Shown here: positions 1-64,000 of the stretch, one piece after another
Layout of the letters: each line of letters starts with the position of its first letter
How positions within the stretch are numbered: position 1 is the first letter of the stretch
Source of the DNA: an uncultured Elusimicrobia bacterium
GTDB lineage: Bacteria; Elusimicrobiota; Elusimicrobia; UBA1565; UBA9628
Length of the DNA stretch: 64,000 nucleotides
Reading direction: 5' to 3'
Assembly (NCBI GenBank): GCA_903830945.1
Contig: CAIKVT010000013.1
Location: 1 to 64,000, forward strand
Notes under the pieces: model-generated
Seen by the model: only the letters and a program-made list of their open reading frames with translations
Databases searched by the model: none
Told to the model about the DNA's origin: nothing
Translations under genes and position numbers: made by a program

Positions 1-825
1 ACGGCCCCGGCCAAGCACTACATGCTCATCGTCTGGAACCACGGCAGCGGTTGGGATAAGTTCCAAAAAGCCAACGACGTCGTCATCAATGGAATCTCCT
101 ATGACGACGAAACCGGCAACCACATGAGCACACAGGACCTGAGCAATGCCCTGGCCGCCATCGGAAAGATCGACATCTACGCCTCCGATGCCTGCCTGAT
201 GCAGATGGCCGAGGTGGGCTCCCAGATCAAAGACTACGCGAGCTATATCGTAGGCTCCGAGGAAACCGAGCCAGGCGACGGCTACACCTACAACACGATC
301 CTGGACCCGCTTGTGGCCAAGCCGGCCATGAGCGCGCTCGAGCTCTCCAAGGTCACGGTACAGTCCTACCAGACGCACTACGCAAGCGACAACAACGGCG
401 CCACGCAGTCGGCCATCGATGCGGCGACCTTGCCCAAGCTGATGACCCTCCTCGACGGCTGGACAAAAGCGGTCATGGCCGCCAACGAGACGAGCGTGGT
501 CAAGAACGCCCGCTCCCAGGCCCAGCACTTCTACACCAGGAACAACAAGGACCTGCTCCACTTCGTCCAACTCGTAGATTCGGCGACACGAGACCAATCC
601 GTCAAAAGCCAGGGCGCACAACTTGAGGATTTCCTGGCCAACACCGTCATCGTGGCCAACGGCACCGATGGGAACAGCATGGCCAATGCCAAAGGCCTAG
701 CCATCTACCTGCCCGACTCAAGCTACAACAGCGACTATGACGAGCTCGCCTGGGCCAAAAACGGGGCCTGGTCGCAGTTCGCGCAGTGGGCACAAGGCCT
801 CAAGAGCCGTTTGGCGATCCGCTAG
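1..825 (+). CDS. Clostripain-type (C11) cysteine peptidase, 5' end missing
   Basis: This is the C-terminal part of a clostripain-family (peptidase C11) protease; the frame stays open to the left edge, so the real start lies outside. Visible family marks are the catalytic-His block 'VWNHGSGW' near the left edge and the catalytic-Cys block 'YASDACLMQMAEV', followed by 'GSEETEPGDGY', a stretch typical of the family. Known members are secreted and cleave after Arg or Lys, often after self-processing. The signal peptide and propeptide would lie upstream. The gene ends just before a strong terminator shared with the convergent aminotransferase gene. Family assignment is firm; substrate is unknown. 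Confidence 0.9.
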   Translation, partial: TAPAKHYMLIVWNHGSGWDKFQKANDVVINGISYDDETGNHMSTQDLSNALAAIGKIDIYASDACLMQMAEVGSQIKDYASYIVGSEETEPGDGYTYNTILDPLVAKPAMSALELSKVTVQSYQTHYASDNNGATQSAIDAATLPKLMTLLDGWTKAVMAANETSVVKNARSQAQHFYTRNNKDLLHFVQLVDSATRDQSVKSQGAQLEDFLANTVIVANGTDGNSMANAKGLAIYLPDSSYNSDYDELAWAKNGAWSQFAQWAQGLKSRLAIR

Positions 826-844
826 ATCCACGACAGTCTCAAAC

Positions 845-883
845 AAGCGCCCCCATTCCAAGAGGATGGGGGCGCTTCCTTTT
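845..883. terminator. Rho-independent terminator between convergent genes
   Basis: A perfect 12-base-pair stem (845-856 with 866-877) closes a 9-base loop and is followed by CCTTTT on the + strand. It sits 20 bases after the protease stop codon and just before the end of the opposing aminotransferase gene, so it can serve both. Confidence 0.85.
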
Positions 884-896
884 CCGAGACCGCCGC

Positions 897-2075
897 TCAG
901 GCCGCCGCGAGCTGCTTTAGAGTTGCGGCGAGATTTTGATATTGCGCGCAACTATTGTAGAGCTGAGCGGAGATGCGCAGGAGCTTTGGCCCAGACCCAG
1001 GCAAGGCAAAGACTGGCACCTCGATGCCGTACTCCAAGAAAAGCCGCTCCTGAAGAGGATCGCGACCCGAGACCGGTGCAGGAGGTCCGGCAAGAGCCTG
1101 CGGCAGGGGCAAGGCCGCCATGGAACCAAGCATGTCCTCGGGGCAGGGCTCGGGCACCCCGAGCCCATCTGCCAGGATGCCCCGGGCCTCCACGACCAGG
1201 GCATGATTACGCCTCATGACATCAGGCCAGCCTCCAGGAACGACTCCTTCCATGAACCGGATGGCGGCTGGGACACATAGGTATGGGGTCGGATCCGCAG
1301 TCCCGGTCCAATCGAACTCGAGTCGGAAACGGAAGCGGTCGATGCGGCGGGAGTTGGCTCCATGACTAATGATGAGAGGCCGGATGCGCTGTTGCCGATC
1401 GCGCCGTACATGAAGGAAAGCTGCGCCCTTGGGCGCACAGAGCCACTTGTGGCAGTTGCCCGTATAGTAAGCCGCGCCCAAGCCCGCGATGTCCAAGGAG
1501 ACTTGGCCCGGAGCATGCGCTCCATCGACAAGAACGTCGATGCCTTTCCCCTGCAATTCCTTCACCAAGGACTCCACCGGTAGGATGATCCCCGTTGGGC
1601 TGGTGATGTGGCTTAAGAGCGCCAGGCGCGTCTTGTCCGTAACACAGTCCATAACCGCCCCCGCTATCGCCTCGGGGGAGGATGCCGGGAAAGGGATACG
1701 GGCCACGACCATTCTGGCGGGACCAACGACGAAATCCGCGGCGTTGCGGCAGGCATTGTACTCCATGTCCGTGGCCAAGATCTCGTCACTCGACTCAAAG
1801 CGCAGGCTGCGCAGCACGGTATTGACCCCGGCCGTGGCATTGGGCACGAAAGCGAGGTCATCCGGGTCGGCGCCCACGAACCGGGCCAGCGCGGCGCGCG
1901 CCTCGTCCAGAAGACCTTCCAGCTCTCTGTCCAGAAACCGCACGGGCTCGGCTTCCATGCGACGACGCAGCTCCGTCTGCACCGCCAGCACAGCAAGCGG
2001 ACAGGCACCGAAGGATCCGTGATTCAAGAATGCGACCCTCGAATCCAGACCCCAGCACCGCTCCAGCATGTTCAT
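897..2075 (-). CDS. Class V aminotransferase-fold PLP enzyme (isopenicillin-N epimerase-like)
   Basis: A 392-residue fold-type I PLP enzyme of the class V aminotransferase family, the group that includes cysteine desulfurases and CefD-like epimerases. The N-terminal 'FLNHGSFGACP' is typical of the CefD/EgtE-like branch. 'DGAHAPGQ' supplies the Asp that contacts the PLP ring nitrogen, and 'GNCHKWLCAPKG' holds the Schiff-base Lys (the K of HKW). A TAGAAT hexamer ends ten bases before the ATG and no clear Shine-Dalgarno is seen. Neighbours give no pathway clue, so the substrate is open: epimerase, C-S lyase and transaminase activities all occur among relatives. Confidence 0.85.
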   Translation of the reverse strand: MNMLERCWGLDSRVAFLNHGSFGACPLAVLAVQTELRRRMEAEPVRFLDRELEGLLDEARAALARFVGADPDDLAFVPNATAGVNTVLRSLRFESSDEILATDMEYNACRNAADFVVGPARMVVARIPFPASSPEAIAGAVMDCVTDKTRLALLSHITSPTGIILPVESLVKELQGKGIDVLVDGAHAPGQVSLDIAGLGAAYYTGNCHKWLCAPKGAAFLHVRRDRQQRIRPLIISHGANSRRIDRFRFRLEFDWTGTADPTPYLCVPAAIRFMEGVVPGGWPDVMRRNHALVVEARGILADGLGVPEPCPEDMLGSMAALPLPQALAGPPAPVSGRDPLQERLFLEYGIEVPVFALPGSGPKLLRISAQLYNSCAQYQNLAATLKQLAAA

Positions 2076-2160
2076 GGCTGGCCTTATTCTATGAATTTTT
2101 TTAGATCTGGGACCTTCGGCCCTGGCCAGCCTTCCCTAAAAGACCTATATTCCAATCAGC

Positions 2161-3510
2161 ATGCTGGCCCCAGTCCTTTCCCTGGCCCTGGCCCTTTCTC
2201 TCTGGGCCGACGGTCCTCGCCTCGATCCCGGCGACTCCAAAGCCTGGACGCAGCTTCAAGAACAAGCCTCTGTCTTAGGGGCCTCGGCCACCCAGGTCCC
2301 AGGAGTCCAGGCCGCGGCAGTCAAAATCCCAGTCCATGCCGCGGCCAAGTCCGACAACAACAGCGAGGTCATGCTGCAGGGTTTCCATTGGCTCTCTTGG
2401 CGGACCTCCCCGTGGTGGGGCGTCATCGCAGGCAAAGCCCAGGATATCGCGGCTTCGGGCTTCAGCATGGTCTGGCTGCCGCCCTCCGAGGACGCAGCCA
2501 GCAACGAGGGCTACATCCCCCGGCGCTGGTACGTGCAGGACTCGGAATACGGGACCAAAGCCGAACTCCAGAAGGCAGTGGCCGCCCTGCACAACGGCGG
2601 TGTGAAAGCGCTCGCGGACATCGTCATCAACCACCGCGTGGGCTCAACAAGCTGGGCCGACTTCACGGACCCGGCCTGGGGCTGCGAAGCGGTGGTCAGC
2701 AACGACGAATGGAAAGGCGCCTGCGGCCATCCTGACACGGGCCTGGGCGTGGCCTTCGCCCGCGACATAGACCATGCCCAACCCTTCGTTCAGAAGGACG
2801 TCACGGACTGGCTGCGCTGGCTCAAAAGCGAGATCGGTTACGACGGTTGGCGCTACGATTTTGTGCGCGGCTACGACCCCCGATACCTCGCGATGTACAA
2901 CGACGCCACCGCCCCGTCCTTCTCCGTCGTCGAAGTCTGGGATGATTTCGACATCAACAACGCCGACGCCCACCGCCAAAAACTCTGCGACTACATCGAC
3001 TCCGTTGACGGACGGGTCTCGGCCTTCGACTTCACGACCAAGGCCGTGCTCCAGCAGGCCCTCAGCGCGGGCGAATACTGGCGGCTCAAGGACTCCCAAG
3101 GTCGGCCCCCGGGGCTCATCGGCTGGTGGCCGACTAAGGCCGTCACCTTCCTAGACAACCACGACACCGGCGCCTCCACCGGCCGCGGCGGAAACATGTG
3201 GCCTTTCCCCGACGACCGAGTCATGGAAGGCTACGCCTACATCCTGACCCATCCGGGCGTTCCCTGCGTCTTCTGGCCGCACTTCTTCGATCGTGGCCTG
3301 CACGACCGAATCAAGGCCCTCATCGGTCTGCGCAAGTCCGCAGGCATCCACTCCGCGAGCCAAGTCTCCGTGCAGGCCGCAGACGCAAGCCGCTACGCGG
3401 CCGTCATAGACGGCAAGCTCGCCGTCAAGATCGGCCCCGCGGACTGGAGCCCGGGACCGGGTTGGACGCTGGCCGCCTCCGACAAGAACTACGCGGTCTG
3501 GACCAAGTAA
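2161..3510 (+). CDS. Secreted alpha-amylase, GH13, plant-type
   Basis: A 449-residue glycoside hydrolase family 13 enzyme that should cleave internal alpha-1,4 bonds of starch or glycogen. A short signal sequence (residues 1 to about 16) implies export. The catalytic triad is visible: nucleophile D233 in 'GWRYDFVRGY', acid/base E258 in 'VVEVWDD', and D332 in 'FLDNHDT'. 'ADIVINHR' is the conserved region I. The sequence from 'VMLQGFHW' onward and the C-terminal beta-sheet domain ending 'NYAVWTK' look most like plant alpha-amylases (GH13_6) rather than the usual bacterial types. It sits alone between oppositely oriented genes. Family is certain; the plant-type subfamily is judged by eye. Confidence 0.93.
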   Translation: MLAPVLSLALALSLWADGPRLDPGDSKAWTQLQEQASVLGASATQVPGVQAAAVKIPVHAAAKSDNNSEVMLQGFHWLSWRTSPWWGVIAGKAQDIAASGFSMVWLPPSEDAASNEGYIPRRWYVQDSEYGTKAELQKAVAALHNGGVKALADIVINHRVGSTSWADFTDPAWGCEAVVSNDEWKGACGHPDTGLGVAFARDIDHAQPFVQKDVTDWLRWLKSEIGYDGWRYDFVRGYDPRYLAMYNDATAPSFSVVEVWDDFDINNADAHRQKLCDYIDSVDGRVSAFDFTTKAVLQQALSAGEYWRLKDSQGRPPGLIGWWPTKAVTFLDNHDTGASTGRGGNMWPFPDDRVMEGYAYILTHPGVPCVFWPHFFDRGLHDRIKALIGLRKSAGIHSASQVSVQAADASRYAAVIDGKLAVKIGPADWSPGPGWTLAASDKNYAVWTK

Positions 3511-3531
3511 TCTCCCTGCCCGTAGTGCCGG

Positions 3532-4227
3532 CTATTGAACGAGCCGGGCGGTCTTGATGGAATCGAGCTGGGGGAAGTCCTTCTTAAGATAGGCGTTGCC
3601 CTCATGCTGGATGCGGTCCTGGCTGGGCCCCATACCCTGCGGCGCGCCTTCCCCATAGCCCTTATAAAGGCTGTCCACGACATTCATGCCATCCAGCACC
3701 TGGCCAAAAGGCGTGAACCCCATGCCATCGAGGTTCGCGTTGTTGCCATAGTTAATGAAAAGCTGCGTGGTCCGGGTGTTAGGCCCGGCCGTGGCGAAGG
3801 TGACGGCGCCGCGCTTATTGGACTGGCCTGCCGCCGGATCGTCAGGGATGTTGGCATCCTGCCACTTGGCGCTCACCTGGGGCGAGCCTTGGATGCCGAA
3901 CTGGACCATAAAGCCATCGATGGCGCGGAAGAATTCCGCGTCGTCGAAGAATCCGAGCTTGACCAGGTTATAGAAGCGGTCCGCGCCGTGAGGCGCCCAA
4001 TCTCGATGGACTTCCACCGTGAAGTCTCCCTTGGTGGTCGCGAACTTGGTCTTGAAGACCGCCGGCGCCTGCTCAGTCGCCTTCTCCGGAACCAACATCG
4101 CGGCTGAGACCTGAACGGCCACCGACGCCGGGAGCTGAGCTGGAACCGCCGGGGAAGGCTGGGCCGATTCCCGCGCACAGGCGGCGGCGAACATCAAACA
4201 GCAAAGAGCGAAGAGGTTTCTTTTCAT
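3532..4227 (-). CDS. Cyclophilin-type peptidyl-prolyl isomerase, probable lipoprotein
   Basis: A 231-residue cyclophilin that would catalyse proline cis-trans isomerisation in the periplasm. The chosen ATG gives 'MKRNLFALCCLMFAAAC', a short Lys/Arg start, hydrophobic core and a lipobox-like AAAC; the frame extends 12 codons further upstream but that would bury the signal. The catalytic domain runs from about residue 60 to the end, with 'FFRAIDGFMVQFG' and 'QLFINYGNNANLD' matching the bacterial PpiA/B type. The conserved Gln of FMVQ is present. The gene converges on the amylase gene with a 21-base gap. Lipid attachment is inferred, since the lipobox is only moderately good. Confidence 0.9.
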   Translation of the reverse strand: MKRNLFALCCLMFAAACARESAQPSPAVPAQLPASVAVQVSAAMLVPEKATEQAPAVFKTKFATTKGDFTVEVHRDWAPHGADRFYNLVKLGFFDDAEFFRAIDGFMVQFGIQGSPQVSAKWQDANIPDDPAAGQSNKRGAVTFATAGPNTRTTQLFINYGNNANLDGMGFTPFGQVLDGMNVVDSLYKGYGEGAPQGMGPSQDRIQHEGNAYLKKDFPQLDSIKTARLVQ

Positions 4228-4293
4228 GTGGATAGGGTGCCACAGTTGCCCGGCCGTCGTCAACCCAAGCGCAAAATTCCTAAGATGTAAGGG

Positions 4294-5340
4294 ATGCTGG
4301 ACCTGGGCTATCTCTCCATCGGCGCCTTAGCCGTCATCATGGGGATCATCCTGCTCCTTCCCTTCTCGGTCAAGAAGGTCGAATCGGAGCTGGAAGCCTT
4401 TCTCCTCCTCATGGGCCTGGTCGCAGTCACGGTCTCAGGCCGCTGGAGCCTGCATCTAGTCGGCGACGCGCTGACCGCCCCCGTCGGCATAACCGTCGCG
4501 GTCCTGCTGGCAGGGCTGATCTTCCGCCGAGTCAGGCCGCGGCTGCGCCGAGCCATGGGCGATATAGTCTGGTTGGTCGGATTGCGGCCTGCAGCAGCCG
4601 GGTTCGTCTTCCTCCTGGGCCTGTGCTCAAGCCTAGTCACCGCCATCATCGCCGCGCTCATCCTAGTCGAGGTCGTCAGCGCGTTGCGGATCAACCGCGC
4701 GGACAAAGTGCGCCTCGTCGTCTTCGCCTGCTACTCCATCGGCCTGGGCGCCGCCCTCTCTCCCATCGGAGAGCCCCTCTCAACCATCGTGACGGCCAAG
4801 CTCAAAGGTCCTCCTCATTTCGCGGACTTCTTCTTTCTGACGCGGCTCCTGGGCCCGTGGCTGCTGCCCGGCCTTCTGCTGCTCTCCGGCTGGAGCGCCC
4901 TGCAATTGAGACCTACAGCCGACGACTCGATACTGACCGACGACACGACCGAGGCGGACTCAGGCGTCGTCCTACGCTCGGGAAAAGTCTACATCTTCGT
5001 CATCGCCCTGGTACTCTTGGGCGCAGGCTTGGCGCCCCTGGCGGAACACGCCGCAGCCCAGATCCCGGCCTGGGGCCTTTACTGGCTCAACTCGACTTCC
5101 GCGGTCCTGGACAACGCGACTTTGGCCGCGGCCGAGATCGTTCCGGCTTTAAGCGAGCAGCAACTGCTCTCTGCCCTCCTGGGGATGGTTCTGGCCGGCG
5201 GCATGCTCATCCCGGGGAACATCCCCAACATCGTCTGCGCGGCCAAGCTCGACATCCGCAGCCGTGAATGGGCTGTCGTCGCGGTGCCTGTAGGCCTAGC
5301 CTTGATGGCGGGATACTTCGTCCTGCTCCTGGCCCTCTAG
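4294..5340 (+). CDS. DUF1646 membrane protein, predicted cation transporter
   Basis: A 348-residue polytopic membrane protein with about ten hydrophobic segments. It resembles the DUF1646 family, annotated as predicted cation transporters distantly related to Na+/H+ antiporters. The stretch 'GLGAALSPIGEPLSTI' (residues about 150-165) and the matching 'MLIPGNIPNIVCAAK' near the C-terminus look like the two inverted-repeat re-entrant hairpins of such carriers. A TAAGAT hexamer lies seven bases before the ATG, with GTAAGGG between. The stop codon overlaps that of the convergent gene by four bases (CTAG). The ion carried has not been inferred. Confidence 0.8.
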   Translation: MLDLGYLSIGALAVIMGIILLLPFSVKKVESELEAFLLLMGLVAVTVSGRWSLHLVGDALTAPVGITVAVLLAGLIFRRVRPRLRRAMGDIVWLVGLRPAAAGFVFLLGLCSSLVTAIIAALILVEVVSALRINRADKVRLVVFACYSIGLGAALSPIGEPLSTIVTAKLKGPPHFADFFFLTRLLGPWLLPGLLLLSGWSALQLRPTADDSILTDDTTEADSGVVLRSGKVYIFVIALVLLGAGLAPLAEHAAAQIPAWGLYWLNSTSAVLDNATLAAAEIVPALSEQQLLSALLGMVLAGGMLIPGNIPNIVCAAKLDIRSREWAVVAVPVGLALMAGYFVLLLAL

Positions 5341-5771
5341 GAGCCGAGACGGTAGCCCCGGGCCAGGATCTCGGTGCAGATCCGGCGATAGAAGCCCAGG
5401 ATGCTGAAAGTCTGGACGTCCACCTTCACATCGTATATCCCGGCGAGATCCGGTCGAACCTTAAGGATTCCGACGAAAGTCTTATTGTATCCGCCGTTAC
5501 CGGCCGCGCCCGAGACCGTGGTGGGCCTGATTGAAGCCGTGACCGGGATGGAGAGGCCGTGTTGGCAGGATCGTCCCCGCACTTCTCCGGCGTCCCGGGC
5601 TCCGGCCGGGAGTTCTCCGGGCGTAAGCGTCTGGAAGGAGAGCGGGCCCTCCGAAGCGTAGAAGACGACGAGCCCGCCTGGACTAATGAGTCCAGGCCGC
5701 GCCATGGTCCCCTCCTCCTGCGCCCGGACGGACGAGGCCGCCAGAAGAGCGGCGGCAAGCCACCACATCAC
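5337..5771 (-). CDS. Small exported protein, TRL-like paralogue
   Basis: A 144-residue protein with a signal peptide (residues 1-18, ending SVRAQ) and no lipobox. Its C-terminal part, 'IYDVKVDVQTFSILGFYRR', aligns by eye with 'ILYDVKCDMKINSVLLGLYTK' of the gene immediately upstream, so the two look like diverged duplicates of the TRL-like family. The first codon is GTG and the second ATG; GTGA overlaps the upstream stop, so translation is probably coupled. It is the last gene of the three-gene murC-like operon. Function unknown. Confidence 0.65.
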   Translation of the reverse strand: MMWWLAAALLAASSVRAQEEGTMARPGLISPGGLVVFYASEGPLSFQTLTPGELPAGARDAGEVRGRSCQHGLSIPVTASIRPTTVSGAAGNGGYNKTFVGILKVRPDLAGIYDVKVDVQTFSILGFYRRICTEILARGYRLGS

Positions 5772-6109
5772 GGCTTAGCCACCTTCCCAGTCACTTTCGT
5801 GCAGACCTTGGTGTAGAGACCCAGAAGCACGGAATTGATCTTCATGTCGCACTTGACATCATAGAGGATGGCGTCCCGACCGGCGAGAGCATCCTTGACG
5901 GCCGCGCCGTAGCCCCCGTCGCCCCAAGCCACAAGATAGAGCAGTGATTGACTGCAGCCCATACCGCTGACCGTCTCATCCGTGGATGTGGCCTTGACCT
6001 CAGACGGAACAGCTGAGCGATAGGAACGCGGGCTATGGATGTTAGTGTACAGCATGCCGCAGCCGGACAGGGCGACCGCAGCCAGCAACGGCAGGAACGC
6101 TTTTCTCAT
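5768..6109 (-). CDS. TRL-like family lipoprotein
   Basis: A 113-residue probable lipoprotein: 'MRKAFLPLLAAVALSGC' gives a good lipobox (LSGC, cysteine 17). The rest fits the TRL-like family, small envelope proteins whose core reads roughly 'asc..llgLvawGDagy..A...a'; here 'SLLYLVAWGDGGYGAAV'. Start and upstream stop overlap as ATGA, so it is translationally coupled to the Mur ligase gene. The biochemical role of the family is not known to me. Co-transcription with a peptidoglycan enzyme suggests a cell-envelope role, which is inference. Confidence 0.75.
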   Translation of the reverse strand: MRKAFLPLLAAVALSGCGMLYTNIHSPRSYRSAVPSEVKATSTDETVSGMGCSQSLLYLVAWGDGGYGAAVKDALAGRDAILYDVKCDMKINSVLLGLYTKVCTKVTGKVAKP

Positions 6110-7482
6110 GGTTTCAGCCTCCGATCTTCCGCCCCGTCAACGCGCGACAGGGCGCGCAGGATGTCGTGGGCGAACTCAGTCAAAGAAGGGTCGCGCGCGC
6201 CCATCACGAGCACGAGGTCCCCCTCCTGGGCCTGCGCGGCGAGCTCGGCTATGATGTCCGCCCGCCGCGGCACGTAAAAAGCCTTCTTTCCGCGGCACAG
6301 CAAAGGCGCCACCACGTCGCGCGAGGAGATGTCCTGGTCCGTGGTGCCGCCAACGTAATAGATGTCAGGCAGCCACAGCCGGTCGTCCGGGCTCAGAGCC
6401 GAGGCGAATTCCTCGATGAGCTCATCTTTAAGCATCCGGGTCGGAGCGAAGCCATGGGGTTGATACACGGCCAGGATGCGCTTGGCGCGCAGATGCGCCG
6501 CGGCCAGGGCCGCCGCGATCTTGGCCGGGTTATGGGCGAAATCGTCTATGACCTCGACGCCTCGAGCTTTGCCCAGGCTCTGGAATCGCCGCGCCACGCC
6601 CTGGTAGGCGGCCAGCGCCCGGCGGCAATCGGCAAGGGTTACTCCCTCGTTGACGGCCGCGGCCACGGCCGCGACCGCATTCTCCACGTTGTAGCGACCG
6701 GGCAAGGGTAGGACGAACTCCTCGCCGGAGATGCGGAAGCGCGACTCGCCGGCGCTCAAGACCAGGATATCGGCCCTGACCATCCCTTTTCCCAAGCCGA
6801 AACTCGAGTTCCCCCCGAAGCCGGAGAGGTTGGGATCGTCCGCATTGACCAAGGCGGTCTGAACGTTTCCCCGGAACTTTCTCAAGATCTCCTTCATCAC
6901 CGGGACCTCCTTGTGGTCCTTGGTGAGGTTGAGGAAAACGCCCACGGCCGGTTTATAATTCAGCAGGGAACCGTCGCTCTCATCCGCCTCGATGACCAGA
7001 AGGTCGGACTTGCCGCGGAAGGCGTTGCCGAAGAATCCGCGCTTCTGCAGGGTCAGAAGATTCCCGCCGGTGATGACCGAGGGGGCTCGCCCCGCGGCCT
7101 CCAGGATCTCGTAGATCATGGCCACCACCGTTGACTTGCCGCTGGTTCCAGTCACGGCAATGGTGCGCCGACCGGCCACGTGCTTAGCCAGGAGCTCCGA
7201 GCGGTGCATGAGCGGCACGCCCAGCCGCTGGGCCGCCGCGACTTCCGGGTTGTCCGTTTCGATGGCGGTGGAGAGCACGGCCAGCTCCGTTTCTTTGGTG
7301 ATCGCGCTGCCGTCCTGACGGAAAAGCTTGATGCCCAGGTCTTGAAGCCTGTCCTTGAGTTCCCGGTTGCCGCCTTGGTCGAAAAGCCGGTCCGAGCCGG
7401 TGGCAGGAAAGCCGTCCATGGCATGGATCTGCGCCAAGGCGCTCATTCCGAACCCACCGACGCCGGAGAAATGAATCCGCAT
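6106..7482 (-). CDS. MurC-like Mur ligase
   Basis: A 458-residue Mur ligase that should join an amino acid or peptide to a UDP-muramyl substrate using ATP in the cytoplasm. The N-terminal Rossmann part begins 'MRIHFSGVGGFGMSAL' as in MurC. The ATP loop is 'GTSGKST', where MurC normally has GTHGKTT. 'EADESDGSLL' and 'DDFAHNPAKI' are the other conserved blocks, and 'YQPHGF' matches the MurC 'FQPHRY' block. The length fits either MurC (about 460-490) or Mpl (about 457), and the altered loop makes a strict MurC call unsafe. It is the first gene of an operon with two TRL-like genes. Its start faces the divergent gene at 7502. Confidence 0.8.
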   Translation of the reverse strand: MRIHFSGVGGFGMSALAQIHAMDGFPATGSDRLFDQGGNRELKDRLQDLGIKLFRQDGSAITKETELAVLSTAIETDNPEVAAAQRLGVPLMHRSELLAKHVAGRRTIAVTGTSGKSTVVAMIYEILEAAGRAPSVITGGNLLTLQKRGFFGNAFRGKSDLLVIEADESDGSLLNYKPAVGVFLNLTKDHKEVPVMKEILRKFRGNVQTALVNADDPNLSGFGGNSSFGLGKGMVRADILVLSAGESRFRISGEEFVLPLPGRYNVENAVAAVAAAVNEGVTLADCRRALAAYQGVARRFQSLGKARGVEVIDDFAHNPAKIAAALAAAHLRAKRILAVYQPHGFAPTRMLKDELIEEFASALSPDDRLWLPDIYYVGGTTDQDISSRDVVAPLLCRGKKAFYVPRRADIIAELAAQAQEGDLVLVMGARDPSLTEFAHDILRALSRVDGAEDRRLKP

Positions 7483-7501
7483 CAGACCTGAATCATATCA
7501 A

Positions 7502-7975
7502 ATGGAAATAGTAATATTCCGGCATATGCCGCACACTTTCCTGCTGCGTCCCGAGGCATGGTCGGTTCACGGGAGGTTCTTCGATGCCCGCTACCGGCTT
7601 CAGAGCGTACGCGGCAAACTGCAAGTCCGACACGAACCCCAGATCTGGGCCATCCAAGGCTGCCTGGAACTGGTGGACTCCAAAGAGCGCCTGGAACTGG
7701 CTTGCTCGGTGGCGCCCTCCAACGGCGGCGCCGCCGCGAGCTGGTCCTGGGTCCATCCCATTCTGGGGAAGTTAGATGGCGCCTGCGAGCTCGCGGGCCG
7801 GCGCATGTTCTCCTCTTTCCGGTCCCAGGACGGACGGCACGCCGGCCAGGCGACCTTCACGCAAAAAACCGACCGCGCCTACCTGGCGGAAGGCGAACTG
7901 CGCCGCCAAGGCGCCATCGTCTGTTCGTGGGAACTGGCGCTGCGCCTAGCACCGCGCTCCGCATTTCAGTTGTAG
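7502..7975 (+). CDS. Hypothetical protein, 157 aa
   Basis: An unrecognised 157-residue protein, with an alternative ATG at 7526 (149 residues). It has no signal peptide or membrane segment and is rich in aromatic and charged residues, for example 'WSWVHPILGKLDG' and 'CSWELALRL', suggesting a small beta-rich soluble domain. It is divergent from the Mur ligase with only 19 bases between the starts, so promoters overlap. The ORF on the opposite strand is shorter and less protein-like. Real but of unknown function. Confidence 0.55.
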   Translation: MEIVIFRHMPHTFLLRPEAWSVHGRFFDARYRLQSVRGKLQVRHEPQIWAIQGCLELVDSKERLELACSVAPSNGGAAASWSWVHPILGKLDGACELAGRRMFSSFRSQDGRHAGQATFTQKTDRAYLAEGELRRQGAIVCSWELALRLAPRSAFQL

Positions 7976-8033
7976 ACGGCAGCCGATGGGACGGGCTCTT
8001 GTTGAATTGACGGCAGACAACATAAGACCGCCG

Positions 8034-9032
8034 TCAGCTCAGTTCGATGACCAAAGCGCCCCAGGTCAAGCCGCTGCCGAACGCCACCAGAACGACCTTG
8101 TCGCCCTTCTTCACGCGCCCTTGCTGGACGGCCTCGGCTAAGGCCACGGCCGTGGAGGCCGCGGACATATTGCCGTACTTCTCGATATTGAGGAAGACCT
8201 TTCCTTCAGAAAGGCTCACGCCCATGCGCTTGGCGACCGCATTGATGATGCGGATGTTGGCCTGGTGGGGGATGACGAGGTCCACCTCCTCGGCACTGTG
8301 CACGCCCAAAGTGTTCATGGCCTCCAGGGCCGCATCGGCCATGGTCTTGACCGCAACCTTGAAGACCTCCGCCCCATTCATCTTAAGGCAGTGGAGATGT
8401 TTATCCACGGTCTCGTGCGAAGCCGGCAGGCGCGAGCCTCCCGCGGGCAATGTGATGAGCTCGCTCTGTTTTCCGTCCGTGCCCAGGTAGCTGGAAAGTA
8501 TGCCGCCGGAATCCACGACCGAGAGCACCGCCGCCCCGGCCCCGTCTCCGAATAACACGCACGTGTTGCGATCGGTGTAGTCCGCGACGGAGGAGAGCTT
8601 TTCCGCGGCCACCACCAAGGCACGACGCACCGTGCCGGCCTTGATGAAGTTCTCCGCGATGGTCAGAGCATAGAGGTAGCCAGAGCAGGCCGCGGACACA
8701 TCGAAGGCCGGAATCGGGCGGCAGCCGAGCGCCCCCTGCAGGCGGCAGGCGGTGGAGGGGAATGCGGTGTCCGCAGTGACGGTCGCCACCACGATGAGAT
8801 CGAGGTCCGCCCCGGTGAGTTTGGCCGCGGCCAGGGCTTCCCAGGCCGCGGCCAAGGCCATGTCGCTGGTCGCCTCGTCGGGCCGGGCGATGCGCCGCTC
8901 CTTGATGCCCGTGCGTTCCGTGATCCAAGCGTCCGAAGTGTCCACCATCTTCTCGAGGTCCTGGTTGGTCAGAACCCTCTCAGGCAGATACTTGCCCAAA
9001 CCGATGATGCCGACTCTCTTAGCTTGGCTCAT
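8034..9032 (-). CDS. fabH: 3-oxoacyl-ACP synthase III (KAS III)
   Basis: A 332-residue FabH that condenses acetyl-CoA (or another acyl-CoA) with malonyl-ACP to start fatty-acid synthesis. The Cys-His-Asn triad is visible in 'SAACSGYLYAL', 'VIPHQANIRI' and 'KYGNMSAAS'. The start 'MSQAKRVGIIGLGKYLPE' is chosen because it matches FabH N-termini, while the frame's 25 extra upstream codons run through a likely promoter. A perfect TATAAT ends six bases before this ATG, which would make the mRNA leaderless. The gene stands apart from other fab genes and is divergent from the metallo-hydrolase. Confidence 0.95.
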   Translation of the reverse strand: MSQAKRVGIIGLGKYLPERVLTNQDLEKMVDTSDAWITERTGIKERRIARPDEATSDMALAAAWEALAAAKLTGADLDLIVVATVTADTAFPSTACRLQGALGCRPIPAFDVSAACSGYLYALTIAENFIKAGTVRRALVVAAEKLSSVADYTDRNTCVLFGDGAGAAVLSVVDSGGILSSYLGTDGKQSELITLPAGGSRLPASHETVDKHLHCLKMNGAEVFKVAVKTMADAALEAMNTLGVHSAEEVDLVIPHQANIRIINAVAKRMGVSLSEGKVFLNIEKYGNMSAASTAVALAEAVQQGRVKKGDKVVLVAFGSGLTWGALVIELS

Positions 9033-9038
9033 TGATAC

Positions 9039-9068
9039 ATTATAGGAATTCAAGGGCCCGCTTTTCAT
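9039..9068 (-). promoter_or_regulatory. fabH promoter with -10 abutting the start codon
   Basis: On the minus strand TATAAT (9044-9039) is followed by GTATCA and then ATG at 9032. An ATGAAA -35-like hexamer (9068-9063) lies 18 bases upstream. Transcription would begin at or within a base or two of the A of ATG. No Shine-Dalgarno is present. Confidence 0.6.
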
Positions 9069-9094
9069 ACAATCATGCCTACAGAGGAGGTGCC

Positions 9095-10504
9095 ATGAAC
9101 GACGCACTTACAATAGGATTCTACGGCGCGGCAGCAGAGGTGACCGGCTCACGCCATCTCATCAGCGCGGCAGGCTCACGCGTGCTGCTCGACTGCGGCA
9201 TGTTCCAGGGCCACCGGCGGGAGACGCTCGACAAGAACCGCAGCTTTCCATTTCCTCCGGAGAATCTTCAGGCGGTGGTGCTCTCACATGCCCACGTCGA
9301 CCACTCCGGTGCCCTGCCGCTCCTCTACAAGAAAGGAGCCCAGGCGCCTCTATGGTGCACTCCTGTCACGCAGGAGCTGACCGCCCTCATGCTCCTAGAC
9401 TCGGCGCGCATCCAGGAGTCGGACGCCCGCTTCTTTAATAAGATCCACGCCGCCGACGGCCAGCGAATCACCCCTCTTTACAGCGAAGATGACGTCCGGC
9501 ACTGCCTTGGACACCTTCGCGCGCGCGACTTCGGCGCCTCCCTGGAAGCGGCTGGCGGCATCACGGCGAGTTTCGCCAGCGCCGGCCATGTCCTGGGCTC
9601 GGCAATGGTTCTGCTCGACGTCTCCGTGCCCGGCGGTCGGCGGCGCATCCTCTTCACGGGCGACCTGGGCCGACGCCAGTCATTGCTCCTGCAGCCGCCC
9701 ATCCCACCACAGGGCGCGGATTATCTACTCATAGAGAGCACCTATGGCGGCCGCAGCCATGCCCCGTTGGGGGATCTCGCCGGCGCCTTTGCCGCCGTGG
9801 TACGGCGCGCCATAGCGGATAAAGGCAAGATCCTCATCCCCTCCTTCGCGCTTGAGCGCACCCAGGAGATCGTGTTTATGCTGGAAAAGCTGCGCCGCGA
9901 GCACGGCATACCGCCCATCCCGCTCTACGTAGACAGCCCCATGGCCGTGGAGATCACCAACATCTTCAACCGCCACCTCGCGGACTCTGGTTTCTCACCA
10001 GCCTTTAAGGACTACACGGCCAAGGCCGGGGACCCATTCGGCATGGACAGCGTGCACTACGTGCGCACCAAGGAAGAATCCCAAGCCTTGAACGACCTTC
10101 CCGGGCCCATGATCATCCTCTCGGCCTCGGGCATGTGTGAAGGCGGCCGAATCCTGCACCACTTGCGCAACAACATAAACAAGGAGACGACCACCGTCCT
10201 GCTTGTAGGACATCAAGCCGAGGGCACGCTGGGCCGACACCTGCAGGACGGAGCCAAGAAAGTCAAGATCTTCGGCCTGGAACACGAGGTCCTGGCCAAG
10301 GTGGAGACCATGCACGCATTCTCCTCGCACGCGGATAAGGACGACCTCTTGGCCTTTATCGCGGCACTCGACCCCAAGCCCAGGGCGATATTCCTGGTTC
10401 ACGGCGACCCGGACCAGCGCGGGGCCTTGGCCCAGAGCTTGCAGGCCGCAGGAATCAAGGGCGTGGTCTGCCCCAAGTTCGGACAGGTTGTGACGCTTGA
10501 CTAG
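9095..10504 (+). CDS. Beta-CASP metallo-beta-lactamase-fold hydrolase (RNA-specificity type)
   Basis: A 469-residue enzyme with an N-terminal metallo-beta-lactamase domain, an inserted beta-CASP domain and a C-terminal RNA-metabolising MBL segment. Metal-binding marks are 'LSHAHVDHSGALP' (HxHxDH), 'GHVLGSAM' and 'FTGDLGR'. Beta-CASP marks include 'YVDSPMA' and 'ILSASGMCEGGRI', and the late His lies in 'AFSSHADKDDLL'. Relatives are endo- or exoribonucleases of the CPSF73/YSH1 type. A strong GAGGAGG Shine-Dalgarno sits five bases before this ATG, which decides the start over the longer frame. The M3 peptidase gene follows 12 bases after its stop. Confidence 0.92.
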   Translation: MNDALTIGFYGAAAEVTGSRHLISAAGSRVLLDCGMFQGHRRETLDKNRSFPFPPENLQAVVLSHAHVDHSGALPLLYKKGAQAPLWCTPVTQELTALMLLDSARIQESDARFFNKIHAADGQRITPLYSEDDVRHCLGHLRARDFGASLEAAGGITASFASAGHVLGSAMVLLDVSVPGGRRRILFTGDLGRRQSLLLQPPIPPQGADYLLIESTYGGRSHAPLGDLAGAFAAVVRRAIADKGKILIPSFALERTQEIVFMLEKLRREHGIPPIPLYVDSPMAVEITNIFNRHLADSGFSPAFKDYTAKAGDPFGMDSVHYVRTKEESQALNDLPGPMIILSASGMCEGGRILHHLRNNINKETTTVLLVGHQAEGTLGRHLQDGAKKVKIFGLEHEVLAKVETMHAFSSHADKDDLLAFIAALDPKPRAIFLVHGDPDQRGALAQSLQAAGIKGVVCPKFGQVVTLD

Positions 10505-10516
10505 AGGAGAACAATC

Positions 10517-12673
10517 TTGAAAACCTTACTATTGACGATGCTGGCTGTGGGCTGCGCGATTGCCGCGAACGCCCAACCGCCGGCAGCGGCGCTGTCGCCG
10601 GATAATCCGTTCTTCCAGCCCAGCACACTGCCCTACCAATTCCCGCCGTTCGACAAGATCAAGGACGCTGATTTCAGGCCCGCGTTCGAGGCCGGAATGG
10701 CCGAGCAGCGCAAGGAGGTCGACGCGATCGCGCGCGATTTCGCACCCGCGACTTTCGCCAACACGATCGTCGCACTCGAGCGCTCCGGAAGGCTTTTAGC
10801 GCGCGTTTTGAAAACTTTTTACAACCTCAACGCCTCGAACACCAACGACGAGATGCAGAAGGTCCAGGTGGAGATGGCCCCGAAGCTGGCGGCTCACCAG
10901 GACGCGATCGCTCTTGATCCGGCTCTGTTTGCGCGGATCGACGCGCTCTACCGGCAGCGGGACGGCCTCGGCCTGGACGCGGAGCCGGCGCAGCTGCTCG
11001 AGCGCTATTACCAACAGTTCGTGCGCGCCGGCGCGCGCCTGTCTGAGTCCGATAAGGCCGCGCTCAAGCAGCTGAATGTCACGGCGTCTTCCCTAACCAC
11101 TCATTTTGAGCAGAATCTGCTCAAAAACGCGAAGAACGGTGCCGTTGTCATCGACAACGTCGCGGACCTGGAAGGCCTGCCTGCTGAGCAGGTCGGCGCT
11201 GCCGCTGAGGCGGCGAAAGCACGCGGGCTCTCCGGCAAGTGGGTCATCTCCCTACAGAACACGACGATCCAGCCCGCGCTGGAGCAGATGAAGAGCCGCG
11301 CGCTGCGCGAGCGCGTCTACCGCGCCTCCGTCGCTCGCGGGGTCGGCGGCGACGCCGACAACATCGCCCTCATCGCCCAGATCGTCTCCCTGCGCGCCAA
11401 GCAGGCCGCGCTGCTCGGTTATCCTAATTACGCCGCGTACTCGCTTGAGGACGAGGCCGCCCGCACTCCGGGAGCGGTCAATCAAATGCTCGCCGAGCTC
11501 GGACGGGCCGCCTTGATCAAGGCGCGCAGCGAAGCGGCGGAGATTCAGAATTTGATCGACGACCAAGCGAAAGCCGCTCAATCTAAACCATTTAAGCTGC
11601 AGCCGTGGGACTGGGCGTTTTACGCCCAGCAGGTGCGCAAAGCGCGCTACGATTTCGACGACGCGCAGGTGAAGCCCTATTTCGAGCTCAACCACGTCCT
11701 AAAGGACGGCGTCTTCTTCGCCGCGCAGGAACTCTACGGCGTCACCTTTAAGGAGCGCACGGACCTGCCGCGGTACCGGCCCGAGCTGCGCGTGTTCGAG
11801 GCTTTTGACGAGGGCGGCTCGTCGCTCGGGCTGCTGGTCCGCGACGATTTCGCGCGCGACAACAAGAATGGTGGGGCTTGGATGGACTCCTTCGTTGACC
11901 AAGCCGGGCTCTTCGACCAGAAGCCGGTGATTATCAACAACCTTAACCTCGCGAAGCCGGCGGAAGGCCAGCCGGTGCTTCTGACCTTCGACGAGGTGAC
12001 CACGATGTTCCACGAGTTCGGTCACGGGCTTCACGGCCTGTTCTCGCACGTCAAGTATCCGATGCTGGCCGGCACCAACGTTCCTCCGGACTTCGTCGAG
12101 TACCCATCGCAGTTCAATGAGATGTGGGCGCGCGAGCCGGAGATCGTGGCTCGCTTCGCGAAGAATTACCAGACCGGAGAGCCGATGCCGAAGGCGCTGC
12201 TTGACAAGGTGATCGCGGCGCAACTATACGGCGAGGGCTACGCCACTACCGAGTATCTCGAGGCCGCGACGATCGACCAGTCCTGGCACCAGATCCCCGT
12301 GTCGCGCGCGCCGTCGGCCGCCGGCGTCATAGCGTTTGAAGAGTCGGCGCTCAGAAAGGCCGGCATGTCGTACGCGCCGGTGCCGCCGCGCTATCACAGC
12401 CCATATTTCGCGCATGCCTTCAGCGGGGGTTACGCAGCCGCCTATTACGCCTACATCTGGAGCGAGGTGCTCGCACGCGACACCGGCCGCTGGTTCCACA
12501 CGCACGGCGGGATCAGCCGCGCTAACGGAGACTACTTTCGGGCCAAGGTACTTTCGCGCGGCCGGACGATGGAACCGGGCGTCCTTTTCGAGCAGTTCTA
12601 CGGTCAAGCGCCGAGCGTCGAGCCGCTGCTTGAGTACCGCGGCCTCGGCGGCACGCCGCCCTCCCGCCGGTAG
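10517..12673 (+). CDS. dcp: M3 family metallopeptidase (peptidyl-dipeptidase Dcp-like)
   Basis: A 718-residue zinc peptidase of the M3 family. 'FHEFGHGLHGLFSH' holds the HExxH zinc site, with the downstream Glu in the following helix ('EYPSQFNEMW'). A signal peptide, 'MKTLLLTMLAVGCAIAANA', sends it to the periplasm, where Dcp-type enzymes remove C-terminal dipeptides. It starts with TTG, supported by GAGGAG seven bases upstream. The length matches Dcp (about 680-720). Its codon use favours GCG and CGC more than the neighbouring genes, which favour GCC, so horizontal acquisition is possible. Oligopeptidase A is the alternative, but that protein lacks a signal peptide. Confidence 0.9.
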   Translation: MKTLLLTMLAVGCAIAANAQPPAAALSPDNPFFQPSTLPYQFPPFDKIKDADFRPAFEAGMAEQRKEVDAIARDFAPATFANTIVALERSGRLLARVLKTFYNLNASNTNDEMQKVQVEMAPKLAAHQDAIALDPALFARIDALYRQRDGLGLDAEPAQLLERYYQQFVRAGARLSESDKAALKQLNVTASSLTTHFEQNLLKNAKNGAVVIDNVADLEGLPAEQVGAAAEAAKARGLSGKWVISLQNTTIQPALEQMKSRALRERVYRASVARGVGGDADNIALIAQIVSLRAKQAALLGYPNYAAYSLEDEAARTPGAVNQMLAELGRAALIKARSEAAEIQNLIDDQAKAAQSKPFKLQPWDWAFYAQQVRKARYDFDDAQVKPYFELNHVLKDGVFFAAQELYGVTFKERTDLPRYRPELRVFEAFDEGGSSLGLLVRDDFARDNKNGGAWMDSFVDQAGLFDQKPVIINNLNLAKPAEGQPVLLTFDEVTTMFHEFGHGLHGLFSHVKYPMLAGTNVPPDFVEYPSQFNEMWAREPEIVARFAKNYQTGEPMPKALLDKVIAAQLYGEGYATTEYLEAATIDQSWHQIPVSRAPSAAGVIAFEESALRKAGMSYAPVPPRYHSPYFAHAFSGGYAAAYYAYIWSEVLARDTGRWFHTHGGISRANGDYFRAKVLSRGRTMEPGVLFEQFYGQAPSVEPLLEYRGLGGTPPSRR

Positions 12674-12757
12674 GAAAAGACAAATACGGGACCAAGCTCC
12701 ACGGCTGCTTCATCCCCGCCGTTCGGGAAGCGTTATGCTAAGCTGCAAAAATAGCGC

Positions 12758-12763
12758 TATCAT
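12758..12763 (+). promoter_or_regulatory. -10-like hexamer six bases before the ATG
   Basis: TATCAT is followed by ATAGGC and then the ATG at 12770, with no Shine-Dalgarno. The same 6-base spacing occurs before fabH, hom, the dGTPase gene and the gene starting at 36189. No clear -35 was found here. Confidence 0.45.
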
Positions 12764-12769
12764 ATAGGC

Positions 12770-13273
12770 ATGTTCGGCCGGCTCTTCCACGCCCTGCTGG
12801 CCGCGAGCGTCGTAGCTGGCGCCGCGGCCGGGGCCAGCTACGGCGTCACCCACTGGGTTCCGGAAGGCCGCATCCACCAAGCCGTGGAGCGCTGGATCAC
12901 GGCTCCGGGCCAAGCCGTCTACACCCGCCTTAAAGAAGATCAAGCCGTGCGCAAAAAAGTGGAAGCGGGGCAGAAGCGCCTCGAGCAAGCCGGTCTGGAC
13001 CTCAAGGGTTTCCAGGACTCCCTGGTCGGGGCGGAACTCGCCAAGGGCGCGGCCAAAGCCAAGGCCGAAGCGCGGCGCCTCATGCACCTCTACAACGTGG
13101 GGACTTGGGCCGGCGTTGGCTTCGCGGTCTGCCTGGCCCTGACCTTGCTCTTCGGCATTGAATCCATCGGAGCCGCGCTCGCCCTGGGCCTCAAGGTCAC
13201 CCTCGCCTTGATCTTCCTACAGGGCGCGCTCATCCTGGGCGGAGTGCTGGCACTCTCCAAGCTCGGCGGCTGA
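12770..13273 (+). CDS. Hypothetical membrane protein, 167 aa
   Basis: An unrecognised protein with an N-terminal hydrophobic segment (residues about 5-28), a central charged, helical stretch (about 45-105, rich in Lys, Glu, Gln and Ala) and two C-terminal membrane segments (about 113-135 and 138-160). The layout suggests an anchored periplasmic or cytoplasmic coiled helix between membrane anchors. It lies 35 bases before hom but probably has its own promoter, as does hom. No function can be offered. Confidence 0.6.
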   Translation: MFGRLFHALLAASVVAGAAAGASYGVTHWVPEGRIHQAVERWITAPGQAVYTRLKEDQAVRKKVEAGQKRLEQAGLDLKGFQDSLVGAELAKGAAKAKAEARRLMHLYNVGTWAGVGFAVCLALTLLFGIESIGAALALGLKVTLALIFLQGALILGGVLALSKLGG

Positions 13274-13289
13274 CCAAGAGTCTGTCGCA

Positions 13290-13307
13290 GATTTAGTAGA
13301 CTAAATC
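13290..13307 (+). promoter_or_regulatory. Perfect inverted repeat and -10 region at the hom start
   Basis: GATTTAGT and ACTAAATC form a perfect 8-base inverted repeat around AG, ending one base before the hom ATG. It contains TAGACT (13297-13302), followed by AAATCC and ATG, giving the six-base -10-to-start spacing. The site could be both promoter and operator. No Shine-Dalgarno is visible. Confidence 0.5.
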
Positions 13308-13308
13308 C

Positions 13309-14592
13309 ATGCGCACCATACGCCTTGCAGTCGCAGGCTTGGGCGTGGTGGGATCCGAGACCGTGCGCCTGCTCAGATCCCGGCGCGAAAGCCTCTGCCG
13401 CCGCCTCGGCGCCCGGCTGGAGCTCACCGCCGTTTGCGACCGGCAGGCCGCGGCCCGCCGCCTCGGCCTGCCAACCTCGGTGCGGCACTTCACTGACCCG
13501 GGACGTCTGGCTGCCCTGCCCGGCGTAGACGCGGTAGTCGAACTCCTAGGCGGTCTAGAAGCACCGCGCCGCCTGGTCCTAGGCTGCTTGCGCCGAGGCC
13601 TGAGCGTGGTCACGGCCAACACACGACTCTTGGCCCATTCCTGGGACGAGTTGCGCACGGCTGCGACCAAAGGCGGCGGCCGGCTGCATTTCGAAGCCAG
13701 CGTGGCCGGCGGCATCCCCATCCTCAAAGCCCTGGACTTAAGCCTCGCCGGCGACCGCGTCGAGGCTGTCTATGGCATCCTCAACGGCACCACCAATTTC
13801 ATCCTCACGCGCATGGCAGAAGGCATGGAGCCGATTGACGCACTGCGCCGGGCCCAGGAGCTGGGCCTGGCCGAAAAAAATCCCGCTCTCGACCTGAACG
13901 GCCGCGACACCGCGGACAAGGTCTCGGTCCTAGCCTCACTTGTGACCGGCGCCTGGCTGAGGCCGGACCAGGTGCGCACGCAGGGTATCCAAGAGATCGG
14001 GATCGAGGACATGGCTTTCGCCGAGACCACGCTGGGGCGCCGGGTCAAGCTTCTGGGAGTCGCGCGATTCCCGGAAAAAGCAGAGTCCCGCGTCGAGGCT
14101 TTCGTTGGCCCCTCCTTGGTCCCGCTGGAGCACCCGCTTGCCTCGGTCCAAGACGAGTTCAACGCGGTCCTGGTGCGCGCCGCCTCGGCCGGAGACCTCA
14201 TGTTCTACGGCAAAGGCGCCGGCGCGGGCCCTGCGGCCAGCGCCGTGTTGGGAGATGTCATGGCACTGGGTCGAGAGCTGCTCTCCGGGGCCAAACCGGC
14301 CGCCCATAGGTCCGGTCCCGCGCCCAGGCTGTGTGATTCGGATTGCGCTTTTTACCTGCGCTTGGGTGCTTTGGACCGGCCCGGTGTTCTCTCTGCCGTC
14401 ACCGCGACCCTGGGCCGGCTCGGCATCTCGATTGCCACCATCAACCAACCCGGAGGCTGCGACCCTAAGAACGTGCCGATCATCATCACCACGCATCCGA
14501 CCAGCCCCGGCACCTTCGGCCGCGCCGTGCGCGACATCCTCGCTTTGCCGAACGTCTCGCGCCGCCACACCGTGATGCGACTGCTGCCCTGA
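13309..14592 (+). CDS. hom: Homoserine dehydrogenase with ACT domain
   Basis: A 427-residue homoserine dehydrogenase that reduces aspartate semialdehyde to homoserine with NAD(P)H. The nucleotide site is 'GLGVVGSETV' (residues 10-19). The catalytic domain carries 'GILNGTTNFIL' and 'DLNGRDTADK', with D200 and K204 matching conserved catalytic residues. The C-terminal ACT domain ('YLRLGALDRPGVLSAV') is the usual site of threonine feedback. Oddly, the conserved Lys of the 'TANK' motif is Thr105 ('VVTANTRLLA'). The stop overlaps the thrC ATG by one base, so hom-thrC-thrB is one operon. Confidence 0.93.
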   Translation: MRTIRLAVAGLGVVGSETVRLLRSRRESLCRRLGARLELTAVCDRQAAARRLGLPTSVRHFTDPGRLAALPGVDAVVELLGGLEAPRRLVLGCLRRGLSVVTANTRLLAHSWDELRTAATKGGGRLHFEASVAGGIPILKALDLSLAGDRVEAVYGILNGTTNFILTRMAEGMEPIDALRRAQELGLAEKNPALDLNGRDTADKVSVLASLVTGAWLRPDQVRTQGIQEIGIEDMAFAETTLGRRVKLLGVARFPEKAESRVEAFVGPSLVPLEHPLASVQDEFNAVLVRAASAGDLMFYGKGAGAGPAASAVLGDVMALGRELLSGAKPAAHRSGPAPRLCDSDCAFYLRLGALDRPGVLSAVTATLGRLGISIATINQPGGCDPKNVPIIITTHPTSPGTFGRAVRDILALPNVSRRHTVMRLLP

Positions 14593-15608
14593 TGACTCTC
14601 ATAGACCGCTACCGGGGCCGGCTGCCCGTGACGAGCCGCACCCCGATAGTGTCTTTAGGCGAGGGGAACACACCCCTCATCCGCGCTGACCGCCTGGCAA
14701 AAGCCGCGGGCCTGCGGCCGGGCTCGGTGCACCTGAAATTCGAAGGGACCAATCCCACGGGCTCCTTCAAAGACCGCGGCATGACCGTGGCCATGTCCAA
14801 GGCTCTGGAAGAAGGTTCCCGGGGCGTGCTCTGCGCCTCGACCGGCAACACCGCGGCCTCGGCGTCTGCCTATGCCGCCAAAGCCGGCCTGCGCTGCGTG
14901 GTCTTCCTGCCCCGCGGCGCCGTGGCTTTAGGCAAGCTCATGCAGGCCATCATGCACGGGGCCGAGATCGTGGAGGTCGCTGGCAACTTCGACGCGGCGC
15001 TCAAGGCCGCCCTGCGGATCGCCGCGGAGCAGGATTTCACCGTGGTCAATTCCTCCAACCCGTTCCGCATCGAGGGTCAGAAGACCGCGGCCTTTGAAGT
15101 GGCCGAGGTTCTGGGCCGGGCCCCGGACTTCCAGTTCATGCCCGTGGGCAACGCCGGAAACATCACCGCATACTGGAAGGGCTACAAAGAACTCGGCGGC
15201 GCCCGGACACACATGATGGGCTTCCAGGCCGCGGGCGCAGCACCCTTGGTGTTGGGCCATATGGTCCGGGACCCCAAGACCGTGGCCACGGCCATCCGCA
15301 TCGGCGACCCTTATTCCAAAGCCAGCGCCCTAGCCGCGCGCGATGAATCCGGCGGCATGATCGGCTCGGTGACCGATGGCCAGATCTTGGCCGCCTACCG
15401 CTTTTTGGCGCATGAAGAAGGCGTGTTTTGCGAGCCGGCCAGCGCGGCCGGGGTGGCGGGCCTGCTCAAACTCGCTCGTGCCGGCCGCAAGCCGCGCGGC
15501 ACCGTGGTCTGCGTGCTCACGGGCCATGGTCTGAAAGACCCCGATACCGCGGCGCGCTTCGCCCCCCGCCGCCGGGCCTTCACGCCGGGCCGGAGGTTCG
15601 AGCTATGA
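14592..15608 (+). CDS. thrC: Threonine synthase
   Basis: A 338-residue PLP enzyme that turns O-phosphohomoserine into threonine. The PLP lysine is in 'NPTGSFKDRGM', and 'STGNTAASASAY' is the phosphate/substrate loop. The C-terminal 'GHGLKDPDTA' is typical of the short bacterial ThrC type (about 350 residues, without the long extra N-terminal domain). It starts on the last base of hom (TGATG) and overlaps thrB by four bases (ATGA), so the three pathway genes are translationally linked. Confidence 0.95.
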   Translation: MTLIDRYRGRLPVTSRTPIVSLGEGNTPLIRADRLAKAAGLRPGSVHLKFEGTNPTGSFKDRGMTVAMSKALEEGSRGVLCASTGNTAASASAYAAKAGLRCVVFLPRGAVALGKLMQAIMHGAEIVEVAGNFDAALKAALRIAAEQDFTVVNSSNPFRIEGQKTAAFEVAEVLGRAPDFQFMPVGNAGNITAYWKGYKELGGARTHMMGFQAAGAAPLVLGHMVRDPKTVATAIRIGDPYSKASALAARDESGGMIGSVTDGQILAAYRFLAHEEGVFCEPASAAGVAGLLKLARAGRKPRGTVVCVLTGHGLKDPDTAARFAPRRRAFTPGRRFEL

Positions 15609-16522
15609 GCGTGATTCAGAAGGTGCAGGTCAAGGTTCCGGCTTCCACCAGCAACATCGGACCGGGATTTGACTGTCTGGGCATGGCCCTGCAGCTTTAT
15701 AACGAGCTCGTGTTGGAGAAGCATTCCGAGGACGGCCCGCCCGTAGTCGAGATCCAGGGCGAGGGCGCGCAGTCCTTGCCTAAGGATAAGAGCAACCTCA
15801 TGGTCCGCGCCGCTGGAACGGTCATCGCCGGACGCTTCGCCAATCGCCTGGTCTTCAAAGCCGTCAACCGCATCCCGCTGGCCAGGGGCCTAGGCTCCAG
15901 CGCGGCTGCCATCGTGGCCGGTCTCTTCGCGGCCAACCGGCTCCTGGAGCCTTCGCCGCTCACGGACGAACAGCTTTTCGAATACGCGGTGGTGCTCGAA
16001 GGTCATCCCGACAACGTGGCGCCCGCTATCAAGGGCGGAGTCACCCTCTCCATAAAGGAGCACAAAGCCGTGCGCAATCTGGCCTTGAAGCCCCACAAAG
16101 ACCTCACGGCTGTAGTCTGTATCCCGGATTTCCCATTGGAGACGGCCAAGGCCCGCGCGGTCCTACCCGACACCGTCCTGCGCGAGGCCGCGGTCGAAAA
16201 TGTCTCACGCGCCATGCTTTTGGCCTCAGCCATCGAGCGCGGCCGATGGGAGGACTTGGCCGCGGCCATGGGCGACCGCCTGCACCAGCCCTACCGGGCC
16301 CCTCTGATTCCGGGATTTAGTGACGTTCTTAAGTCCGCTCAGGCGGCAGGCACTTGCGGGGCCGCCCTCTCTGGCTCGGGGCCGACGGTGCTGGCTTTGT
16401 GCCGCCAAGGGCCGCAAGCGCAGGCCATCGGCGAGGCCATGGTCAAAGCCTTCGCCGCGCATCAGGTGGCAAGCCGCGCGGAGATCCTGAAAATCGAGCG
16501 CTCGGGCGTGCTGGTCTCCTGA
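15605..16522 (+). CDS. thrB: Homoserine kinase
   Basis: A 305-residue GHMP-family kinase that phosphorylates homoserine. The N-terminal 'VPASTSNIGPGFDCLGMAL' and the ATP loop 'LARGLGSSAAAIV' are diagnostic of ThrB. The start at the ATGA overlap with thrC is chosen because the family begins 'V.VPASTSN'; the longer frame only adds thrC-overlapping codons. The order hom-thrC-thrB supplies every step from aspartate semialdehyde to threonine. The first step, aspartokinase, is encoded at 21962. Confidence 0.95.
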   Translation: MSVIQKVQVKVPASTSNIGPGFDCLGMALQLYNELVLEKHSEDGPPVVEIQGEGAQSLPKDKSNLMVRAAGTVIAGRFANRLVFKAVNRIPLARGLGSSAAAIVAGLFAANRLLEPSPLTDEQLFEYAVVLEGHPDNVAPAIKGGVTLSIKEHKAVRNLALKPHKDLTAVVCIPDFPLETAKARAVLPDTVLREAAVENVSRAMLLASAIERGRWEDLAAAMGDRLHQPYRAPLIPGFSDVLKSAQAAGTCGAALSGSGPTVLALCRQGPQAQAIGEAMVKAFAAHQVASRAEILKIERSGVLVS

Positions 16523-16597
16523 TTTCAGTGGAGATCATCGGGTTTCCATCTGGCAGAATGCTATCATGACTCGGTAAAGGAAGGCGTCTGCAAAGCC

Positions 16598-17278
16598 ATG
16601 CCAGAATCAGAAATCATCGTGCGCCTCAAAGACATCCATAAGACCTATATGCTCGACAAGGTCGAAGTCCCGGCCCTGAAAGGCATCACGACCGACATTT
16701 ATAAGAAAAGATTCAACGTCTTCATCGGCCAATCCGGAAGCGGAAAAACGACCCTTTTAAACATCATCGGCTGCATCGATACCCCCTCTCGCGGATCGAT
16801 CGAGATCTGCGGTCAAGACGTTACCGCGTTATCCGATGACGAGTTGTCAGACTTCCGCGCCCGCCACATAGGCTTCGTCTTCCAGACCTTCAATCTGATG
16901 CCCGTGCTCTGCGCGTATGAGAATGTAGAGTATCCTCTCCTTCTCACCAAGACTCCGGCGTCAGAACGCCGGGATAAGGTCCTTCTGGCTCTCGAGAAAG
17001 TGGGGCTGCTCGATCACAAGGACAAGCTGCCCAACGAACTCAGCGGGGGGCAGCGCCAGCGCGTCGCCATCGCCCGCGCGCTCGTCAAAAAGCCCGCACT
17101 CGTCCTGGCGGACGAGCCGACCGCCAACCTGGACCATAAGACCGGCAAAGAGATCATCGAGCTGATGCAGGGAATACAAGCATCGGGGGAAACGACCTTC
17201 ATCTTCTCCACGCACGACCGCAACCTCGTCTACAACTCCGAGGACCTCTTCATGATCATGGACGGCACCATCCTGTAG
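16598..17278 (+). CDS. ABC transporter ATPase, LolD/MacB type (module 1)
   Basis: A 226-residue ATPase with Walker A 'GQSGSGKTT', signature 'LSGGQRQRVAIARAL', Walker B 'LVLADEPT' and switch His in 'STHDRNL'. This short single-domain type pairs with FtsX/MacB-like permeases in mechanotransmission transporters such as LolCDE and MacB. It is followed after five bases by its permease gene, then by a LolA-like carrier and an outer-membrane barrel. TATCAT (16562-16567) is a possible -10. Confidence 0.93.
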   Translation: MPESEIIVRLKDIHKTYMLDKVEVPALKGITTDIYKKRFNVFIGQSGSGKTTLLNIIGCIDTPSRGSIEICGQDVTALSDDELSDFRARHIGFVFQTFNLMPVLCAYENVEYPLLLTKTPASERRDKVLLALEKVGLLDHKDKLPNELSGGQRQRVAIARALVKKPALVLADEPTANLDHKTGKEIIELMQGIQASGETTFIFSTHDRNLVYNSEDLFMIMDGTIL

Positions 17279-17283
17279 GCCTC

Positions 17284-18678
17284 ATGAGAACCTTCACCAT
17301 CGCCTATCGCAATATCTACCGCAACACGCGGCGCTCCTTGATGACCGTCCTCGCCATAGCCGTGAGCAGTGTTTCCGTGCTTCTTTTCGGCGGGAACATC
17401 CTCTCCATCATCTACACGCTGCAGACAGGATACGTCCGGACTTCGGGGCACATCCATATCTATAAGAGCGGTTATAGCCGCTATGGCGCCACCAATCCAG
17501 CCGCCTACAGTCTGGGCGATTACGAGCAAGTCCTGCGGACGATCACCGCCGATCCGCAGCTCCAGTCTTCTGTTCGAGCCGTGATGCCTTTTCTTTATTT
17601 CCAGGGCATCGCGGGGAATTTCGCGGCGGACACTTCGCAGGCCTTCAGCGGCATCGGCATCCTGCCTTCTATTTTCGACCGATTTGCCGGCTGGGATGAC
17701 TATCACTTAAAAGTCACCAAGACCGACATCTCCACCGGGCTCAAGGATGCCGACGCCACGGGCGGCGTCGTAGGCTACGGCATGGCGGATAGGCTGGATC
17801 TTTGCGGCCCGCTGCGTCTCGATGACTGCCCTCCGCGCCCCGAGCCTAAAAAGAAACCGGGCAAAAACGTCCCGGCGATGGATTTCAGCGCGCTCACGGA
17901 ATCTGATTTCCCAGCCGGGACTTCCGCCCAGGATGCGGGCTCGGCCCGACTCGACCTGCTCGCAGCCACTTCCGGGGGCGCGCCAAATGTCGTGACCTTG
18001 AACGTCCGCAAGGCCATGAGGATGGGCTCCAAGGCATTCAACGACGGACTCATCATCATGAATCTGAAGCTTGCGCAGCAGTTGGTTTGCGGGCGCGCGG
18101 AAAAAAAGGTGACCGGGCTCATGCTGCAGCTCGACCATACCAAAGATATCCCCCAGACCCTCGGACGATTGCGGGCCATCCTGCCGGGCGATGATTTGGA
18201 GATAAAATCATTCCAGGAAGTCCGGCCCATGTACGGCCAGACCATCTCTATGTTCGCCACGATATTCGGGTTCGTGGCGTTCATCATGGGGGTGATCGTC
18301 CTGTTTACCACGGTCAACACCATGTCCATGAGCGTGATGGAACGCATCAATGAGATCGGCACAGCTCGCGCTTTAGGGCTGCGCAGATCCGACATCATGA
18401 GACAGTTCGTAGCTGAAGGATTCTTGCTGGGCGTCATCGGCACCACGCTTGGCGCCGTGGCGGCCCTGGCGATCAGCGGCGCGATCAACTGGGCGGAGGT
18501 GACCTGGACGCCGCCTGATTACGCCACCCCGGTGTTCCTATCGGTCCATCTCTTCCTGCAGCCCCTGTTTTTGCCTGCGTGCTGGCTGGGGCTGGTCGCG
18601 GTAGCCACGCTCTCCTCGTTGATCCCGGCGCGCAACGCGGCTCGCATGATGATCGTCGACGCTCTGCGCCACAACTAA
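17284..18678 (+). CDS. ABC transporter permease, FtsX/MacB family (module 1)
   Basis: A 464-residue permease with one N-terminal membrane segment (about residues 17-42), a periplasmic domain of roughly 270 residues and three C-terminal segments (about 320-345, 375-400 and 425-450). This is the MacB/LolE plan. 'MERINEIGTARALGLRRSDI' just after the second segment is the conserved cytoplasmic coupling stretch. The family extracts lipoproteins or pushes periplasmic cargo outward rather than moving solutes across the membrane. With the LolA-like carrier next door, lipoprotein or lipid delivery to the outer membrane is the best guess. Confidence 0.88.
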   Translation: MRTFTIAYRNIYRNTRRSLMTVLAIAVSSVSVLLFGGNILSIIYTLQTGYVRTSGHIHIYKSGYSRYGATNPAAYSLGDYEQVLRTITADPQLQSSVRAVMPFLYFQGIAGNFAADTSQAFSGIGILPSIFDRFAGWDDYHLKVTKTDISTGLKDADATGGVVGYGMADRLDLCGPLRLDDCPPRPEPKKKPGKNVPAMDFSALTESDFPAGTSAQDAGSARLDLLAATSGGAPNVVTLNVRKAMRMGSKAFNDGLIIMNLKLAQQLVCGRAEKKVTGLMLQLDHTKDIPQTLGRLRAILPGDDLEIKSFQEVRPMYGQTISMFATIFGFVAFIMGVIVLFTTVNTMSMSVMERINEIGTARALGLRRSDIMRQFVAEGFLLGVIGTTLGAVAALAISGAINWAEVTWTPPDYATPVFLSVHLFLQPLFLPACWLGLVAVATLSSLIPARNAARMMIVDALRHN

Positions 18679-18693
18679 TCAGGAGGATATGCC

Positions 18694-19470
18694 ATGCTGC
18701 GTCTGTGGATGATCCTGGCTCTGGCAGGGACGGGTTCGCCGGCGTATCCGACCGAGGGAGCCAAGACCGCCGCTGAAATCCTCGCCGAAGCCGATGCCGT
18801 ACGCAACCCCGCCAAACCGTTCAGCCTGGTGACCTCGCTCACCGAGTACCGGGATAGCCAGGAAGCGGACTCCCTCTCCCTGGTCGTGTATTCCAGAGAG
18901 GACGCCGAAAGCGGACAGTACCGCACGATCGCGTCTTTTCTGACGCCCTCCAAGGATAAAGGCAAGGTGATGCTCAAAAACGGCAGCGAGCTCTGGTTCT
19001 ATGACCCTCTTTCCAAATCGAGCGTGCGCATATCCCCGCAGCAGCGGCTCATGGGCCAAGCTTCCAACGGCGACACGATGACCGCGAATCTTCAACGCGA
19101 TTACAAGGCCGAGCTGGCCGGAGAAGAGACTATCACCGACGCCAAGAAGACCGGCCACAGATGCCACAAGCTCGAACTCAAGTCGCAGGGCGGCTTGGGT
19201 GACTATTCCCGCATAGAATATTGGGTGGACAAAACCGACTCTCACCCCATCAAAGGCAAGTTCTATTCAGACAGCGACCGCCTGCTTAAAATAGTTTATT
19301 ACGGCGGATATCAGATGGAACTCGGACGCGAGCGTCCGACCGAAGCCATCATCATAGACGGTGTCGACAGAAAGCTCGTCACAAAAATGGTCTTCAGCGG
19401 CTACGCGTACCGGATAATACCCAAGGAATGGTTCCAAAAAGAGTATCTGCCTCGCTTCAAAGGAGAATAG
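18694..19470 (+). CDS. LolA-like outer-membrane lipoprotein-sorting protein (module 1)
   Basis: A 258-residue periplasmic protein with a signal peptide (residues 1 to about 18) and the fold expected of the COG2834 LolA/LolB-like family. 'MLKNGSELWFYDPLSKSSVRI' followed by 'SPQQRLMGQA' matches the way these proteins wrap a hydrophobic ligand. Such carriers shuttle lipoproteins or lipids from an inner-membrane transporter to the outer membrane. An AGGAGG Shine-Dalgarno precedes the ATG. It lies between the permease and the barrel gene, so it is the likely periplasmic shuttle of the module. Confidence 0.8.
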   Translation: MLRLWMILALAGTGSPAYPTEGAKTAAEILAEADAVRNPAKPFSLVTSLTEYRDSQEADSLSLVVYSREDAESGQYRTIASFLTPSKDKGKVMLKNGSELWFYDPLSKSSVRISPQQRLMGQASNGDTMTANLQRDYKAELAGEETITDAKKTGHRCHKLELKSQGGLGDYSRIEYWVDKTDSHPIKGKFYSDSDRLLKIVYYGGYQMELGRERPTEAIIIDGVDRKLVTKMVFSGYAYRIIPKEWFQKEYLPRFKGE

Positions 19471-20909
19471 ATTCTTATCCGTGTCGCGGTCCCATCTTCG
19501 CGGCATGCCTTCTGCTCTGCCCGGCGGCTTTCGCAGGACAGGATGAGGATTTAAACCTCATCCCCCAATCCGCATCCTTCCTCCAAAATCCCCCCACCCC
19601 CGCGCCCAAGAGCAAATGGCATTCATTCAAGTTTTTCGCTGAAGCCGAAGGCCAGCTCTATACCAACCGCGATCATGTCATCGTCGCCGTGCCAGACGCC
19701 TACCTCCCCAGTTGGGGCAGCCGCCTGACGCTCTACGGCAAAGCAGACATCAGGATGCTCCCCTCGCTCAGCCTGACCATAGTTGACCGCCTGAACCACC
19801 TTTCCGACGAGCATTCAAATTTCCCGTCCGGCAAGGTCCAGAATGACCTGAACGAGGCGTATTTGAGCTGGAACGTCTTCCATGAACATTATCTGGATGT
19901 CGGGCGCATAAACCTCAAAAGCGGCGTGGCCATCGGCTTCAACCCAACCGATTTCTTCAAGAAGAATGCCGTCAGCATCCGGATATCCGAAGATCCCCTC
20001 GTCCTTCGCGAAAACCGCCTGGGGACCTTGATGGCGCGCTGGCAGAGCATTATCCCCCTGGGCTCGCTCACCCTCGCCGCCGCGCCCGGGATACCGGACC
20101 GGCGCGGCCGGTGGATAACGGACGGCACGAGCGGAGCCCTCTGGCTGCAGCGCACCAACCCGGCGCCGCGCTATCTTGCCAAAGTTACCGCCTCCCACAA
20201 AGGGTTCAACTCGGACCTCAGCTACTACAATGAAGACAAAAACTCTTTTCTGGGGGCGGACCTATCGCATGGCATCGGCGACCGCTGGGTCATGTACGGT
20301 GAATGGAGCGGCGGTCGGCAATACAACATCGTCACCAACGCCTTGCTCGATGACGCCAAGATCTTTGGGATCAACGCCGAGCCCTATACCTGGGTCGTTC
20401 CCGGAGATTCGCGCAAGCGATTTCGCAGCCAGGTCGCCACCGGTTTTTCATTCACTGAAAGCGCGCACAAGCGAAGCACCTATGTCGAATACCACTACAA
20501 TGAAGCCGGCATGCGCACCAAGGAGTGGAATTATTGGTACACGGCTGGATACTACACCAGCTATCTCAATGATCCGGCACTGGCTCCTATCTATACGAGA
20601 TCATTGGAGACCCTGTGGTCCATACGCGATTGTGCGCAACGCTCCATGGAGCCCACCTCGCGCCACCAGCTGTTCGTCCGCAATCAATGGCAGGAGGCTT
20701 TCTTTAAAAAACTGGATCTGGTCAATCTTTTTCAAATCAACCTCCAGGATGGAAGTTTCTTCGCCCAGCCCATGGGGAAATATTACCTCAACGATAAAAT
20801 CATGCTCACCTTGACGCTGAATTTCTATATAGGCCCCCGCAAAAGCGAATACGGCAGCATCAACCGGTGGAACGCCACGAAACTGGGGATCACGTATTTT
20901 TTCAACTGA
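19428..20909 (+). CDS. Predicted outer-membrane beta-barrel protein (module 1)
   Basis: A 493-residue protein rich in alternating hydrophobic strands and aromatic girdle residues, ending 'WNATKLGITYFFN' with the terminal aromatic pattern of barrels inserted by BAM. 'EAYLSWNVFHEHYLDVGRINL' and 'GFNPTDFF' recall porin-like families. A hydrophobic signal stretch ('IFAACLLLCPAAFAG') starts at about residue 23. The only in-frame ATG overlaps the LolA-like gene by 43 bases. A good AAAGGAG near that gene's stop has no ATG, GTG or TTG start behind it in this frame, so the start is uncertain. It is the likely outer-membrane partner of the module. Confidence 0.7.
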   Translation: MVPKRVSASLQRRIDSYPCRGPIFAACLLLCPAAFAGQDEDLNLIPQSASFLQNPPTPAPKSKWHSFKFFAEAEGQLYTNRDHVIVAVPDAYLPSWGSRLTLYGKADIRMLPSLSLTIVDRLNHLSDEHSNFPSGKVQNDLNEAYLSWNVFHEHYLDVGRINLKSGVAIGFNPTDFFKKNAVSIRISEDPLVLRENRLGTLMARWQSIIPLGSLTLAAAPGIPDRRGRWITDGTSGALWLQRTNPAPRYLAKVTASHKGFNSDLSYYNEDKNSFLGADLSHGIGDRWVMYGEWSGGRQYNIVTNALLDDAKIFGINAEPYTWVVPGDSRKRFRSQVATGFSFTESAHKRSTYVEYHYNEAGMRTKEWNYWYTAGYYTSYLNDPALAPIYTRSLETLWSIRDCAQRSMEPTSRHQLFVRNQWQEAFFKKLDLVNLFQINLQDGSFFAQPMGKYYLNDKIMLTLTLNFYIGPRKSEYGSINRWNATKLGITYFFN

Positions 20910-20913
20910 GTCA

Positions 20914-21768
20914 ATGGAGAATATGAACCGAATCAAAAACATAACCGTCCGCCGGATGGCCAAGGCCGAGATGGAATATGCCGAACAATGGTCCGACAAG
21001 GAAGGCTGGAATCCCGGGCTCAACGATGTCGCCTGCTACCGAGAGCTGGACCCCAGCGGTTTTTTCCTGGCGGAAGCAGATGGGCTGCCCGCGGGATGCA
21101 TCTTCTGCGTGAATTTCAGCGAGCAGGTGGGCCTCGTGGGCGTCCTGATCGTGAAGGCTGAATACAGGGGAGGCAAGGTCGGTAGGATGCTTTGTATAAA
21201 GGCCATGGAACACATGAAGGGAAGGATCGTGGGCTTCGATGCCCTGGCTTCCAAAGCACACGGCTACAGCCTTTTCGGCTTCAAACCGGCCTACGAAATC
21301 ATCCGCTATGAGATGACGGCGCGCGCGGCCGAGGTCGATATCAAAACCGTGGATCTCACTGAATATCCGTTCGCGAAATTCGCGGCCTATGACCGCCGTT
21401 TTTTTCCAGCAGACCGCTCGACGCTGATGCGGTCATGGATAAAGCAAAAGCCATCGGGCTGCGCTCTTGGCGTCATAAAAAACGACGAGTTGGCAGGCTA
21501 CGGGGTCATCCGACGGGCGTATCAAGGCTATCGGTTGGAGCCGATGTATGCCCAGGACAAAGAACTTGCCCAAGGACTGCTGCTCTCTCTGCTCTCAAAA
21601 GTCGAGCCGGGCGCTCCCGTTTATATCAACATCCCCCTGGTCAACCAGGATGCCTGCGCGCTGGTCCAGGAATACGGCATGCGGCCCGCCATCGCCTTGG
21701 TACGCATGTATAACCGCATCCCTAAAGAAGAAGATACTTTGCCGCAGACTTACAGCCATATGGGCTAG
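20914..21768 (+). CDS. GNAT acetyltransferase with YitH-type C-terminal domain
   Basis: A 284-residue protein with an N-terminal GNAT domain (residues about 8-145; acetyl-CoA loop near 'VKAEYRGGKVGRML') and a second GNAT-like half (about 150-280) resembling the YitH/HsdE group. Enzymes of this group acetylate small amines or protein N-termini, but the substrate here is unknown. 'GFDALASKAHGYSLFGFKPAYE' is the usual end of the first domain. It begins five bases after the barrel gene and so is probably the last gene of ABC module 1's operon. A second ATG lies three codons in. Confidence 0.8.
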   Translation: MENMNRIKNITVRRMAKAEMEYAEQWSDKEGWNPGLNDVACYRELDPSGFFLAEADGLPAGCIFCVNFSEQVGLVGVLIVKAEYRGGKVGRMLCIKAMEHMKGRIVGFDALASKAHGYSLFGFKPAYEIIRYEMTARAAEVDIKTVDLTEYPFAKFAAYDRRFFPADRSTLMRSWIKQKPSGCALGVIKNDELAGYGVIRRAYQGYRLEPMYAQDKELAQGLLLSLLSKVEPGAPVYINIPLVNQDACALVQEYGMRPAIALVRMYNRIPKEEDTLPQTYSHMG

Positions 21769-21769
21769 T

Positions 21770-21922
21770 GGGATCCTATTCTTCGCAGCCGATGGCGACG
21801 CCCATCGCAACGGACTCTGGCGAAGCAATGGACCATCTGCAGGAGCATCCATCGTAAAAGATGTGAATCTCCGCAAAATATGGTTTCCGTCACTGGAATT
21901 ATGGAGAGCAGAACTTAGATAA
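21770..21922 (+). pseudogene. Remnant of an ELWxxDGT-repeat gene
   Basis: Directly after the GNAT stop one frame reads 'SGILFFAADGDAHRNGLWRS', then 'NGPSAGASIVKDVN', and stops at 21922. That is close to the ELWxxDGT (hyalin-like) repeat, roughly 'LFFAADDG.hG.ELW.SDGT.AGT.lVKDIN', found in large secreted proteins. There is no start codon or signal of its own, and only one repeat plus a short tail remains, so it looks like the broken end of a deleted gene. The rest of this gap holds the lysC upstream region. Confidence 0.5.
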
Positions 21923-21961
21923 CACAGACCGCCATTTAGTAGAATCCTTCATCAGCACCCC

Positions 21962-23194
21962 ATGCGCATACTGGTCATGAAGTTCGGCGGGACCTCGGTC
22001 GCGGACCCCGAAAAGATCCAGCGCGCGGCCGACCGAGCCATCGCCACCCGCCGCCGCGGCCAGGCCGTGGTGGTGGTGGTCTCGGCCCCAGGAGAAATGA
22101 CCGACGAGCTCTTGACCCTGGCCCACCGCGTGGCGCCGGAGCCCGACGCCCGCGAGCTCGACCAGCTTCTGTCAACGGGCGAACAGGTGGGCATATCCCT
22201 TTTTGCCATGGCCTGCCGGGCCCGCGGCGTCCCTGCGGTGTCCTTGACCGGCGCGCAGGCCGGCATCGAGGCCGGCGGCGCCCACACGCGAGCCCAGATC
22301 GTGCGCATACGGACCGGCAAACTCAAAGCTGAGCTGCGCGGCGGCCGCATCGTTGTCGTGGCCGGCTTCCAGGGCCTCAACCCGGAGCGCGACGTGGCCA
22401 CACTCGGCCGGGGAGGTTCGGATCTAACCGCTGTAGCCCTGGCCACAGCCCTGCGCACGGGAGAAGTCGAAATATACAGCGACGTCAAGGGCGTCTACAC
22501 TGCTGATCCGCGCCTGGTCTCCGAAGCCCGCAAGCTCGACACCATCACGGGTGAGGAAATGCTGGAGCTGGCCGGCGCCGGCGCTCAGGTGATGCAACCG
22601 CGCTCCATCGAGGTGGCTGAGCGCTTCGGCGTGTCCATCCATGTGCGCTCGGCCTTCCACCCGCAGCCGGGAACCTGGATCGTCCCCAAGGAGAAGACCA
22701 TGCTGGAGAAAGCCTTCGTCTCGGCTTTGGCCCTCGACAAGAGCGAGGTGCGCCTCAACGTGACCGACGTGCCGGACCGCCCAGGTGTGGCAGCCTCGGT
22801 CCTCTCGGCTCTGGCCGAGCGACACATCCCCGTGGATATGATCATCCAATCCGCGCCTTCACGCGAGGGGGTCAACGCGATCTCACTGATGACCCCGCGC
22901 AGTTTCGCGGCCAAGGCCAAGGAAGCTCTGGCCCCCCTGGCCCAGCGCCTGGGCGCAGCCGTGGACATCCGCGACGGCATGGCCAAGATCTCGGCCGTAG
23001 GCACGGGATTCAGGCACCACCCCGGGATTGCGGCAAAAATGTTCGAGGTCCTGGCCGCGTGCAAGATAAATATCCATATGATCGTAGCCTCGGACCTGCG
23101 CATCTCGACCGTGGTGGACGCGCAGCACGGGGAGACCGCTTTGCGCGCCCTGCACAAAGCCTACGGCCTGGCGCGCAAAAAAAACAGGGAATGA
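21962..23194 (+). CDS. lysC: Aspartate kinase
   Basis: A 410-residue aspartokinase, the first enzyme of the aspartate family of amino acids. 'MKFGGTSVADPEKI' is the N-terminal kinase signature, followed by 'LSTGEQVGISLFAM' and 'GRGGSDLTAVALA'. Two ACT domains follow after about residue 260 ('VPDRPGVAASVLSAL', 'GTGFRHHPGIAAKMF') and normally bind lysine or threonine. Length fits the monofunctional class (about 405). TAGAAT at 21940-21945 is a possible -10. Together with hom-thrC-thrB it supplies threonine. The next gene overlaps the stop as ATGA. Confidence 0.96.
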   Translation: MRILVMKFGGTSVADPEKIQRAADRAIATRRRGQAVVVVVSAPGEMTDELLTLAHRVAPEPDARELDQLLSTGEQVGISLFAMACRARGVPAVSLTGAQAGIEAGGAHTRAQIVRIRTGKLKAELRGGRIVVVAGFQGLNPERDVATLGRGGSDLTAVALATALRTGEVEIYSDVKGVYTADPRLVSEARKLDTITGEEMLELAGAGAQVMQPRSIEVAERFGVSIHVRSAFHPQPGTWIVPKEKTMLEKAFVSALALDKSEVRLNVTDVPDRPGVAASVLSALAERHIPVDMIIQSAPSREGVNAISLMTPRSFAAKAKEALAPLAQRLGAAVDIRDGMAKISAVGTGFRHHPGIAAKMFEVLAACKINIHMIVASDLRISTVVDAQHGETALRALHKAYGLARKKNRE

Positions 23195-23688
23195 ACCCTC
23201 CTCGCGGCGTCGAACCCAGCGAGGCCGCCGTGCCGCCGGCCATCAGTAAGTGCATAGGCTTGCGGTACTGCGTCCGCGCGCCCGCCCTCCTGCTCCTGGC
23301 CGGACTTCTGAACATCGCGCCCGCCGCCCGCGGAGAGTCATGGCAGCCCGAGATGCCGTCACAACCCTACGAGGGGCAGGGACCTTTCGTCACCTTGCCT
23401 GCCCGCATCTTCTCGGCTCCCGTCTATCAGACAGGCTTCCTGGCTGGGGCCTTATTATGTTTGCCCGCCTCGTTGGTCCAAGACGCACGCAGAAAAGGAG
23501 AAATCGCGCGCGAGCAGGAGGCCTCGGTGGTCTGCGGCAAGGATCTGGGCCTCGTCCTGGGCTGGCCGGTCTATGCCGCAGTCGGACTGCCATTCTTCCT
23601 GATCAAGCAGGCCTTCTGGGACGGTCCGCGCAAAGCCATCGCGGCCCTCAGCGGCGGGAAGAAGGCTCCGACCGGGCCCGTCGACTAA
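23191..23688 (+). CDS. Hypothetical membrane or exported protein, 165 aa
   Basis: An unrecognised 165-residue protein coupled to lysC by an ATGA overlap. That overlap, and the signal-like stretch 'APALLLLAGLLNIAPAARG' at about residues 29-47, favour this start over the longer frame running back into lysC. Two further hydrophobic stretches follow ('YQTGFLAGALLCLPASL' and 'LGLVLGWPVYAAVGLPFFL'), so it is probably an inner-membrane or envelope protein. Its place behind lysC does not indicate a role in amino-acid synthesis. Confidence 0.6.
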   Translation: MNPPRGVEPSEAAVPPAISKCIGLRYCVRAPALLLLAGLLNIAPAARGESWQPEMPSQPYEGQGPFVTLPARIFSAPVYQTGFLAGALLCLPASLVQDARRKGEIAREQEASVVCGKDLGLVLGWPVYAAVGLPFFLIKQAFWDGPRKAIAALSGGKKAPTGPVD

Positions 23689-23703
23689 TCCTGAGTCGGC
23701 ACG

Positions 23704-24489
23704 CTAAAACCGGCGGGCATTGGCCGCGCCCAAAGCCCAGACCAGCGCCGCGCGCACGGTCTCATCGGTCTCCGAACGCAGCGCGCGTGCGAGAGGCTTG
23801 ACCCCGCCCCGGTCTGTAACGCAGCCTAAGGCGATGGCGGAAGCCAGACGCACCTGAGGCTCGCGGTCCATGACGGAGCGGGCCAAAAAACTCCAGGCGC
23901 GCCGATCACCGATACGGCCCAGTGCCCGGGCCGCGGCCACGCGCACGGCAAGCGTCTCGTCCAAGCGCAGCAAGACCGCGCTCACGTAAGGGATAGCGGC
24001 GAAATTTCCGGCATAGCAGAAAGCCTCAATAGCCTCACAGCGCCCGCGCGGATCAGGGTCGCGGAGCGCGGCCAGAAACCGATCCAAAGCCGGGACGGAG
24101 GCGACGGCGTCACGCAAGTCCTCGCCGAGCCTCTCGACGTCCGCGACCGGATTCGGGGCCGACAAGGAAGCGGCTTGGGGCGCCGGCGCAGACCGCGGCG
24201 CCCGGCCGAGGCGCCGCCCCCGCAGCCGGATAGGTCTGGCGTTTATGACGATGCGGGGTTCATGAGCCGGGACGGCGTCGCGGACCTCCACGGGCTCGGG
24301 GCTAGAATGGTCGGGGAGGGGAGACAACGCGATGGGCGGGAGCTCCCCGGTGTTGAGCAAGAAAGAAAGATCCCTGCTGCTCCGTGTCGCCGGGACCTTA
24401 GCTGTGGATTGGACTCGCGCACCGCCTAACACGGCCTGCCCCATCTGAGGCTGGAAAAAAATAACGCCGAGAAGCCATACTTTGAGCAT
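23704..24489 (-). CDS. Exported HEAT-repeat protein
   Basis: A 261-residue protein with a signal-like N-terminus ('MLKVWLLGVIFFQPQMGQA'), a low-complexity Pro/Arg-rich middle (about residues 40-110) and four HEAT/PBS-lyase-type repeats in the C-terminal half, such as 'VRVAAARALGRIGDRRAW' and 'VRLASAIALGCVTDRGGV'. HEAT repeats make a curved helical surface for protein binding. It is transcribed from a perfect consensus promoter at 24517-24544. Its mRNA leader can fold into a small hairpin (ACCCT/AGGGT). Partner unknown. Confidence 0.75.
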   Translation of the reverse strand: MLKVWLLGVIFFQPQMGQAVLGGARVQSTAKVPATRSSRDLSFLLNTGELPPIALSPLPDHSSPEPVEVRDAVPAHEPRIVINARPIRLRGRRLGRAPRSAPAPQAASLSAPNPVADVERLGEDLRDAVASVPALDRFLAALRDPDPRGRCEAIEAFCYAGNFAAIPYVSAVLLRLDETLAVRVAAARALGRIGDRRAWSFLARSVMDREPQVRLASAIALGCVTDRGGVKPLARALRSETDETVRAALVWALGAANARRF

Positions 24490-24516
24490 GATTTAACCCT
24501 CGGCGAAGGGTCATTC

Positions 24517-24544
24517 ATTATAGCAGCTTTCCGCAAAGTGTCAA
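24517..24544 (-). promoter_or_regulatory. Perfect sigma-70-type consensus promoter
   Basis: On the minus strand TTGACA (24544-24539) and TATAAT (24522-24517) are separated by 16 bases. Both hexamers match the consensus exactly. The start codon of the HEAT-repeat gene is at 24489, so the leader would be about 20-25 bases. Confidence 0.75.
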
Positions 24545-24591
24545 GAGTTCGATTATACCCTTGCCCCGAAGTGCTCAGACGCCCTGGGCCT

Positions 24592-24653
24592 TTAGGCCTA
24601 GCCCACCTTAGGCCTCTCGACCCTTTACCAATATAGGACTCAAGTCCTACAAT
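24592..24653 (+). promoter_or_regulatory. Promoter region of the papain-like protease gene
   Basis: TTTACC (24624-24629) and TACAAT (24648-24653) lie 18 bases apart. Two copies of TTAGGCCT (24592-24599 and 24608-24615) sit just upstream of the -35 and could bind a regulator. The first possible ATG of the reading frame overlaps the -10, which argues for a later start. Confidence 0.5.
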
Positions 24654-24714
24654 GTCTCCGCATCAATCCGGGCCCGAACCAAAATTCAACCGACGCCGGA
24701 CAAGGATGAACCGA

Positions 24715-25737
24715 ATGAAACACCTCAAGACGCATCTTGTCGGATCATTGGCCTTTCTGCTGCTGGCCATCAGCCCGATCGCTTTCGCGCAAGGACCGGT
24801 CGTCTCGAAACTTGATTCAGAGATAGCCGACCTCAATTCCGCGATCCACAAAAAAGGCGCCAAATGGGCGGCGGCGGAGACCGCGCTTTCCAGGCTCTCG
24901 CCGGACGAACTAAAAAAGCGCGTCGGCACGAACGAACTGAAGATCAACGCCCAGCCGGTTCCCGAAGATGTGGGCAGCTACAGCAAGCCGCCCTCGAGCC
25001 TGGACTGGCGAAGCGACAACGGGAACTTCGTATCCGCGGTCAAGGACCAGAAGAAATGCGGATCTTGCTGGGCCTTTGCGATGACGGGGGGGCTGGAGTC
25101 GAACGTCCTCTTGACGCATGGCGCCTCCGGCGATGTGGACCTCTCGGAGCAGGTGATGATCTCCTGCAGTGGCGCGGGATCCTGCAACGGCGGCACTCTC
25201 GACGCCGACTTCCTCGCGTCCACCGGACTGCCTCCGGAAAAATATTACCCATATACAGCCACCGACGGAGACTGCTCCACGGCCAGCCCAAACTGGAAGA
25301 GATCGACCTATAAGATCGGGACCTGGGGCTCGGTCTCACAGAGGCTTTCTTCCATCAAGTCAGCCTTGGCCAAATACGGCCCTCTGCCGACCGCTTTCAT
25401 GGTGTATGAAGATTTCAAGCACTACAAGTCCGGCATCTACTCCTATGTCTCCGGCAAGAAGCTGGGCGGACACGCCGTCCTGCTCGTGGGCTACGACGAT
25501 AATGAGCAGTATTTCATCGTGAAGAACAGCTGGGGCACGGACTGGGGGGAAACTGGATTTTTTAGGATCGCCTATTCGGAGCTGCAGAGCAAATCCGACT
25601 TCGGCATAATGACCATAGCCTATGAGACTGCTGATTCAAACAATTATTATTCCAATCTAGCCAAGAGCGGCATGGGGGAGTCTGGCGGGAAGAAGATCTC
25701 CCAAAAGATTGGGCCCTTGCTGGACCAGCGACCGTAA
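24715..25737 (+). CDS. Secreted papain-like cysteine protease (C1A)
   Basis: A 340-residue C1A peptidase. The start is set by AAGGA seven bases upstream and by the signal peptide 'MKHLKTHLVGSLAFLLLAIS' that follows; two in-frame ATGs further upstream (24652, 24706) fit less well. A propeptide of about 60 residues precedes the mature enzyme, which begins near 'PSSLDWRSDNGNF'. The active site is complete: oxyanion Gln in 'VKDQKKCGSCWAF', C118, H253 in 'LGGHAVLLVGYDD' and N271 in 'VKNSWGTDWGETGFF'. It probably acts outside the cell or in the periplasm on peptides or proteins. Such complete C1A enzymes are less common in bacteria than in eukaryotes. Confidence 0.95.
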   Translation: MKHLKTHLVGSLAFLLLAISPIAFAQGPVVSKLDSEIADLNSAIHKKGAKWAAAETALSRLSPDELKKRVGTNELKINAQPVPEDVGSYSKPPSSLDWRSDNGNFVSAVKDQKKCGSCWAFAMTGGLESNVLLTHGASGDVDLSEQVMISCSGAGSCNGGTLDADFLASTGLPPEKYYPYTATDGDCSTASPNWKRSTYKIGTWGSVSQRLSSIKSALAKYGPLPTAFMVYEDFKHYKSGIYSYVSGKKLGGHAVLLVGYDDNEQYFIVKNSWGTDWGETGFFRIAYSELQSKSDFGIMTIAYETADSNNYYSNLAKSGMGESGGKKISQKIGPLLDQRP

Positions 25738-25793
25738 GGCCTCCGCCGAGATATGCCGCATCGCACTGCGGCAGACTGATAATAAGGTGCGGG

Positions 25794-27071
25794 TCAGCCT
25801 TGGATCACGTCGCCCTTGGCGATGACAACGATGCCGCCGGGGCTGACATAGAAGTGCTTGCGGTCTTCCTCGGGTTTGACTCCGATCTGGACCCCCTCGG
25901 GGATGCGGACATCCTTGTCGATGATGGCGCGCTTGATGACCGCGCGCCGACCGACATCGACGTTATCGAAGAGGATGGACTCCTCGACGCGGGCGTAGGA
26001 GTTGATGCGGCAGAAGGGCCCCACCACCGACCGGTGCACTCGGCCGCCGCTGAGGATTGTGCCGGGCGACACCACCGAATCCGTAGCCGTGCCCACGCGG
26101 CCGTCTGCGCCCTCCGAGAATACGAACTTGGGCGGCGGGGCCACGACCTGCGTTGTGTAGATGGGCCAATTGCGGTCATAGAGGTTGAAATCCGGGTCCA
26201 CGTTGACCAGATCCATATTGGCCGACCAATAGGCGTCGACGGTACCCACATCACGCCAGTACTTGGAGGCCTTCTTGTTCATGTCCACGAACTGGTAAGC
26301 CATGACCGGCCCGCCGCGCATCATGCGCCAAACGATGTCGCGGCCGATGTCGTGGGTGCTCTCCGGATCCGCGACGCTGGCCTCCAGGGCCTTGCGCAAA
26401 GCTGAGATGCGGAAGACATAGATGCCCATGGAGGCCAGACACTGCTCCGGGTTGCTGGGCAGCGGCTTGGGATCCGTAGGCTTCTCCTGGAAGCCGACGA
26501 CCTTGGAGGTGGTATCCACCTCAAAAATGCCGAAGGCCGCGGCCTGGGACTTGGGAACCTCGACGGCGCCGATGGTCATGTCCGCGCCTGTCTGCACGTG
26601 GAAGTCCAGCATGGGGCGATAGTCCATCTTATAGATGTGGTCGCCCGAGAGGACCAGCACGACCTCGGCGTCTTCCTGCTCGATGGTAACGAGGTTCTGG
26701 TAGAGGGCGTCGGCAGTGCCGCGGAAGGACTCCTCTCCCGCGCGGAACTGGGGCGCCAGCGACTCGACGTACTCGCCCAAAGTGGGCCGGCTGATGAAGC
26801 GCCAGCCCTCACGCAGGTGGCGGTTCAAAGATGCGGGCACGTATTGGGTGAAGACGAAAATTCGGCGCAGACCTGAGTTGATGCAGTTCGACAGGGTCAT
26901 GTCGATGATGCGGTAGATGCCTCCAAAAGGCACCGCGGGCTTGCAGCGCACCGCGGTCAGAGGCCCCAAGCGCTCGCCTTTGCCTCCGGCGAGGATGGCC
27001 ACCAAGGTCCAGCGATTGTAGCTGCCGATCATGTGAATCGGACCGTAAAGTCCGGACCCATATGGTAGCAA
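25794..27071 (-). CDS. glgC: Glucose-1-phosphate adenylyltransferase
   Basis: A 425-residue ADP-glucose pyrophosphorylase that makes ADP-glucose for glycogen from glucose-1-phosphate and ATP. The nucleotide site 'AILAGGKGERLGPLT', the 'KPAVPFGGIYRIIDM' stretch and 'SGDHIYKMDY' mark the catalytic domain (about residues 20-275). The C-terminal left-handed beta-helix ('FCRINSYARVEESILFDNV') is the regulatory part. The frame opens with TTG, supported by GAGGA nine bases upstream; an in-frame ATG at 27032 has no ribosome site. A small GC hairpin (27102-27117) lies upstream. No other glg genes are adjacent, though a secreted amylase lies in the window. Confidence 0.94.
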   Translation of the reverse strand: MLPYGSGLYGPIHMIGSYNRWTLVAILAGGKGERLGPLTAVRCKPAVPFGGIYRIIDMTLSNCINSGLRRIFVFTQYVPASLNRHLREGWRFISRPTLGEYVESLAPQFRAGEESFRGTADALYQNLVTIEQEDAEVVLVLSGDHIYKMDYRPMLDFHVQTGADMTIGAVEVPKSQAAAFGIFEVDTTSKVVGFQEKPTDPKPLPSNPEQCLASMGIYVFRISALRKALEASVADPESTHDIGRDIVWRMMRGGPVMAYQFVDMNKKASKYWRDVGTVDAYWSANMDLVNVDPDFNLYDRNWPIYTTQVVAPPPKFVFSEGADGRVGTATDSVVSPGTILSGGRVHRSVVGPFCRINSYARVEESILFDNVDVGRRAVIKRAIIDKDVRIPEGVQIGVKPEEDRKHFYVSPGGIVVIAKGDVIQG

Positions 27072-27184
27072 TTTTCCAAATCCTCATCGCTTAAGGAACA
27101 AGCCCCCACCGGGGGGCGTCACAACCACAGCAGCCCGACTCAGATCAAATTTAGTATGGTGTCCACAGAACCACCGGAGGCCTC

Positions 27185-30100
27185 ATGAGACGATTTATCG
27201 TCCAAGTATTACTCGGCTCCATGCTCTCCCCCGCGTTTGCCCAAGCCCCCAAGACCCTCAAAGACTACGACGAGCGCTTCGACAAAGGCCTCTACCAGGA
27301 AGCGCTCAAAGGCTATGAGTCTTTACTCGATTCCGCGCAAGAGGATATCCGCCTCAAGGCCCTCTACCGCTCTGTCGAATGCGAGGCGCTCCTGTTCCGC
27401 TTCGGCGCGGCCGCGACGCGAGCTATGGCAAAAAAACTGCCCAAAGACCCGATCTGGCGCGGACGCTTCCTCATCCAAAAGGCGGAACTGGCGCGCGAGT
27501 TCCTCAAGCAGTACGGCACCACGGTACCACGGGATATGGAGGCCGGAACCAATGATCTCACCCGCCGCACTCCAGAGGAGTGGCACCAGGAGGCACAGTC
27601 CGCCTTCCTGCAGCTCTGGGATCTACGCGGCGATCTCGTCAAGACCCCCATCTCCGGCGAAGACTATTTCGTGGATCTCAAGGGCGCCGAAACCGACATG
27701 GCCCCCACGCTCTGGGACTTCGCGGCCCTGCGCTGGACCGACTATCTCCTCACCGAGGCGCCGGAGGCGCCGCACCAGTCCGAGCAGAATCCCCCGGCGA
27801 CCTCCTTCATCCGCCCGGATTACCCTGAGGCCTTTTCACCCGGAGCCCCGCCAGCGGCCCAGGCCGCGGCCGTGATGGAAGCATCCTCCCGCCTGCCCAA
27901 GCAGGGACGAGGAGCCGCTTCCGAGGAGTGGCGGATCCGCCGCCTGCTCATCCCGTTCGAACATTCCGGACTCGTGTCGCCCGCCACTGATGATGAAGCC
28001 TCGGTCACAGCCGCGGTCTCGCTGCTCACGGGCTGGATGGACTCCTTCTCCGAACCGCCGGCCAAGGCCCAGGCCGGCCTGGAAGCCGCCCAGCTCCTCA
28101 ACGCCCGCAACCGCTATGCGGACACCGTGCAGCTCTGCCGCAGGATAGAAAGAGTCTGGCCCCTCTCCCGAGCCGCGCGCCATTGCGCGAGACTGCGCGC
28201 CCAGATCGAACTGCCGGTGCTCAACCTCTTCGCGCGCTTCACCCCCCCGCCCGGCAAGGACGCCTTCACCGTGAACACGCGCAACCTCGACTCGGTCTAT
28301 TTCCGGCTCTACCGGCTCGACCCACGGGAGCTTCCGGCACGCACTCTCCGTCACGAACAGCAGGATTGGAGCGCTCTGCGCCATCCGGACCGCGAGCTCA
28401 TCGCGGCCTACATGAAGCGCAGCCCGGACTTCTCCTGGAGGGCCGCGGTGAGCACGCACGCAGCCTACGCATACGCGGACACCACGGTCTCGCCGCCCAC
28501 ACTCGGCCCCGGCCTCTATCTCGCCCTAGCCGGCGGCGACGAGCGCTTCACGCCAAAAAACTCGCTCTTGTCCGTGGCCATCGTCAACGTGACCGAGCTC
28601 TTCCTCATCACGAGCGCGGGCGCCCAGGGCCCGGAGCGCGACTTCATCTTCGACCCGGCCGGCCCGACCCAACGCACGGCCCCGGCCCTGCATTTCTATA
28701 CGATCGACGCGGTCAACGGCCAAGCCACGGCCGCTTCGCTCGACGCCTTCCGACGCGAGAACTGGAATCCCATCGAGCGCCTGTCTTTGGCCACGGACGG
28801 CTCAGGCATGACTCAAGCTCAAGCGACCGTGCCCCTGACCTACCCGACCAGCTACAGCGTCTCCTTCGACGCCCTGGCCCAGGCCGGCGCGTCCTATGCC
28901 TACGGCAGCAACCCTGTGTATTTCAGCCATTCCGTCCCGGCTCCCATCGAGGTTCATGTGGAGACGGATCGGCCCATCTACCGCCCCGGCCAACAGGTAC
29001 GCGCGAAGGTCACCGTGTTGCGCCGCATCCCCCGAGGCTACAAAGTCTATGACGGGGCCGCTCCGGTGTCCTTCACGGCCCGCGATGCCAACTACCAAGA
29101 GATTTTTAAAAGACAACTCAAGCTCAACGCACTGGGCAGCGCTTCCGTCGCCTTCACCATCCCCACGGGCCGGCTGCTGGGCGAATACCGTCTTGAGGCC
29201 GCGATTACAGACTTCCATAACGGTTTTTCGGGCAACGCCCAGCTCGCCGTAGAAGAGTACAAGCGCCCCGAGTTCGAAGTCACGGTAGCCGAGGCCACGG
29301 GCGCCTGGAAATATGGCCAGGCCGCGATGATCGCAGGCCAAGCCAAATACTACTTCGGAGGGCCGGTGCCCGATGCGCCGGTCTCCTTCCACATCTACCG
29401 GCAAGCATATCTCCCGTGGTTCTGCTGGTGGTGGCGCGGGTCCACCGCTCAACTGAACGGACGGACCGAGGTCTCTTCCGGCCAGGCCAAGACCGACGCC
29501 GCGGGCAGATTCTCCTTCCTCTTCACTCCCCAGCCTCAGGACGCCGCGCTTAAGGACCCCTGGCCGGCGACATTCCAGGTCGAGGCCGAATCCCACGACG
29601 CGGGCGGACGCACCATCACCGCCTCGCGCTCTTTCCAGGCCGGCGCCAAGGCCTATCTCTTCGACATCTCGCCCGAGTCCGGCTTCTTGAGCGCGGGCAA
29701 GCCGGCCAAGGTGCCGGTGCGGCTCATGAACATCAATGGGGCCGCCGTGGCCGGGGCCGGCGAGTACTCCTTGTACCGTCTCTCGGGACGACCCCAGGAT
29801 GTAGAAAGCGGACACTATTGGGAAGGCCATTTCCCGGAGACGCCATCTCTGGAAACGATTTACAAGGATGTCCCCAATGGCGCCAAGGTGGCGGGCGGGA
29901 ACCTCAAGTTCCTGGCCGACAAGCCCGCCGCGGCGACTCTGGGTGGCCTGGAAGACGGAGCCTACCGCTTCACCGTCCGTGCCCATGATCATTGGGGCGG
30001 CGCCAGCGAAGAATCCATCATCCTGCTCTGCGCGGCCCCCAAGGGCCGGCTGGCCTTGAGCCTGCCGGCCGTGGCCATCCCGGAGCATGCCTCCTACCTC

Positions 30101-33100
30101 CCTGGAGAGACCGCCCGCTTCCTGCTGGGTTCGGATCTTCTAGACGGGAGCGTGTTCGTGGAGATCTGGGGAGGCCAGCACCTGCTGGAGCGTCGAGCCT
30201 TGGGCGGCGGGGTGCGCCTGGTGAGCGTCCCGGTGACCGGAGACCACAAGGGCGGACTGACGGTGCGCTGGTTCGGCGCGCGCAGTTTCAAGATCCGCTC
30301 CGGTCAGGCTCAGGTGGCGGTGCCCTGGAAGGACCGCGAGCTCTCGGTCAAGCTCGACTACGACAAGGTGATGAAGCCCGGCCAAAAGGTCCATTGGAAG
30401 CTCTCCCTCCTGGACCGCGCCAAGAGGCCGGTGAGCGGCGAGGCCGTGGTGCGCGTATTCGACCGGTCGCTCGAATACTACGCCGCTGCCGCGAGCCCCT
30501 GGCTCTCCGAGCTCTACGGCGCGCGCGGCGGTCCCCAGGCCGGCCAGGGCTCGCTTTTTACGCCCAACGTCGATCAGATCCCCGTGGAGGAAGGCTGGAT
30601 CAAGACCATGCTCAACCTCTTCTACGAGGCCATCAAAGAGCCGGAGCCGCCCATGTTGCGCCTCAACCGCAGTCGCGTCTATAGCCGGCACAACTACAGG
30701 AGCAAGTCGCTCATGTATGATATGGAGAGCACCGCTTCAGGTGGCGCGGCCATGGACATGCTTGAAGCCGCGCCCGCAGCCCTGTCCATGGCCGAAGTGC
30801 GCGGCAGCGCGCCCCAAGAGATGGCCAAGGACAAGAAGTCCCTGGTCGGCGCAAAATCAGACAGCGAGCGGCCAAGCCAGCCTCCGGTCGCCGTGCGCAC
30901 GGACTTCTCCGAGACCGCGTACTTCGAGCCGCAGTTGAAGATAACGGCCGGCCGGGGCACGATCTCCTTCAAGGCCCCGGATCAACTCACCGGCTGGAAG
31001 ATCCAGGTCAGCGCGCTGACTTCGGACGTCAAGCGCGGATCGTTCGGCGGCGAGGCCGTGACCCGCAAGGACCTCATGGTGCGCGTGGACATGCCGCGCT
31101 TCTACCGAGAAGGCGACCAAGGGGAGATCAAGGCCGTGGTCCACAACGAGACCGAAACAGAGCTCTCCGGTGAGGTGACGCTCTCGGTCACCGAGGACGA
31201 GAAGCCCTCGGCCGAAAAGCTGGGCCTGGCGGACCTGACCAAACCCTTCATGGTCAAGCCTCATGGACTGATACCTTTGACCTGGACTCTCAAGGCTCCG
31301 CGCGGGCAGACCTCGTTCAAGATCCGGGCCGTAGCGCGCTCGGGCGAGAAAGCCGACGCGGAAGAGCGCGAGCTCCCGATCTTGCCCTCGCGAGAGCGCC
31401 TCATCGAGACCGCACTCATCAGCCTCGACGGCACGGTAAAAAAGGCGCTCCAGGCCCCAAGATTCAAAGAGAAAGACGAGACCCGGGTCAACGAGTCCAT
31501 GACCGTGCAGATCGACCCCCAACTCGCGCTCTCCATCCTCAACAGCCTGCCATTCCTGGTGCACTACCCCTACGAATGCAGCGAACAGCTCATCGACCGC
31601 TACACGCCTTTAGCCATCACCAACGCCTTCTACAAGATGAACCCCAAGCTGGCCGCGGCAGCCAAGAAGATCCCCAAGCGCGACACGCTCACCCCGGCCT
31701 GGGACCGCTCCGACCCCAGGCGGCTCATGACTTTGATGGAGACGCCGTGGGAAGAACTCTCCAAGGGCCGCAAGAGCTACTGGCCATTGGTCGACATGTT
31801 CGACACGGCCGTGGTCAAGTCCGAGCTCGACGACGCGCTCTCCAAGCTCAAGAGCTACCAGAACAGCGACGGCGGCTATCCGTGGTTCCCGGGCGGCCAT
31901 TCCGACCCCTACATCACGCTCTTCGTGCTTTCAGGATGGGCCGAGGCGGCGCGCTACGGGGTCGCAGCCCCCATGGATGTGGCGGCCCGTGCCTTGGGCT
32001 TCGTCAACAACGAGGTTCCCAAGCACTTGAAGCCTGAACCGGGAGAGGTTTCCCTCATCCTCTACGCGGCCCATGTAGTGACCTCGTACCCAAAATCCCT
32101 GCCCGAGGCGGCCCTGGGCTACAAGTTCGCCAAGGTCTGGGCCGACTACGCGGACAAGCACGCCGACGCCATGACCCACATGGGCAAGGCCCTGGCCGCC
32201 AACGTCTACTGGCGCCTGGGCGACAAGGCCAAAGGCGACTTATACCTCGCCCGGGCCATGGACGGCTCCCGCGAGGACCCCATCGCCGGAGTGTATTGGA
32301 CGCCGGAGAAGATCTCCTGGCTCTGGTACAACGACACGGTAGAGACCCATGCCTTCATCCTCAGGACTCTCTTGGCCATGAAGCCCAAGGACCCGCGCAT
32401 CCCGGGCTTGGTGCAATGGCTGCTGTTCAACCGCAAGGGCAACGAATGGAAGTCCACCAAGGCCTCGGCCGCGGCTATTTACTCCTTGCTCGACGTGCTT
32501 AAGACGCGAGGCTCTTTGGACCAGGGCGACCGGTTCACGGTCAAGTGGGGGCCGGACGTGGAGACGGCGCAAGTCGAACCCTTCGCCTGGCTGGAGAAGC
32601 CCTTGCGCTGGACGCGCGTGGGCTCGGCCATCACTCCCGGGCACGGCACGGCCTCCATCGAGAAAGAAGGGCCGGGCCTGGCCTTCGCGTCCTTGACCTG
32701 GATCTACACCACAGACCGGTTCGCTGCGGCCTCCGGCCCCGGCATGATGGAGCTCTCACGGCATTTCTTCCTCCGGCAGAAGGAAGGCGACGCCTACCGC
32801 TTGACGCCGCTGAAATCAGGCGACGTGGTCGCGGTGGGAGACCAGGTCGAAGTCCAACTCACGATCAACACGCGCAGCCAGTTCGAATACGTACACCTCA
32901 AAGACCCCAAGCCCGCGGGCTTTGAGGCCGAGGAGCTGCGCAGCGGCTGGAAGTGGGACCAGCTCTCGCGCTACGAGGAGCCGCGGGACTCCCTGACCAA
33001 CTTCTTCATGGACCGGGTCCCGCACGGCGAGTACATCCTGCGCTACCGGCTGCGCCCAACCACGCCCGGCTCCTACCGGCTGGGCGCGGCGGTGCTGCAG

Positions 33101-33163
33101 TCCATGTACGCGCCCGAGATGTCCGCGCACTCCGACGGCTTCTCCATCCGGGTGCGGCCCTGA
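27185..33163 (+). CDS. Alpha-2-macroglobulin family protein with thioester motif
   Basis: A 1992-residue bacterial alpha-2-macroglobulin, thought to trap attacking proteases in the periplasm. The signal peptide 'MRRFIVQVLLGSMLSPAFA' has no lipobox, unlike the lipoprotein YfhM of E. coli. The order is an N-terminal helical region with repeats, MG-type beta domains (for example 'VETDRPIYRPGQQVRAKV'), a long macroglobulin core, and a thioester domain where 'PYECSEQLIDRYTP' gives CxEQ with C1465 and Q1468. An alpha-hairpin toroid and receptor-like C-terminal domain follow. GGAGG precedes the ATG and TAGTAT (27152-27157) is a possible -10. No pbpC partner gene lies nearby. Confidence 0.93.
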   Translation: MRRFIVQVLLGSMLSPAFAQAPKTLKDYDERFDKGLYQEALKGYESLLDSAQEDIRLKALYRSVECEALLFRFGAAATRAMAKKLPKDPIWRGRFLIQKAELAREFLKQYGTTVPRDMEAGTNDLTRRTPEEWHQEAQSAFLQLWDLRGDLVKTPISGEDYFVDLKGAETDMAPTLWDFAALRWTDYLLTEAPEAPHQSEQNPPATSFIRPDYPEAFSPGAPPAAQAAAVMEASSRLPKQGRGAASEEWRIRRLLIPFEHSGLVSPATDDEASVTAAVSLLTGWMDSFSEPPAKAQAGLEAAQLLNARNRYADTVQLCRRIERVWPLSRAARHCARLRAQIELPVLNLFARFTPPPGKDAFTVNTRNLDSVYFRLYRLDPRELPARTLRHEQQDWSALRHPDRELIAAYMKRSPDFSWRAAVSTHAAYAYADTTVSPPTLGPGLYLALAGGDERFTPKNSLLSVAIVNVTELFLITSAGAQGPERDFIFDPAGPTQRTAPALHFYTIDAVNGQATAASLDAFRRENWNPIERLSLATDGSGMTQAQATVPLTYPTSYSVSFDALAQAGASYAYGSNPVYFSHSVPAPIEVHVETDRPIYRPGQQVRAKVTVLRRIPRGYKVYDGAAPVSFTARDANYQEIFKRQLKLNALGSASVAFTIPTGRLLGEYRLEAAITDFHNGFSGNAQLAVEEYKRPEFEVTVAEATGAWKYGQAAMIAGQAKYYFGGPVPDAPVSFHIYRQAYLPWFCWWWRGSTAQLNGRTEVSSGQAKTDAAGRFSFLFTPQPQDAALKDPWPATFQVEAESHDAGGRTITASRSFQAGAKAYLFDISPESGFLSAGKPAKVPVRLMNINGAAVAGAGEYSLYRLSGRPQDVESGHYWEGHFPETPSLETIYKDVPNGAKVAGGNLKFLADKPAAATLGGLEDGAYRFTVRAHDHWGGASEESIILLCAAPKGRLALSLPAVAIPEHASYLPGETARFLLGSDLLDGSVFVEIWGGQHLLERRALGGGVRLVSVPVTGDHKGGLTVRWFGARSFKIRSGQAQVAVPWKDRELSVKLDYDKVMKPGQKVHWKLSLLDRAKRPVSGEAVVRVFDRSLEYYAAAASPWLSELYGARGGPQAGQGSLFTPNVDQIPVEEGWIKTMLNLFYEAIKEPEPPMLRLNRSRVYSRHNYRSKSLMYDMESTASGGAAMDMLEAAPAALSMAEVRGSAPQEMAKDKKSLVGAKSDSERPSQPPVAVRTDFSETAYFEPQLKITAGRGTISFKAPDQLTGWKIQVSALTSDVKRGSFGGEAVTRKDLMVRVDMPRFYREGDQGEIKAVVHNETETELSGEVTLSVTEDEKPSAEKLGLADLTKPFMVKPHGLIPLTWTLKAPRGQTSFKIRAVARSGEKADAEERELPILPSRERLIETALISLDGTVKKALQAPRFKEKDETRVNESMTVQIDPQLALSILNSLPFLVHYPYECSEQLIDRYTPLAITNAFYKMNPKLAAAAKKIPKRDTLTPAWDRSDPRRLMTLMETPWEELSKGRKSYWPLVDMFDTAVVKSELDDALSKLKSYQNSDGGYPWFPGGHSDPYITLFVLSGWAEAARYGVAAPMDVAARALGFVNNEVPKHLKPEPGEVSLILYAAHVVTSYPKSLPEAALGYKFAKVWADYADKHADAMTHMGKALAANVYWRLGDKAKGDLYLARAMDGSREDPIAGVYWTPEKISWLWYNDTVETHAFILRTLLAMKPKDPRIPGLVQWLLFNRKGNEWKSTKASAAAIYSLLDVLKTRGSLDQGDRFTVKWGPDVETAQVEPFAWLEKPLRWTRVGSAITPGHGTASIEKEGPGLAFASLTWIYTTDRFAAASGPGMMELSRHFFLRQKEGDAYRLTPLKSGDVVAVGDQVEVQLTINTRSQFEYVHLKDPKPAGFEAEELRSGWKWDQLSRYEEPRDSLTNFFMDRVPHGEYILRYRLRPTTPGSYRLGAAVLQSMYAPEMSAHSDGFSIRVRP

Positions 33164-33183
33164 TTCAGTCTGGAGAAATCTCT

Positions 33184-33210
33184 GGTGCCGGCATCGAGAA
33201 AGCCGGCGCC
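33184..33210. terminator. Hairpin between convergent genes
   Basis: GGTGCCGGC (33184-33192) pairs with GCCGGCGCC (33202-33210), with one G-T pair and a 9-base loop. It lies between the ends of the macroglobulin and cytidylate-kinase-like genes and probably ends transcription from either side, although no long T run follows. Confidence 0.55.
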
Positions 33211-33224
33211 TTAAACCAAGACCT

Positions 33225-33917
33225 TCATGGAGCGTCGAACGCCTTGTCCTTCTTGGCCTTCCAGCCCGCAGCGATCGCGGCCAGCGCCCCCTCCTGGCCA
33301 AGACCGGCCGTGTTGACGACGAGGTCGTAGTGGACCGGATCCATCATGTCGGAATGGAAATGCCGCCGGATGAAAGCGTGGCGATCCGAGTCGGTATGCA
33401 CCACCCGCCGCTTGGCCTCTTCGCGCGAAAGCCCGTCCCGGGCCGCCACAGCGCGCACACGCTCTTCCACCGGCGCCACGAGCAGGACTCGCAGACAGTC
33501 CTTCGGCGGGATGACAAGGCCGGCTCCGCGCCCCAAGATGACGGCCCGGCCATGCTCGGAGATAGCCATCAGGACCTTGCAGAGGTGACGGAAGTAATCC
33601 CCCGTGAGGTAACGCTCCAAAAACAGGGACTGGACCCATTCCTCGACGGCCGAGATAGCCTTCTCGTCGACCGTTTTTAAGATGGTCTCGCTCAAATGAG
33701 CGCTCTCCGCCACTCGATGCAGAATCTCCTTATGAAAAAAGTCGAACCCCATCCGGCGGGCAAGCTCCTCTGCCAGAGCGCGGCCACAGCAGCCCGAAAG
33801 GCGGGACATGGTGATCACCGGATCGTGCCGATGCTCAGCCGCCCGGCCGCGGCGCGAAAGCTCCCAGCGGCGCACCTGCTCTTCAATGATCTGATCGATG
33901 GATCGCGGCATAGTCAT
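33225..33917 (-). CDS. Cytidylate-kinase-like protein
   Basis: A 230-residue P-loop protein of the cytidylate-kinase-like family (PF13189 type). The ATP loop is unusual: 'TMSRLSGCCGRALAEELA', where relatives have GSGG. 'YFRHLCKVLMAISEHGRAVILGRGA' matches the family core, and 'REEAKRRVVHTDSDRHAFIRR' is the lid. The chosen ATG has GGGGGAT just upstream and a TATACT -10 at 33945-33940 with a possible TTGAGG -35; the frame's 16 earlier codons lie in that promoter. Substrate is unknown. True CMP kinase (cmk) is a different, better-conserved family. Confidence 0.8.
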   Translation of the reverse strand: MTMPRSIDQIIEEQVRRWELSRRGRAAEHRHDPVITMSRLSGCCGRALAEELARRMGFDFFHKEILHRVAESAHLSETILKTVDEKAISAVEEWVQSLFLERYLTGDYFRHLCKVLMAISEHGRAVILGRGAGLVIPPKDCLRVLLVAPVEERVRAVAARDGLSREEAKRRVVHTDSDRHAFIRRHFHSDMMDPVHYDLVVNTAGLGQEGALAAIAAGWKAKKDKAFDAP

Positions 33918-34108
33918 GATATCCCCCTTACCCCCGTTTAGTATAGCACGCAGACCCAGGGGCACCTCAATGAGTGGGCCGCGGGCGACTGGCTCTGAGT
34001 CCGAATGATATAATTCCCCTCGCGCGCCGACGCTGAACCTTGCTTTGAACCGTACAGCTGTGTTACGATACGCCTCAACCTACTTAAGGGCAAGAGGAAC
34101 AAGAAGAA

Positions 34109-35569
34109 ATGGACCACCCCCAAGCCATGGCTGACAGCGTCCCTCCGAACAAGCACCCCACCGGACTCTATATCCTTTTCACCACGGAAATGTGGGAACG
34201 TTTCGCCTATTACGGCATGCGCGCGCTCTTGGTCTACTACATGATCAAGTGCATATTCCTCCCAGAGAACGCGTCACACGTCATGGGCTACGAGCTCATC
34301 AAACGGTCCCTGGAATGGGTCTTCGGCCCGTTGAGCACCCAGGCTCTCTCTTCCCAGATCTACGGCCTTTACACGGGCTTCGTGTACCTGGCGCCCATCT
34401 TCGGCGGCACCATCGCCGACCGCTGGCTGGGCCAGCGCAAGGCCGTCGTCGTGGGCGGCGTCATCATGGCCATCGCCGAATTCATGCTCATGAAGCAGAG
34501 CTTGTTCTTCCCCGCGCTGCTCATGATGATCGTCGGCAACGGCTTCTTCAAACCCAACATCTCCACGCAGGTGGGCAACCTCTACGCTCCCGGCGACCAC
34601 CGCCGCGACCGCGCCTTCAGCGTCTTCTACGTCGGCATCAACGTCGGAGCGACCCTCTCGCCCTTCATCGCCGGCACCTTGGGCGAGAACGTCACGCCTT
34701 ACGGCAGATGGGGATTCTTCTCAGCCGGGGTAGGAATGATCCTCGGACTCATCATCTACCTGTGGGGCCAGAGACATCTGGCGCCGGACAACGTCATGAA
34801 ACGAGCCTCCGCGACCGACGCCAAGCCGGTCGCGCCGTTGAGCCCGGACGACTGGAAAAAGATATGGGCCTTGATCGTGCTGTGCCTGCTCAACATCCCC
34901 TTCTGGACCGTATACGAGCAGCAGGGAAACACTATCGCCCTATGGGTAGACGGGAACTGCAACCGGCACATCTTCTCCTGGCTGCAAGGCTACGGATTCC
35001 TGCCTGCGGCCGTGTTAAATTGGGAAATGCCGGCCACCTGGTATCAGTCCTTTAACGCCATAATGATCGTGGCCTTCACACCCGTCATTCTCGCGTTCTG
35101 GCGCTGGCAGGAAAAACGCAAGACCGAACCCTCCAGCCTGGCCAAGATGGCCATCGGCTGCATCCTGTTGGGGATATCCTTCCTGGTGCTGCTGCCGCAG
35201 GCGCACATGATCGATGCGGCCGAAAAGGCTGCGATCATCCCCCAAAAAGCCTCGCTACTACCAATAACCCTCTGCACCGTTATCTTTACGCTGGGAGAGC
35301 TCTATCTATCACCCGTGGGGCTCTCTTTGGTGACCAAGCTCGCGCCGCCGCGCCTAGTCTCGATGATGATGGGAATGTGGTTTATGTCCAGCTTCTTCGG
35401 AGACTACCTCTGCGGCTACATCGGCGCCTACTGGGAAAAGATGTCGCACGCGAACTTCTTCCTGCTGCTCATGACTCTGGCCTGCACCTCTGGCCTGTGC
35501 ATGTTCGCTCTGCTCAAGCCCCTTAAACGCGCCATCGGCCACGGACACGCGGAGACCGTGGACGTCTGA
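34109..35569 (+). CDS. POT-family proton-dependent oligopeptide transporter
   Basis: A 486-residue major-facilitator protein of the POT/PTR family, importing di- and tripeptides with protons. 'TTEMWERFAYYGMRALLVYYM' is the helix 1 ExxER motif. 'GTIADRWLGQRKAVVVGG' and 'KPNISTQVGNLY' are further POT marks, and helix 10 has 'LGELYLSPVGLSLV'. About 14 membrane segments are seen, as usual for bacterial POTs. A TTGCTT/TACGAT pair at 34040-34069 (18-base spacer) is a plausible promoter. It would take up peptides made by the secreted proteases encoded in this window, an inference from co-occurrence only. Confidence 0.94.
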   Translation: MDHPQAMADSVPPNKHPTGLYILFTTEMWERFAYYGMRALLVYYMIKCIFLPENASHVMGYELIKRSLEWVFGPLSTQALSSQIYGLYTGFVYLAPIFGGTIADRWLGQRKAVVVGGVIMAIAEFMLMKQSLFFPALLMMIVGNGFFKPNISTQVGNLYAPGDHRRDRAFSVFYVGINVGATLSPFIAGTLGENVTPYGRWGFFSAGVGMILGLIIYLWGQRHLAPDNVMKRASATDAKPVAPLSPDDWKKIWALIVLCLLNIPFWTVYEQQGNTIALWVDGNCNRHIFSWLQGYGFLPAAVLNWEMPATWYQSFNAIMIVAFTPVILAFWRWQEKRKTEPSSLAKMAIGCILLGISFLVLLPQAHMIDAAEKAAIIPQKASLLPITLCTVIFTLGELYLSPVGLSLVTKLAPPRLVSMMMGMWFMSSFFGDYLCGYIGAYWEKMSHANFFLLLMTLACTSGLCMFALLKPLKRAIGHGHAETVDV

Positions 35570-35571
35570 TT

Positions 35572-35602
35572 GGCTTGTAGACAACATATCCCGCTACAAG
35601 CC
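35572..35602 (+). terminator. Possible terminator hairpin after the POT gene
   Basis: GGCTTGTAG and CTACAAGCC form a perfect 9-base stem around a 13-base loop, starting three bases after the transporter stop codon. The bases that follow are CCTCTCCC, so a classic T run is missing. Confidence 0.45.
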
Positions 35603-35781
35603 CCTCTCCCCACAACCGCAAAACGATTGCGGCAGTCGTTGTCGAGGTGATTGTTACTTCTGAGGCACGGAAAAATGGAAATGCGGTGAAGTCGGTGTCA
35701 TAGGCCACCCAGGCCACGTTGCCGGAACATCCGAAGCCGAACAGCGCGCGCTTGACGTTGATGCTCCGCTAAAGACAGGAC
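35603..35781. other. Intergenic stretch with a possible protein remnant
   Basis: No gene is called here. On the minus strand, just after a TAG, one frame reads 'RSINVKRALFGFGCSGNVAW' then 'VAYDTDFTAFPFFRAS' and runs on for about 80 codons. It reads like protein but has no start signal, so it may be a decayed gene piece; evidence is weak. Confidence 0.25.
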
Positions 35782-36189
35782 CTACCTGGCGATTCCAGCC
35801 TTAGGCGCGTCCACGGGTCTTTCTGCCGCGGCCGGGGACTCGGACTCCTCCGTCTCAGAGGACTCGCCGTTCTCTTCGTCAGGCGGCTCAGGCTTCGCCT
35901 TCTTCTTGGCGGGTTTCTTCTTTTTTTCTCCCGAAGGAAGGGGGGTGCCGTTCTCGTCGAACTTATAGCTATGATGCTCTTCGCCCGTGAGTTCCTTGTA
36001 GGCTTTGTACTTGGACTTGCTGTAATCGTAACCCTTCTTCTTGCGCTTGACCTTCTTCTTCTTGGGTTTAGGCTTGAGCTGCTCCGCCTCCGCGGACGCG
36101 ACCCCTCCCTGCGCCACCAGAACCGGCGCCGCGACAGCGACGGCCAAGGCCAGGATCATCATCCACGAAAGGACCCTCGAAAGCCTCAT
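35782..36189 (-). CDS. Lys-rich exported protein, 135 aa
   Basis: A 135-residue protein beginning 'MRLSRVLSWMMILALAVAVA', a clear signal peptide. The mature part is low complexity: a Lys-rich block with runs such as KPKPKKKKVKRKKK, a Tyr/Lys stretch 'YDYSKSKYKAYKEL', a second Lys block and an acidic Glu/Ser-rich tail. Such alternating charge suggests a disordered protein that binds nucleic acid, acidic polymers or the cell wall. TATACT ends six bases before this ATG with TTGAAC 18 bases upstream, supporting this start over the longer frame. I do not recognise the family. Confidence 0.65.
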   Translation of the reverse strand: MRLSRVLSWMMILALAVAVAAPVLVAQGGVASAEAEQLKPKPKKKKVKRKKKGYDYSKSKYKAYKELTGEEHHSYKFDENGTPLPSGEKKKKPAKKKAKPEPPDEENGESSETEESESPAAAERPVDAPKAGIAR

Positions 36190-36195
36190 GCTTTT

Positions 36196-36225
36196 AGTAT
36201 AGAAACCCTGGCGGGCCAGGTTCAA
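36196..36225 (-). promoter_or_regulatory. Promoter giving a leaderless start
   Basis: TTGAAC (36225-36220), an 18-base spacer and TATACT (36201-36196) are followed by AAAAGC and ATG at 36189. This is the best of several cases where the -10 lies six bases before the start codon. Confidence 0.6.
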
Positions 36226-36259
36226 GGCGTGCCACATGGCGGCCAAGGCTCTCCTCATC

Positions 36260-37159
36260 TCAATAAACAAGCATCTTAAGGTCGTGCACGCCCCCACCAC
36301 CCTTGATGAACTCGGAGACATCCACCGGCACGACCTCCAGTCCCATGGCCGCCACGTGACGCGACGCGTTCAACGCACCCCTCTGCATGAACGCGGTTTT
36401 GCCCCCGATGACCGCCGCGTTACAGGCCAACTGCCGGACCGCCTCCGGCTCCGAGGCCGTGATGATGACTGGGAAGAGCCGAAAGATCAATTCAAGGCTC
36501 GCCGCGTCGAAGGCCGATGGGTAAATCAGCACGGCCTCATGGGTCAGGGGGCAGAAGCAAGTATCGAGGTGCGGGAACCTCTCATTGACGAGCTTGAGAA
36601 GCACCACGGGTGTCGCGAACAAACGCGCCAACTCGTCATAAGCCCCGGCGTCGGAGCGGAAGCCGCAGCCCCCCCAGATCAGACGCCGGCCCGGATGCCA
36701 GAGGGCATCGCCGGCGCCCTCGAAGGTCAGCCCCTGATCCTTAAGCGCGGTCACCCGATAGCCAGCCTCCCGGAACCATCCCCCGAAGGCCGCGACCTCG
36801 CGGCGACGGGAAGAATAACGCATAGAGCTGAGCACGCAGAGCCGTTCCATCTTCCCGGTGAGCCCCGCGAAGGTCTGATTGGCGCAGAAGACCATATCGG
36901 CCAAACCCGCCGTAGCTGGCACCAAGGCGACCTCCAAGCCCGCCGTGACAAAAGCATCGCGAAGCTCGATCCACTGCTTGCGCGCCAGATGTGGATTGAT
37001 GCGGCCCGAATTCCCAAAAGAAAACGGGTTGCGCTCGTCCCGGGCCTCGTAGTGATCCGGCGGACACATAAGGACCTTGGACGGCTCAGGCACGACAACG
37101 CAATTCTTGACGGAGAAACCCTTGAGTTGCGCGACTGCCTTATAGACCGTGTCGCTCAT
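36260..37159 (-). CDS. Amidinotransferase/DDAH-fold protein lacking the catalytic Cys
   Basis: A 299-residue protein of the pentein fold family that includes dimethylarginine dimethylaminohydrolase, arginine deiminase and amidinotransferases. 'VLMCPPDHYEARDERNPF' is the N-terminal mark of the COG1834 group. Active-site Glu147 and Asp151 are in 'FEGAGDALW', and His197 in 'RFPHLDTCFCPL'. Near the C-terminus relatives have a GGGGxHC loop; here it is 'KGGGGVHDLKML', with Asp293 in place of the nucleophilic Cys. The protein may therefore be inactive, regulatory, or use another mechanism. A long antisense frame covers it but is a shadow. TATCAT lies 12 bases before the start. Confidence 0.8.
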   Translation of the reverse strand: MSDTVYKAVAQLKGFSVKNCVVVPEPSKVLMCPPDHYEARDERNPFSFGNSGRINPHLARKQWIELRDAFVTAGLEVALVPATAGLADMVFCANQTFAGLTGKMERLCVLSSMRYSSRRREVAAFGGWFREAGYRVTALKDQGLTFEGAGDALWHPGRRLIWGGCGFRSDAGAYDELARLFATPVVLLKLVNERFPHLDTCFCPLTHEAVLIYPSAFDAASLELIFRLFPVIITASEPEAVRQLACNAAVIGGKTAFMQRGALNASRHVAAMGLEVVPVDVSEFIKGGGGVHDLKMLVY

Positions 37160-37181
37160 CGATAAGATGTTATGATATTTT

Positions 37182-37201
37182 CGGCGGCCAAAGGGCCGCC
37201 G
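37182..37201. other. Short GC-rich hairpin
   Basis: CGGCGGCC and GGCCGCCG form a perfect 8-base stem with a 4-base loop, between the end of the 437-residue gene and the start of the amidinotransferase-like gene. It could mark the end of the upstream transcript, but no T run follows on the minus strand. Confidence 0.4.
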
Positions 37202-37280
37202 TCACAGGAGGATCGTGACATTCCCTGCTCGCCGAAGGGGGCCGCAGCCTGGGGCCAACACTGGCTGCATCCTCGTCACG

Positions 37281-38594
37281 TCAAATATAGTTGGCTCGCC
37301 CGAACTCCACGGCGAATTCGTCGGCCGTCCCCTGCCACGTCCGCGGCACGTCTCCCAAAACGCGCCCACTGATACGGCCCGAGGACTGCGCTTGCCATGA
37401 CCACGCTTCCCGCACGACGATACCCGGACGCTGCCCCCATCGGTGCACCACCGGCACGAAGAGTACCGGTCGCCCGCGCTCAAGGATACGACCGGCCAGA
37501 TACCGAAAAAACCGCCGACGAAACGGCGTTTCTCGCGACCATTCCTCATCCAACACCGCCCAGGCCTCCACGCGCTGCTCGCTCGAAAGGTCCAGCGCAC
37601 ACAGGCCGTTTTCCAGCGCCTCCCGGGCCGCCGGAAAGAGACATCCCGTCTCAGCCGAAGACGGCTCCTGCGTCGCGGCGCTCCAGGGATGCCCCGCCAC
37701 GACGGACATAAGCCAACCCTCCAGCATGCGCCCGGCGCTGCGCCGCAGACCCGACCCCAAAGGCCCCTCTGCCTCGAAGTGCCGAAAGTCTTTATAGGCC
37801 CGCAGACGGCGCAAAACCTCGACCGGGGCATCCCGCAGAGGGCTCAGGTGCCGCTGCCCCGCGATCCACTCGCGCATCGTGTAAAGCATGCGTGCTGTCT
37901 CAGGGACTCCCCCCGACACGGCCATGACCACCTCCCCACCATCGGCCAAACGCCGGTCGAGCCGCCAAACCACCCTTGGCCAGGCGGTCTCCCCCACGAT
38001 GCGCGCGCTCAAAGCGCTGCGCACGAAAGCCAAGCGGTCCAGCCCGAGATGATAAAGGCCCATGAATCCGACATAGAGCCCTTCGGCGACCAAGCCGGCC
38101 GTGTCCAGGGCAAAAGGGTCTACAGCGACGACATTACGCGGCCGGCAAGGACGGCCACGCACGGCGCGCAGGGCCAAGCCCGCATGGCGAACCAGCTCGA
38201 AATTGAGGTGCCCCATCTCTCCCAGCACCGGAGGGTGGGAGACTAACCCGACCAAAGCGCACTCCCTCCCCGCAGCCTCGGCCAGGCGCTGCGCCTCGGC
38301 CTTGGCGCGCAAGAGGACCGGCGCATCCTCTTGAAAAGGATAGCTTCTCCCCTCAGCCAGCCTGCGATAGACCGCATCATGGATGGCCAGGACCCGATCA
38401 GCAGGCATCCGTTCCAAGACCGCGCGAACCAAGAGTCCTCCCAGGTTGAACGGCGGCTCCAGCAATGAGCGCGCCCAGGGATCCTTGCGCGGCAAGACGA
38501 TCCCTCCACGCGCGATGGCGCGCTCCCCGGCCCCGGTCAAGATGCTCATCAGGTCCTGGGCCGTTCCTGTCGGGGTGGTGGGGTACGTATACAT
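37281..38594 (-). CDS. Protein of unknown function, 437 aa
   Basis: A 437-residue frame with no family I can name. It is Arg-, Leu- and Trp-rich, with no signal peptide; moderately hydrophobic helices occur near 'LVAEGLYVGFMGLYHLGLDR'. 'YPFQEDAPVLLRAKAEAQRL' and 'VSHPPVLGEMGHLNFELVRH' look like ordinary globular protein. A TAAAAT hexamer lies nine bases before the ATG, divergent from the next gene's GATAAT. Long antisense frames exist, but this one is the longest and has its own promoter-like site. It may be specific to the lineage. Confidence 0.6.
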   Translation of the reverse strand: MYTYPTTPTGTAQDLMSILTGAGERAIARGGIVLPRKDPWARSLLEPPFNLGGLLVRAVLERMPADRVLAIHDAVYRRLAEGRSYPFQEDAPVLLRAKAEAQRLAEAAGRECALVGLVSHPPVLGEMGHLNFELVRHAGLALRAVRGRPCRPRNVVAVDPFALDTAGLVAEGLYVGFMGLYHLGLDRLAFVRSALSARIVGETAWPRVVWRLDRRLADGGEVVMAVSGGVPETARMLYTMREWIAGQRHLSPLRDAPVEVLRRLRAYKDFRHFEAEGPLGSGLRRSAGRMLEGWLMSVVAGHPWSAATQEPSSAETGCLFPAAREALENGLCALDLSSEQRVEAWAVLDEEWSRETPFRRRFFRYLAGRILERGRPVLFVPVVHRWGQRPGIVVREAWSWQAQSSGRISGRVLGDVPRTWQGTADEFAVEFGRANYI

Positions 38595-38633
38595 GAATGG
38601 CGGATTTTAACATAAAATGATAATCTGTCATTC

Positions 38634-40022
38634 ATGCGCATCTCCCTCGCAGCATGCCTTCTCCTGTTGTCCGGCGTCTCCCGCGCCCAAGGGCCGGCTG
38701 AGACCCCGCTCGGCTACGTCGTCCGCGTCGACTCCGCCTCTATCATCCTCGATTTTACCGGGAAGAACGGTGCCGCCGCCGGCCAACCTTTCACGATCTT
38801 CAAGGAGGGTGAGGAACTCAAACACCCGGCCACCGGCGCGTCTTTAGGTCGCCTGGAGACCCCCGTGGCCGAAGGCATCCTACGCGAAGTTCTATCGAAC
38901 TATTCTATAGGGACTCTCCGCTCGTCCTCGGAGCCGGTCGCCGTCAAGATGCGTGCGCGCCTCAAGCCCCTGGCCGCGCCGCCCTCTCCGTACTCGGCAA
39001 CCGCGCCGCAGAGCTCCGATCAGGTGGCTCAAGTGGCGAAGTCTTTGGGTCTGACCGTCAAGCGCGAGCCGCGTTGGCGCGGCCCGGCCTTCGACTACCA
39101 GGCCACGGCGCTGGCCATCGGCGACTGCCTGGGAGACGGCAAGCGCGAGGCAGCTGTCTCAGACGGCCGCAAAGTCTACATCTACCCCTACCCGCCGGTC
39201 GATGCCAAGCCCATCGCCGAATTCTCGGCCCCGGGCACCGCTCCGCGGATATACTCCTTGGAGACCGCGGACCTCAACGGCAACGCCCGCGGTGAAGTCT
39301 TCGTCTCCTATTTCAACGATACTTTCAACCGATTCGAGACCAAGATCCTGGAGCTGGACCAAAAAGGAGCGCTCACGCAAGTCGCGGAACTCCCCTACTT
39401 GGTCCGAGGCTACCAGGATCTCAAGGGCGCGCGACGACTGGCGGCCCAACAGATCACGGAGGATGCCTCCTTCCCATTCGGTGCCATCTATCCCCTCGTC
39501 TATCAGGACGGCAAGTATGGTCCCGGCAAGCCGGCGGTGGACTTCCTCAAGCACAAGGTGGACTGGCTCTATGACTTCACCTTCCTGACCATGGACAACA
39601 AACCGGCCACGATCGACGTGACCAACACCGAGCTCATCCGTGTGCGCTTTCCCAAGGGCTCCTGGAAGACCGCGGAGTCCTATGACCAGACCCCGAACCG
39701 GGTCCGATGGACAGGCGATCGCATGCTCCAGTTCCGGCCCGCCATGGCGGTGCGCTACGACGATAAGGGCTTCGCCGGACTCTACGCGGTCAAGAACATC
39801 TCGGGCTACGGCGGGCTGGCCGGGGCCTTCGGCATCTTCGCCAGCGCCGAACTGCGCCGTCTGGACTGGACCGGCCTGAGCCTGGCCCCCGCCTGGGTGG
39901 CTGAGTTGGGAGGCTACTCCACGGCTCTGGCCTTGACCGCGCCCGCAGGCGGCCCCCAGGAACTAGCCGTCATGGTGGTGGGCACGGCTGGGCGATCCTC
40001 CATCTGGGCCTACGACCCCTGA
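38634..40022 (+). CDS. Exported protein with FG-GAP/VCBS-like features, 462 aa
   Basis: A 462-residue exported protein (signal peptide 'MRISLAACLLLLSGVSRAQ'). An N-terminal small domain (residues about 20-105) is followed by a linker and a larger domain with propeller-like strands: 'ALAIGDCLGDGKREAAVSDG' and 'ETADLNGNARGEVFVSYF' resemble FG-GAP/VCBS calcium-loop repeats, 'D.nGdG..e'. GATAAT lies nine bases before the ATG, with no Shine-Dalgarno. It is the first gene of the long + strand run. Probably an envelope or surface protein; function unknown. Confidence 0.65.
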   Translation: MRISLAACLLLLSGVSRAQGPAETPLGYVVRVDSASIILDFTGKNGAAAGQPFTIFKEGEELKHPATGASLGRLETPVAEGILREVLSNYSIGTLRSSSEPVAVKMRARLKPLAAPPSPYSATAPQSSDQVAQVAKSLGLTVKREPRWRGPAFDYQATALAIGDCLGDGKREAAVSDGRKVYIYPYPPVDAKPIAEFSAPGTAPRIYSLETADLNGNARGEVFVSYFNDTFNRFETKILELDQKGALTQVAELPYLVRGYQDLKGARRLAAQQITEDASFPFGAIYPLVYQDGKYGPGKPAVDFLKHKVDWLYDFTFLTMDNKPATIDVTNTELIRVRFPKGSWKTAESYDQTPNRVRWTGDRMLQFRPAMAVRYDDKGFAGLYAVKNISGYGGLAGAFGIFASAELRRLDWTGLSLAPAWVAELGGYSTALALTAPAGGPQELAVMVVGTAGRSSIWAYDP

Positions 40023-40035
40023 ACTCGGACGCGCC

Positions 40036-40431
40036 ATGAAGCAGAAAAAAATCCTCATCGTCGACGACGACCCCTCCATCCGGGAGATCCTCTCGACGCA
40101 GCTCTCCCGCCTAAGCTTTCTAACCACGGTGGCCGCGGACGGCAAGGAGGCTGTAGAGCTCTTCAAATCCGACAACCCCGACCTGGTGCTCATGGACATG
40201 ATGATGCCGGTCCTCGACGGGCTGGCCGCCTGCCAGAAGATCCGCGCCCTGGAAAAAAAGGGGGAACGCGTGCCCATCCTGTTCTTGACCGCCCGAGGCA
40301 CCCGGCACGACCAGATCAGCTCGGCCTTATGCGGCGGCGACGATTTCATCACCAAGCCCATCAGCCTGCAGGAGCTGCGCGAGCGTGTGGAAGCCGCCCT
40401 GGCCCACACCAAGCACAAACCGGCCCCATGA
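40036..40431 (+). CDS. Stand-alone response regulator receiver protein
   Basis: A 131-residue CheY-like receiver with no output domain. The acidic pocket is 'IVDDD' (residues 8-12), the phosphorylated Asp is D54 in 'LVLMDMMMP', and the conserved Thr and Lys are in 'LFLTARG' and 'DDFITKPIS'. It would be switched by a sensor kinase and act through protein-protein contact. No kinase is encoded nearby. Its stop overlaps the start of the CbiX-like gene by four bases, an unusual partnership. Confidence 0.92.
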   Translation: MKQKKILIVDDDPSIREILSTQLSRLSFLTTVAADGKEAVELFKSDNPDLVLMDMMMPVLDGLAACQKIRALEKKGERVPILFLTARGTRHDQISSALCGGDDFITKPISLQELRERVEAALAHTKHKPAP

Positions 40432-41474
40432 CGCACCGCGGCCTTGGCCTCGCCTTCCTGCTCCTGGCAGGCGGCGCTCACGCGGCGCCCGTCCCGACAA
40501 CGCCGTCCCCAATGACCCTCAAAAACAAGACCTTCGGGGTCCTATTGCTCGGATTCGGCGGGGGGCGGGACTGGCAGGACGCTCTCACGGCCATGACCAA
40601 GGCTTTCGCCCCTCAGTTCCCGCTCGCGTTCGCCGGGGACTCGGCAGACGTCAAGACCATCCAAAAAGCGGTGGACCAGCTTCAAGGCGCGCGGATCAAG
40701 AAGCTCGTCGTGATACCACTCTACGCCGCCTCGCGCTCTCCTCTCATGGAACAGACACGCTACCTCTTCGGCATCCGGCAGAACCCCGCTCCTGAGTTCT
40801 TCACAGCCGCGAATCTCCCCTCTGGATACATGATCATGCGCCGCGTCCAGATCCAAGGCAAGCTGCCCGTGGTCCTGACCTCGGCCCCGGATGACGATCC
40901 CCTGGTCGTCGACATCCTGACCTCCCGGGCCCTTAAACTCAGCAAGCATCCCGACAGCGAGGCCCTGGTCCTAGTCGGCCTGGCCCCGGCGGCAGCGCCC
41001 TTTGATGAGACGATCCTAGGCCAGGCTTCACGCCCTAAGCCGCCCGGGCTCGAGGATGAATATCACCAGCTGCTCACCTCTTTGGCCGAACGGATACGCG
41101 CCCGGGGCGCCTTCAAGTCGGCCCATGCCGCGGTCCTGCAGCCGTACGCCCAACACCAGTCCGACCGGGAGCATCACGATGAGGCGTTGCGCAAACTGGT
41201 CCGCGAGCTCAGCCGCAGCCAACGCATGCTCGTCGTCGCCTACGCGATGACCGGCGGAGAGGCCGCGCCCATCATCACACGCGCCCTGCAAGGCACGTTC
41301 ATGCGTTTCAACGACAAGGGACTTCTGCCGGACGACCGCATGGTGAACTGGGTTGCCGACACGATCCGGCGAGGCGCAGCCTTGCCGGACATGCGAGTCT
41401 ACAAGGACGCGGGCCGGCCCCTGCCCGGGACGGTCAAGCCGATGAGTGTCAAACTTTCGGGGATCTCCAAATGA
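40428..41474 (+). CDS. Exported CbiX/chelatase-like protein
   Basis: A 348-residue protein with a signal peptide ('LGLAFLLLAGGAHA') and a fold resembling the CbiX/sirohydrochlorin chelatase family: 'FGVLLLGFGGGRDWQDAL' and 'KLVVIPLYAASRSPLMEQ' match its two halves. In the chelatases the first block is 'LLvGHGS', whose His binds the metal; here it is 'LLGFGGG', so the canonical His is absent. Export also argues against a cytoplasmic tetrapyrrole role. The start at the ATGA overlap is chosen over a longer frame lying inside the response-regulator gene. Function unknown. Confidence 0.65.
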   Translation: MTHRGLGLAFLLLAGGAHAAPVPTTPSPMTLKNKTFGVLLLGFGGGRDWQDALTAMTKAFAPQFPLAFAGDSADVKTIQKAVDQLQGARIKKLVVIPLYAASRSPLMEQTRYLFGIRQNPAPEFFTAANLPSGYMIMRRVQIQGKLPVVLTSAPDDDPLVVDILTSRALKLSKHPDSEALVLVGLAPAAAPFDETILGQASRPKPPGLEDEYHQLLTSLAERIRARGAFKSAHAAVLQPYAQHQSDREHHDEALRKLVRELSRSQRMLVVAYAMTGGEAAPIITRALQGTFMRFNDKGLLPDDRMVNWVADTIRRGAALPDMRVYKDAGRPLPGTVKPMSVKLSGISK

Positions 41475-42247
41475 AAAGACACGCGCCTTCTGATGATGGA
41501 AAACACCTGCTCTCCAAGGTCGGCGCGCCCTTACGCGCCAACGTCCTCAACAAGGGCTTCGTGCGCTTGGTCGACGCCATGGGCGGCGATGCCGCGGTGG
41601 TCGACGCCGCGCGGGTATGCTACGACAGCCGCTCCAAAGGCGAGGCGCAAGACCGGCGCCTGATCGCCTACCTGATGACGCACGCGCACCTGACCCCCTT
41701 CGAACACGCGGTATTCAAGTTCCACGTGTCCACGCCGATCTTCGTGGCCCGCCAATGGTTCCGGCACCGCATGGCCTCATACAATGAGGTCTCGGGCCGG
41801 TATACCGAGATCAAGGACGAATTCTACATCCCGACGGTCTGGCGCGCCCAGGACGCGATCGACAAACAAGGATCGATCGCGGCGGCCAAACTCGACCACA
41901 AAAAGCTCTCCGCCAAGCTCGCCGCCCAAGTCCGCTCGTCCATGGCCGCATATCGGGAGATGCTCGCAGCGGGCGTAGCCCGCGAGATGGCGCGCCTGGT
42001 CCTGCCCCTGAACCTCTACACGCAATTCTATTGGACGGTCAACTGCCGCAGCCTCATGAACTTCATCAGCCTGCGCGCCGACGAACACGCCCAGTGGGAG
42101 ATGCAGCAGTATGCCCTGGCCCTGGCCGAGTTCTTCCGGCTGCGCATGCCCTGGACGTGGAAGGCGTTCCTGTCCCACGCATGGAAGGGCCGTAACCCGG
42201 CGTTAAGCGAGGCCGCCGCCGCGGGCCAAGCGGATGGCCAACCATGA
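41471..42247 (+). CDS. thyX: Flavin-dependent thymidylate synthase
   Basis: A 258-residue ThyX, which makes dTMP from dUMP using FAD, NADPH and methylene-tetrahydrofolate. The signature 'RHRMASYNEVSGRY' matches RHRxxSxNExSGRY. 'HLTPFEHAVFKFHV' and 'ARLVLPLNLYTQFYWTVN' are further family marks. Four-base overlaps tie it to the genes on both sides. A dGTPase gene in the same gene run also affects deoxynucleotide pools, so a shared nucleotide role is possible but not shown. Confidence 0.96.
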   Translation: MKRHAPSDDGKHLLSKVGAPLRANVLNKGFVRLVDAMGGDAAVVDAARVCYDSRSKGEAQDRRLIAYLMTHAHLTPFEHAVFKFHVSTPIFVARQWFRHRMASYNEVSGRYTEIKDEFYIPTVWRAQDAIDKQGSIAAAKLDHKKLSAKLAAQVRSSMAAYREMLAAGVAREMARLVLPLNLYTQFYWTVNCRSLMNFISLRADEHAQWEMQQYALALAEFFRLRMPWTWKAFLSHAWKGRNPALSEAAAAGQADGQP

Positions 42248-43227
42248 TCCGAGCCGCCCTCCTCGCCGCGCTCTGCGCCGTCCCCGCCTTCAGCCAACAG
42301 GCCGGTGTCGTGCACCGGGGGACCATCGACCAGGTGGTCGGCGTCGTCGGCACCGTACTCCCGGTCGACATCTTCCGGATCAAGTCCACCATCGAAGGCC
42401 GCGCCGAACAGGTCTGGACCAGCACAGGGGACTGGGTGGGCCCGGACCAGGACCTGGGCGTCCTCGTCAATAAGGAGTTCGCCGCGCTCAACGACGCGCG
42501 AGAAAGCACGTCCTCGTCCATCCTCAAGGACCGCTGGAAAACAGTCTACCAGCCCACCCGTCTGCACTGCCCCTCTCCCTGTTACATCCTCAAGGCATTC
42601 GCGCGCTCCAATGTCTGGGTCAAACCCAGGGCCGTGCTCTTCGAGGCCGCGGCCCACCTGCGCATGACGGGTCGGGTGCGACCCGAGGAAGCGCACCTCG
42701 TACGCGATGGGATGACGCTGCGATACTGGTCCCTAAAGGACCCCAAGACGCGCTTCAGCACGAAGATCGTCCACTACCTGCGCGACAACCAAGGCCTAAA
42801 AATCCAACCCGGCGGGACCTTCACGCTGGACCTGGCCATGAGACCGGAGCATTTCTTCCCGCCTGGGACGGAATGGGCGGGCATCGTGGTCCCCACCAAG
42901 AAAGAAAACGTGCTGATGGTACCCACCAACGCCCTCATCCGGTTCGGCGACGATGTCTATCTGCCGGTCAAGGTCTCCACCGGCATCACCACGCCGGACT
43001 GGACGGAACTAAGCGCCGGGGCGGAAGAGCGGCGCCCCTTCCTCAACCTCTCGGACGCGCAACTGCGCCAGGCACAGCGGCATAAGATGGAGGCCGACCT
43101 CTCCATCCCAACACCAAGCGGAGAAGAGGAGGCTCCCCCCGCCGAAGACTCCCCAAAGCCCCGGCGCAGCCAAAGCTCGCTGCGCGAACCGGACTCCAAC
43201 CTGGGCGAGGACCCTTATTCCGAGTGA
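42244..43227 (+). CDS. Exported adaptor-like protein, 327 aa
   Basis: A 327-residue exported protein (signal peptide 'MIRAALLAALCAVPAFSQ'). 'VGVVGTVLPVDIFRIKSTIEG' followed by 'RAEQVWTSTGDWVGPDQDLG' resembles the lipoyl-like half of HlyD/AcrA membrane-fusion proteins, and 'NVLMVPTNALIRFGDDVYLPVKV' the membrane-proximal domain. The long helical hairpin of true efflux adaptors is short or missing. The C-terminus is acidic and Pro/Ser-rich. No pump gene is adjacent, so a role in efflux is uncertain. Confidence 0.55.
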   Translation: MIRAALLAALCAVPAFSQQAGVVHRGTIDQVVGVVGTVLPVDIFRIKSTIEGRAEQVWTSTGDWVGPDQDLGVLVNKEFAALNDARESTSSSILKDRWKTVYQPTRLHCPSPCYILKAFARSNVWVKPRAVLFEAAAHLRMTGRVRPEEAHLVRDGMTLRYWSLKDPKTRFSTKIVHYLRDNQGLKIQPGGTFTLDLAMRPEHFFPPGTEWAGIVVPTKKENVLMVPTNALIRFGDDVYLPVKVSTGITTPDWTELSAGAEERRPFLNLSDAQLRQAQRHKMEADLSIPTPSGEEEAPPAEDSPKPRRSQSSLREPDSNLGEDPYSE

Positions 43228-43276
43228 CGCCGGCCCCCTCGCCATCTTTGCGCTCACCAACGGAGGCTTGCCTATC

Positions 43277-44227
43277 ATGACCACGAGAACGTTCCATCTG
43301 CGCGATGCTGAAGAGGCCATGACGATCCTGGGAGAGCAGGATTCTCACCTCAGGCAGATGGAGGCGGACTACGGAGTCAAGCTGATACTGAGCCAGAAGC
43401 CGGACAGCGGAGCCCTGAGTCTGCTGGTGCGCGGCAGCCCGGCCCGTGTGCAGAAATCCGGGCGCTTCATCCGCTCCCGCATCGAATCCGTGCGCACGAC
43501 CGCGCGGGAGCATCCGGGCCGCGCGCATCACATCACGCAAGCCGCGCCCCCCCTGCCTCACGACGCGATCGTGCGCGCCCACAACGGCCGGGCAGTCATA
43601 CCACGCACGCCGAACCAAAAGCAATATGTGGAGGCTATCCAGAACCACGAGCTAGCCTTCGGCATCGGGCCGGCCGGCACGGGCAAGACCTTTTTAGCCG
43701 TAGCCTGCGCCCTGCGCGCCCTGGAATCACGTCAGGTCCAACGCATCATCTTAAGCCGTCCGGTTGTCGAGGCCGGGGAGCGACTGGGGTTCTTGCCCGG
43801 CGACTTCCTGGAGAAGGTGAACCCCTATCTGCGGCCGCTCTACGACGCCTTCCACTGCATGATCGGGCCGGAGCGCTTCCGCGCCTGGCGCGAGGCGGAC
43901 ATCATCGAGATCGTGCCCTTGGCATACATGCGCGGCCGGACTTTCAACGACGCCTTCATCGTGCTCGACGAAGCGCAGAACACGACCTTGAGCCAGATCA
44001 AGATGGCCCTCACGCGCCTGGGCGAGGGCTCGCGCATGGTGGTGACGGGTGATATCACGCAGACGGACTTGGCCGAGGGCACGGCCTCGGGCCTGGTGCG
44101 AGTAATTGATATCCTGAAGTGTGTCGAAGGCGTGGCCTTCCACCACCTGACCGAGGCGGACGTGATCCGGCACCCCTTGGTGCGCAAGGTCATCAAGGCC
44201 TTCGCTAAATGGGAACGAGGCGAATGA
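43277..44227 (+). CDS. phoH: PhoH-family ATPase
   Basis: A 316-residue PhoH-like P-loop ATPase. An N-terminal KH-like region (residues about 1-85) precedes the ATPase domain with Walker A 'GPAGTGKTFLA', 'SRPVVEAGERLGFLPG' and Walker B 'AFIVLDEAQN'. The family is linked to RNA metabolism, and the gene is commonly next to ybeY, as here (4-base overlap). The ATG is chosen because GGAGG lies ten bases upstream; a TTG three codons earlier is too close to that site. Confidence 0.93.
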   Translation: MTTRTFHLRDAEEAMTILGEQDSHLRQMEADYGVKLILSQKPDSGALSLLVRGSPARVQKSGRFIRSRIESVRTTAREHPGRAHHITQAAPPLPHDAIVRAHNGRAVIPRTPNQKQYVEAIQNHELAFGIGPAGTGKTFLAVACALRALESRQVQRIILSRPVVEAGERLGFLPGDFLEKVNPYLRPLYDAFHCMIGPERFRAWREADIIEIVPLAYMRGRTFNDAFIVLDEAQNTTLSQIKMALTRLGEGSRMVVTGDITQTDLAEGTASGLVRVIDILKCVEGVAFHHLTEADVIRHPLVRKVIKAFAKWERGE

Positions 44228-44691
44228 CCATACGGGTCTTCGGAACATCGCGCCTGCCGACCTCGGCCCGTAAGCCGCGTGATATCATCCACGTCTGCCG
44301 ACTTGTTCTCAAAAACGAAAAAGCTGAATCGGAAGGGGAACTCAACGTGGTGTTTTTGGACCGACGCCGGATGCGCCTCTTGAACAAGCGCTTCCTGGAC
44401 CGCAGCCACGACACGGACGTCATCGCCTTCAACTACACGGAGGATCCAGGGCCGGTCAAAGGCGTGAAGCCTTTCGGGGACATCTTCATCTCGGCCTTCC
44501 AGGCGCGCCAGCAGGCCGCCCAGCAGACCCATCCGGTACTAGCCGAAGTCCTCTTCCTGACGGCCCATGGGATTCTACACCTCTTGGGCTACGACGATTC
44601 CACCGCCCGCCAGCGCGCCGTGATGTTTCGCAAACAAGAAAGCGCCCTGCGAGCCGGGTCTCTCCGCAGAGGTGCCGCCCGCCGCAGATAA
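44224..44691 (+). CDS. ybeY: Endoribonuclease YbeY
   Basis: A 155-residue YbeY, a metal-dependent RNase used in 16S rRNA maturation and ribosome quality control. The zinc site is 'HGILHLLGYDD', in which the third His of the usual HGxLHLxGYDH is Asp; the same swap is known to me from some other phyla. 'NKRFLDRSHDTDVIAFNY' is the conserved substrate loop (usual form 'LN..yR..d.pTDVLSFp'). The start is the ATGA overlapping the phoH stop. Confidence 0.92.
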   Translation: MTIRVFGTSRLPTSARKPRDIIHVCRLVLKNEKAESEGELNVVFLDRRRMRLLNKRFLDRSHDTDVIAFNYTEDPGPVKGVKPFGDIFISAFQARQQAAQQTHPVLAEVLFLTAHGILHLLGYDDSTARQRAVMFRKQESALRAGSLRRGAARRR

Positions 44692-44694
44692 GGC

Positions 44695-46155
44695 ATGGAG
44701 CCCCGCCGAGCGCGTGACTGGCGATCAGTCGATCTGGTCCTGCAAGGTGGCGCCTGTCTATTATGCGGTCTCGTCCTCTTGGAGCTGTTCTCCGGATGGG
44801 CCGACCCCGACGAGATGGAGCATGCCCATGCAGCCTGGCTGCTGGCGCAGGGCCAAATACCTTACATTGATTTCTTCGAGAGCCATCTACCCGGACTGTG
44901 GCGCCTCCTGCGCCCGTTCTACACGGCTTTCCCGACTGGCGGCCCCGGAGTCCTTTTCTGGGGACGCGGCATCGCGGCGCTGGCGCTCTTCGGCTCGACT
45001 TACTGCATCTTCGATATCGCCGAGCGCCTGCATTCCCGCCGCTGCGCCTGGCTCGCGCTCGACATCTGGCTGCCTTTCAGCATCGCCTCCCGCGCCTTGC
45101 AGATCCGGCCGGAGATGCCGGCCAGTATCTGCGCGTTAGCCTCACTATGGGCCTTACGCACTCGACTATTGGCGCCGGGCCACAGACCCGACAGCCGCTG
45201 GATCGCCGGATCGGGCCTACTCTGCGGCTTAGCCATGTATTTCTCCCCCCGCACCGGCTTCCTGGCAGCCGGCATCTTCCTGACGCATCTCCGGGAGCTG
45301 GACATGCGTCAGCGCTGTACATGGCTGACCCTGGCCGCAGCAGGACCCCTGGCGGCGGTCGCTGAAGTGGGCTGGCACGACCTGCTCAAGTGGATCGTGC
45401 ATTTCAACAGCCACCAAGGGCCGCCTTTCTCGGTCTGGCACGCCTTAGGGCTGGCGCCCCACGGCTGGATCCTTCTAGCCGCCGCCGTCCTGGGCCTGTG
45501 GAGCTGGATCGACCATGCGTCGGCCCGGACACGCGGGCTCGCCTTGATCTACGGCCTGGGTCTGGCACCGGTCGTGTTCCTCGAACAGTTGCCCTACCCG
45601 CAAGCCTTCGCCTGCATTTTCCCCTTGGCCGCGATCCTGCTGGCCAGGCATCTGGTGGCCTTATTTGAGAAGTCGCGCGCCTGGGCGATTCTTGGCGCTC
45701 TGGAGCTCGCCGTGCTGGCAATCTGGCCCGCCGTGCAGGCCAAGGTGTTGCCTGGATCTTTTCTGCATTTCGAGAAGTCCCTATTCTGGCAAGTCCAACA
45801 AAAAAGCTATCTGTGCCGCCGACTGCGAGGCGAGTGCGTCCTCATGCCGCCACCCTATCATCCCATCGGCCTGCCGGATGCTTCATTCTATTGGGTGGGC
45901 CTGGAGTATCTGGAGAAGATGCGCATGCCTGACATGAAGCACCATTTCCTCTCCGATTTCCAAGAGCGCCGGCCTATACTGGTCTTCGTCCCATATATTG
46001 AGCTGATGTCGAGGATGGAGCCGGACAGCGGCTTAAGAGAGTTCATTCAGCGCCGATATCGCCCGTTCTCAAAGGATTTCCTATGTCGGAAGGATTCCGC
46101 GTCTACGCTCGACCTGCCTGAGCCCCAGGACTCCGCAGGCAAAAAGCTAAAATAA
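44695..46155 (+). CDS. GT-C type membrane glycosyltransferase-like protein
   Basis: A 486-residue polytopic protein with about ten membrane helices and a soluble C-terminal part from residue about 370. The first outside loop, 'WADPDEMEHAHAAWLLAQGQ', carries the acidic D/E pair typical of GT-C enzymes that use lipid-linked sugars, and 'FFESHLPGLW' follows as in GT39/PMT-like proteins. It begins four bases after ybeY. Acceptor and sugar are unknown; an undecaprenyl-phosphate-sugar donor is likely by family rule. Confidence 0.7.
   Translation: MEPRRARDWRSVDLVLQGGACLLCGLVLLELFSGWADPDEMEHAHAAWLLAQGQIPYIDFFESHLPGLWRLLRPFYTAFPTGGPGVLFWGRGIAALALFGSTYCIFDIAERLHSRRCAWLALDIWLPFSIASRALQIRPEMPASICALASLWALRTRLLAPGHRPDSRWIAGSGLLCGLAMYFSPRTGFLAAGIFLTHLRELDMRQRCTWLTLAAAGPLAAVAEVGWHDLLKWIVHFNSHQGPPFSVWHALGLAPHGWILLAAAVLGLWSWIDHASARTRGLALIYGLGLAPVVFLEQLPYPQAFACIFPLAAILLARHLVALFEKSRAWAILGALELAVLAIWPAVQAKVLPGSFLHFEKSLFWQVQQKSYLCRRLRGECVLMPPPYHPIGLPDASFYWVGLEYLEKMRMPDMKHHFLSDFQERRPILVFVPYIELMSRMEPDSGLREFIQRRYRPFSKDFLCRKDSASTLDLPEPQDSAGKKLK
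46148..46153 (+). promoter_or_regulatory. -10-like hexamer six bases before the dGTPase start
   Basis: TAAAAT, then AAAACA, then ATG at 46160. The site overlaps the end of the preceding gene. No Shine-Dalgarno and no good -35 are seen. Confidence 0.4.
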
Positions 46156-46159
46156 AACA

Positions 46160-47299
46160 ATGCGCAACCCCCTACCCGACGAAGTCTACCTGCGCCGCAC
46201 CAAGCCGGTGTCGCCCGACATCCGCGCCGAATACTTCCGCGACCAGACCAAGATCATCCACTCCTATCCCTTCCGCCGCCTCAAACACAAAGCCCAGGTC
46301 TTCTACGCCCCGGACAACGACCACATCTGCACGCGCATGGAGCACGTCCTCCACGTCGCCACCATCGCAGCGACCATCTGCCGGGGCCTGAATCTCTCCG
46401 GTCAGGACTGGGCCCTCGACACCGAGCTGGCTTATGCTATCGGCCTCGGCCACGACCTGGGCCACGCCCCCTTCGGTCATGAGGGCGAGAAGGAACTGGC
46501 CGCCAAGCTCGGCGCGCCCAAGGCCTTCATGCATGAACTCAACAGCTACCGCGTCGTAGAGCACCTTGCCAACCACGGCCAGGGCCTCAACCTCACCTAT
46601 GCGGTCAAAGACGGCATCATCTGCCACAACGGCGAGGACTTCGACCAGAACGCGCTCAAGCCCTCGCCTTCGCCCAACGACCTCGAAAACATCCGCGAGC
46701 GCTCCTACATGCCCTGCACCTATGAAGGCTGCATCGTGCGCCTCTCCGACCGCATCGCCTACCTGGGCCGAGACGTTGAGGACGCCATCACGGCCGGCTT
46801 CATTATTAAGGCCGACCTGCCCCCGCGCGCGGCCAAGGCCCTGGGCGAGTCCAACACGGACATCATCAGCACCCTCATCGCCGACGTCGTCGCGACCTCG
46901 ACGCGGGCGGAGGCCGTGGGCTTCTCCCCGGAAGCTCACGCCATGGTCCTGGAACAAGGCCGGTTCAACTACGAGCGCATCTACTACCACCCCCGACTGG
47001 TCAAGTTCCGCCGCCATATACGCGCCGTCATCCACAGCCTCTTCGACTACTTCATGGAGCTCTTCGCCAAGCACGGCACAGATTTCGCGGCCTATGCCGC
47101 CATGGACTTCGAGGTTGACCGCAACTTCGGCCACTACATCGAGCAGTTGCGCGTCGTGTACGAGACGGAAGGCTTCCCGCCCAAGGCCATCGTCACGGAC
47201 TACATCGCGGGCATGACCGACAGCTTCGCCTTGGAGTGCATGCGCCAGATCTCCCTGCCCGTGCCCCTCCACTTCCCCAGAGGCGGCAAGCCGGTCTGA
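46160..47299 (+). CDS. dgt: dGTPase-like HD-domain deoxynucleotide triphosphohydrolase
   Basis: A 379-residue HD-domain enzyme of the dGTPase family, which splits dNTPs into deoxynucleoside and triphosphate. 'RRLKHKAQVF' and 'RMEHVLHVATIA' are N-terminal marks. The metal site is His in 'RMEHVLHV' with HD in 'GLGHDLGHAPFGHEGE'. The length fits the type 2 (non-E. coli) branch. It is in the same gene run as thyX. A TAAAAT hexamer six bases before the ATG may also give it a separate promoter. A 378-codon antisense frame is a shadow. Confidence 0.9.
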   Translation: MRNPLPDEVYLRRTKPVSPDIRAEYFRDQTKIIHSYPFRRLKHKAQVFYAPDNDHICTRMEHVLHVATIAATICRGLNLSGQDWALDTELAYAIGLGHDLGHAPFGHEGEKELAAKLGAPKAFMHELNSYRVVEHLANHGQGLNLTYAVKDGIICHNGEDFDQNALKPSPSPNDLENIRERSYMPCTYEGCIVRLSDRIAYLGRDVEDAITAGFIIKADLPPRAAKALGESNTDIISTLIADVVATSTRAEAVGFSPEAHAMVLEQGRFNYERIYYHPRLVKFRRHIRAVIHSLFDYFMELFAKHGTDFAAYAAMDFEVDRNFGHYIEQLRVVYETEGFPPKAIVTDYIAGMTDSFALECMRQISLPVPLHFPRGGKPV

Positions 47300-47302
47300 T
47301 CT

Positions 47303-48223
47303 ATGCAAAATGAAATCTCCGCGGATTCACTCAAGGACGCCTATAATTACATAAAAGGAAGCTGGGAATACCGGGCTGCATTCGCCTTTGTAGCCGCAGC
47401 CTTGATGATACGCCTGGCCCGCATGTTTCTTGAGTGGCTCAGAATAAGGAACATAAAGAGCCTGGCGGAGAGCTTGGGCCTTTCCTATGAGGAGCGCCCG
47501 CAGTTCGGCTTTAGCCTCCGCGGGCTCGGCATCAGCCTCTTTGCGCTGGGGGATTACTCGTCCGAAGCGCACGCCCTTAAAGACACTTCGGCGTTGCCGG
47601 GGGCTTGGTATCTGGATTACCGGTATGCCGAACGCCGAGGAGGTGGCGGGCGGGGGTATACCTTTTCCTTTAATTTCGGGCTTGCCTTACTTAAGAACGC
47701 GGAACTTTCCCTGCCGAAGTTCGAGCTTTCACCGGAAACCATATTCGACAGGGCGGCGGACCTCGTCACCAAGCGCGATATAGACCTTCCCGGGCATCCC
47801 ACTTTCTCGCGCCGGTACGCGCTCACCGGGCCGAACCGCGAACGGATTATCTCTCTGTTTTCCCCGTCCCTGGCGACGGTTTTCGAACAACTACAAGGAG
47901 ACTGGCGGGTGCAGGCCGCAGAAGGCTGCATCATAGCCTTCAAAAAAGGATACGTATCTGCGGGGGATTACCCCGCCTTCATCGACGAAGCCAGGACTAT
48001 ATTCCGCGCATTCATCGACGATTCGGGCCATAGGCCCAAGTCCGCCGATGCCGGTGCCGGGAGTCCTGTGCGGGAGGATTGCGTTGAAGAGGTCCCTTTT
48101 TACTCGCGCCTAGGCATGGGGGAGATAAGCGCACGCAGGCAGAAAGTGTCGGAAATGATTCTACTGGGGGTTTTTGCGGCATTTCTCGCCGCCATCATAT
48201 ACGCCTTATCTTGTGGATTGTAG
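47303..48223 (+). CDS. Hypothetical membrane protein, 306 aa
   Basis: An unrecognised 306-residue protein with an N-terminal membrane segment (residues about 24-42, 'AAFAFVAAALMIRLARMFL') and a C-terminal one (about 287-305). The soluble middle contains 'GLSYEERPQFGFSLRGLG', 'WYLDYRYAERRGGGGRGYTF' and 'FELSPETIFDRAADLV'. Both ends anchored with a large domain between recalls membrane proteins of the DUF3137 kind, but I cannot confirm that. Base use is less GC-biased than in the upstream genes. It starts four bases after dgt. Confidence 0.6.
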   Translation: MQNEISADSLKDAYNYIKGSWEYRAAFAFVAAALMIRLARMFLEWLRIRNIKSLAESLGLSYEERPQFGFSLRGLGISLFALGDYSSEAHALKDTSALPGAWYLDYRYAERRGGGGRGYTFSFNFGLALLKNAELSLPKFELSPETIFDRAADLVTKRDIDLPGHPTFSRRYALTGPNRERIISLFSPSLATVFEQLQGDWRVQAAEGCIIAFKKGYVSAGDYPAFIDEARTIFRAFIDDSGHRPKSADAGAGSPVREDCVEEVPFYSRLGMGEISARRQKVSEMILLGVFAAFLAAIIYALSCGL

Positions 48224-48269
48224 GTCTTTCATGAAGTTGCGCGCGCCCCAGGGATGTTCGGGCAGATGC

Positions 48270-49640
48270 CTAAAGCTCGAGTCGTTCGTCAAGAAGCGCT
48301 TTAAAAGATTTCCAGGCCGCGGGGTCGAACTTCTTCTTCATTCCTTCCATGGTCTTTAAGGCTTCCACATCCGTCATCGCTAAACGGTAGGGCCTGTTCT
48401 CCATCAAGGCGTCATAGCAGTCGGCGATGGTGGTGATACGCGATTCTAGTGGAATATTTTTTGCGGAGAGGACTTGCGGATAACCCATACCGTCCATTGT
48501 CGCATGGTGGAAAAACGCCACCTTCCATGCGGCACGCTTGGTGACGATGTCTAGATCTGGAGCAGCTGCGATAATGTCAGCCCCAATGGTCGTATGCCGC
48601 TGCATGACGGCACGCTCCTCGGGCGTCAACTTGCCTTCCTTATTGATCACCGACAGGACAACATCCTCGCTCTTGCCGATGTCATGCAGGCGCGCTACTC
48701 CGGTCACCTTGAGCGCAAAATCCATCGGCAAACCCATCTTCCAGGCGATAAGTCCCGCCAACAGACTGACGCGTATCGCGTGGGAATAAATTTTTTGATT
48801 TTTAATGCGCAGCGGGGCCAGAAGGTCGTCCTGGGCTTTCATCTTTGTCGATTTTTCCGATGAGTGCTCCTTGTCCGCGGTCGCGAACAAGCTGGCCGCG
48901 ACGGAAAGGCGTTGGGCATAGTTTTGGTCAGGGATCAACTCTTTCGACCAGTGGCTTTTATCGTAGAAGCGGGAAGGGGGCAGTGCCAGCGGGCGCTGGA
49001 GCTTGAGCGGATCCACGGAAGCCGTTCCATCCGGCGTCGCGAAAACCGCATCATCCGATGCCTGCGGCGAATGGAAATCCTTCAGCCACCTATCGGCGCT
49101 GATTCGTGCATTGGCCAGCGCACGTTCAGCGGCCATGCGACGAAGGGCCTTGTAGCGCTGGGCCAGGACCCGTTCGGCGAGGGCGTCCTCGCCCGCGACA
49201 GTGAGATCTTCCAGTGCCTGGACGGTTTCCAGCTCGACTTCCGGGATAGCCTCGTGATGGACGCGCGCCAGTGCGCCGAGATGCGCTTCCCTTTGCTGGG
49301 CATTGAGGGCATTGGGTGCGGTAAGTTGGGCCTGTACGCTTTCCGGCAGATACCCGGACAATGGCGCGATCGCGACGGCTCCGGCGGGCTGGGAGAGATC
49401 GATGGGGCGCAGAAGGCAGAGAGACGGGTCCAGTGCCGTTACCAGCTGAGAGCCTTCCGGCGTGCGCAGCCATGACTGAAAGGGCTTGAAAGAGTCGGTC
49501 CGGATCCGAGGCGCGGGCTGGATGATCGGGTGGACAAAGTCCGCGACGCCGGCGCGTGCCTCGATCGCGCAAACGGACCTGGCGGGAACCCAGGACGCGG
49601 CGAGCAGTCCAAGAGCTGCGATGATACGCAATCTCTTCAT
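48270..49640 (-). CDS. HD-GYP domain protein with signal sequence
   Basis: A 456-residue protein whose C-terminal third (residues about 275-455) is an HD-GYP domain: 'ARLHDIGKSEDV' (HD), 'MQRHTTIGADII', 'FFHHATMDGMGYP' (HH and GYP) and 'ITTIADCYDALMENRPYR'. Canonical HD-GYP proteins hydrolyse cyclic di-GMP. The N-terminus 'MKRLRIIAALGLLAASWV' looks like a cleavable signal, and no other membrane segment is present, so the domain would face the periplasm, where cyclic di-GMP is not expected. The middle (about 60-270) is helical and unrecognised. TTATAT just before the ATG supports this start over the ATG two codons earlier. Confidence 0.8.
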   Translation of the reverse strand: MKRLRIIAALGLLAASWVPARSVCAIEARAGVADFVHPIIQPAPRIRTDSFKPFQSWLRTPEGSQLVTALDPSLCLLRPIDLSQPAGAVAIAPLSGYLPESVQAQLTAPNALNAQQREAHLGALARVHHEAIPEVELETVQALEDLTVAGEDALAERVLAQRYKALRRMAAERALANARISADRWLKDFHSPQASDDAVFATPDGTASVDPLKLQRPLALPPSRFYDKSHWSKELIPDQNYAQRLSVAASLFATADKEHSSEKSTKMKAQDDLLAPLRIKNQKIYSHAIRVSLLAGLIAWKMGLPMDFALKVTGVARLHDIGKSEDVVLSVINKEGKLTPEERAVMQRHTTIGADIIAAAPDLDIVTKRAAWKVAFFHHATMDGMGYPQVLSAKNIPLESRITTIADCYDALMENRPYRLAMTDVEALKTMEGMKKKFDPAAWKSFKALLDERLEL

Positions 49641-49729
49641 GGTCATAGGATATAAGGAAACAGCCGGACCGTTAAGTGTCCAAAGGCCTAAGCATTGCCT
49701 GGGCTCAAAGACCTTGTCATGTTTTAACC

Positions 49730-49758
49730 TTGTGAGCCACCAGTAACATCAGTACAAT
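49730..49758 (+). promoter_or_regulatory. Promoter of ABC module 2
   Basis: TTGTGA (49730-49735) and TACAAT (49753-49758) are separated by 17 bases, 21 bases before an ATG that has an AGGAGG ribosome site. This is a good sigma-70-like promoter for the genes at 49780-53662. Confidence 0.65.
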
Positions 49759-49779
49759 CAATATCATTAGGAGGCATCC

Positions 49780-50202
49780 ATGTCATTGCACATATCGGTC
49801 TTGCTGGCAGCGAGCTTGACTTGCGGAGCCTCGGCAGCCAAGCCCGCGCCTGAACCGGCTCCCCTGACCCTGCCCGGAGAAGGCCGCAGCTGCGAGCTTC
49901 CCGGTGGGATGCATTTTACCTACAGGTTCTCTTCCCGGCCACAGATGGGCACGGTGGTGCTCAAGGTCCAGATCTTCAACGCAGACGGCAGCCGCGCCAA
50001 GGACATCAGGATCTTGGCACGCTCAGGCATGCCCTCAATGGGGGGCGCGCACGACTCCGACGACAAGCCCTTCCAGCTTAACCGCAAGTGGGATTATCTG
50101 CTGCCCGTGAGCATCGTGATGCCGGGAGGCTGGGAAGTTGTCCTAAGCTTCTACAAGGGCTCCCATCGGATATACCGTGGCAAGATCGAATTCGAGATCT
50201 AG
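49780..50202 (+). CDS. YtkA/FixH-like periplasmic protein (module 2)
   Basis: A 140-residue exported protein (signal 'MSLHISVLLAASLTCGASA') with the small beta-sandwich expected of YtkA/FixH-like proteins. 'ARSGMPSMGGAHDSDDKPF' matches their 'a.MPaMGh' metal-loop region, and 'GGWEVVLSFYKGS' their end strand. Relatives bind copper or assist metalloprotein or envelope processes. It is the first gene of ABC module 2, with AGGAGG upstream, and the next gene's GTG start overlaps its end. Confidence 0.65.
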   Translation: MSLHISVLLAASLTCGASAAKPAPEPAPLTLPGEGRSCELPGGMHFTYRFSSRPQMGTVVLKVQIFNADGSRAKDIRILARSGMPSMGGAHDSDDKPFQLNRKWDYLLPVSIVMPGGWEVVLSFYKGSHRIYRGKIEFEI

Positions 50203-51166
50203 CCTTCTTCTGGCCCTTCTCCTGGCCGCGCCAGCCGCCGCGGCAGACCGCCTCCTCTACCTGGAGGCCCAAGCCGTGAGCGGCTATTCGGCGAAGAAGG
50301 ACCGAGCCATCTACTATTCCAACGCCAATCCGCAAGAGGTCATGCAGAGGCCCTCGGTAGGCGCGGACTTCATCCAAAAACTTTCTTCAGGCGGGATCGA
50401 TTGGGGCACCCTGTACTTCGAGGGCCGCTTGGCCTATGATGCGCAAGGGCGGCACAAGCTGGAACCTCAGGTCTACAACGCCTATGTGCGCGCCAAGGAT
50501 CCCTATCTCGACTACTGGGCCGGACACAATAGGATCCCGGTCGGCCTGGAGTCGTATTTCGACACCCACGCCGCGCTTCTGCAAGTCCTGTCCATGTACG
50601 GAGCCGGTTTCGACCGCGATTGGGGCGTGGGGGTCTCCAGGGACTTCAGCTGGGGCGACGCCGCGGCGTCCTTGACGTCGGGCACCGGCTTCCCCCTTTA
50701 CGTACAGGGAAGCTTCCTGGGCTCGGCGCGCGTCTCAAAAGGAGTCTTGAGCCAGGACAACTATAATGTCGGAGCGTATTGCTCCGGCGGACAACTCGCG
50801 GACATCACCGGCTATCACGTGAATGACCACGAGGTCAAACCCTACAACACCCTGGGGATGGATGCCGCCTATCTCTTCGACCGCTATGAGCTGCGCACAG
50901 ACCTGCGCAAGGGGGTCAAGCTCGGCGCCACCACCTACGCGGCGCTGGCTCGCCTCAGCGTAAACCTGCTGGATGAGAGCCGGCTCAAACTTGAATTCCA
51001 GCCCGTATTCACCGGAGCGGACAAGAACGACGACTATTTCCTGGGCGCCGGGCTGACCTATGCCGTAACCGCGGACCTCAGTTGGCGCGGCATGTTCGAA
51101 TATGAAAGAAGCACGGCTGAGAAGCGCGTGCTGACCCAACTGTACTACTACCTGAAGGTACTCTAG
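50177..51166 (+). CDS. Predicted outer-membrane beta-barrel protein (module 2)
   Basis: A 329-residue predicted barrel with a signal peptide ('SSLLLALLLAAPAAAA'). Repeated amphipathic strands with Tyr/Trp ends, such as 'YNAYVRAKDPYLDYWAGHNRI', and a C-terminal 'VLTQLYYYLKVL' are typical. 'DYWAGHNRIPVGLESYF' recalls the 'GR..vp.G' turn of porin-like proteins. It starts with GTG and overlaps the YtkA-like gene by 26 bases, and is followed after eight bases by the FMN-bind-like gene. It is the likely outer-membrane part of the module. Confidence 0.7.
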   Translation: MARSNSRSSLLLALLLAAPAAAADRLLYLEAQAVSGYSAKKDRAIYYSNANPQEVMQRPSVGADFIQKLSSGGIDWGTLYFEGRLAYDAQGRHKLEPQVYNAYVRAKDPYLDYWAGHNRIPVGLESYFDTHAALLQVLSMYGAGFDRDWGVGVSRDFSWGDAAASLTSGTGFPLYVQGSFLGSARVSKGVLSQDNYNVGAYCSGGQLADITGYHVNDHEVKPYNTLGMDAAYLFDRYELRTDLRKGVKLGATTYAALARLSVNLLDESRLKLEFQPVFTGADKNDDYFLGAGLTYAVTADLSWRGMFEYERSTAEKRVLTQLYYYLKVL

Positions 51167-51174
51167 GAGACGCC

Positions 51175-51795
51175 ATGCGCAAACTCGCGGCCGTCATAGC
51201 CATACTGCTCATTCTGCCAGGCCCGGCTGGCGCGGCCGTAGGCTGCGACCTCAACGACCCGGATCGCGACGTGGCGCGCCTCTTCCCGGAGTCCACCGGA
51301 TACAAGACGGACTATATATCCATCAAGAGCCGAGGCGGGGAGCCCCTGCTGCGGCGCGTGGAACAGCGCCTGGGCGACAAGTTCCAAGGTCTCTACGAGA
51401 CCAGCGACGTGCCTTACACGGTCTATTCGATCATCAAGGGCAAGGAACTCATCGGCTACATCCATGGCGTCAACCAGAAGGGCGTCTACGGCGGCATCCA
51501 GGTATTCCTGGCCCTAGAGAGCGACGGCCGCATCCGGCTCCTCTATTTCCAGAAACTTACCTCCCGCCATGCCAAGGACCTGCGCGCCGCAGAGTTCGAG
51601 CAGCAGTTCAAAGGCCTGGACCTCAAAGACTTCTCGAGCTACGACGTGGTGGCGGGCAGGGCGCCGGAAGGCAGTCGCTTGGCGACCATCAAGAACCCGG
51701 CCCCCGCGGCGGAAAAGGACTTCCGCGCCGCCTTGCGCGGGGTCAAGAAGAACCTCATCCTGATGGATGAGTTCTTCTTCAGGAAGGCCAAGTGA
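51175..51795 (+). CDS. FMN-bind-like periplasmic protein without flavin-link motif (module 2)
   Basis: A 206-residue exported protein (signal 'LAAVIAILLILPGPAGA'). The middle, 'VYSIIKGKELIGYIHGVNQK' then 'GVYGGIQVFLALESDGRI', resembles the FMN_bind domain ('G..vKGYGGpI.vlvGid.dG.I'). The usual covalent-FMN site, a Ser/Thr in S(G)AT, is not found. The C-terminus is Lys-rich. It overlaps the permease gene by four bases. It may bind a lipid or other ligand rather than flavin, taking the place of the LolA-like carrier of module 1. Confidence 0.6.
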   Translation: MRKLAAVIAILLILPGPAGAAVGCDLNDPDRDVARLFPESTGYKTDYISIKSRGGEPLLRRVEQRLGDKFQGLYETSDVPYTVYSIIKGKELIGYIHGVNQKGVYGGIQVFLALESDGRIRLLYFQKLTSRHAKDLRAAEFEQQFKGLDLKDFSSYDVVAGRAPEGSRLATIKNPAPAAEKDFRAALRGVKKNLILMDEFFFRKAK

Positions 51796-52979
51796 AGATC
51801 TATCTCATCGCCTATAAAAATCTCTTGCGCAAGAAAACCAGGACCGTTCTCACGGTCCTGGGCATCGCCCTCTCCTCCTGGGTCCTGGCCAGCCTGCTGG
51901 GCTTCAACAAAGGCTACGAAGGGGCACTCAACCACGACATAGACAACATGGGCTTCCAGGTACTCTTGACCGCCAAAGGTTGCCCGTATGAAGCCGCGAC
52001 CTTGATGCTCAAGGGCGGCACCGGCCTGCGCTACCTCAAAGAGAGCATGGTCCAAGGAGTAGCCGAGGATCACGATGTCGCAGCTGTGACCCCCATGCTC
52101 ATGCAGGCTATCTTCGACCCGAACAAAGGAGAGAGCGGAGGCATGAGCGGCTACCTGGGCGTGGACCCAGCGACCTTCCCCCAGTCCAAGGGCTTCCTGG
52201 AATTCAAGAAGGGCGGTTGGTTCAAGGACCCTGATGCCCGGGAGGCCGTGATGGGCTACGAGGCGGCCGAGCTCGAACAGCGCGACACCGGCGACAAGCT
52301 CCTCATCCCGGAAAAGAACGTCGAGATCACGGTCGTAGGGATCCTCAAGCGTACCGGCACCCAGGACGACGGGACGATCTTCCTGCCCTTCCGCACGGTT
52401 CAGGAGGTGTTCGGCCGCAAGGGACTGCTCACGGGCATGGGCATCACGGTGCGCAAGGATGCCGACATCGACAAGTTCACGGAGCGGCTCTACGACCTGC
52501 CTGACGTGCAAGTGGTCTCCATGGCGCAGGTCAAGAGCACCATCATGAGCCTGCTCTCCAGCGCAAAAGTCATGGTCTTTTCCATCGCGCTCATCGCCAT
52601 CATCATCGCCATGGTAGGCGTCATCAACACCATCCTCATGTCCGTCTTCGAGCGGTTCCAAGAACTGGGGATATTGAAGAGCATGGGCGCCATGCCCTCC
52701 GACGTGTTCAAGCTGGTCTGGGCCGAGACCATGTTCCTGTGCTTGGCCGGCAGCTCCCTCGGCGTCCTGCTGGCTTTAGGCCTCGCCCGGACCACGGAAC
52801 TGCTCGTCCGACGTCTGCTGCCCTATGCGCCCAATGGAGGCTTAGTGCAGATCGATTGGCGCCTGGCCGTCGGAACCGTAGCCGCGGTCACAGGCGCCGG
52901 TCTCATAAGCGGACTTTATCCAGCCTGGCGCGCGGCCCGGGTGCGCCCCTTGGACTCGATCCGCAACGAGGCGGAATAG
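51792..52979 (+). CDS. ABC transporter permease, FtsX/LolC type (module 2)
   Basis: A 395-residue permease with an N-terminal membrane segment (residues about 17-38), a periplasmic domain of about 210 residues and three C-terminal segments (about 258-280, 313-337 and 355-378). 'FERFQELGILKSMGAMPSDV' is the conserved coupling stretch of the LolC/E-MacB family. The first part, 'LIAYKNLLRKKTRTVLTVLG', is characteristic. It lies between the FMN-bind-like gene (4-base overlap) and the ATPase gene. Confidence 0.9.
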   Translation: MKIYLIAYKNLLRKKTRTVLTVLGIALSSWVLASLLGFNKGYEGALNHDIDNMGFQVLLTAKGCPYEAATLMLKGGTGLRYLKESMVQGVAEDHDVAAVTPMLMQAIFDPNKGESGGMSGYLGVDPATFPQSKGFLEFKKGGWFKDPDAREAVMGYEAAELEQRDTGDKLLIPEKNVEITVVGILKRTGTQDDGTIFLPFRTVQEVFGRKGLLTGMGITVRKDADIDKFTERLYDLPDVQVVSMAQVKSTIMSLLSSAKVMVFSIALIAIIIAMVGVINTILMSVFERFQELGILKSMGAMPSDVFKLVWAETMFLCLAGSSLGVLLALGLARTTELLVRRLLPYAPNGGLVQIDWRLAVGTVAAVTGAGLISGLYPAWRAARVRPLDSIRNEAE

Positions 52980-52981
52980 TC

Positions 52982-53662
52982 ATGGACAACATATTGGAAG
53001 CCAGGGACCTACGCAAGCTCTACCATCGCGGCAGCGAGGAGATTCCCGCCCTGGATGGAGTATCGCTCGACATCAAGAAAGGAGAGTTCGTCTCCTTCGT
53101 CGGTCCGTCCGGCTCGGGCAAGACGACCTTGCTCAACATACTAGGCTGCCTGGACAATCCGAGCTCCGGCACCTTGCGGCTCGCCGGTCAGGAGATCTTC
53201 GCGGCTGGCCGGATGCTCTCCGAGACGGAGCTCACGCGCATCCGCCGGCGGGTCTTCGGCTACGTATTCCAACGCTTCCATCTGGTGCCGACCTTAACGG
53301 TATTGGAGAACGTGTTGCTGCCTTTCGCCTTCTACCGGAAGGCAGGGTTGACGACCGACGTGGAGCGGTTGCTGGCAGACCTCGGCCTTGCCAAGCGGCG
53401 CGGCCATCTGCCCGGCCAACTCTCCGGCGGCGAGATGCAGCGCGTGGCCGTAGCCCGCGCCCTGGTCAATGACCCGGAGATATTGCTCGCAGATGAACCA
53501 ACCGGAAACCTCGACTCCAAGCGCACAGACGAGATCAAAGAGGTCTTGCTGGAGATGAATCGCAAGCGGAACGTCACCATCTTACTCGTCACGCATAATC
53601 CGACATTAGCCAGGACCGCCCAACGGACGATGGAGTTGCAGGACGGCCGACTCGTCTGCTGA
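52982..53662 (+). CDS. ABC transporter ATPase, LolD/MacB type (module 2)
   Basis: A 226-residue ATPase with Walker A 'GPSGSGKTT', signature 'LSGGEMQRVAVARAL', Walker B 'ILLADEPT' and switch His in 'VTHNPTL'. It begins two bases after the permease stop; the longer frame upstream lies inside the permease gene and is a shadow. It matches the ATPase of module 1 in length and type but differs in much of its sequence, so the two modules are not recent copies. Confidence 0.94.
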   Translation: MDNILEARDLRKLYHRGSEEIPALDGVSLDIKKGEFVSFVGPSGSGKTTLLNILGCLDNPSSGTLRLAGQEIFAAGRMLSETELTRIRRRVFGYVFQRFHLVPTLTVLENVLLPFAFYRKAGLTTDVERLLADLGLAKRRGHLPGQLSGGEMQRVAVARALVNDPEILLADEPTGNLDSKRTDEIKEVLLEMNRKRNVTILLVTHNPTLARTAQRTMELQDGRLVC

Positions 53663-53676
53663 CCCGTTTCGGGTTT
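53662..53676 (+). terminator. Weak terminator-like hairpin
   Basis: ACCCG and CGGGT form a five-base stem around TTT, directly at the end of the ATPase gene, followed by TTATCCC. It may end the module 2 transcript, but the stem is short. Confidence 0.3.
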
Positions 53677-53748
53677 ATCCCATTTACCAGAATCGAGACA
53701 TCTTCTGCCGTATCAGAACCTGGACTCGGACAGGCACTCTCCAAAAAA

Positions 53749-53754
53749 TATAAT
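53749..53754 (+). promoter_or_regulatory. TATAAT -10 before a small ORF
   Basis: A perfect TATAAT in an AT-rich run lies 28 bases before an ATG that has GGAGG six bases upstream. No convincing -35 is present. Confidence 0.4.
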
Positions 53755-53781
53755 CACAAAAGACGCCGTCGGAGGCATCCC

Positions 53782-53889
53782 ATGAATAAGCCGAAGATCC
53801 TCTGGAACCTATTTCATCCCAACATGGCCGCATCCCGCGGCGCAAATGCAAGGCCAGCCGCGATCAAAGTGGCTGCCCGAGCCATTTAG
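53782..53889 (+). CDS. Possible small protein, 35 aa
   Basis: An ATG with a GGAGG Shine-Dalgarno six bases upstream opens a 35-codon frame, 'MNKPKILWNLFHPN' onward, rich in Ala, Lys and Arg with no acidic residue. It has a TATAAT upstream. It could be a real small basic protein or the start of a gene cut short when the AT-rich patch to its right was inserted. No family is recognised. Confidence 0.35.
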   Translation: MNKPKILWNLFHPNMAASRGANARPAAIKVAARAI

Positions 53890-53910
53890 CCTGCCAAAAC
53901 CGCAGACTGC

Positions 53911-54354
53911 TTATTTAGAAAGTTTTGTAAAACCACACCCAAAAATACAATCGCCTGTCCTTTCGAAGCAGGTTTGTTTCGGAGCTATCTTCTTAGTCAG
54001 AGCATTCCACCACTTATATTCAACCCAACCGCTCTTTTTCACCTTCGCAGCATCTATGATCTGCTTTATAAACAACTTGCGATCTGAATCTTTTAATCCT
54101 ATGAGTTGTTTTCCGATCAAGTTTTTATTCTGCCCATGCGCAAAAACGACTCCCTGCCTATCGATCACAAAAATATAGATAGTCCTGAATGTAAAACGAC
54201 TCTTGGGGTTTGAGAATTCAGCGAAAGCTTTCCTCCTCCCGACCTTCTTATAAAATTTAATTGCCTCTTTAATCAGCTGCTCCGCTGCCTTTTTAATCAG
54301 CGCCTCCGCCACATTGATCGTTCCCTTATCCACTGCTGTAGTGAGTTTTTTCAT
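53911..54354 (-). CDS. Single Cache-domain protein without signal peptide
   Basis: A 147-residue protein resembling the single Cache (sCache_2) ligand-binding domain: 'TIYIFVIDRQGVVFAHGQNK' and 'IGLKDSDRKLFIKQII' then 'KSGWVEYKWWN' are the usual strand-loop pattern. Such domains normally sit outside the membrane, but here the N-terminus 'MKKLTTAVDKGTINVAEALI' is a polar helix, not a signal. GAGAGG before this ATG decides the start over the longer frame. Codon use is much more AT-rich than in the neighbours, suggesting horizontal transfer. Role and ligand unknown. Confidence 0.65.
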   Translation of the reverse strand: MKKLTTAVDKGTINVAEALIKKAAEQLIKEAIKFYKKVGRRKAFAEFSNPKSRFTFRTIYIFVIDRQGVVFAHGQNKNLIGKQLIGLKDSDRKLFIKQIIDAAKVKKSGWVEYKWWNALTKKIAPKQTCFERTGDCIFGCGFTKLSK

Positions 54355-54608
54355 GTTCTCGCCTCTCTTCACTTCGATTAAAAACAATTCCGACTTCAAA
54401 TCGCATCGTCCGATATACTACAAAACAGTGTTTTAATTCTGCAAAAATACAACAGATTGCAGACGCGAGTAGAGGGTTTCTTGGTTCCTCTAAATTATGC
54501 CGGCGTGATTTATTTTTTGCCTGCAAATAGCGTAAAATAAGCCTATACGGGCTGTCGGCTCGGCATAAAGCCGTTCATTTGAAAAAACATAGAAGCATCG
54601 GAGACAAT

Positions 54609-55202
54609 ATGAAACAATGGTTGTTCGTCGTCTGTTTTTTGCTTGCCGGTAATTCCTTGGGTCATGCTCAAGATACGGGAGATGGATTTTTTGCCCAAGT
54701 CGTTCACCGAACGATCCAGTCATCCCAGTTCCATTTTATTGGCGCACCAATAGCAGGCCCGGCCATGGCCAGCCCGATGCCGAGGAAAGCTGATCCGGCG
54801 CAAAATGTAAAGCCTCTAATAAAATTAGGCACATATTTCGGCAGCTGCTCGGTCATAGGCCCTTGCAGCATGCAAGTGCTGAGCATAACCACCGGGATCT
54901 CTTCGGAATATAGCGACGACATAGTTACGATCAAACTTAGCTTTATAAATCACCCCGTGGAACTCCAATATGTCGCAGACCAGTCAGGCTACGATTACAG
55001 CTCAATGACTGGAACGGTTGACGGCACGGGATTCATGAGGCTTTCCTTCGACGAGACCGCGCCTTCGGTATTCGAGCCTGCAAGGTTCATAGTGACGGCT
55101 AGGCCCGGAAACGGTCCGCATCCCATGCCGATTGTCGGCCAATTAGAAGAATTCGAAGGCGCCCCCATGAGAATTGCCTTTCGCAAAAAAGCGAACCCGT
55201 GA
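54609..55202 (+). CDS. Exported protein of unknown function, 197 aa
   Basis: A 197-residue exported protein with a clear signal peptide ('MKQWLFVVCFLLAGNSLGHA') and a GGAGA ribosome site, which favours this start over an ATG ten codons upstream. The mature part has a Pro/Ala-rich linker and then a beta-rich domain including 'GPCSMQVLSITTGISSEYSD' with two nearby Cys (CSVIGPC), possibly a disulfide. No family is recognised. It is divergent from the Cache gene within the same AT-richer patch. Confidence 0.55.
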   Translation: MKQWLFVVCFLLAGNSLGHAQDTGDGFFAQVVHRTIQSSQFHFIGAPIAGPAMASPMPRKADPAQNVKPLIKLGTYFGSCSVIGPCSMQVLSITTGISSEYSDDIVTIKLSFINHPVELQYVADQSGYDYSSMTGTVDGTGFMRLSFDETAPSVFEPARFIVTARPGNGPHPMPIVGQLEEFEGAPMRIAFRKKANP

Positions 55203-55287
55203 ATACCCGCGCGCGATTTCTGACATGTGCCTGATTCGAGTCCGGTGTCGTCGAAGTGGTCGATAACAAGAATCGGTTCCGAAGATT

Positions 55288-56916
55288 CTAAGGTGGACAG
55301 TGCTCCGAATAGATCAGAAAAACACTGGGCGACAGGCTGTCATGAAAACAACGCTTCCAGCCGAGGAAGGAAACGGGGCCGAATCGGTCTCGAGGGCTGA
55401 ATTTATCCTGGAGCGGGTCATCGACCGGCAGAGACTGGTCCAGCAAAGCCGCGTGCAGGTCTTTAATCCGGATGTGCTCTCTCAGTAGCTGGGAATTAAA
55501 ATCCAGCGGAAAAGAGTCGCGCGTGTTGCGACAGCACTCCCACGGCGAGTAGTAAGTCCGATTGCTGACGAGGAAACGCTGCTCACGCAGATTTCTCTTG
55601 ATCCAAGATGTGGTCTCCGCCCAAACTGGGGGCACCGTCCACAGGGACAGCGGATTGGCAAGGAATCCCCTCCTGGAAGTAAAAACAAATCCCGCGCAAG
55701 CGCAGAATAATAGGCAGTTCAACAAGAACGTCGTCCGGGCCGATGCGAGCATCGGCCTGGCAAAATGCAAGAGGCCAACGATCGCAAAAGGTGTCCAGGA
55801 GACGGCGATCGGGAAGACGTAACGATAGTTGCTGGACAGGGCAGGCACACCCCAGGAGAAGGCGAGCAGAAGGACGACGCTGACCGACAGAACGCCCCAG
55901 ACTTCAGTCCGCCTCCCTTCTCGCCACCGACGATAAAAACCGAAGACCGCGAACCCAGCACAAACGCTGCCGGTCAGCCGGCCTATGCTCCTGGGGCCGA
56001 CGGACATGCAGATGATGAGCATGGACAAGGTCTCCTTCATCCCGTGCAGAAGCCGGAACAGCATGTCCGCCCAAGTGTGGTGCTGGAGGTACCACTCAAG
56101 CCCGATCTGGCCCCAGATCGGCTTGGAGATCAGGATGAAATGATCGGCCCATCCATCCAGCCAAATGACCTTGCCGCTCATGTTATAAAACGGATTTCCC
56201 CAGACCCTGAGATTCCTGATCAACAGGGGAGAGGCGATCAAGCAGAAGAATCCCAAACTGACATAAAAAGCGGCGCTCTTGAAGAACCGAAGCCCCGACT
56301 CGCTCACGCCGACAGCCAGGAGTGCGATCAGTAGAAAATACCCGTTGCCTTTCGCCAGATAAGAAAGCGCCATGAGGCTGCCGGCGGCAGCCCAGGATCT
56401 CCATGACTTCCGCGGATACAAGACAACATAGAGACCGGCGAAATAGAGCATCCCAAAAAGGACATCGGCCAGGATCTCCTGAGATAGGTGAGCCAGCGTC
56501 GGCGACAAGCCCAAGGCGATCAAAGTTCCCAACCCGACCGGATGACCGAACTGCCTGCCGGCGAAGAAAAAAATAACGAACAAAAAAAGGCCGGCTTGAA
56601 CCAGAGACAGCAATTTCGCGCGGGTGAAGTCCCTCGGCGTATGGTCCATGACAAACGAAAGGAGCATCAGGTACAGGGGATGACGGCTATCTTCAAGATG
56701 ACGTCCCCGGAAGTGATCTCGCACGATAGGGCCCATGCCTTGATCGGCGAAATCCCGCGCCAGGTCGAGGTAATCGACTTCGTCATAAACCGGGAAATGG
56801 TGCTGCCTTGAAATGTCCAAAGAACGGGCCGCGAGGGTCAAGAGGAGCGCGGCCAGAATCAACCAGAACGAAAGATTCCAGGCTGCAGGAAGTCGGAGGC
56901 CAAGCTTGCGCATCAT
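55288..56916 (-). CDS. GT39-like membrane glycosyltransferase
   Basis: A 542-residue protein with about eleven membrane segments and a soluble C-terminal part. The first outside loop 'FPVYDEVDYLDLARDFADQG' has the acidic pair (DE.D) of GT-C/GT39 enzymes, and 'SRHPLYLMLLS' follows as in that family. It would move a sugar from a polyprenyl-phosphate carrier to an outside acceptor. The start is placed at the ATG-ATG pair before 'RKLGLRLPAAW'; the 79 codons upstream are Arg/Ser-rich and not protein-like. Acceptor is unknown. The protein encoded at 44695 is a distant relative of the same broad type. Confidence 0.75.
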   Translation of the reverse strand: MMRKLGLRLPAAWNLSFWLILAALLLTLAARSLDISRQHHFPVYDEVDYLDLARDFADQGMGPIVRDHFRGRHLEDSRHPLYLMLLSFVMDHTPRDFTRAKLLSLVQAGLFLFVIFFFAGRQFGHPVGLGTLIALGLSPTLAHLSQEILADVLFGMLYFAGLYVVLYPRKSWRSWAAAGSLMALSYLAKGNGYFLLIALLAVGVSESGLRFFKSAAFYVSLGFFCLIASPLLIRNLRVWGNPFYNMSGKVIWLDGWADHFILISKPIWGQIGLEWYLQHHTWADMLFRLLHGMKETLSMLIICMSVGPRSIGRLTGSVCAGFAVFGFYRRWREGRRTEVWGVLSVSVVLLLAFSWGVPALSSNYRYVFPIAVSWTPFAIVGLLHFARPMLASARTTFLLNCLLFCACAGFVFTSRRGFLANPLSLWTVPPVWAETTSWIKRNLREQRFLVSNRTYYSPWECCRNTRDSFPLDFNSQLLREHIRIKDLHAALLDQSLPVDDPLQDKFSPRDRFGPVSFLGWKRCFHDSLSPSVFLIYSEHCPP

Positions 56917-57188
56917 GGGGAAATAATCAGTGGCTCCTAAAAATATGGATGTCCAAGAATAGCAAACTGAAACACGCCAGGACGGCCGTTGTAGGCACGA
57001 CAAGAGGATTCCCGGGGAACATATCCGGAGATTAGCGGAAGCTGCCATCCGCCCTAGTCCCACATGGCGGCCTGCCCGATCAGAAAGCCGGGGGCGGGAC
57101 CTCGACGGTCGGCTGAGCCCTGCGCCTAGCCATTGTTTGCTGTACCGCACCAAATTGTCATAATGGAAGCCTTAAGGGGGACGAAACC

Positions 57189-57614
57189 ATAAAATACAGC
57201 GACATGGGCGACGGCTATTGGGCGCTGAAAGCGCTGCCGGGGGAAGAGCTGGTCGCTGGGTTGACCGCCTTCCTCAACGAAATGAAGATAGGCTCCGGCC
57301 TCATCACCGGCATCGGCGCGGCCAGCGAGGCCGAGATCGGCCATTTCGACCCCCGCGCCAAGGCATACCATAAGGAAACCTTCCACGGGCCCATCGAGAT
57401 CATCTCCTTGAACGGCAATGTTTCGCACATAGAGGACGGTCAGGCTTTCGTGCACCTACACGCAGCCCTGAGCCTCCAGGACATGAGCGTGCGCGCCGGA
57501 CACCTCTTTCGCGCCGTGGCTGACCCGACCTGCGAGATCACCTTGCGTGCCCTGAAAAAAACCATCGAGCGTCGCCTGGTGCCGGAGTTGGGTCTTAAGC
57601 TCTGGCAGATATAG
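57189..57614 (+). CDS. PPC (DUF296) domain protein
   Basis: A small single-domain protein of the PPC/DUF296 family, known in plants as part of AT-hook DNA-binding proteins and widespread in bacteria as stand-alone trimers of unclear role. 'GLITGIGAASEAEIGHFD' and 'NGNVSHIEDGQAFVHLHAAL' with the His cluster are diagnostic. The first ATG is at 57204 (136 residues), but it has no ribosome site. Five codons earlier an ATA follows AGGGGG by eight bases and gives an 'IKYSDMGDGYW' N-terminus like the family's 'MKYs', so a rare ATA start is possible. The OPT gene follows after nine bases. Confidence 0.75.
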   Translation: MKYSDMGDGYWALKALPGEELVAGLTAFLNEMKIGSGLITGIGAASEAEIGHFDPRAKAYHKETFHGPIEIISLNGNVSHIEDGQAFVHLHAALSLQDMSVRAGHLFRAVADPTCEITLRALKKTIERRLVPELGLKLWQI

Positions 57615-57622
57615 GAGGATCC

Positions 57623-59638
57623 ATGAACACCGCACAGACAAAATCTTTGCCCGACAACGCCTACGAACCCTTACAGCCCGGAGATGTCTACAAGCCGATG
57701 GTCCCCCCCGCAGCGACACTCCCGGAGGCAAGCGCCCGCTCCGTGGGCTGGGGGCTGCTGTTCTGCGTCCTTTTCACCGTGGCCTCAGTCTACTCGGGGC
57801 TGAAGGTCGGCCAAGTCATGGAGGCGGCCATCCCCATCTCCATCCTGGCCATCGGCATGGCCCGACTCTACAAGCGTCAATCGAGCCTTCTCGAGAACGT
57901 CATCATCACCGGCATCGGCGGGGTCTCCGGCGCGGTGGTGGCGGGAGCCATCTTCACGCTCCCAGCCCTCTACTCCTTGCACCTCAACCCGCACCCCCTG
58001 CAGACCATCTTCATCTGCCTCTCGGGCGGTTGTCTGGGAATGCTCTTCCTCATCCCCCTGCGCCGATATTTCGTGCGGGAGATGCACGGCGAGTTCCCCT
58101 ATCCCGAAGCGACCGCCATCACCGAAGTTCTGGTGACCGGAGAAAAGGGCGGCGCCCAAGCGCGCCTGCTCCTGGAAGCCACGGCTATCTCAGGGATCTA
58201 TGACCTCGCCGTCACCACCTTCCAGCTCTGGAAGGAGACATTGGATTTTCAGTTCCTCCCCTCCATGCGCGCCCTGGCCGAGCGGGCCAAGGTCGTCGTC
58301 CGGTTCGACGCCATCTCCTTCATCTTAGGCCTGGGCTACGTGATGGGCCTGCGCTCATCCATGATCCTCTGCGCGGGTGGGTTCCTGGCTAACTTCGTGC
58401 TGGTTCCTCTCATCTGGTTTATCGGCCGCGGCTCTCTAGCCGCAGTCTATCCGGCGGCCAAACCCATCGCGCTGATGACCGCCAACGAGATATTCCGCAA
58501 CTACGTGCGCTACATCGGCGTAGGAGCCATCGCCACAGCCGGGATATTCGGCATCTTGAAATCCCTACGCATCGTGGCGGGGTCTTTATCAATCGCGGTC
58601 AAGGCCTTCCGCCAGGGCGAAAAGAAAGCCGGCATCGAACGCACGGACCAGGACATCTCCATCATGAGCATACTCGCAGGCGTAGGGTGCGCCGCTCTGG
58701 CCACGGCGGTCTTCTTCGGCACGCTGGAAACCACGTGGCTCATCGCGGCCGTTGGACTCGGCTTGGCTTTACTGTTCTCATTCTTCTTCACGTCGGTGGC
58801 GGCCAACGCCATCGCGACCACGGCCCGCAACCCGGTCTCGGGCATGACCATGCTCACCATCATCGTATCCAGCGTGGTCCTTCTGCGCTTCGGGCTCTCC
58901 GGCACCACAGGGATGTTCTTCGTCATGGCCATCGCGGGGATGGTCTGCACGGCCCTCTCCGTCTCCGGTCAGGCCATCACCGACCTCAAGACCGGCTACT
59001 GGCTGGGCTCCACACCGGCGGTGCAGCAACGGGTGAAGTTCCTGGGCATCATCGCGGCAGCGGCGGCCGCGGGCCTGACCATCGTGATACTCGCCCAAGG
59101 GGGCTACTTTTTCGGCGACGCGCCAGCGGGCACGCCCGAGAAGATGGTCCTGGCCGCCCCACAGGCCTCGATCATGAAAGCCCTGGTCGAAGGGTTCATG
59201 AACCGCCAGCCCGTAGTCTACCTGCTCTTCGGCGCCGGCGCGGCCGTGGCGGTCCTCCTGGAGATGCTCCAGGTCCCGGCTCTGACCTTCGCTCTGGGCA
59301 TGTACCTGCCGCTCGAACTTAACACGCCCGCCTTAGTGGGCGGCATCCTCAATCACTTCGTGACCGAACGCGCGGCCCAGCACAAGGGCGAGACGGGCCG
59401 AGCTATCCGGGAACGCGGCGTGGTCATCGCCTCGGGCCTGATGGCGGGCGGCGCCTTGGGCGGAGTCCTGGGCGCGGCCTTGTCCATGGTGCCGCGCTTC
59501 AAGGACTGGGCCCTGACGCACGCCACCCCTTTCTACGCCATGGAATCCTGGTCCCAGACACTGTCGCTGCTCTTCTTCGCGGGCCTCTGCGCCTACCTTT
59601 GGTTCAGGTCCATCAACCGGGACTCAGCGGCCGTCTGA
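57623..59638 (+). CDS. OPT-family oligopeptide transporter
   Basis: A 671-residue polytopic protein of the OPT family (proton-coupled uptake of small peptides or metal chelates). About 15 membrane segments are seen. 'EFPYPEATAITEVLVTGEKG' is the diagnostic bacterial OPT motif, with 'YSGLKVGQVMEAAIPISILA' earlier. AGGAGG precedes the ATG. Its likely operon partner is the PPC-domain protein. With the POT transporter at 34109 it gives the cell two peptide-uptake routes, though the substrate of this one is not known. Confidence 0.92.
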   Translation: MNTAQTKSLPDNAYEPLQPGDVYKPMVPPAATLPEASARSVGWGLLFCVLFTVASVYSGLKVGQVMEAAIPISILAIGMARLYKRQSSLLENVIITGIGGVSGAVVAGAIFTLPALYSLHLNPHPLQTIFICLSGGCLGMLFLIPLRRYFVREMHGEFPYPEATAITEVLVTGEKGGAQARLLLEATAISGIYDLAVTTFQLWKETLDFQFLPSMRALAERAKVVVRFDAISFILGLGYVMGLRSSMILCAGGFLANFVLVPLIWFIGRGSLAAVYPAAKPIALMTANEIFRNYVRYIGVGAIATAGIFGILKSLRIVAGSLSIAVKAFRQGEKKAGIERTDQDISIMSILAGVGCAALATAVFFGTLETTWLIAAVGLGLALLFSFFFTSVAANAIATTARNPVSGMTMLTIIVSSVVLLRFGLSGTTGMFFVMAIAGMVCTALSVSGQAITDLKTGYWLGSTPAVQQRVKFLGIIAAAAAAGLTIVILAQGGYFFGDAPAGTPEKMVLAAPQASIMKALVEGFMNRQPVVYLLFGAGAAVAVLLEMLQVPALTFALGMYLPLELNTPALVGGILNHFVTERAAQHKGETGRAIRERGVVIASGLMAGGALGGVLGAALSMVPRFKDWALTHATPFYAMESWSQTLSLLFFAGLCAYLWFRSINRDSAAV

Positions 59639-59813
59639 GCCGGCCTTAACCGGCAGAAACGTCGGAAGCATACAGTGGAACCGGCTGCACGAGCATCTTT
59701 ATCTCCGTAGCACCGTTCCACATGGTCGCGTCCGAGGGTCTTGCTTCAAGCACCTCACCGCATCTACAGGGGCTCAGGTTCCGGCCCGGCCCTTCCGCGC
59801 CGCTGATGGAGTT

Positions 59814-62800
59814 TTAAAATTTGTGGTGCAGGGCGGCCTCGACGCTGTGCTCTTGGAAGTTCGAGCGATAATCGCCGCTGTAAACGAGCTTAGCCGTCGT
59901 CTGCTTGGTCCAGGACAGCAGGAATCCCGCTCCAACCAAGGTCCCATCGTGAGCGAAGTCTCCGGTCCGCACCGAAAACTGGCTCCCCCCGCCAATGGCC
60001 AGTGACGCGTCTATGGGGCGGCCTTGATCCTCGAACTCATGACGCCATCCCAAGCTCAGGTACGGTTTCCAGGAGCGCGGTCCATCAGCGAACAGCTTGG
60101 CAAAACGAAGGCCGAGGCTCGATTTTAGGGACTGCGAAGTCTGCGGAGCCACGTCGAGATTCAAAGTGTCCGCGCCGCTCTCCATGAACCCTCCGATCAT
60201 CAGTCTATTGTAGTCCAACCCAGCGAAGGGCGAAACGGTCCCTCCGGCGAGCGCCTGGATGTCATAGCTGGCGCTCGCGCTCGTGTTGAGCTCTTTGCCC
60301 AAAGGCGCGGCCTCAGCCGTGCGCGAGATCTGACCGAATATGATGCCGCGCCTCGTCTTGTAGAAGTCCAACGCGCCTCCCAGGTAAAGACTGGCGTGCA
60401 GGTTCTCAACGGAGCCCGTGCCATAGACGCCGAGGCGCGCGCTGTCGTCCTCCACCAAGCCGGAGCCGGGTGAACTGATCGAGGCATAGCCGTGAAGATA
60501 GCCGGCCAATGCGCCGGCCGCGAGATGGTCGTCGAGACGGTAGTCGGCGCCAAAGGTCAGTCCCGCCGTGGTGAAAGCATAGCCGGGCTGGGTACCGGAG
60601 CCGCTCTCGGCCTCGCTGAGCCGGCCGGTGGTGAATACTCCTGCCGTGTAATAGCCCCAGGGCGAGTCCGCGTCTTCGTCCGTGGCGGTACCGCCGAGGC
60701 CGAGTCCGCTGATATCCTGGCCCGCATAAGCGAGCAGCGTTCCGGGATAGGGCGAGGTCCCGCTGACCGTGTAGGAGGCGAAGCTTCCGCGCTCGACCGA
60801 GCCGTCGGCGAGCGCGGTCAGGCGCTGACCGAGCGCGGCGGATTGCGCGCCAGCGGCCGCCATGCCGATGCCGCTCATAGAACCTAGCGCGACGGGACCG
60901 ATCTGGTCGAAGGCCGCCCGCAGCTGCGGCGCGTAGAGCGTATAGAGATTGCCCAAAACCGTGGCGGCGTCACCTGTGGGATTGCCGCGCAGCGGCTCCA
61001 GCGCATTGGCGACGGCGGCCTGGTTGTCGCCCGCCGCGCTGTCGACGAAGGGCACGAGGATGGTGGTCAGAACCACCTTCTTAGAGACGTCATCGTAGGT
61101 CGGAGCGAATGAAAGCGCCGCAGGTGAAACGATGCTCGCGAAGGTCCCGGTCCTGCCTCCGTAAAGGATCGGGATGAATATGTCTCCGCTGTGCACGATT
61201 TGCGGCGTCAAGTTCACGGCCAATGTCCCGCCCGTTAAATCCGCGTTATTCGTGACGTGGAAGCTATTCGCGCCGGGCTGCAGCGTCACTCTTAGGATTC
61301 CGGCGCCGCTGTAGCTGCCAACGGTTTGCACGCAGCCTGCCGTATCGAAGGCGCCGCCGGAATACACCGCGAGCGCCCCGACTGTCGGCAAAGCGTCGTC
61401 GGCTCCGACTTGAAGCGTCCCGCTGTTTACGACGGTACCGCCAGTGTAGCTGTTGTCGGTCCCGGACAGAACGATCCTCCCGCCTCCGACGCTGTCGGCG
61501 ATCGTCAAGACGCCGTGGACGGCGGCGCCGTCGGCGAAGACGCCCGAGAAGACGGATGCCTGGCCGTGGGCATCCAGAGTTCCGCCACCCGCGCCCAAGA
61601 CCACGCTCCGGGCTGACGCCACGGCCGCGGACATCCGCAGGGTTCCGCCATCGAAGTATAGGCCGCTGGCCAAGGCCCCCAAGCTGGCATCCTGAGTGAT
61701 ATCGACGATGCCGCCGCCGAGATACGTTCCCCCCGTATATGACGCGGCACCGCGCACGGTCAGCGCTCCCGGCCCGGTCTTGTAGAGGTCGCCGGGGCCG
61801 TTGAATATCCCATTATTGGTAAACTCGTTGTCCCCGGCGCCGAACCAGAGGCTCCCCGAAACGACGCCGGAATTGACGAAGGCATTGCCGGTGCCCAGGA
61901 ATTTTACCGCGTAGGAGTCAGTCCCGGATGCGCGAAGTGTCCCCCGATTGATGAAGGTGTTGCCGTCTCCCTGTGCCAAGAAGGCGATGCTGTTCGTCCC
62001 GGACACGGCGACCACGCCGCGGTTTTCGACGGTGTTCCCGGTGTTGACGCGTATCCCCCACAAACCCTTCGAGTCTCCGGTGATGCTGCCGGCCGCCGTG
62101 TTCGTGATCGTATTGCGGTCATAAACGTGGATACCGTTGCCGCCGGACATCGGGGCGATAACGCCGGAATTGACGATAGTGTTGTCGTCGACGGCATCTA
62201 TGCCAGTCAGAACGTTGCTTATGGAAGAGAGGTTGGTAATGGCATTATCACTTGCGGCCAGAATTCCTGTAGGCCGCTGCTCCAGCGGGTCCGGCGCAAT
62301 GGCGGCCGCGTTAACGATGGCGGCGTGGCTTACTCCGCTGACGTCGAAATACTGGAACCTATCGATGGATCGATTGAACTGGTCGAGGACCGTCACCGTG
62401 ACTTCTCTGCCTTCGATAGACACGACAGCGTAGTTGTAGCGGTCGTCAACGACGACATCCCCCGGTTCGACTGGGGCCGGCTTGCAGGTCGGGTCGTCCT
62501 CACATCCCAGGGGCGCGCCTCCAGTCCCGGCCAATACCTCATATGTGCCGTCGCGCAGGGTCCGATAATAAAGGTGTTGATGGCCGGCGAACAGGATCGA
62601 GGCATTGGCGTTTTCGGCATCGCCTGACGTGGTTATCGTCCGCCACGTGTCCTCCATATTCTGTTCTGTCGAAGGCATGAAGGGAGAGTATGCCGGGATG
62701 TGGGTGAAGACGAAGGTGTGAGCGGCCGTGTTGTCTTTTAAGAGGCCTTTCATCCAATCCTGCTGCGCGGCATTAATGCCGTAAGCCGGTTCCGAGCCGT

Positions 62801-63314
62801 CCGCCGTGGCGTAATAGCTGTCAGCGATGATGAAGAGAGAATTGCCCATATGGAATGAAAACGCCAGGTTCGTGAAGCCGGCGGGACCGTTCTGCGTCCA
62901 GCCGCCGTTGAAGAGAGCCTGAAAATCCTGTTGTCTCGACAAGGCTTCATCGGCGAGGTTAGGGGCGTGGTGCATCGTGTAGAGTTCATGGTTACCCACG
63001 GCAAAAGCTGAAGGGATGCCTTTGGCGTCCAGGCGATCCGTAAACTCGGTCATGAAATCCGTCAGGTTGGCCGTGCCGCCTCTGTAGGCCGCGTCGCCGC
63101 CGAAGATCACCACTTGGGGGGCGGGGTCCAGGGCGAGGATGCTGTTCATGATGGGGTGGAGAACATCCTTGTCTATGACGACAGCGTTCTCATCGCCTCG
63201 AGTGTCCGCCACCCACGCAAAAGTCTGCGATTGCTCCGCATGCAAGGAAGCCGCCCCGCAGGCGAGCATAAAAGCGAACAAGAATAGCCTAAGAAGGAGT
63301 ACGGGCTTCCGCAT
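59814..63314 (-). CDS. Autotransporter with metallophosphoesterase passenger
   Basis: A 1166-residue type V (autotransporter) protein. After a signal peptide ('MRKPVLLLRLFLFAFMLACG', cut near LHA/EQ) comes a calcineurin-like phosphoesterase domain (residues about 30-310): 'VADTRGDEN', 'VIFGGDAAYRGG', 'AVGNHELY', 'FTHIPAYSP' and 'FAGHQHLYYR' are its five metal-site blocks. A beta-solenoid with short NTITN-type repeats and two autotransporter repeats ('GGTYLGGGIVDI', 'GGTVVNSGTLQVG') follows. The last 280 or so residues form a 12-strand barrel ending 'HHKF'. The start is chosen by the signal peptide; 29 upstream codons are not signal-like. TATAAA about 40 bases upstream is a possible -10. Confidence 0.93.
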   Translation of the reverse strand: MRKPVLLLRLFLFAFMLACGAASLHAEQSQTFAWVADTRGDENAVVIDKDVLHPIMNSILALDPAPQVVIFGGDAAYRGGTANLTDFMTEFTDRLDAKGIPSAFAVGNHELYTMHHAPNLADEALSRQQDFQALFNGGWTQNGPAGFTNLAFSFHMGNSLFIIADSYYATADGSEPAYGINAAQQDWMKGLLKDNTAAHTFVFTHIPAYSPFMPSTEQNMEDTWRTITTSGDAENANASILFAGHQHLYYRTLRDGTYEVLAGTGGAPLGCEDDPTCKPAPVEPGDVVVDDRYNYAVVSIEGREVTVTVLDQFNRSIDRFQYFDVSGVSHAAIVNAAAIAPDPLEQRPTGILAASDNAITNLSSISNVLTGIDAVDDNTIVNSGVIAPMSGGNGIHVYDRNTITNTAAGSITGDSKGLWGIRVNTGNTVENRGVVAVSGTNSIAFLAQGDGNTFINRGTLRASGTDSYAVKFLGTGNAFVNSGVVSGSLWFGAGDNEFTNNGIFNGPGDLYKTGPGALTVRGAASYTGGTYLGGGIVDITQDASLGALASGLYFDGGTLRMSAAVASARSVVLGAGGGTLDAHGQASVFSGVFADGAAVHGVLTIADSVGGGRIVLSGTDNSYTGGTVVNSGTLQVGADDALPTVGALAVYSGGAFDTAGCVQTVGSYSGAGILRVTLQPGANSFHVTNNADLTGGTLAVNLTPQIVHSGDIFIPILYGGRTGTFASIVSPAALSFAPTYDDVSKKVVLTTILVPFVDSAAGDNQAAVANALEPLRGNPTGDAATVLGNLYTLYAPQLRAAFDQIGPVALGSMSGIGMAAAGAQSAALGQRLTALADGSVERGSFASYTVSGTSPYPGTLLAYAGQDISGLGLGGTATDEDADSPWGYYTAGVFTTGRLSEAESGSGTQPGYAFTTAGLTFGADYRLDDHLAAGALAGYLHGYASISSPGSGLVEDDSARLGVYGTGSVENLHASLYLGGALDFYKTRRGIIFGQISRTAEAAPLGKELNTSASASYDIQALAGGTVSPFAGLDYNRLMIGGFMESGADTLNLDVAPQTSQSLKSSLGLRFAKLFADGPRSWKPYLSLGWRHEFEDQGRPIDASLAIGGGSQFSVRTGDFAHDGTLVGAGFLLSWTKQTTAKLVYSGDYRSNFQEHSVEAALHHKF

Positions 63315-63418
63315 TCCCAAACAGCTTCCAATCGTTAATCTGTCGTGTTTATAGGAAAGATTACGCCACTTTGGCCAAGTCGCTGCGCCAACCAATTCCA
63401 CGGAACCTCCCTACCTTC

Positions 63419-63450
63419 CGACTTCGGGCCCCCGAGGGGGCCTGAAGTCG
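63419..63450. other. Strong hairpin upstream of the autotransporter gene
   Basis: A 15-base-pair stem with a single G-T pair (63419-63433 with 63436-63450) and a two-base turn. No T run follows on either strand. It could end the MliC-like transcript, protect an mRNA 5' end, or act in the leader of the autotransporter mRNA. Confidence 0.55.
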
Positions 63451-63510
63451 TTATGATGCAATACACAGAGCCTGTGAAAACGCCATTAGTGCGACGAATT
63501 CCGGCTTTAG

Positions 63511-63657
63511 GCAACGGCCAGCCTAAGCGGCTGGCAGGTCACCGTCGCCGGGAGGATTGACAGCATCTCCTCCGCCTTCAACAACTACCTCAACGATTCC
63601 TTCAGCCTGACCTCCTGGCAGCGCAGATATTCCTCACTTTCGCGCCCTGAGTACTAG
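63511..63657 (+). pseudogene. Orphan C-terminal coding fragment
   Basis: Between stop codons one frame reads as protein: 'LSGWQVTVAGRIDSISSAFN' then 'NYLNDSFSLTSWQRRYSS', ending 'SRPEY'. It has no start codon. It may be the last piece of a lost gene. No family is recognised and chance cannot be excluded. Confidence 0.3.
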
Positions 63658-63701
63658 TCACCTCTATGGGGCCAACCCGGCCCTCATGACGTGTCCCTGC
63701 C

Positions 63702-64000
63702 TCACTTCTGGGCGCGGCAGGTATACTCTTTGCCACCTTCCGTCACCCGAGCGTCGTCTCCCTTGCTCCAGAACTCGAGACCGCTGCCAACGTAACGGGC
63801 ACCCGAAGCCGACAGACCGCGCTTGATGGTGACCTTCCGGCCGGGGAAGGAGAGCTTCACCGCGTCTTCCTTGAGCAGGAAGCGTGCCCGGATGCGGCTG
63901 CCGTCCGGGCACAGGAAGACCGCCGCTATCTCATCGGGTTGCGCGACACAGGCGGCCCGGAGCGAGAAACTCTGCTCCGGGCTCTTCTCCCAGGAGCGCC
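63702..64000 (-). CDS. MliC-like lysozyme-inhibitor domain, 5' end outside window
   Basis: The minus-strand frame is open from the right edge to a TGA at 63704-63702 (99 codons). It reads 'FLCPDGSRIRARFL', 'SASGARYVGSGLEFWSKGDD' and 'EGGKEYTCRAQK', matching the MliC family (membrane-bound inhibitor of C-type lysozyme), whose 'SASGarY' loop enters the lysozyme active site. The two Cys of the family ('LCPDG' and 'YTCRA') are present. Upstream residues 'SFSLRAACVAQ' before the domain show the protein extends past the edge. It likely protects peptidoglycan from host or predator lysozyme. Confidence 0.75.
   Translation of the reverse strand, partial: RSWEKSPEQSFSLRAACVAQPDEIAAVFLCPDGSRIRARFLLKEDAVKLSFPGRKVTIKRGLSASGARYVGSGLEFWSKGDDARVTEGGKEYTCRAQK

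Follow-up and report, generated by a model that had tools for sequence, protein, structure and literature searches.

The 64,000-nucleotide stretch of DNA analysed here (the window), which comes from an Elusimicrobiota bacterium, carries a gene that probably encodes a type Va autotransporter holding a purple acid phosphatase (PAP)-like enzyme head at the cell surface. Its head and the adjoining collar form a module shared with a protein of Thiodictyon and joined to a barrel native to Elusimicrobiota, and the most likely role is in phosphate supply. The gene lies on the minus strand (63314..59814) and encodes a protein of 1166 amino acids; the enclosing open reading frame is 59814-63401 on the same strand, and the start was chosen at 63314 (MRKPVLLL...). 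A preliminary description had placed a phosphoesterase, a repeat solenoid and an autotransporter barrel in one protein at 59814-63314. These coordinates are right, and the combination is found by Pfam, with matches above the curated cut-offs to Metallophos (PF00149, residues 63-248, 1.3e-7), PATR (PF12951, residues 610-636) and Autotransporter (PF03797, residues 900-1145, 6e-45). From the Pfam matches and the sequence, the order of domains is signal peptide, metallophosphoesterase head, PATR repeat solenoid and autotransporter barrel.

The putative signal peptide, residues 1-26 (MRKPVLLLRLFLFAFMLACGAASLHA; 63237..63314, minus strand), contains a hydrophobic run with a mean Kyte-Doolittle value of 2.26 over residues 5-24. 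It ends ...LHA/EQSQ, and the Thiodictyon homologue has an identical A/EQSQ junction. These features, together with the conserved cleavage site, indicate that the protein starts with a predicted N-terminal Sec signal peptide. A strong GC-rich inverted repeat (ACTTCAGGCCCCCTCGGGGGCCCGAAGT) without a T run lies a very short way upstream of the GTG codon at 63401, at about 63400-63440 on the minus strand. A scan at the gene found neither a sigma-70-like promoter nor a terminator above chance.

To characterise the enzyme head (residues 27-325; 62340..63236, minus strand), we used an alignment of 21 rows comprising the window protein and 20 relatives from the phylum. The Metallophos match begins at profile position 28 and thus omits the first 27 positions of the profile, leaving block I outside the match, and block I was therefore examined by alignment. 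Seven metal-ligand residues were identified in the head: D37, D74, Y77, N108, H205, H245 and H247. Of these, all except Y77 are invariant in the 21 rows, as is H109. All the ligand blocks lie on the minus strand. Block I supplies D37 (ADTRG; 63204..63206), which pairs with the GDLG of the PAP structure 6gja; block II the bridging aspartate D74 and the PAP-type tyrosine Y77 (GGDAAY; 63084..63095); block III N108 and H109 (GNHE; 62988..62993); block IV H205 (FVFTHIP; 62700..62702); and block V H245 and H247 (GHQH; 62574..62582). Tyr77 sits three residues after D74, at the position of the PAP tyrosine, and many of the 20 relatives have no tyrosine there. In block I, which reads D37-T-R, the metal-binding aspartate is present and the histidine of the canonical DxH motif is absent. 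PAPs likewise lack this histidine. The preliminary description was thus correct that all five metal-binding blocks are present, but by sequence their arrangement is that of PAPs and not that of calcineurin: the head contains the whole PAP ligand set of D, DxxY, N, H and HxH. It does not contain the PAP block I pattern DxG, since the glycine is replaced by arginine, as in 11 of the 20 aligned relatives; because of this departure we call the head only PAP-like.

When a profile of the head alignment was compared with the PDB, solved PAPs matched at 3e-36 and every block paired with a PAP ligand block. An AlphaFold2 model of the head, made with the same alignment, had a pLDDT of 83.8 and a pTM of 0.89. 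The top 28 Foldseek matches of this model were all PAPs or PAP phytases (E about 1e-14), with moderate TM-scores, normalised by query length, of about 0.61-0.71 and rmsd values of 4-8. Structure prediction thus gave a PAP fold and no sign that the metal site fails to form. Compared with PAPs (PDB 6gja, 1kbp, 1ute and others), the head has the fold and the ligand pattern in common. It differs in having DTR for DxG, in the absence of a second-sphere histidine after block IV, in an identity of only about 13-18% in fold alignments, and in being fused to an autotransporter. After block IV the window protein reads HIPAYSPFMPS, and the histidine found in many relatives (HxPxYSTGxHG) is missing. With block I also lacking its histidine, the head may depart from PAPs in its rate, pH optimum or substrate. 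The same two departures, and the presence of GAP50, a PAP-fold anchor protein, among the fold matches, would suit an adhesin-like head with a degenerate active site, serving in binding or as a structural module rather than as an enzyme. We consider this very unlikely, as all seven metal ligands are kept in both the window protein and its Thiodictyon homologue at 67% overall identity. The head is therefore best read as a predicted purple-acid-phosphatase-like binuclear metal phosphatase, and the surface metallophosphatase of the preliminary description is supported, at the level of prediction, by sequence, fold and anatomy.

What had been described as a repeat solenoid consists of two parts, a collar (residues 326-545; 61680..62339, minus strand) and a PATR beta-solenoid stalk of the resident type (residues 546-755; 61050..61679, minus strand). 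The collar is a repeat region whose only counterpart was found in Thiodictyon, at 64% identity. In a full-length AlphaFold2 model (mean pLDDT 71.8, pTM 0.58), residues 325-450 of the collar were of low confidence, because just one homologue is known, and the solenoid from about residue 530 to 755 had a pLDDT mostly above 90. The stalk is followed by an alpha-helical linker and a flexible segment (residues 756-885; 60660..61049, minus strand), modelled as helices at 756-836 and a loose, low-confidence segment at 837-882. The model places the start of the barrel at residue 886 (residues 886-1166 and the stop codon; 59814..60659, minus strand), and the protein ends, after the PF03797 barrel, in the aromatic residue F1166. 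The barrel, the beta-solenoid passenger and the alpha-helical linker together identify the protein, on sequence and modelled structure, as a predicted type Va autotransporter.

The top Foldseek matches of the barrel were EstA, AaaA, EspP, Hbp and NalP. The closest folds, EstA (3kvn) and AaaA (9oqa) of Pseudomonas, also belong to surface-held enzymes, although their heads are an esterase and an aminopeptidase respectively, and EstA, unlike the window protein, has no solenoid stalk. By analogy, the likeness to these two barrels hints that the head may stay tethered. Export through Sec, insertion of the barrel, folding of the passenger outside the cell and a distal position of the N-terminal head are established autotransporter biology. 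On this scheme the window protein would be exported by Sec and its C-terminal barrel would insert in the outer membrane. The passenger would then thread through the barrel and the PATR solenoid fold outside as a stalk, with the head at the far tip, probably still tethered.

The closest relative of the head among GTDB contigs was a 1372-amino-acid autotransporter from a metagenome-assembled genome (MAG) of an uncultured Thiodictyon sp., a purple sulfur bacterium of the Gammaproteobacteria (CAILVI010000543.1, locus L113). It was obtained with a three-sequence head alignment as the query, whereas a full-length query gave no match. The heads are 66% identical, while the next GTDB-contig match is at 27%, and enzyme relatives after Thiodictyon are about 27-34% identical and lack a barrel. 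Identity is 67% over about 519 amino acids of head and collar, and 61% over window residues 7-602 (69% for DNA, over 1.6 kb). The two proteins share the signal peptide, head, collar, all metal ligands, PATR repeats and a C-terminal autotransporter barrel. They differ in the barrel and linker, which are about 26-34% identical in a forced alignment, in the larger number of PATR repeats in the Thiodictyon protein, and in its C-terminal leucine in place of phenylalanine.

The change takes place in a junction zone at residues ~560-600 (61515..61637, minus strand), where similarity switches from Thiodictyon to the resident Elusimicrobiota autotransporters. Past this zone, identity to the Thiodictyon protein drops to about 25-50%, and beyond residue 700 to 25-35%; an enzyme-free autotransporter of the window genome becomes the closer match there, at 50-64%. 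The case for a chimeric origin rests mainly on the conflict between the phylogenies of the two parts. In the head tree, the window and Thiodictyon sequences form a pair (100/100) whose nearest neighbours are another Thiodictyon relative and Solidesulfovibrio (98/93); most Elusimicrobiota enzymes fall elsewhere. In the barrel tree, the window barrel falls within a 27-row clade consisting only of Elusimicrobiota (100/100), and the Thiodictyon barrel is sister to that of another autotransporter from its own MAG (100/100). An HMM search with the filters off scored the Thiodictyon barrel at 46 bits, where the window barrel reached 367, so the two barrels are distant relatives rather than unrelated; default filters missed the Thiodictyon barrel. 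The two-part ancestry is thus evident from sequence and structure prediction. The Thiodictyon MAG also encodes an autotransporter (L207, contig C268) with a head that is subtilase-like by eye and a barrel close to that of its phosphatase autotransporter; this MAG therefore carries different heads on one barrel type.

The similarity between phyla could also have arisen if the window protein were an ordinary, vertically inherited autotransporter and one of the assemblies had been wrongly binned. The Thiodictyon contig, part of a MAG, is just 25.5 kb long, and the assembly that contains the window is broken into 84 contigs. However, the neighbouring gene of the Thiodictyon copy has a counterpart at 79% identity in a close relative and at 66-70% in further ones, and the barrel of the Thiodictyon protein groups with one from a second autotransporter of the same MAG. 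Equally, the OPT gene adjoining the window copy has counterparts in two same-genus genomes, at 87% and 84% identity, and the window barrel is of Elusimicrobiota type. We regard mis-binning as very unlikely.

It appears instead, from the sequences, that the head was passed between phyla and re-fitted onto a different membrane anchor, with a join inside the repeat region between the head and collar module and a barrel that would be native to Elusimicrobiota; the direction and route of this transfer are what we infer. Whether the head and collar are a mobile surface-enzyme cassette that crosses phyla and recombines, through the repeat region, onto the recipient's existing barrel is a question on which we stand slightly to the doubtful side of even. 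No match was found in plasmid, phage or viral collections, and thus no vehicle for transfer. The head part has a slightly lower GC content than the rest (0.59 vs 0.64; GC3 0.73 vs 0.78). As the two parts are not told apart by codon usage, composition was left out as evidence of transfer.

The gene is part of a lineage-specific stretch that is, by its sequence, an apparent insertion. In both same-genus genomes the OPT gene is directly beside, and convergent with, an amidase gene (named from its sequence). In the window genome 13.3 kb separate the two (C13 59638-72952, on the contig that carries the window), with the autotransporter gene first in the stretch. A 76-bp direct repeat (strand not assigned) has its left copy at 59613-59688 and its right copy, 93% identical, outside the window on the same contig (C13 71596-71671), with a 118-bp OPT fragment just before it. 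This arrangement fits an insertion that would have duplicated the end of the OPT gene; loss in the two relatives is less likely. At the right of the stretch, OPT-end fragments occupy C13 71478-71671 and 72942-72981, and a histidine kinase/response regulator gene separates the second copy from the third; such repeated fragments suggest more than one event at the insertion site. No integrase was found among the genes read. Because the barrel is of the native type, the joining of the head module to it may have taken place within the phylum, either earlier or later than the insertion of the stretch.

Surface location, catalysis, substrate and a role in phosphate supply are properties that we infer for the protein. 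The head would hydrolyse organic phosphate esters that are unable to pass porins, most likely freeing phosphate for uptake. No phosphate-uptake genes were seen beside the window gene. In the main rival reading, a surface enzyme of this kind would serve in interaction with other cells, and neighbours, predators or hosts would supply what it cleaves (extracellular nucleotides, cyclic nucleotides, phospholipids or phosphoproteins). Related metallophosphoesterases elsewhere do cleave nucleotides and phospholipids, and two other genes of the same stretch would suit defence or interaction. One of these, at C13 63702-64346 (L003:703-1347), reaches into the end of the window, adjoins the autotransporter gene and encodes a fusion of a chagasin-type (I42) protease inhibitor with an MliC lysozyme inhibitor. 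The other, at C13 65240-67255 (L003:2241-4256), encodes a secreted, cysteine-rich protein of 671 amino acids with a thaumatin domain (7e-30). Nevertheless, no sequence feature indicates a specific substrate or favours one of those proposed in the preliminary description (nucleotides, phospholipids and phosphoproteins), and the neighbours are only candidate co-regulated genes, and we consider an interaction role unlikely; phosphate supply remains the preferred reading. Elsewhere in the region, L003:5934-7583 encodes an ABC ATPase apparently fused to an anti-sigma-like HATPase_c_2 domain, beside an amino-acid-type binding protein and permease, and window positions 27185-33163 encode a bacterial alpha-2-macroglobulin of 1992 amino acids.

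The window genome has two autotransporters, the second of which (contig C21) has PATR repeats and no enzyme. Autotransporters are present in 121 of the 235 genomes of the class, and among 36 autotransporters that were scanned, Metallophos was found only in the window protein. Searches with the head against 341 genomes of the phylum gave only standalone enzymes among the matches listed. With a PAP-like profile, run against these and 288 Thiodictyon-related genomes, the long frames among the matches listed had no barrel. A search of the window genome with PF00149 did not return the window gene, so plain Metallophos searches can miss such heads. A frame of 1094 amino acids in genome G051 was considered as a second case and rejected, as the actual gene stands alone and a spurious N-terminal extension accounts for the extra length. 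Across the genome searches, autotransporters bearing this head thus number two, those of the window and Thiodictyon. Two class relatives encode autotransporters (L099 and L102) whose N-terminus looks like a GDSL esterase (FGDSFQD) and gave no Pfam match at 1e-3.

Phosphatase autotransporters as such are known. MapA, the acid phosphatase autotransporter of Moraxella catarrhalis (PMC9289746, PMC3419190), is the single characterised phosphatase autotransporter in reviews (PMC9289746). Like the window protein, it carries a phosphatase head on an autotransporter. The MapA head is a class A non-specific acid phosphatase with a metal-free, PAP2-like fold, and belongs to an unrelated family. The window head is a Metallophos domain with no PAP2 match in the Pfam scan, and is therefore not of the MapA type. 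Phosphatase/hydrolase autotransporters have been grouped as 'PHATs', mainly of the phosphatidic phosphatase (IPR000326), tyrosine phosphatase (IPR029021) and glycoside hydrolase (IPR002772) families; those named do not include metallophosphoesterases (PMC5767081). This is the functional class that the window protein would join, but its head matches only Metallophos and none of the listed families. We found no metallophosphoesterase or PAP autotransporter in the open-licence literature, and so no set of characterised proteins with the same layout, although annotations that combine Metallophos with a barrel may exist elsewhere, for example in UniProt or InterPro. The claim that a surface metallophosphatase is unusual therefore holds for this enzyme family, with one case in 36 class autotransporters and two overall, but not for phosphatase autotransporters in general.

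The protein is real, well formed and rare, and its most interesting aspect is a head shared across phyla on different barrels. Autotransporters of Elusimicrobiota appear to be unstudied in the open-licence literature, and a PAP-like metallophosphoesterase adds a catalytic family to the short list of enzymes borne by autotransporters. It would let a diderm bacterium degrade organic phosphate extracellularly, and the head module offers a natural module for phosphatase display. Because two phyla carry this head on different barrels, and each of the two genomes also has a resident partner autotransporter, passenger swapping can be tested directly in nature. If the head and collar do behave as a cassette, a bacterium would acquire an additional surface enzyme in a single step.
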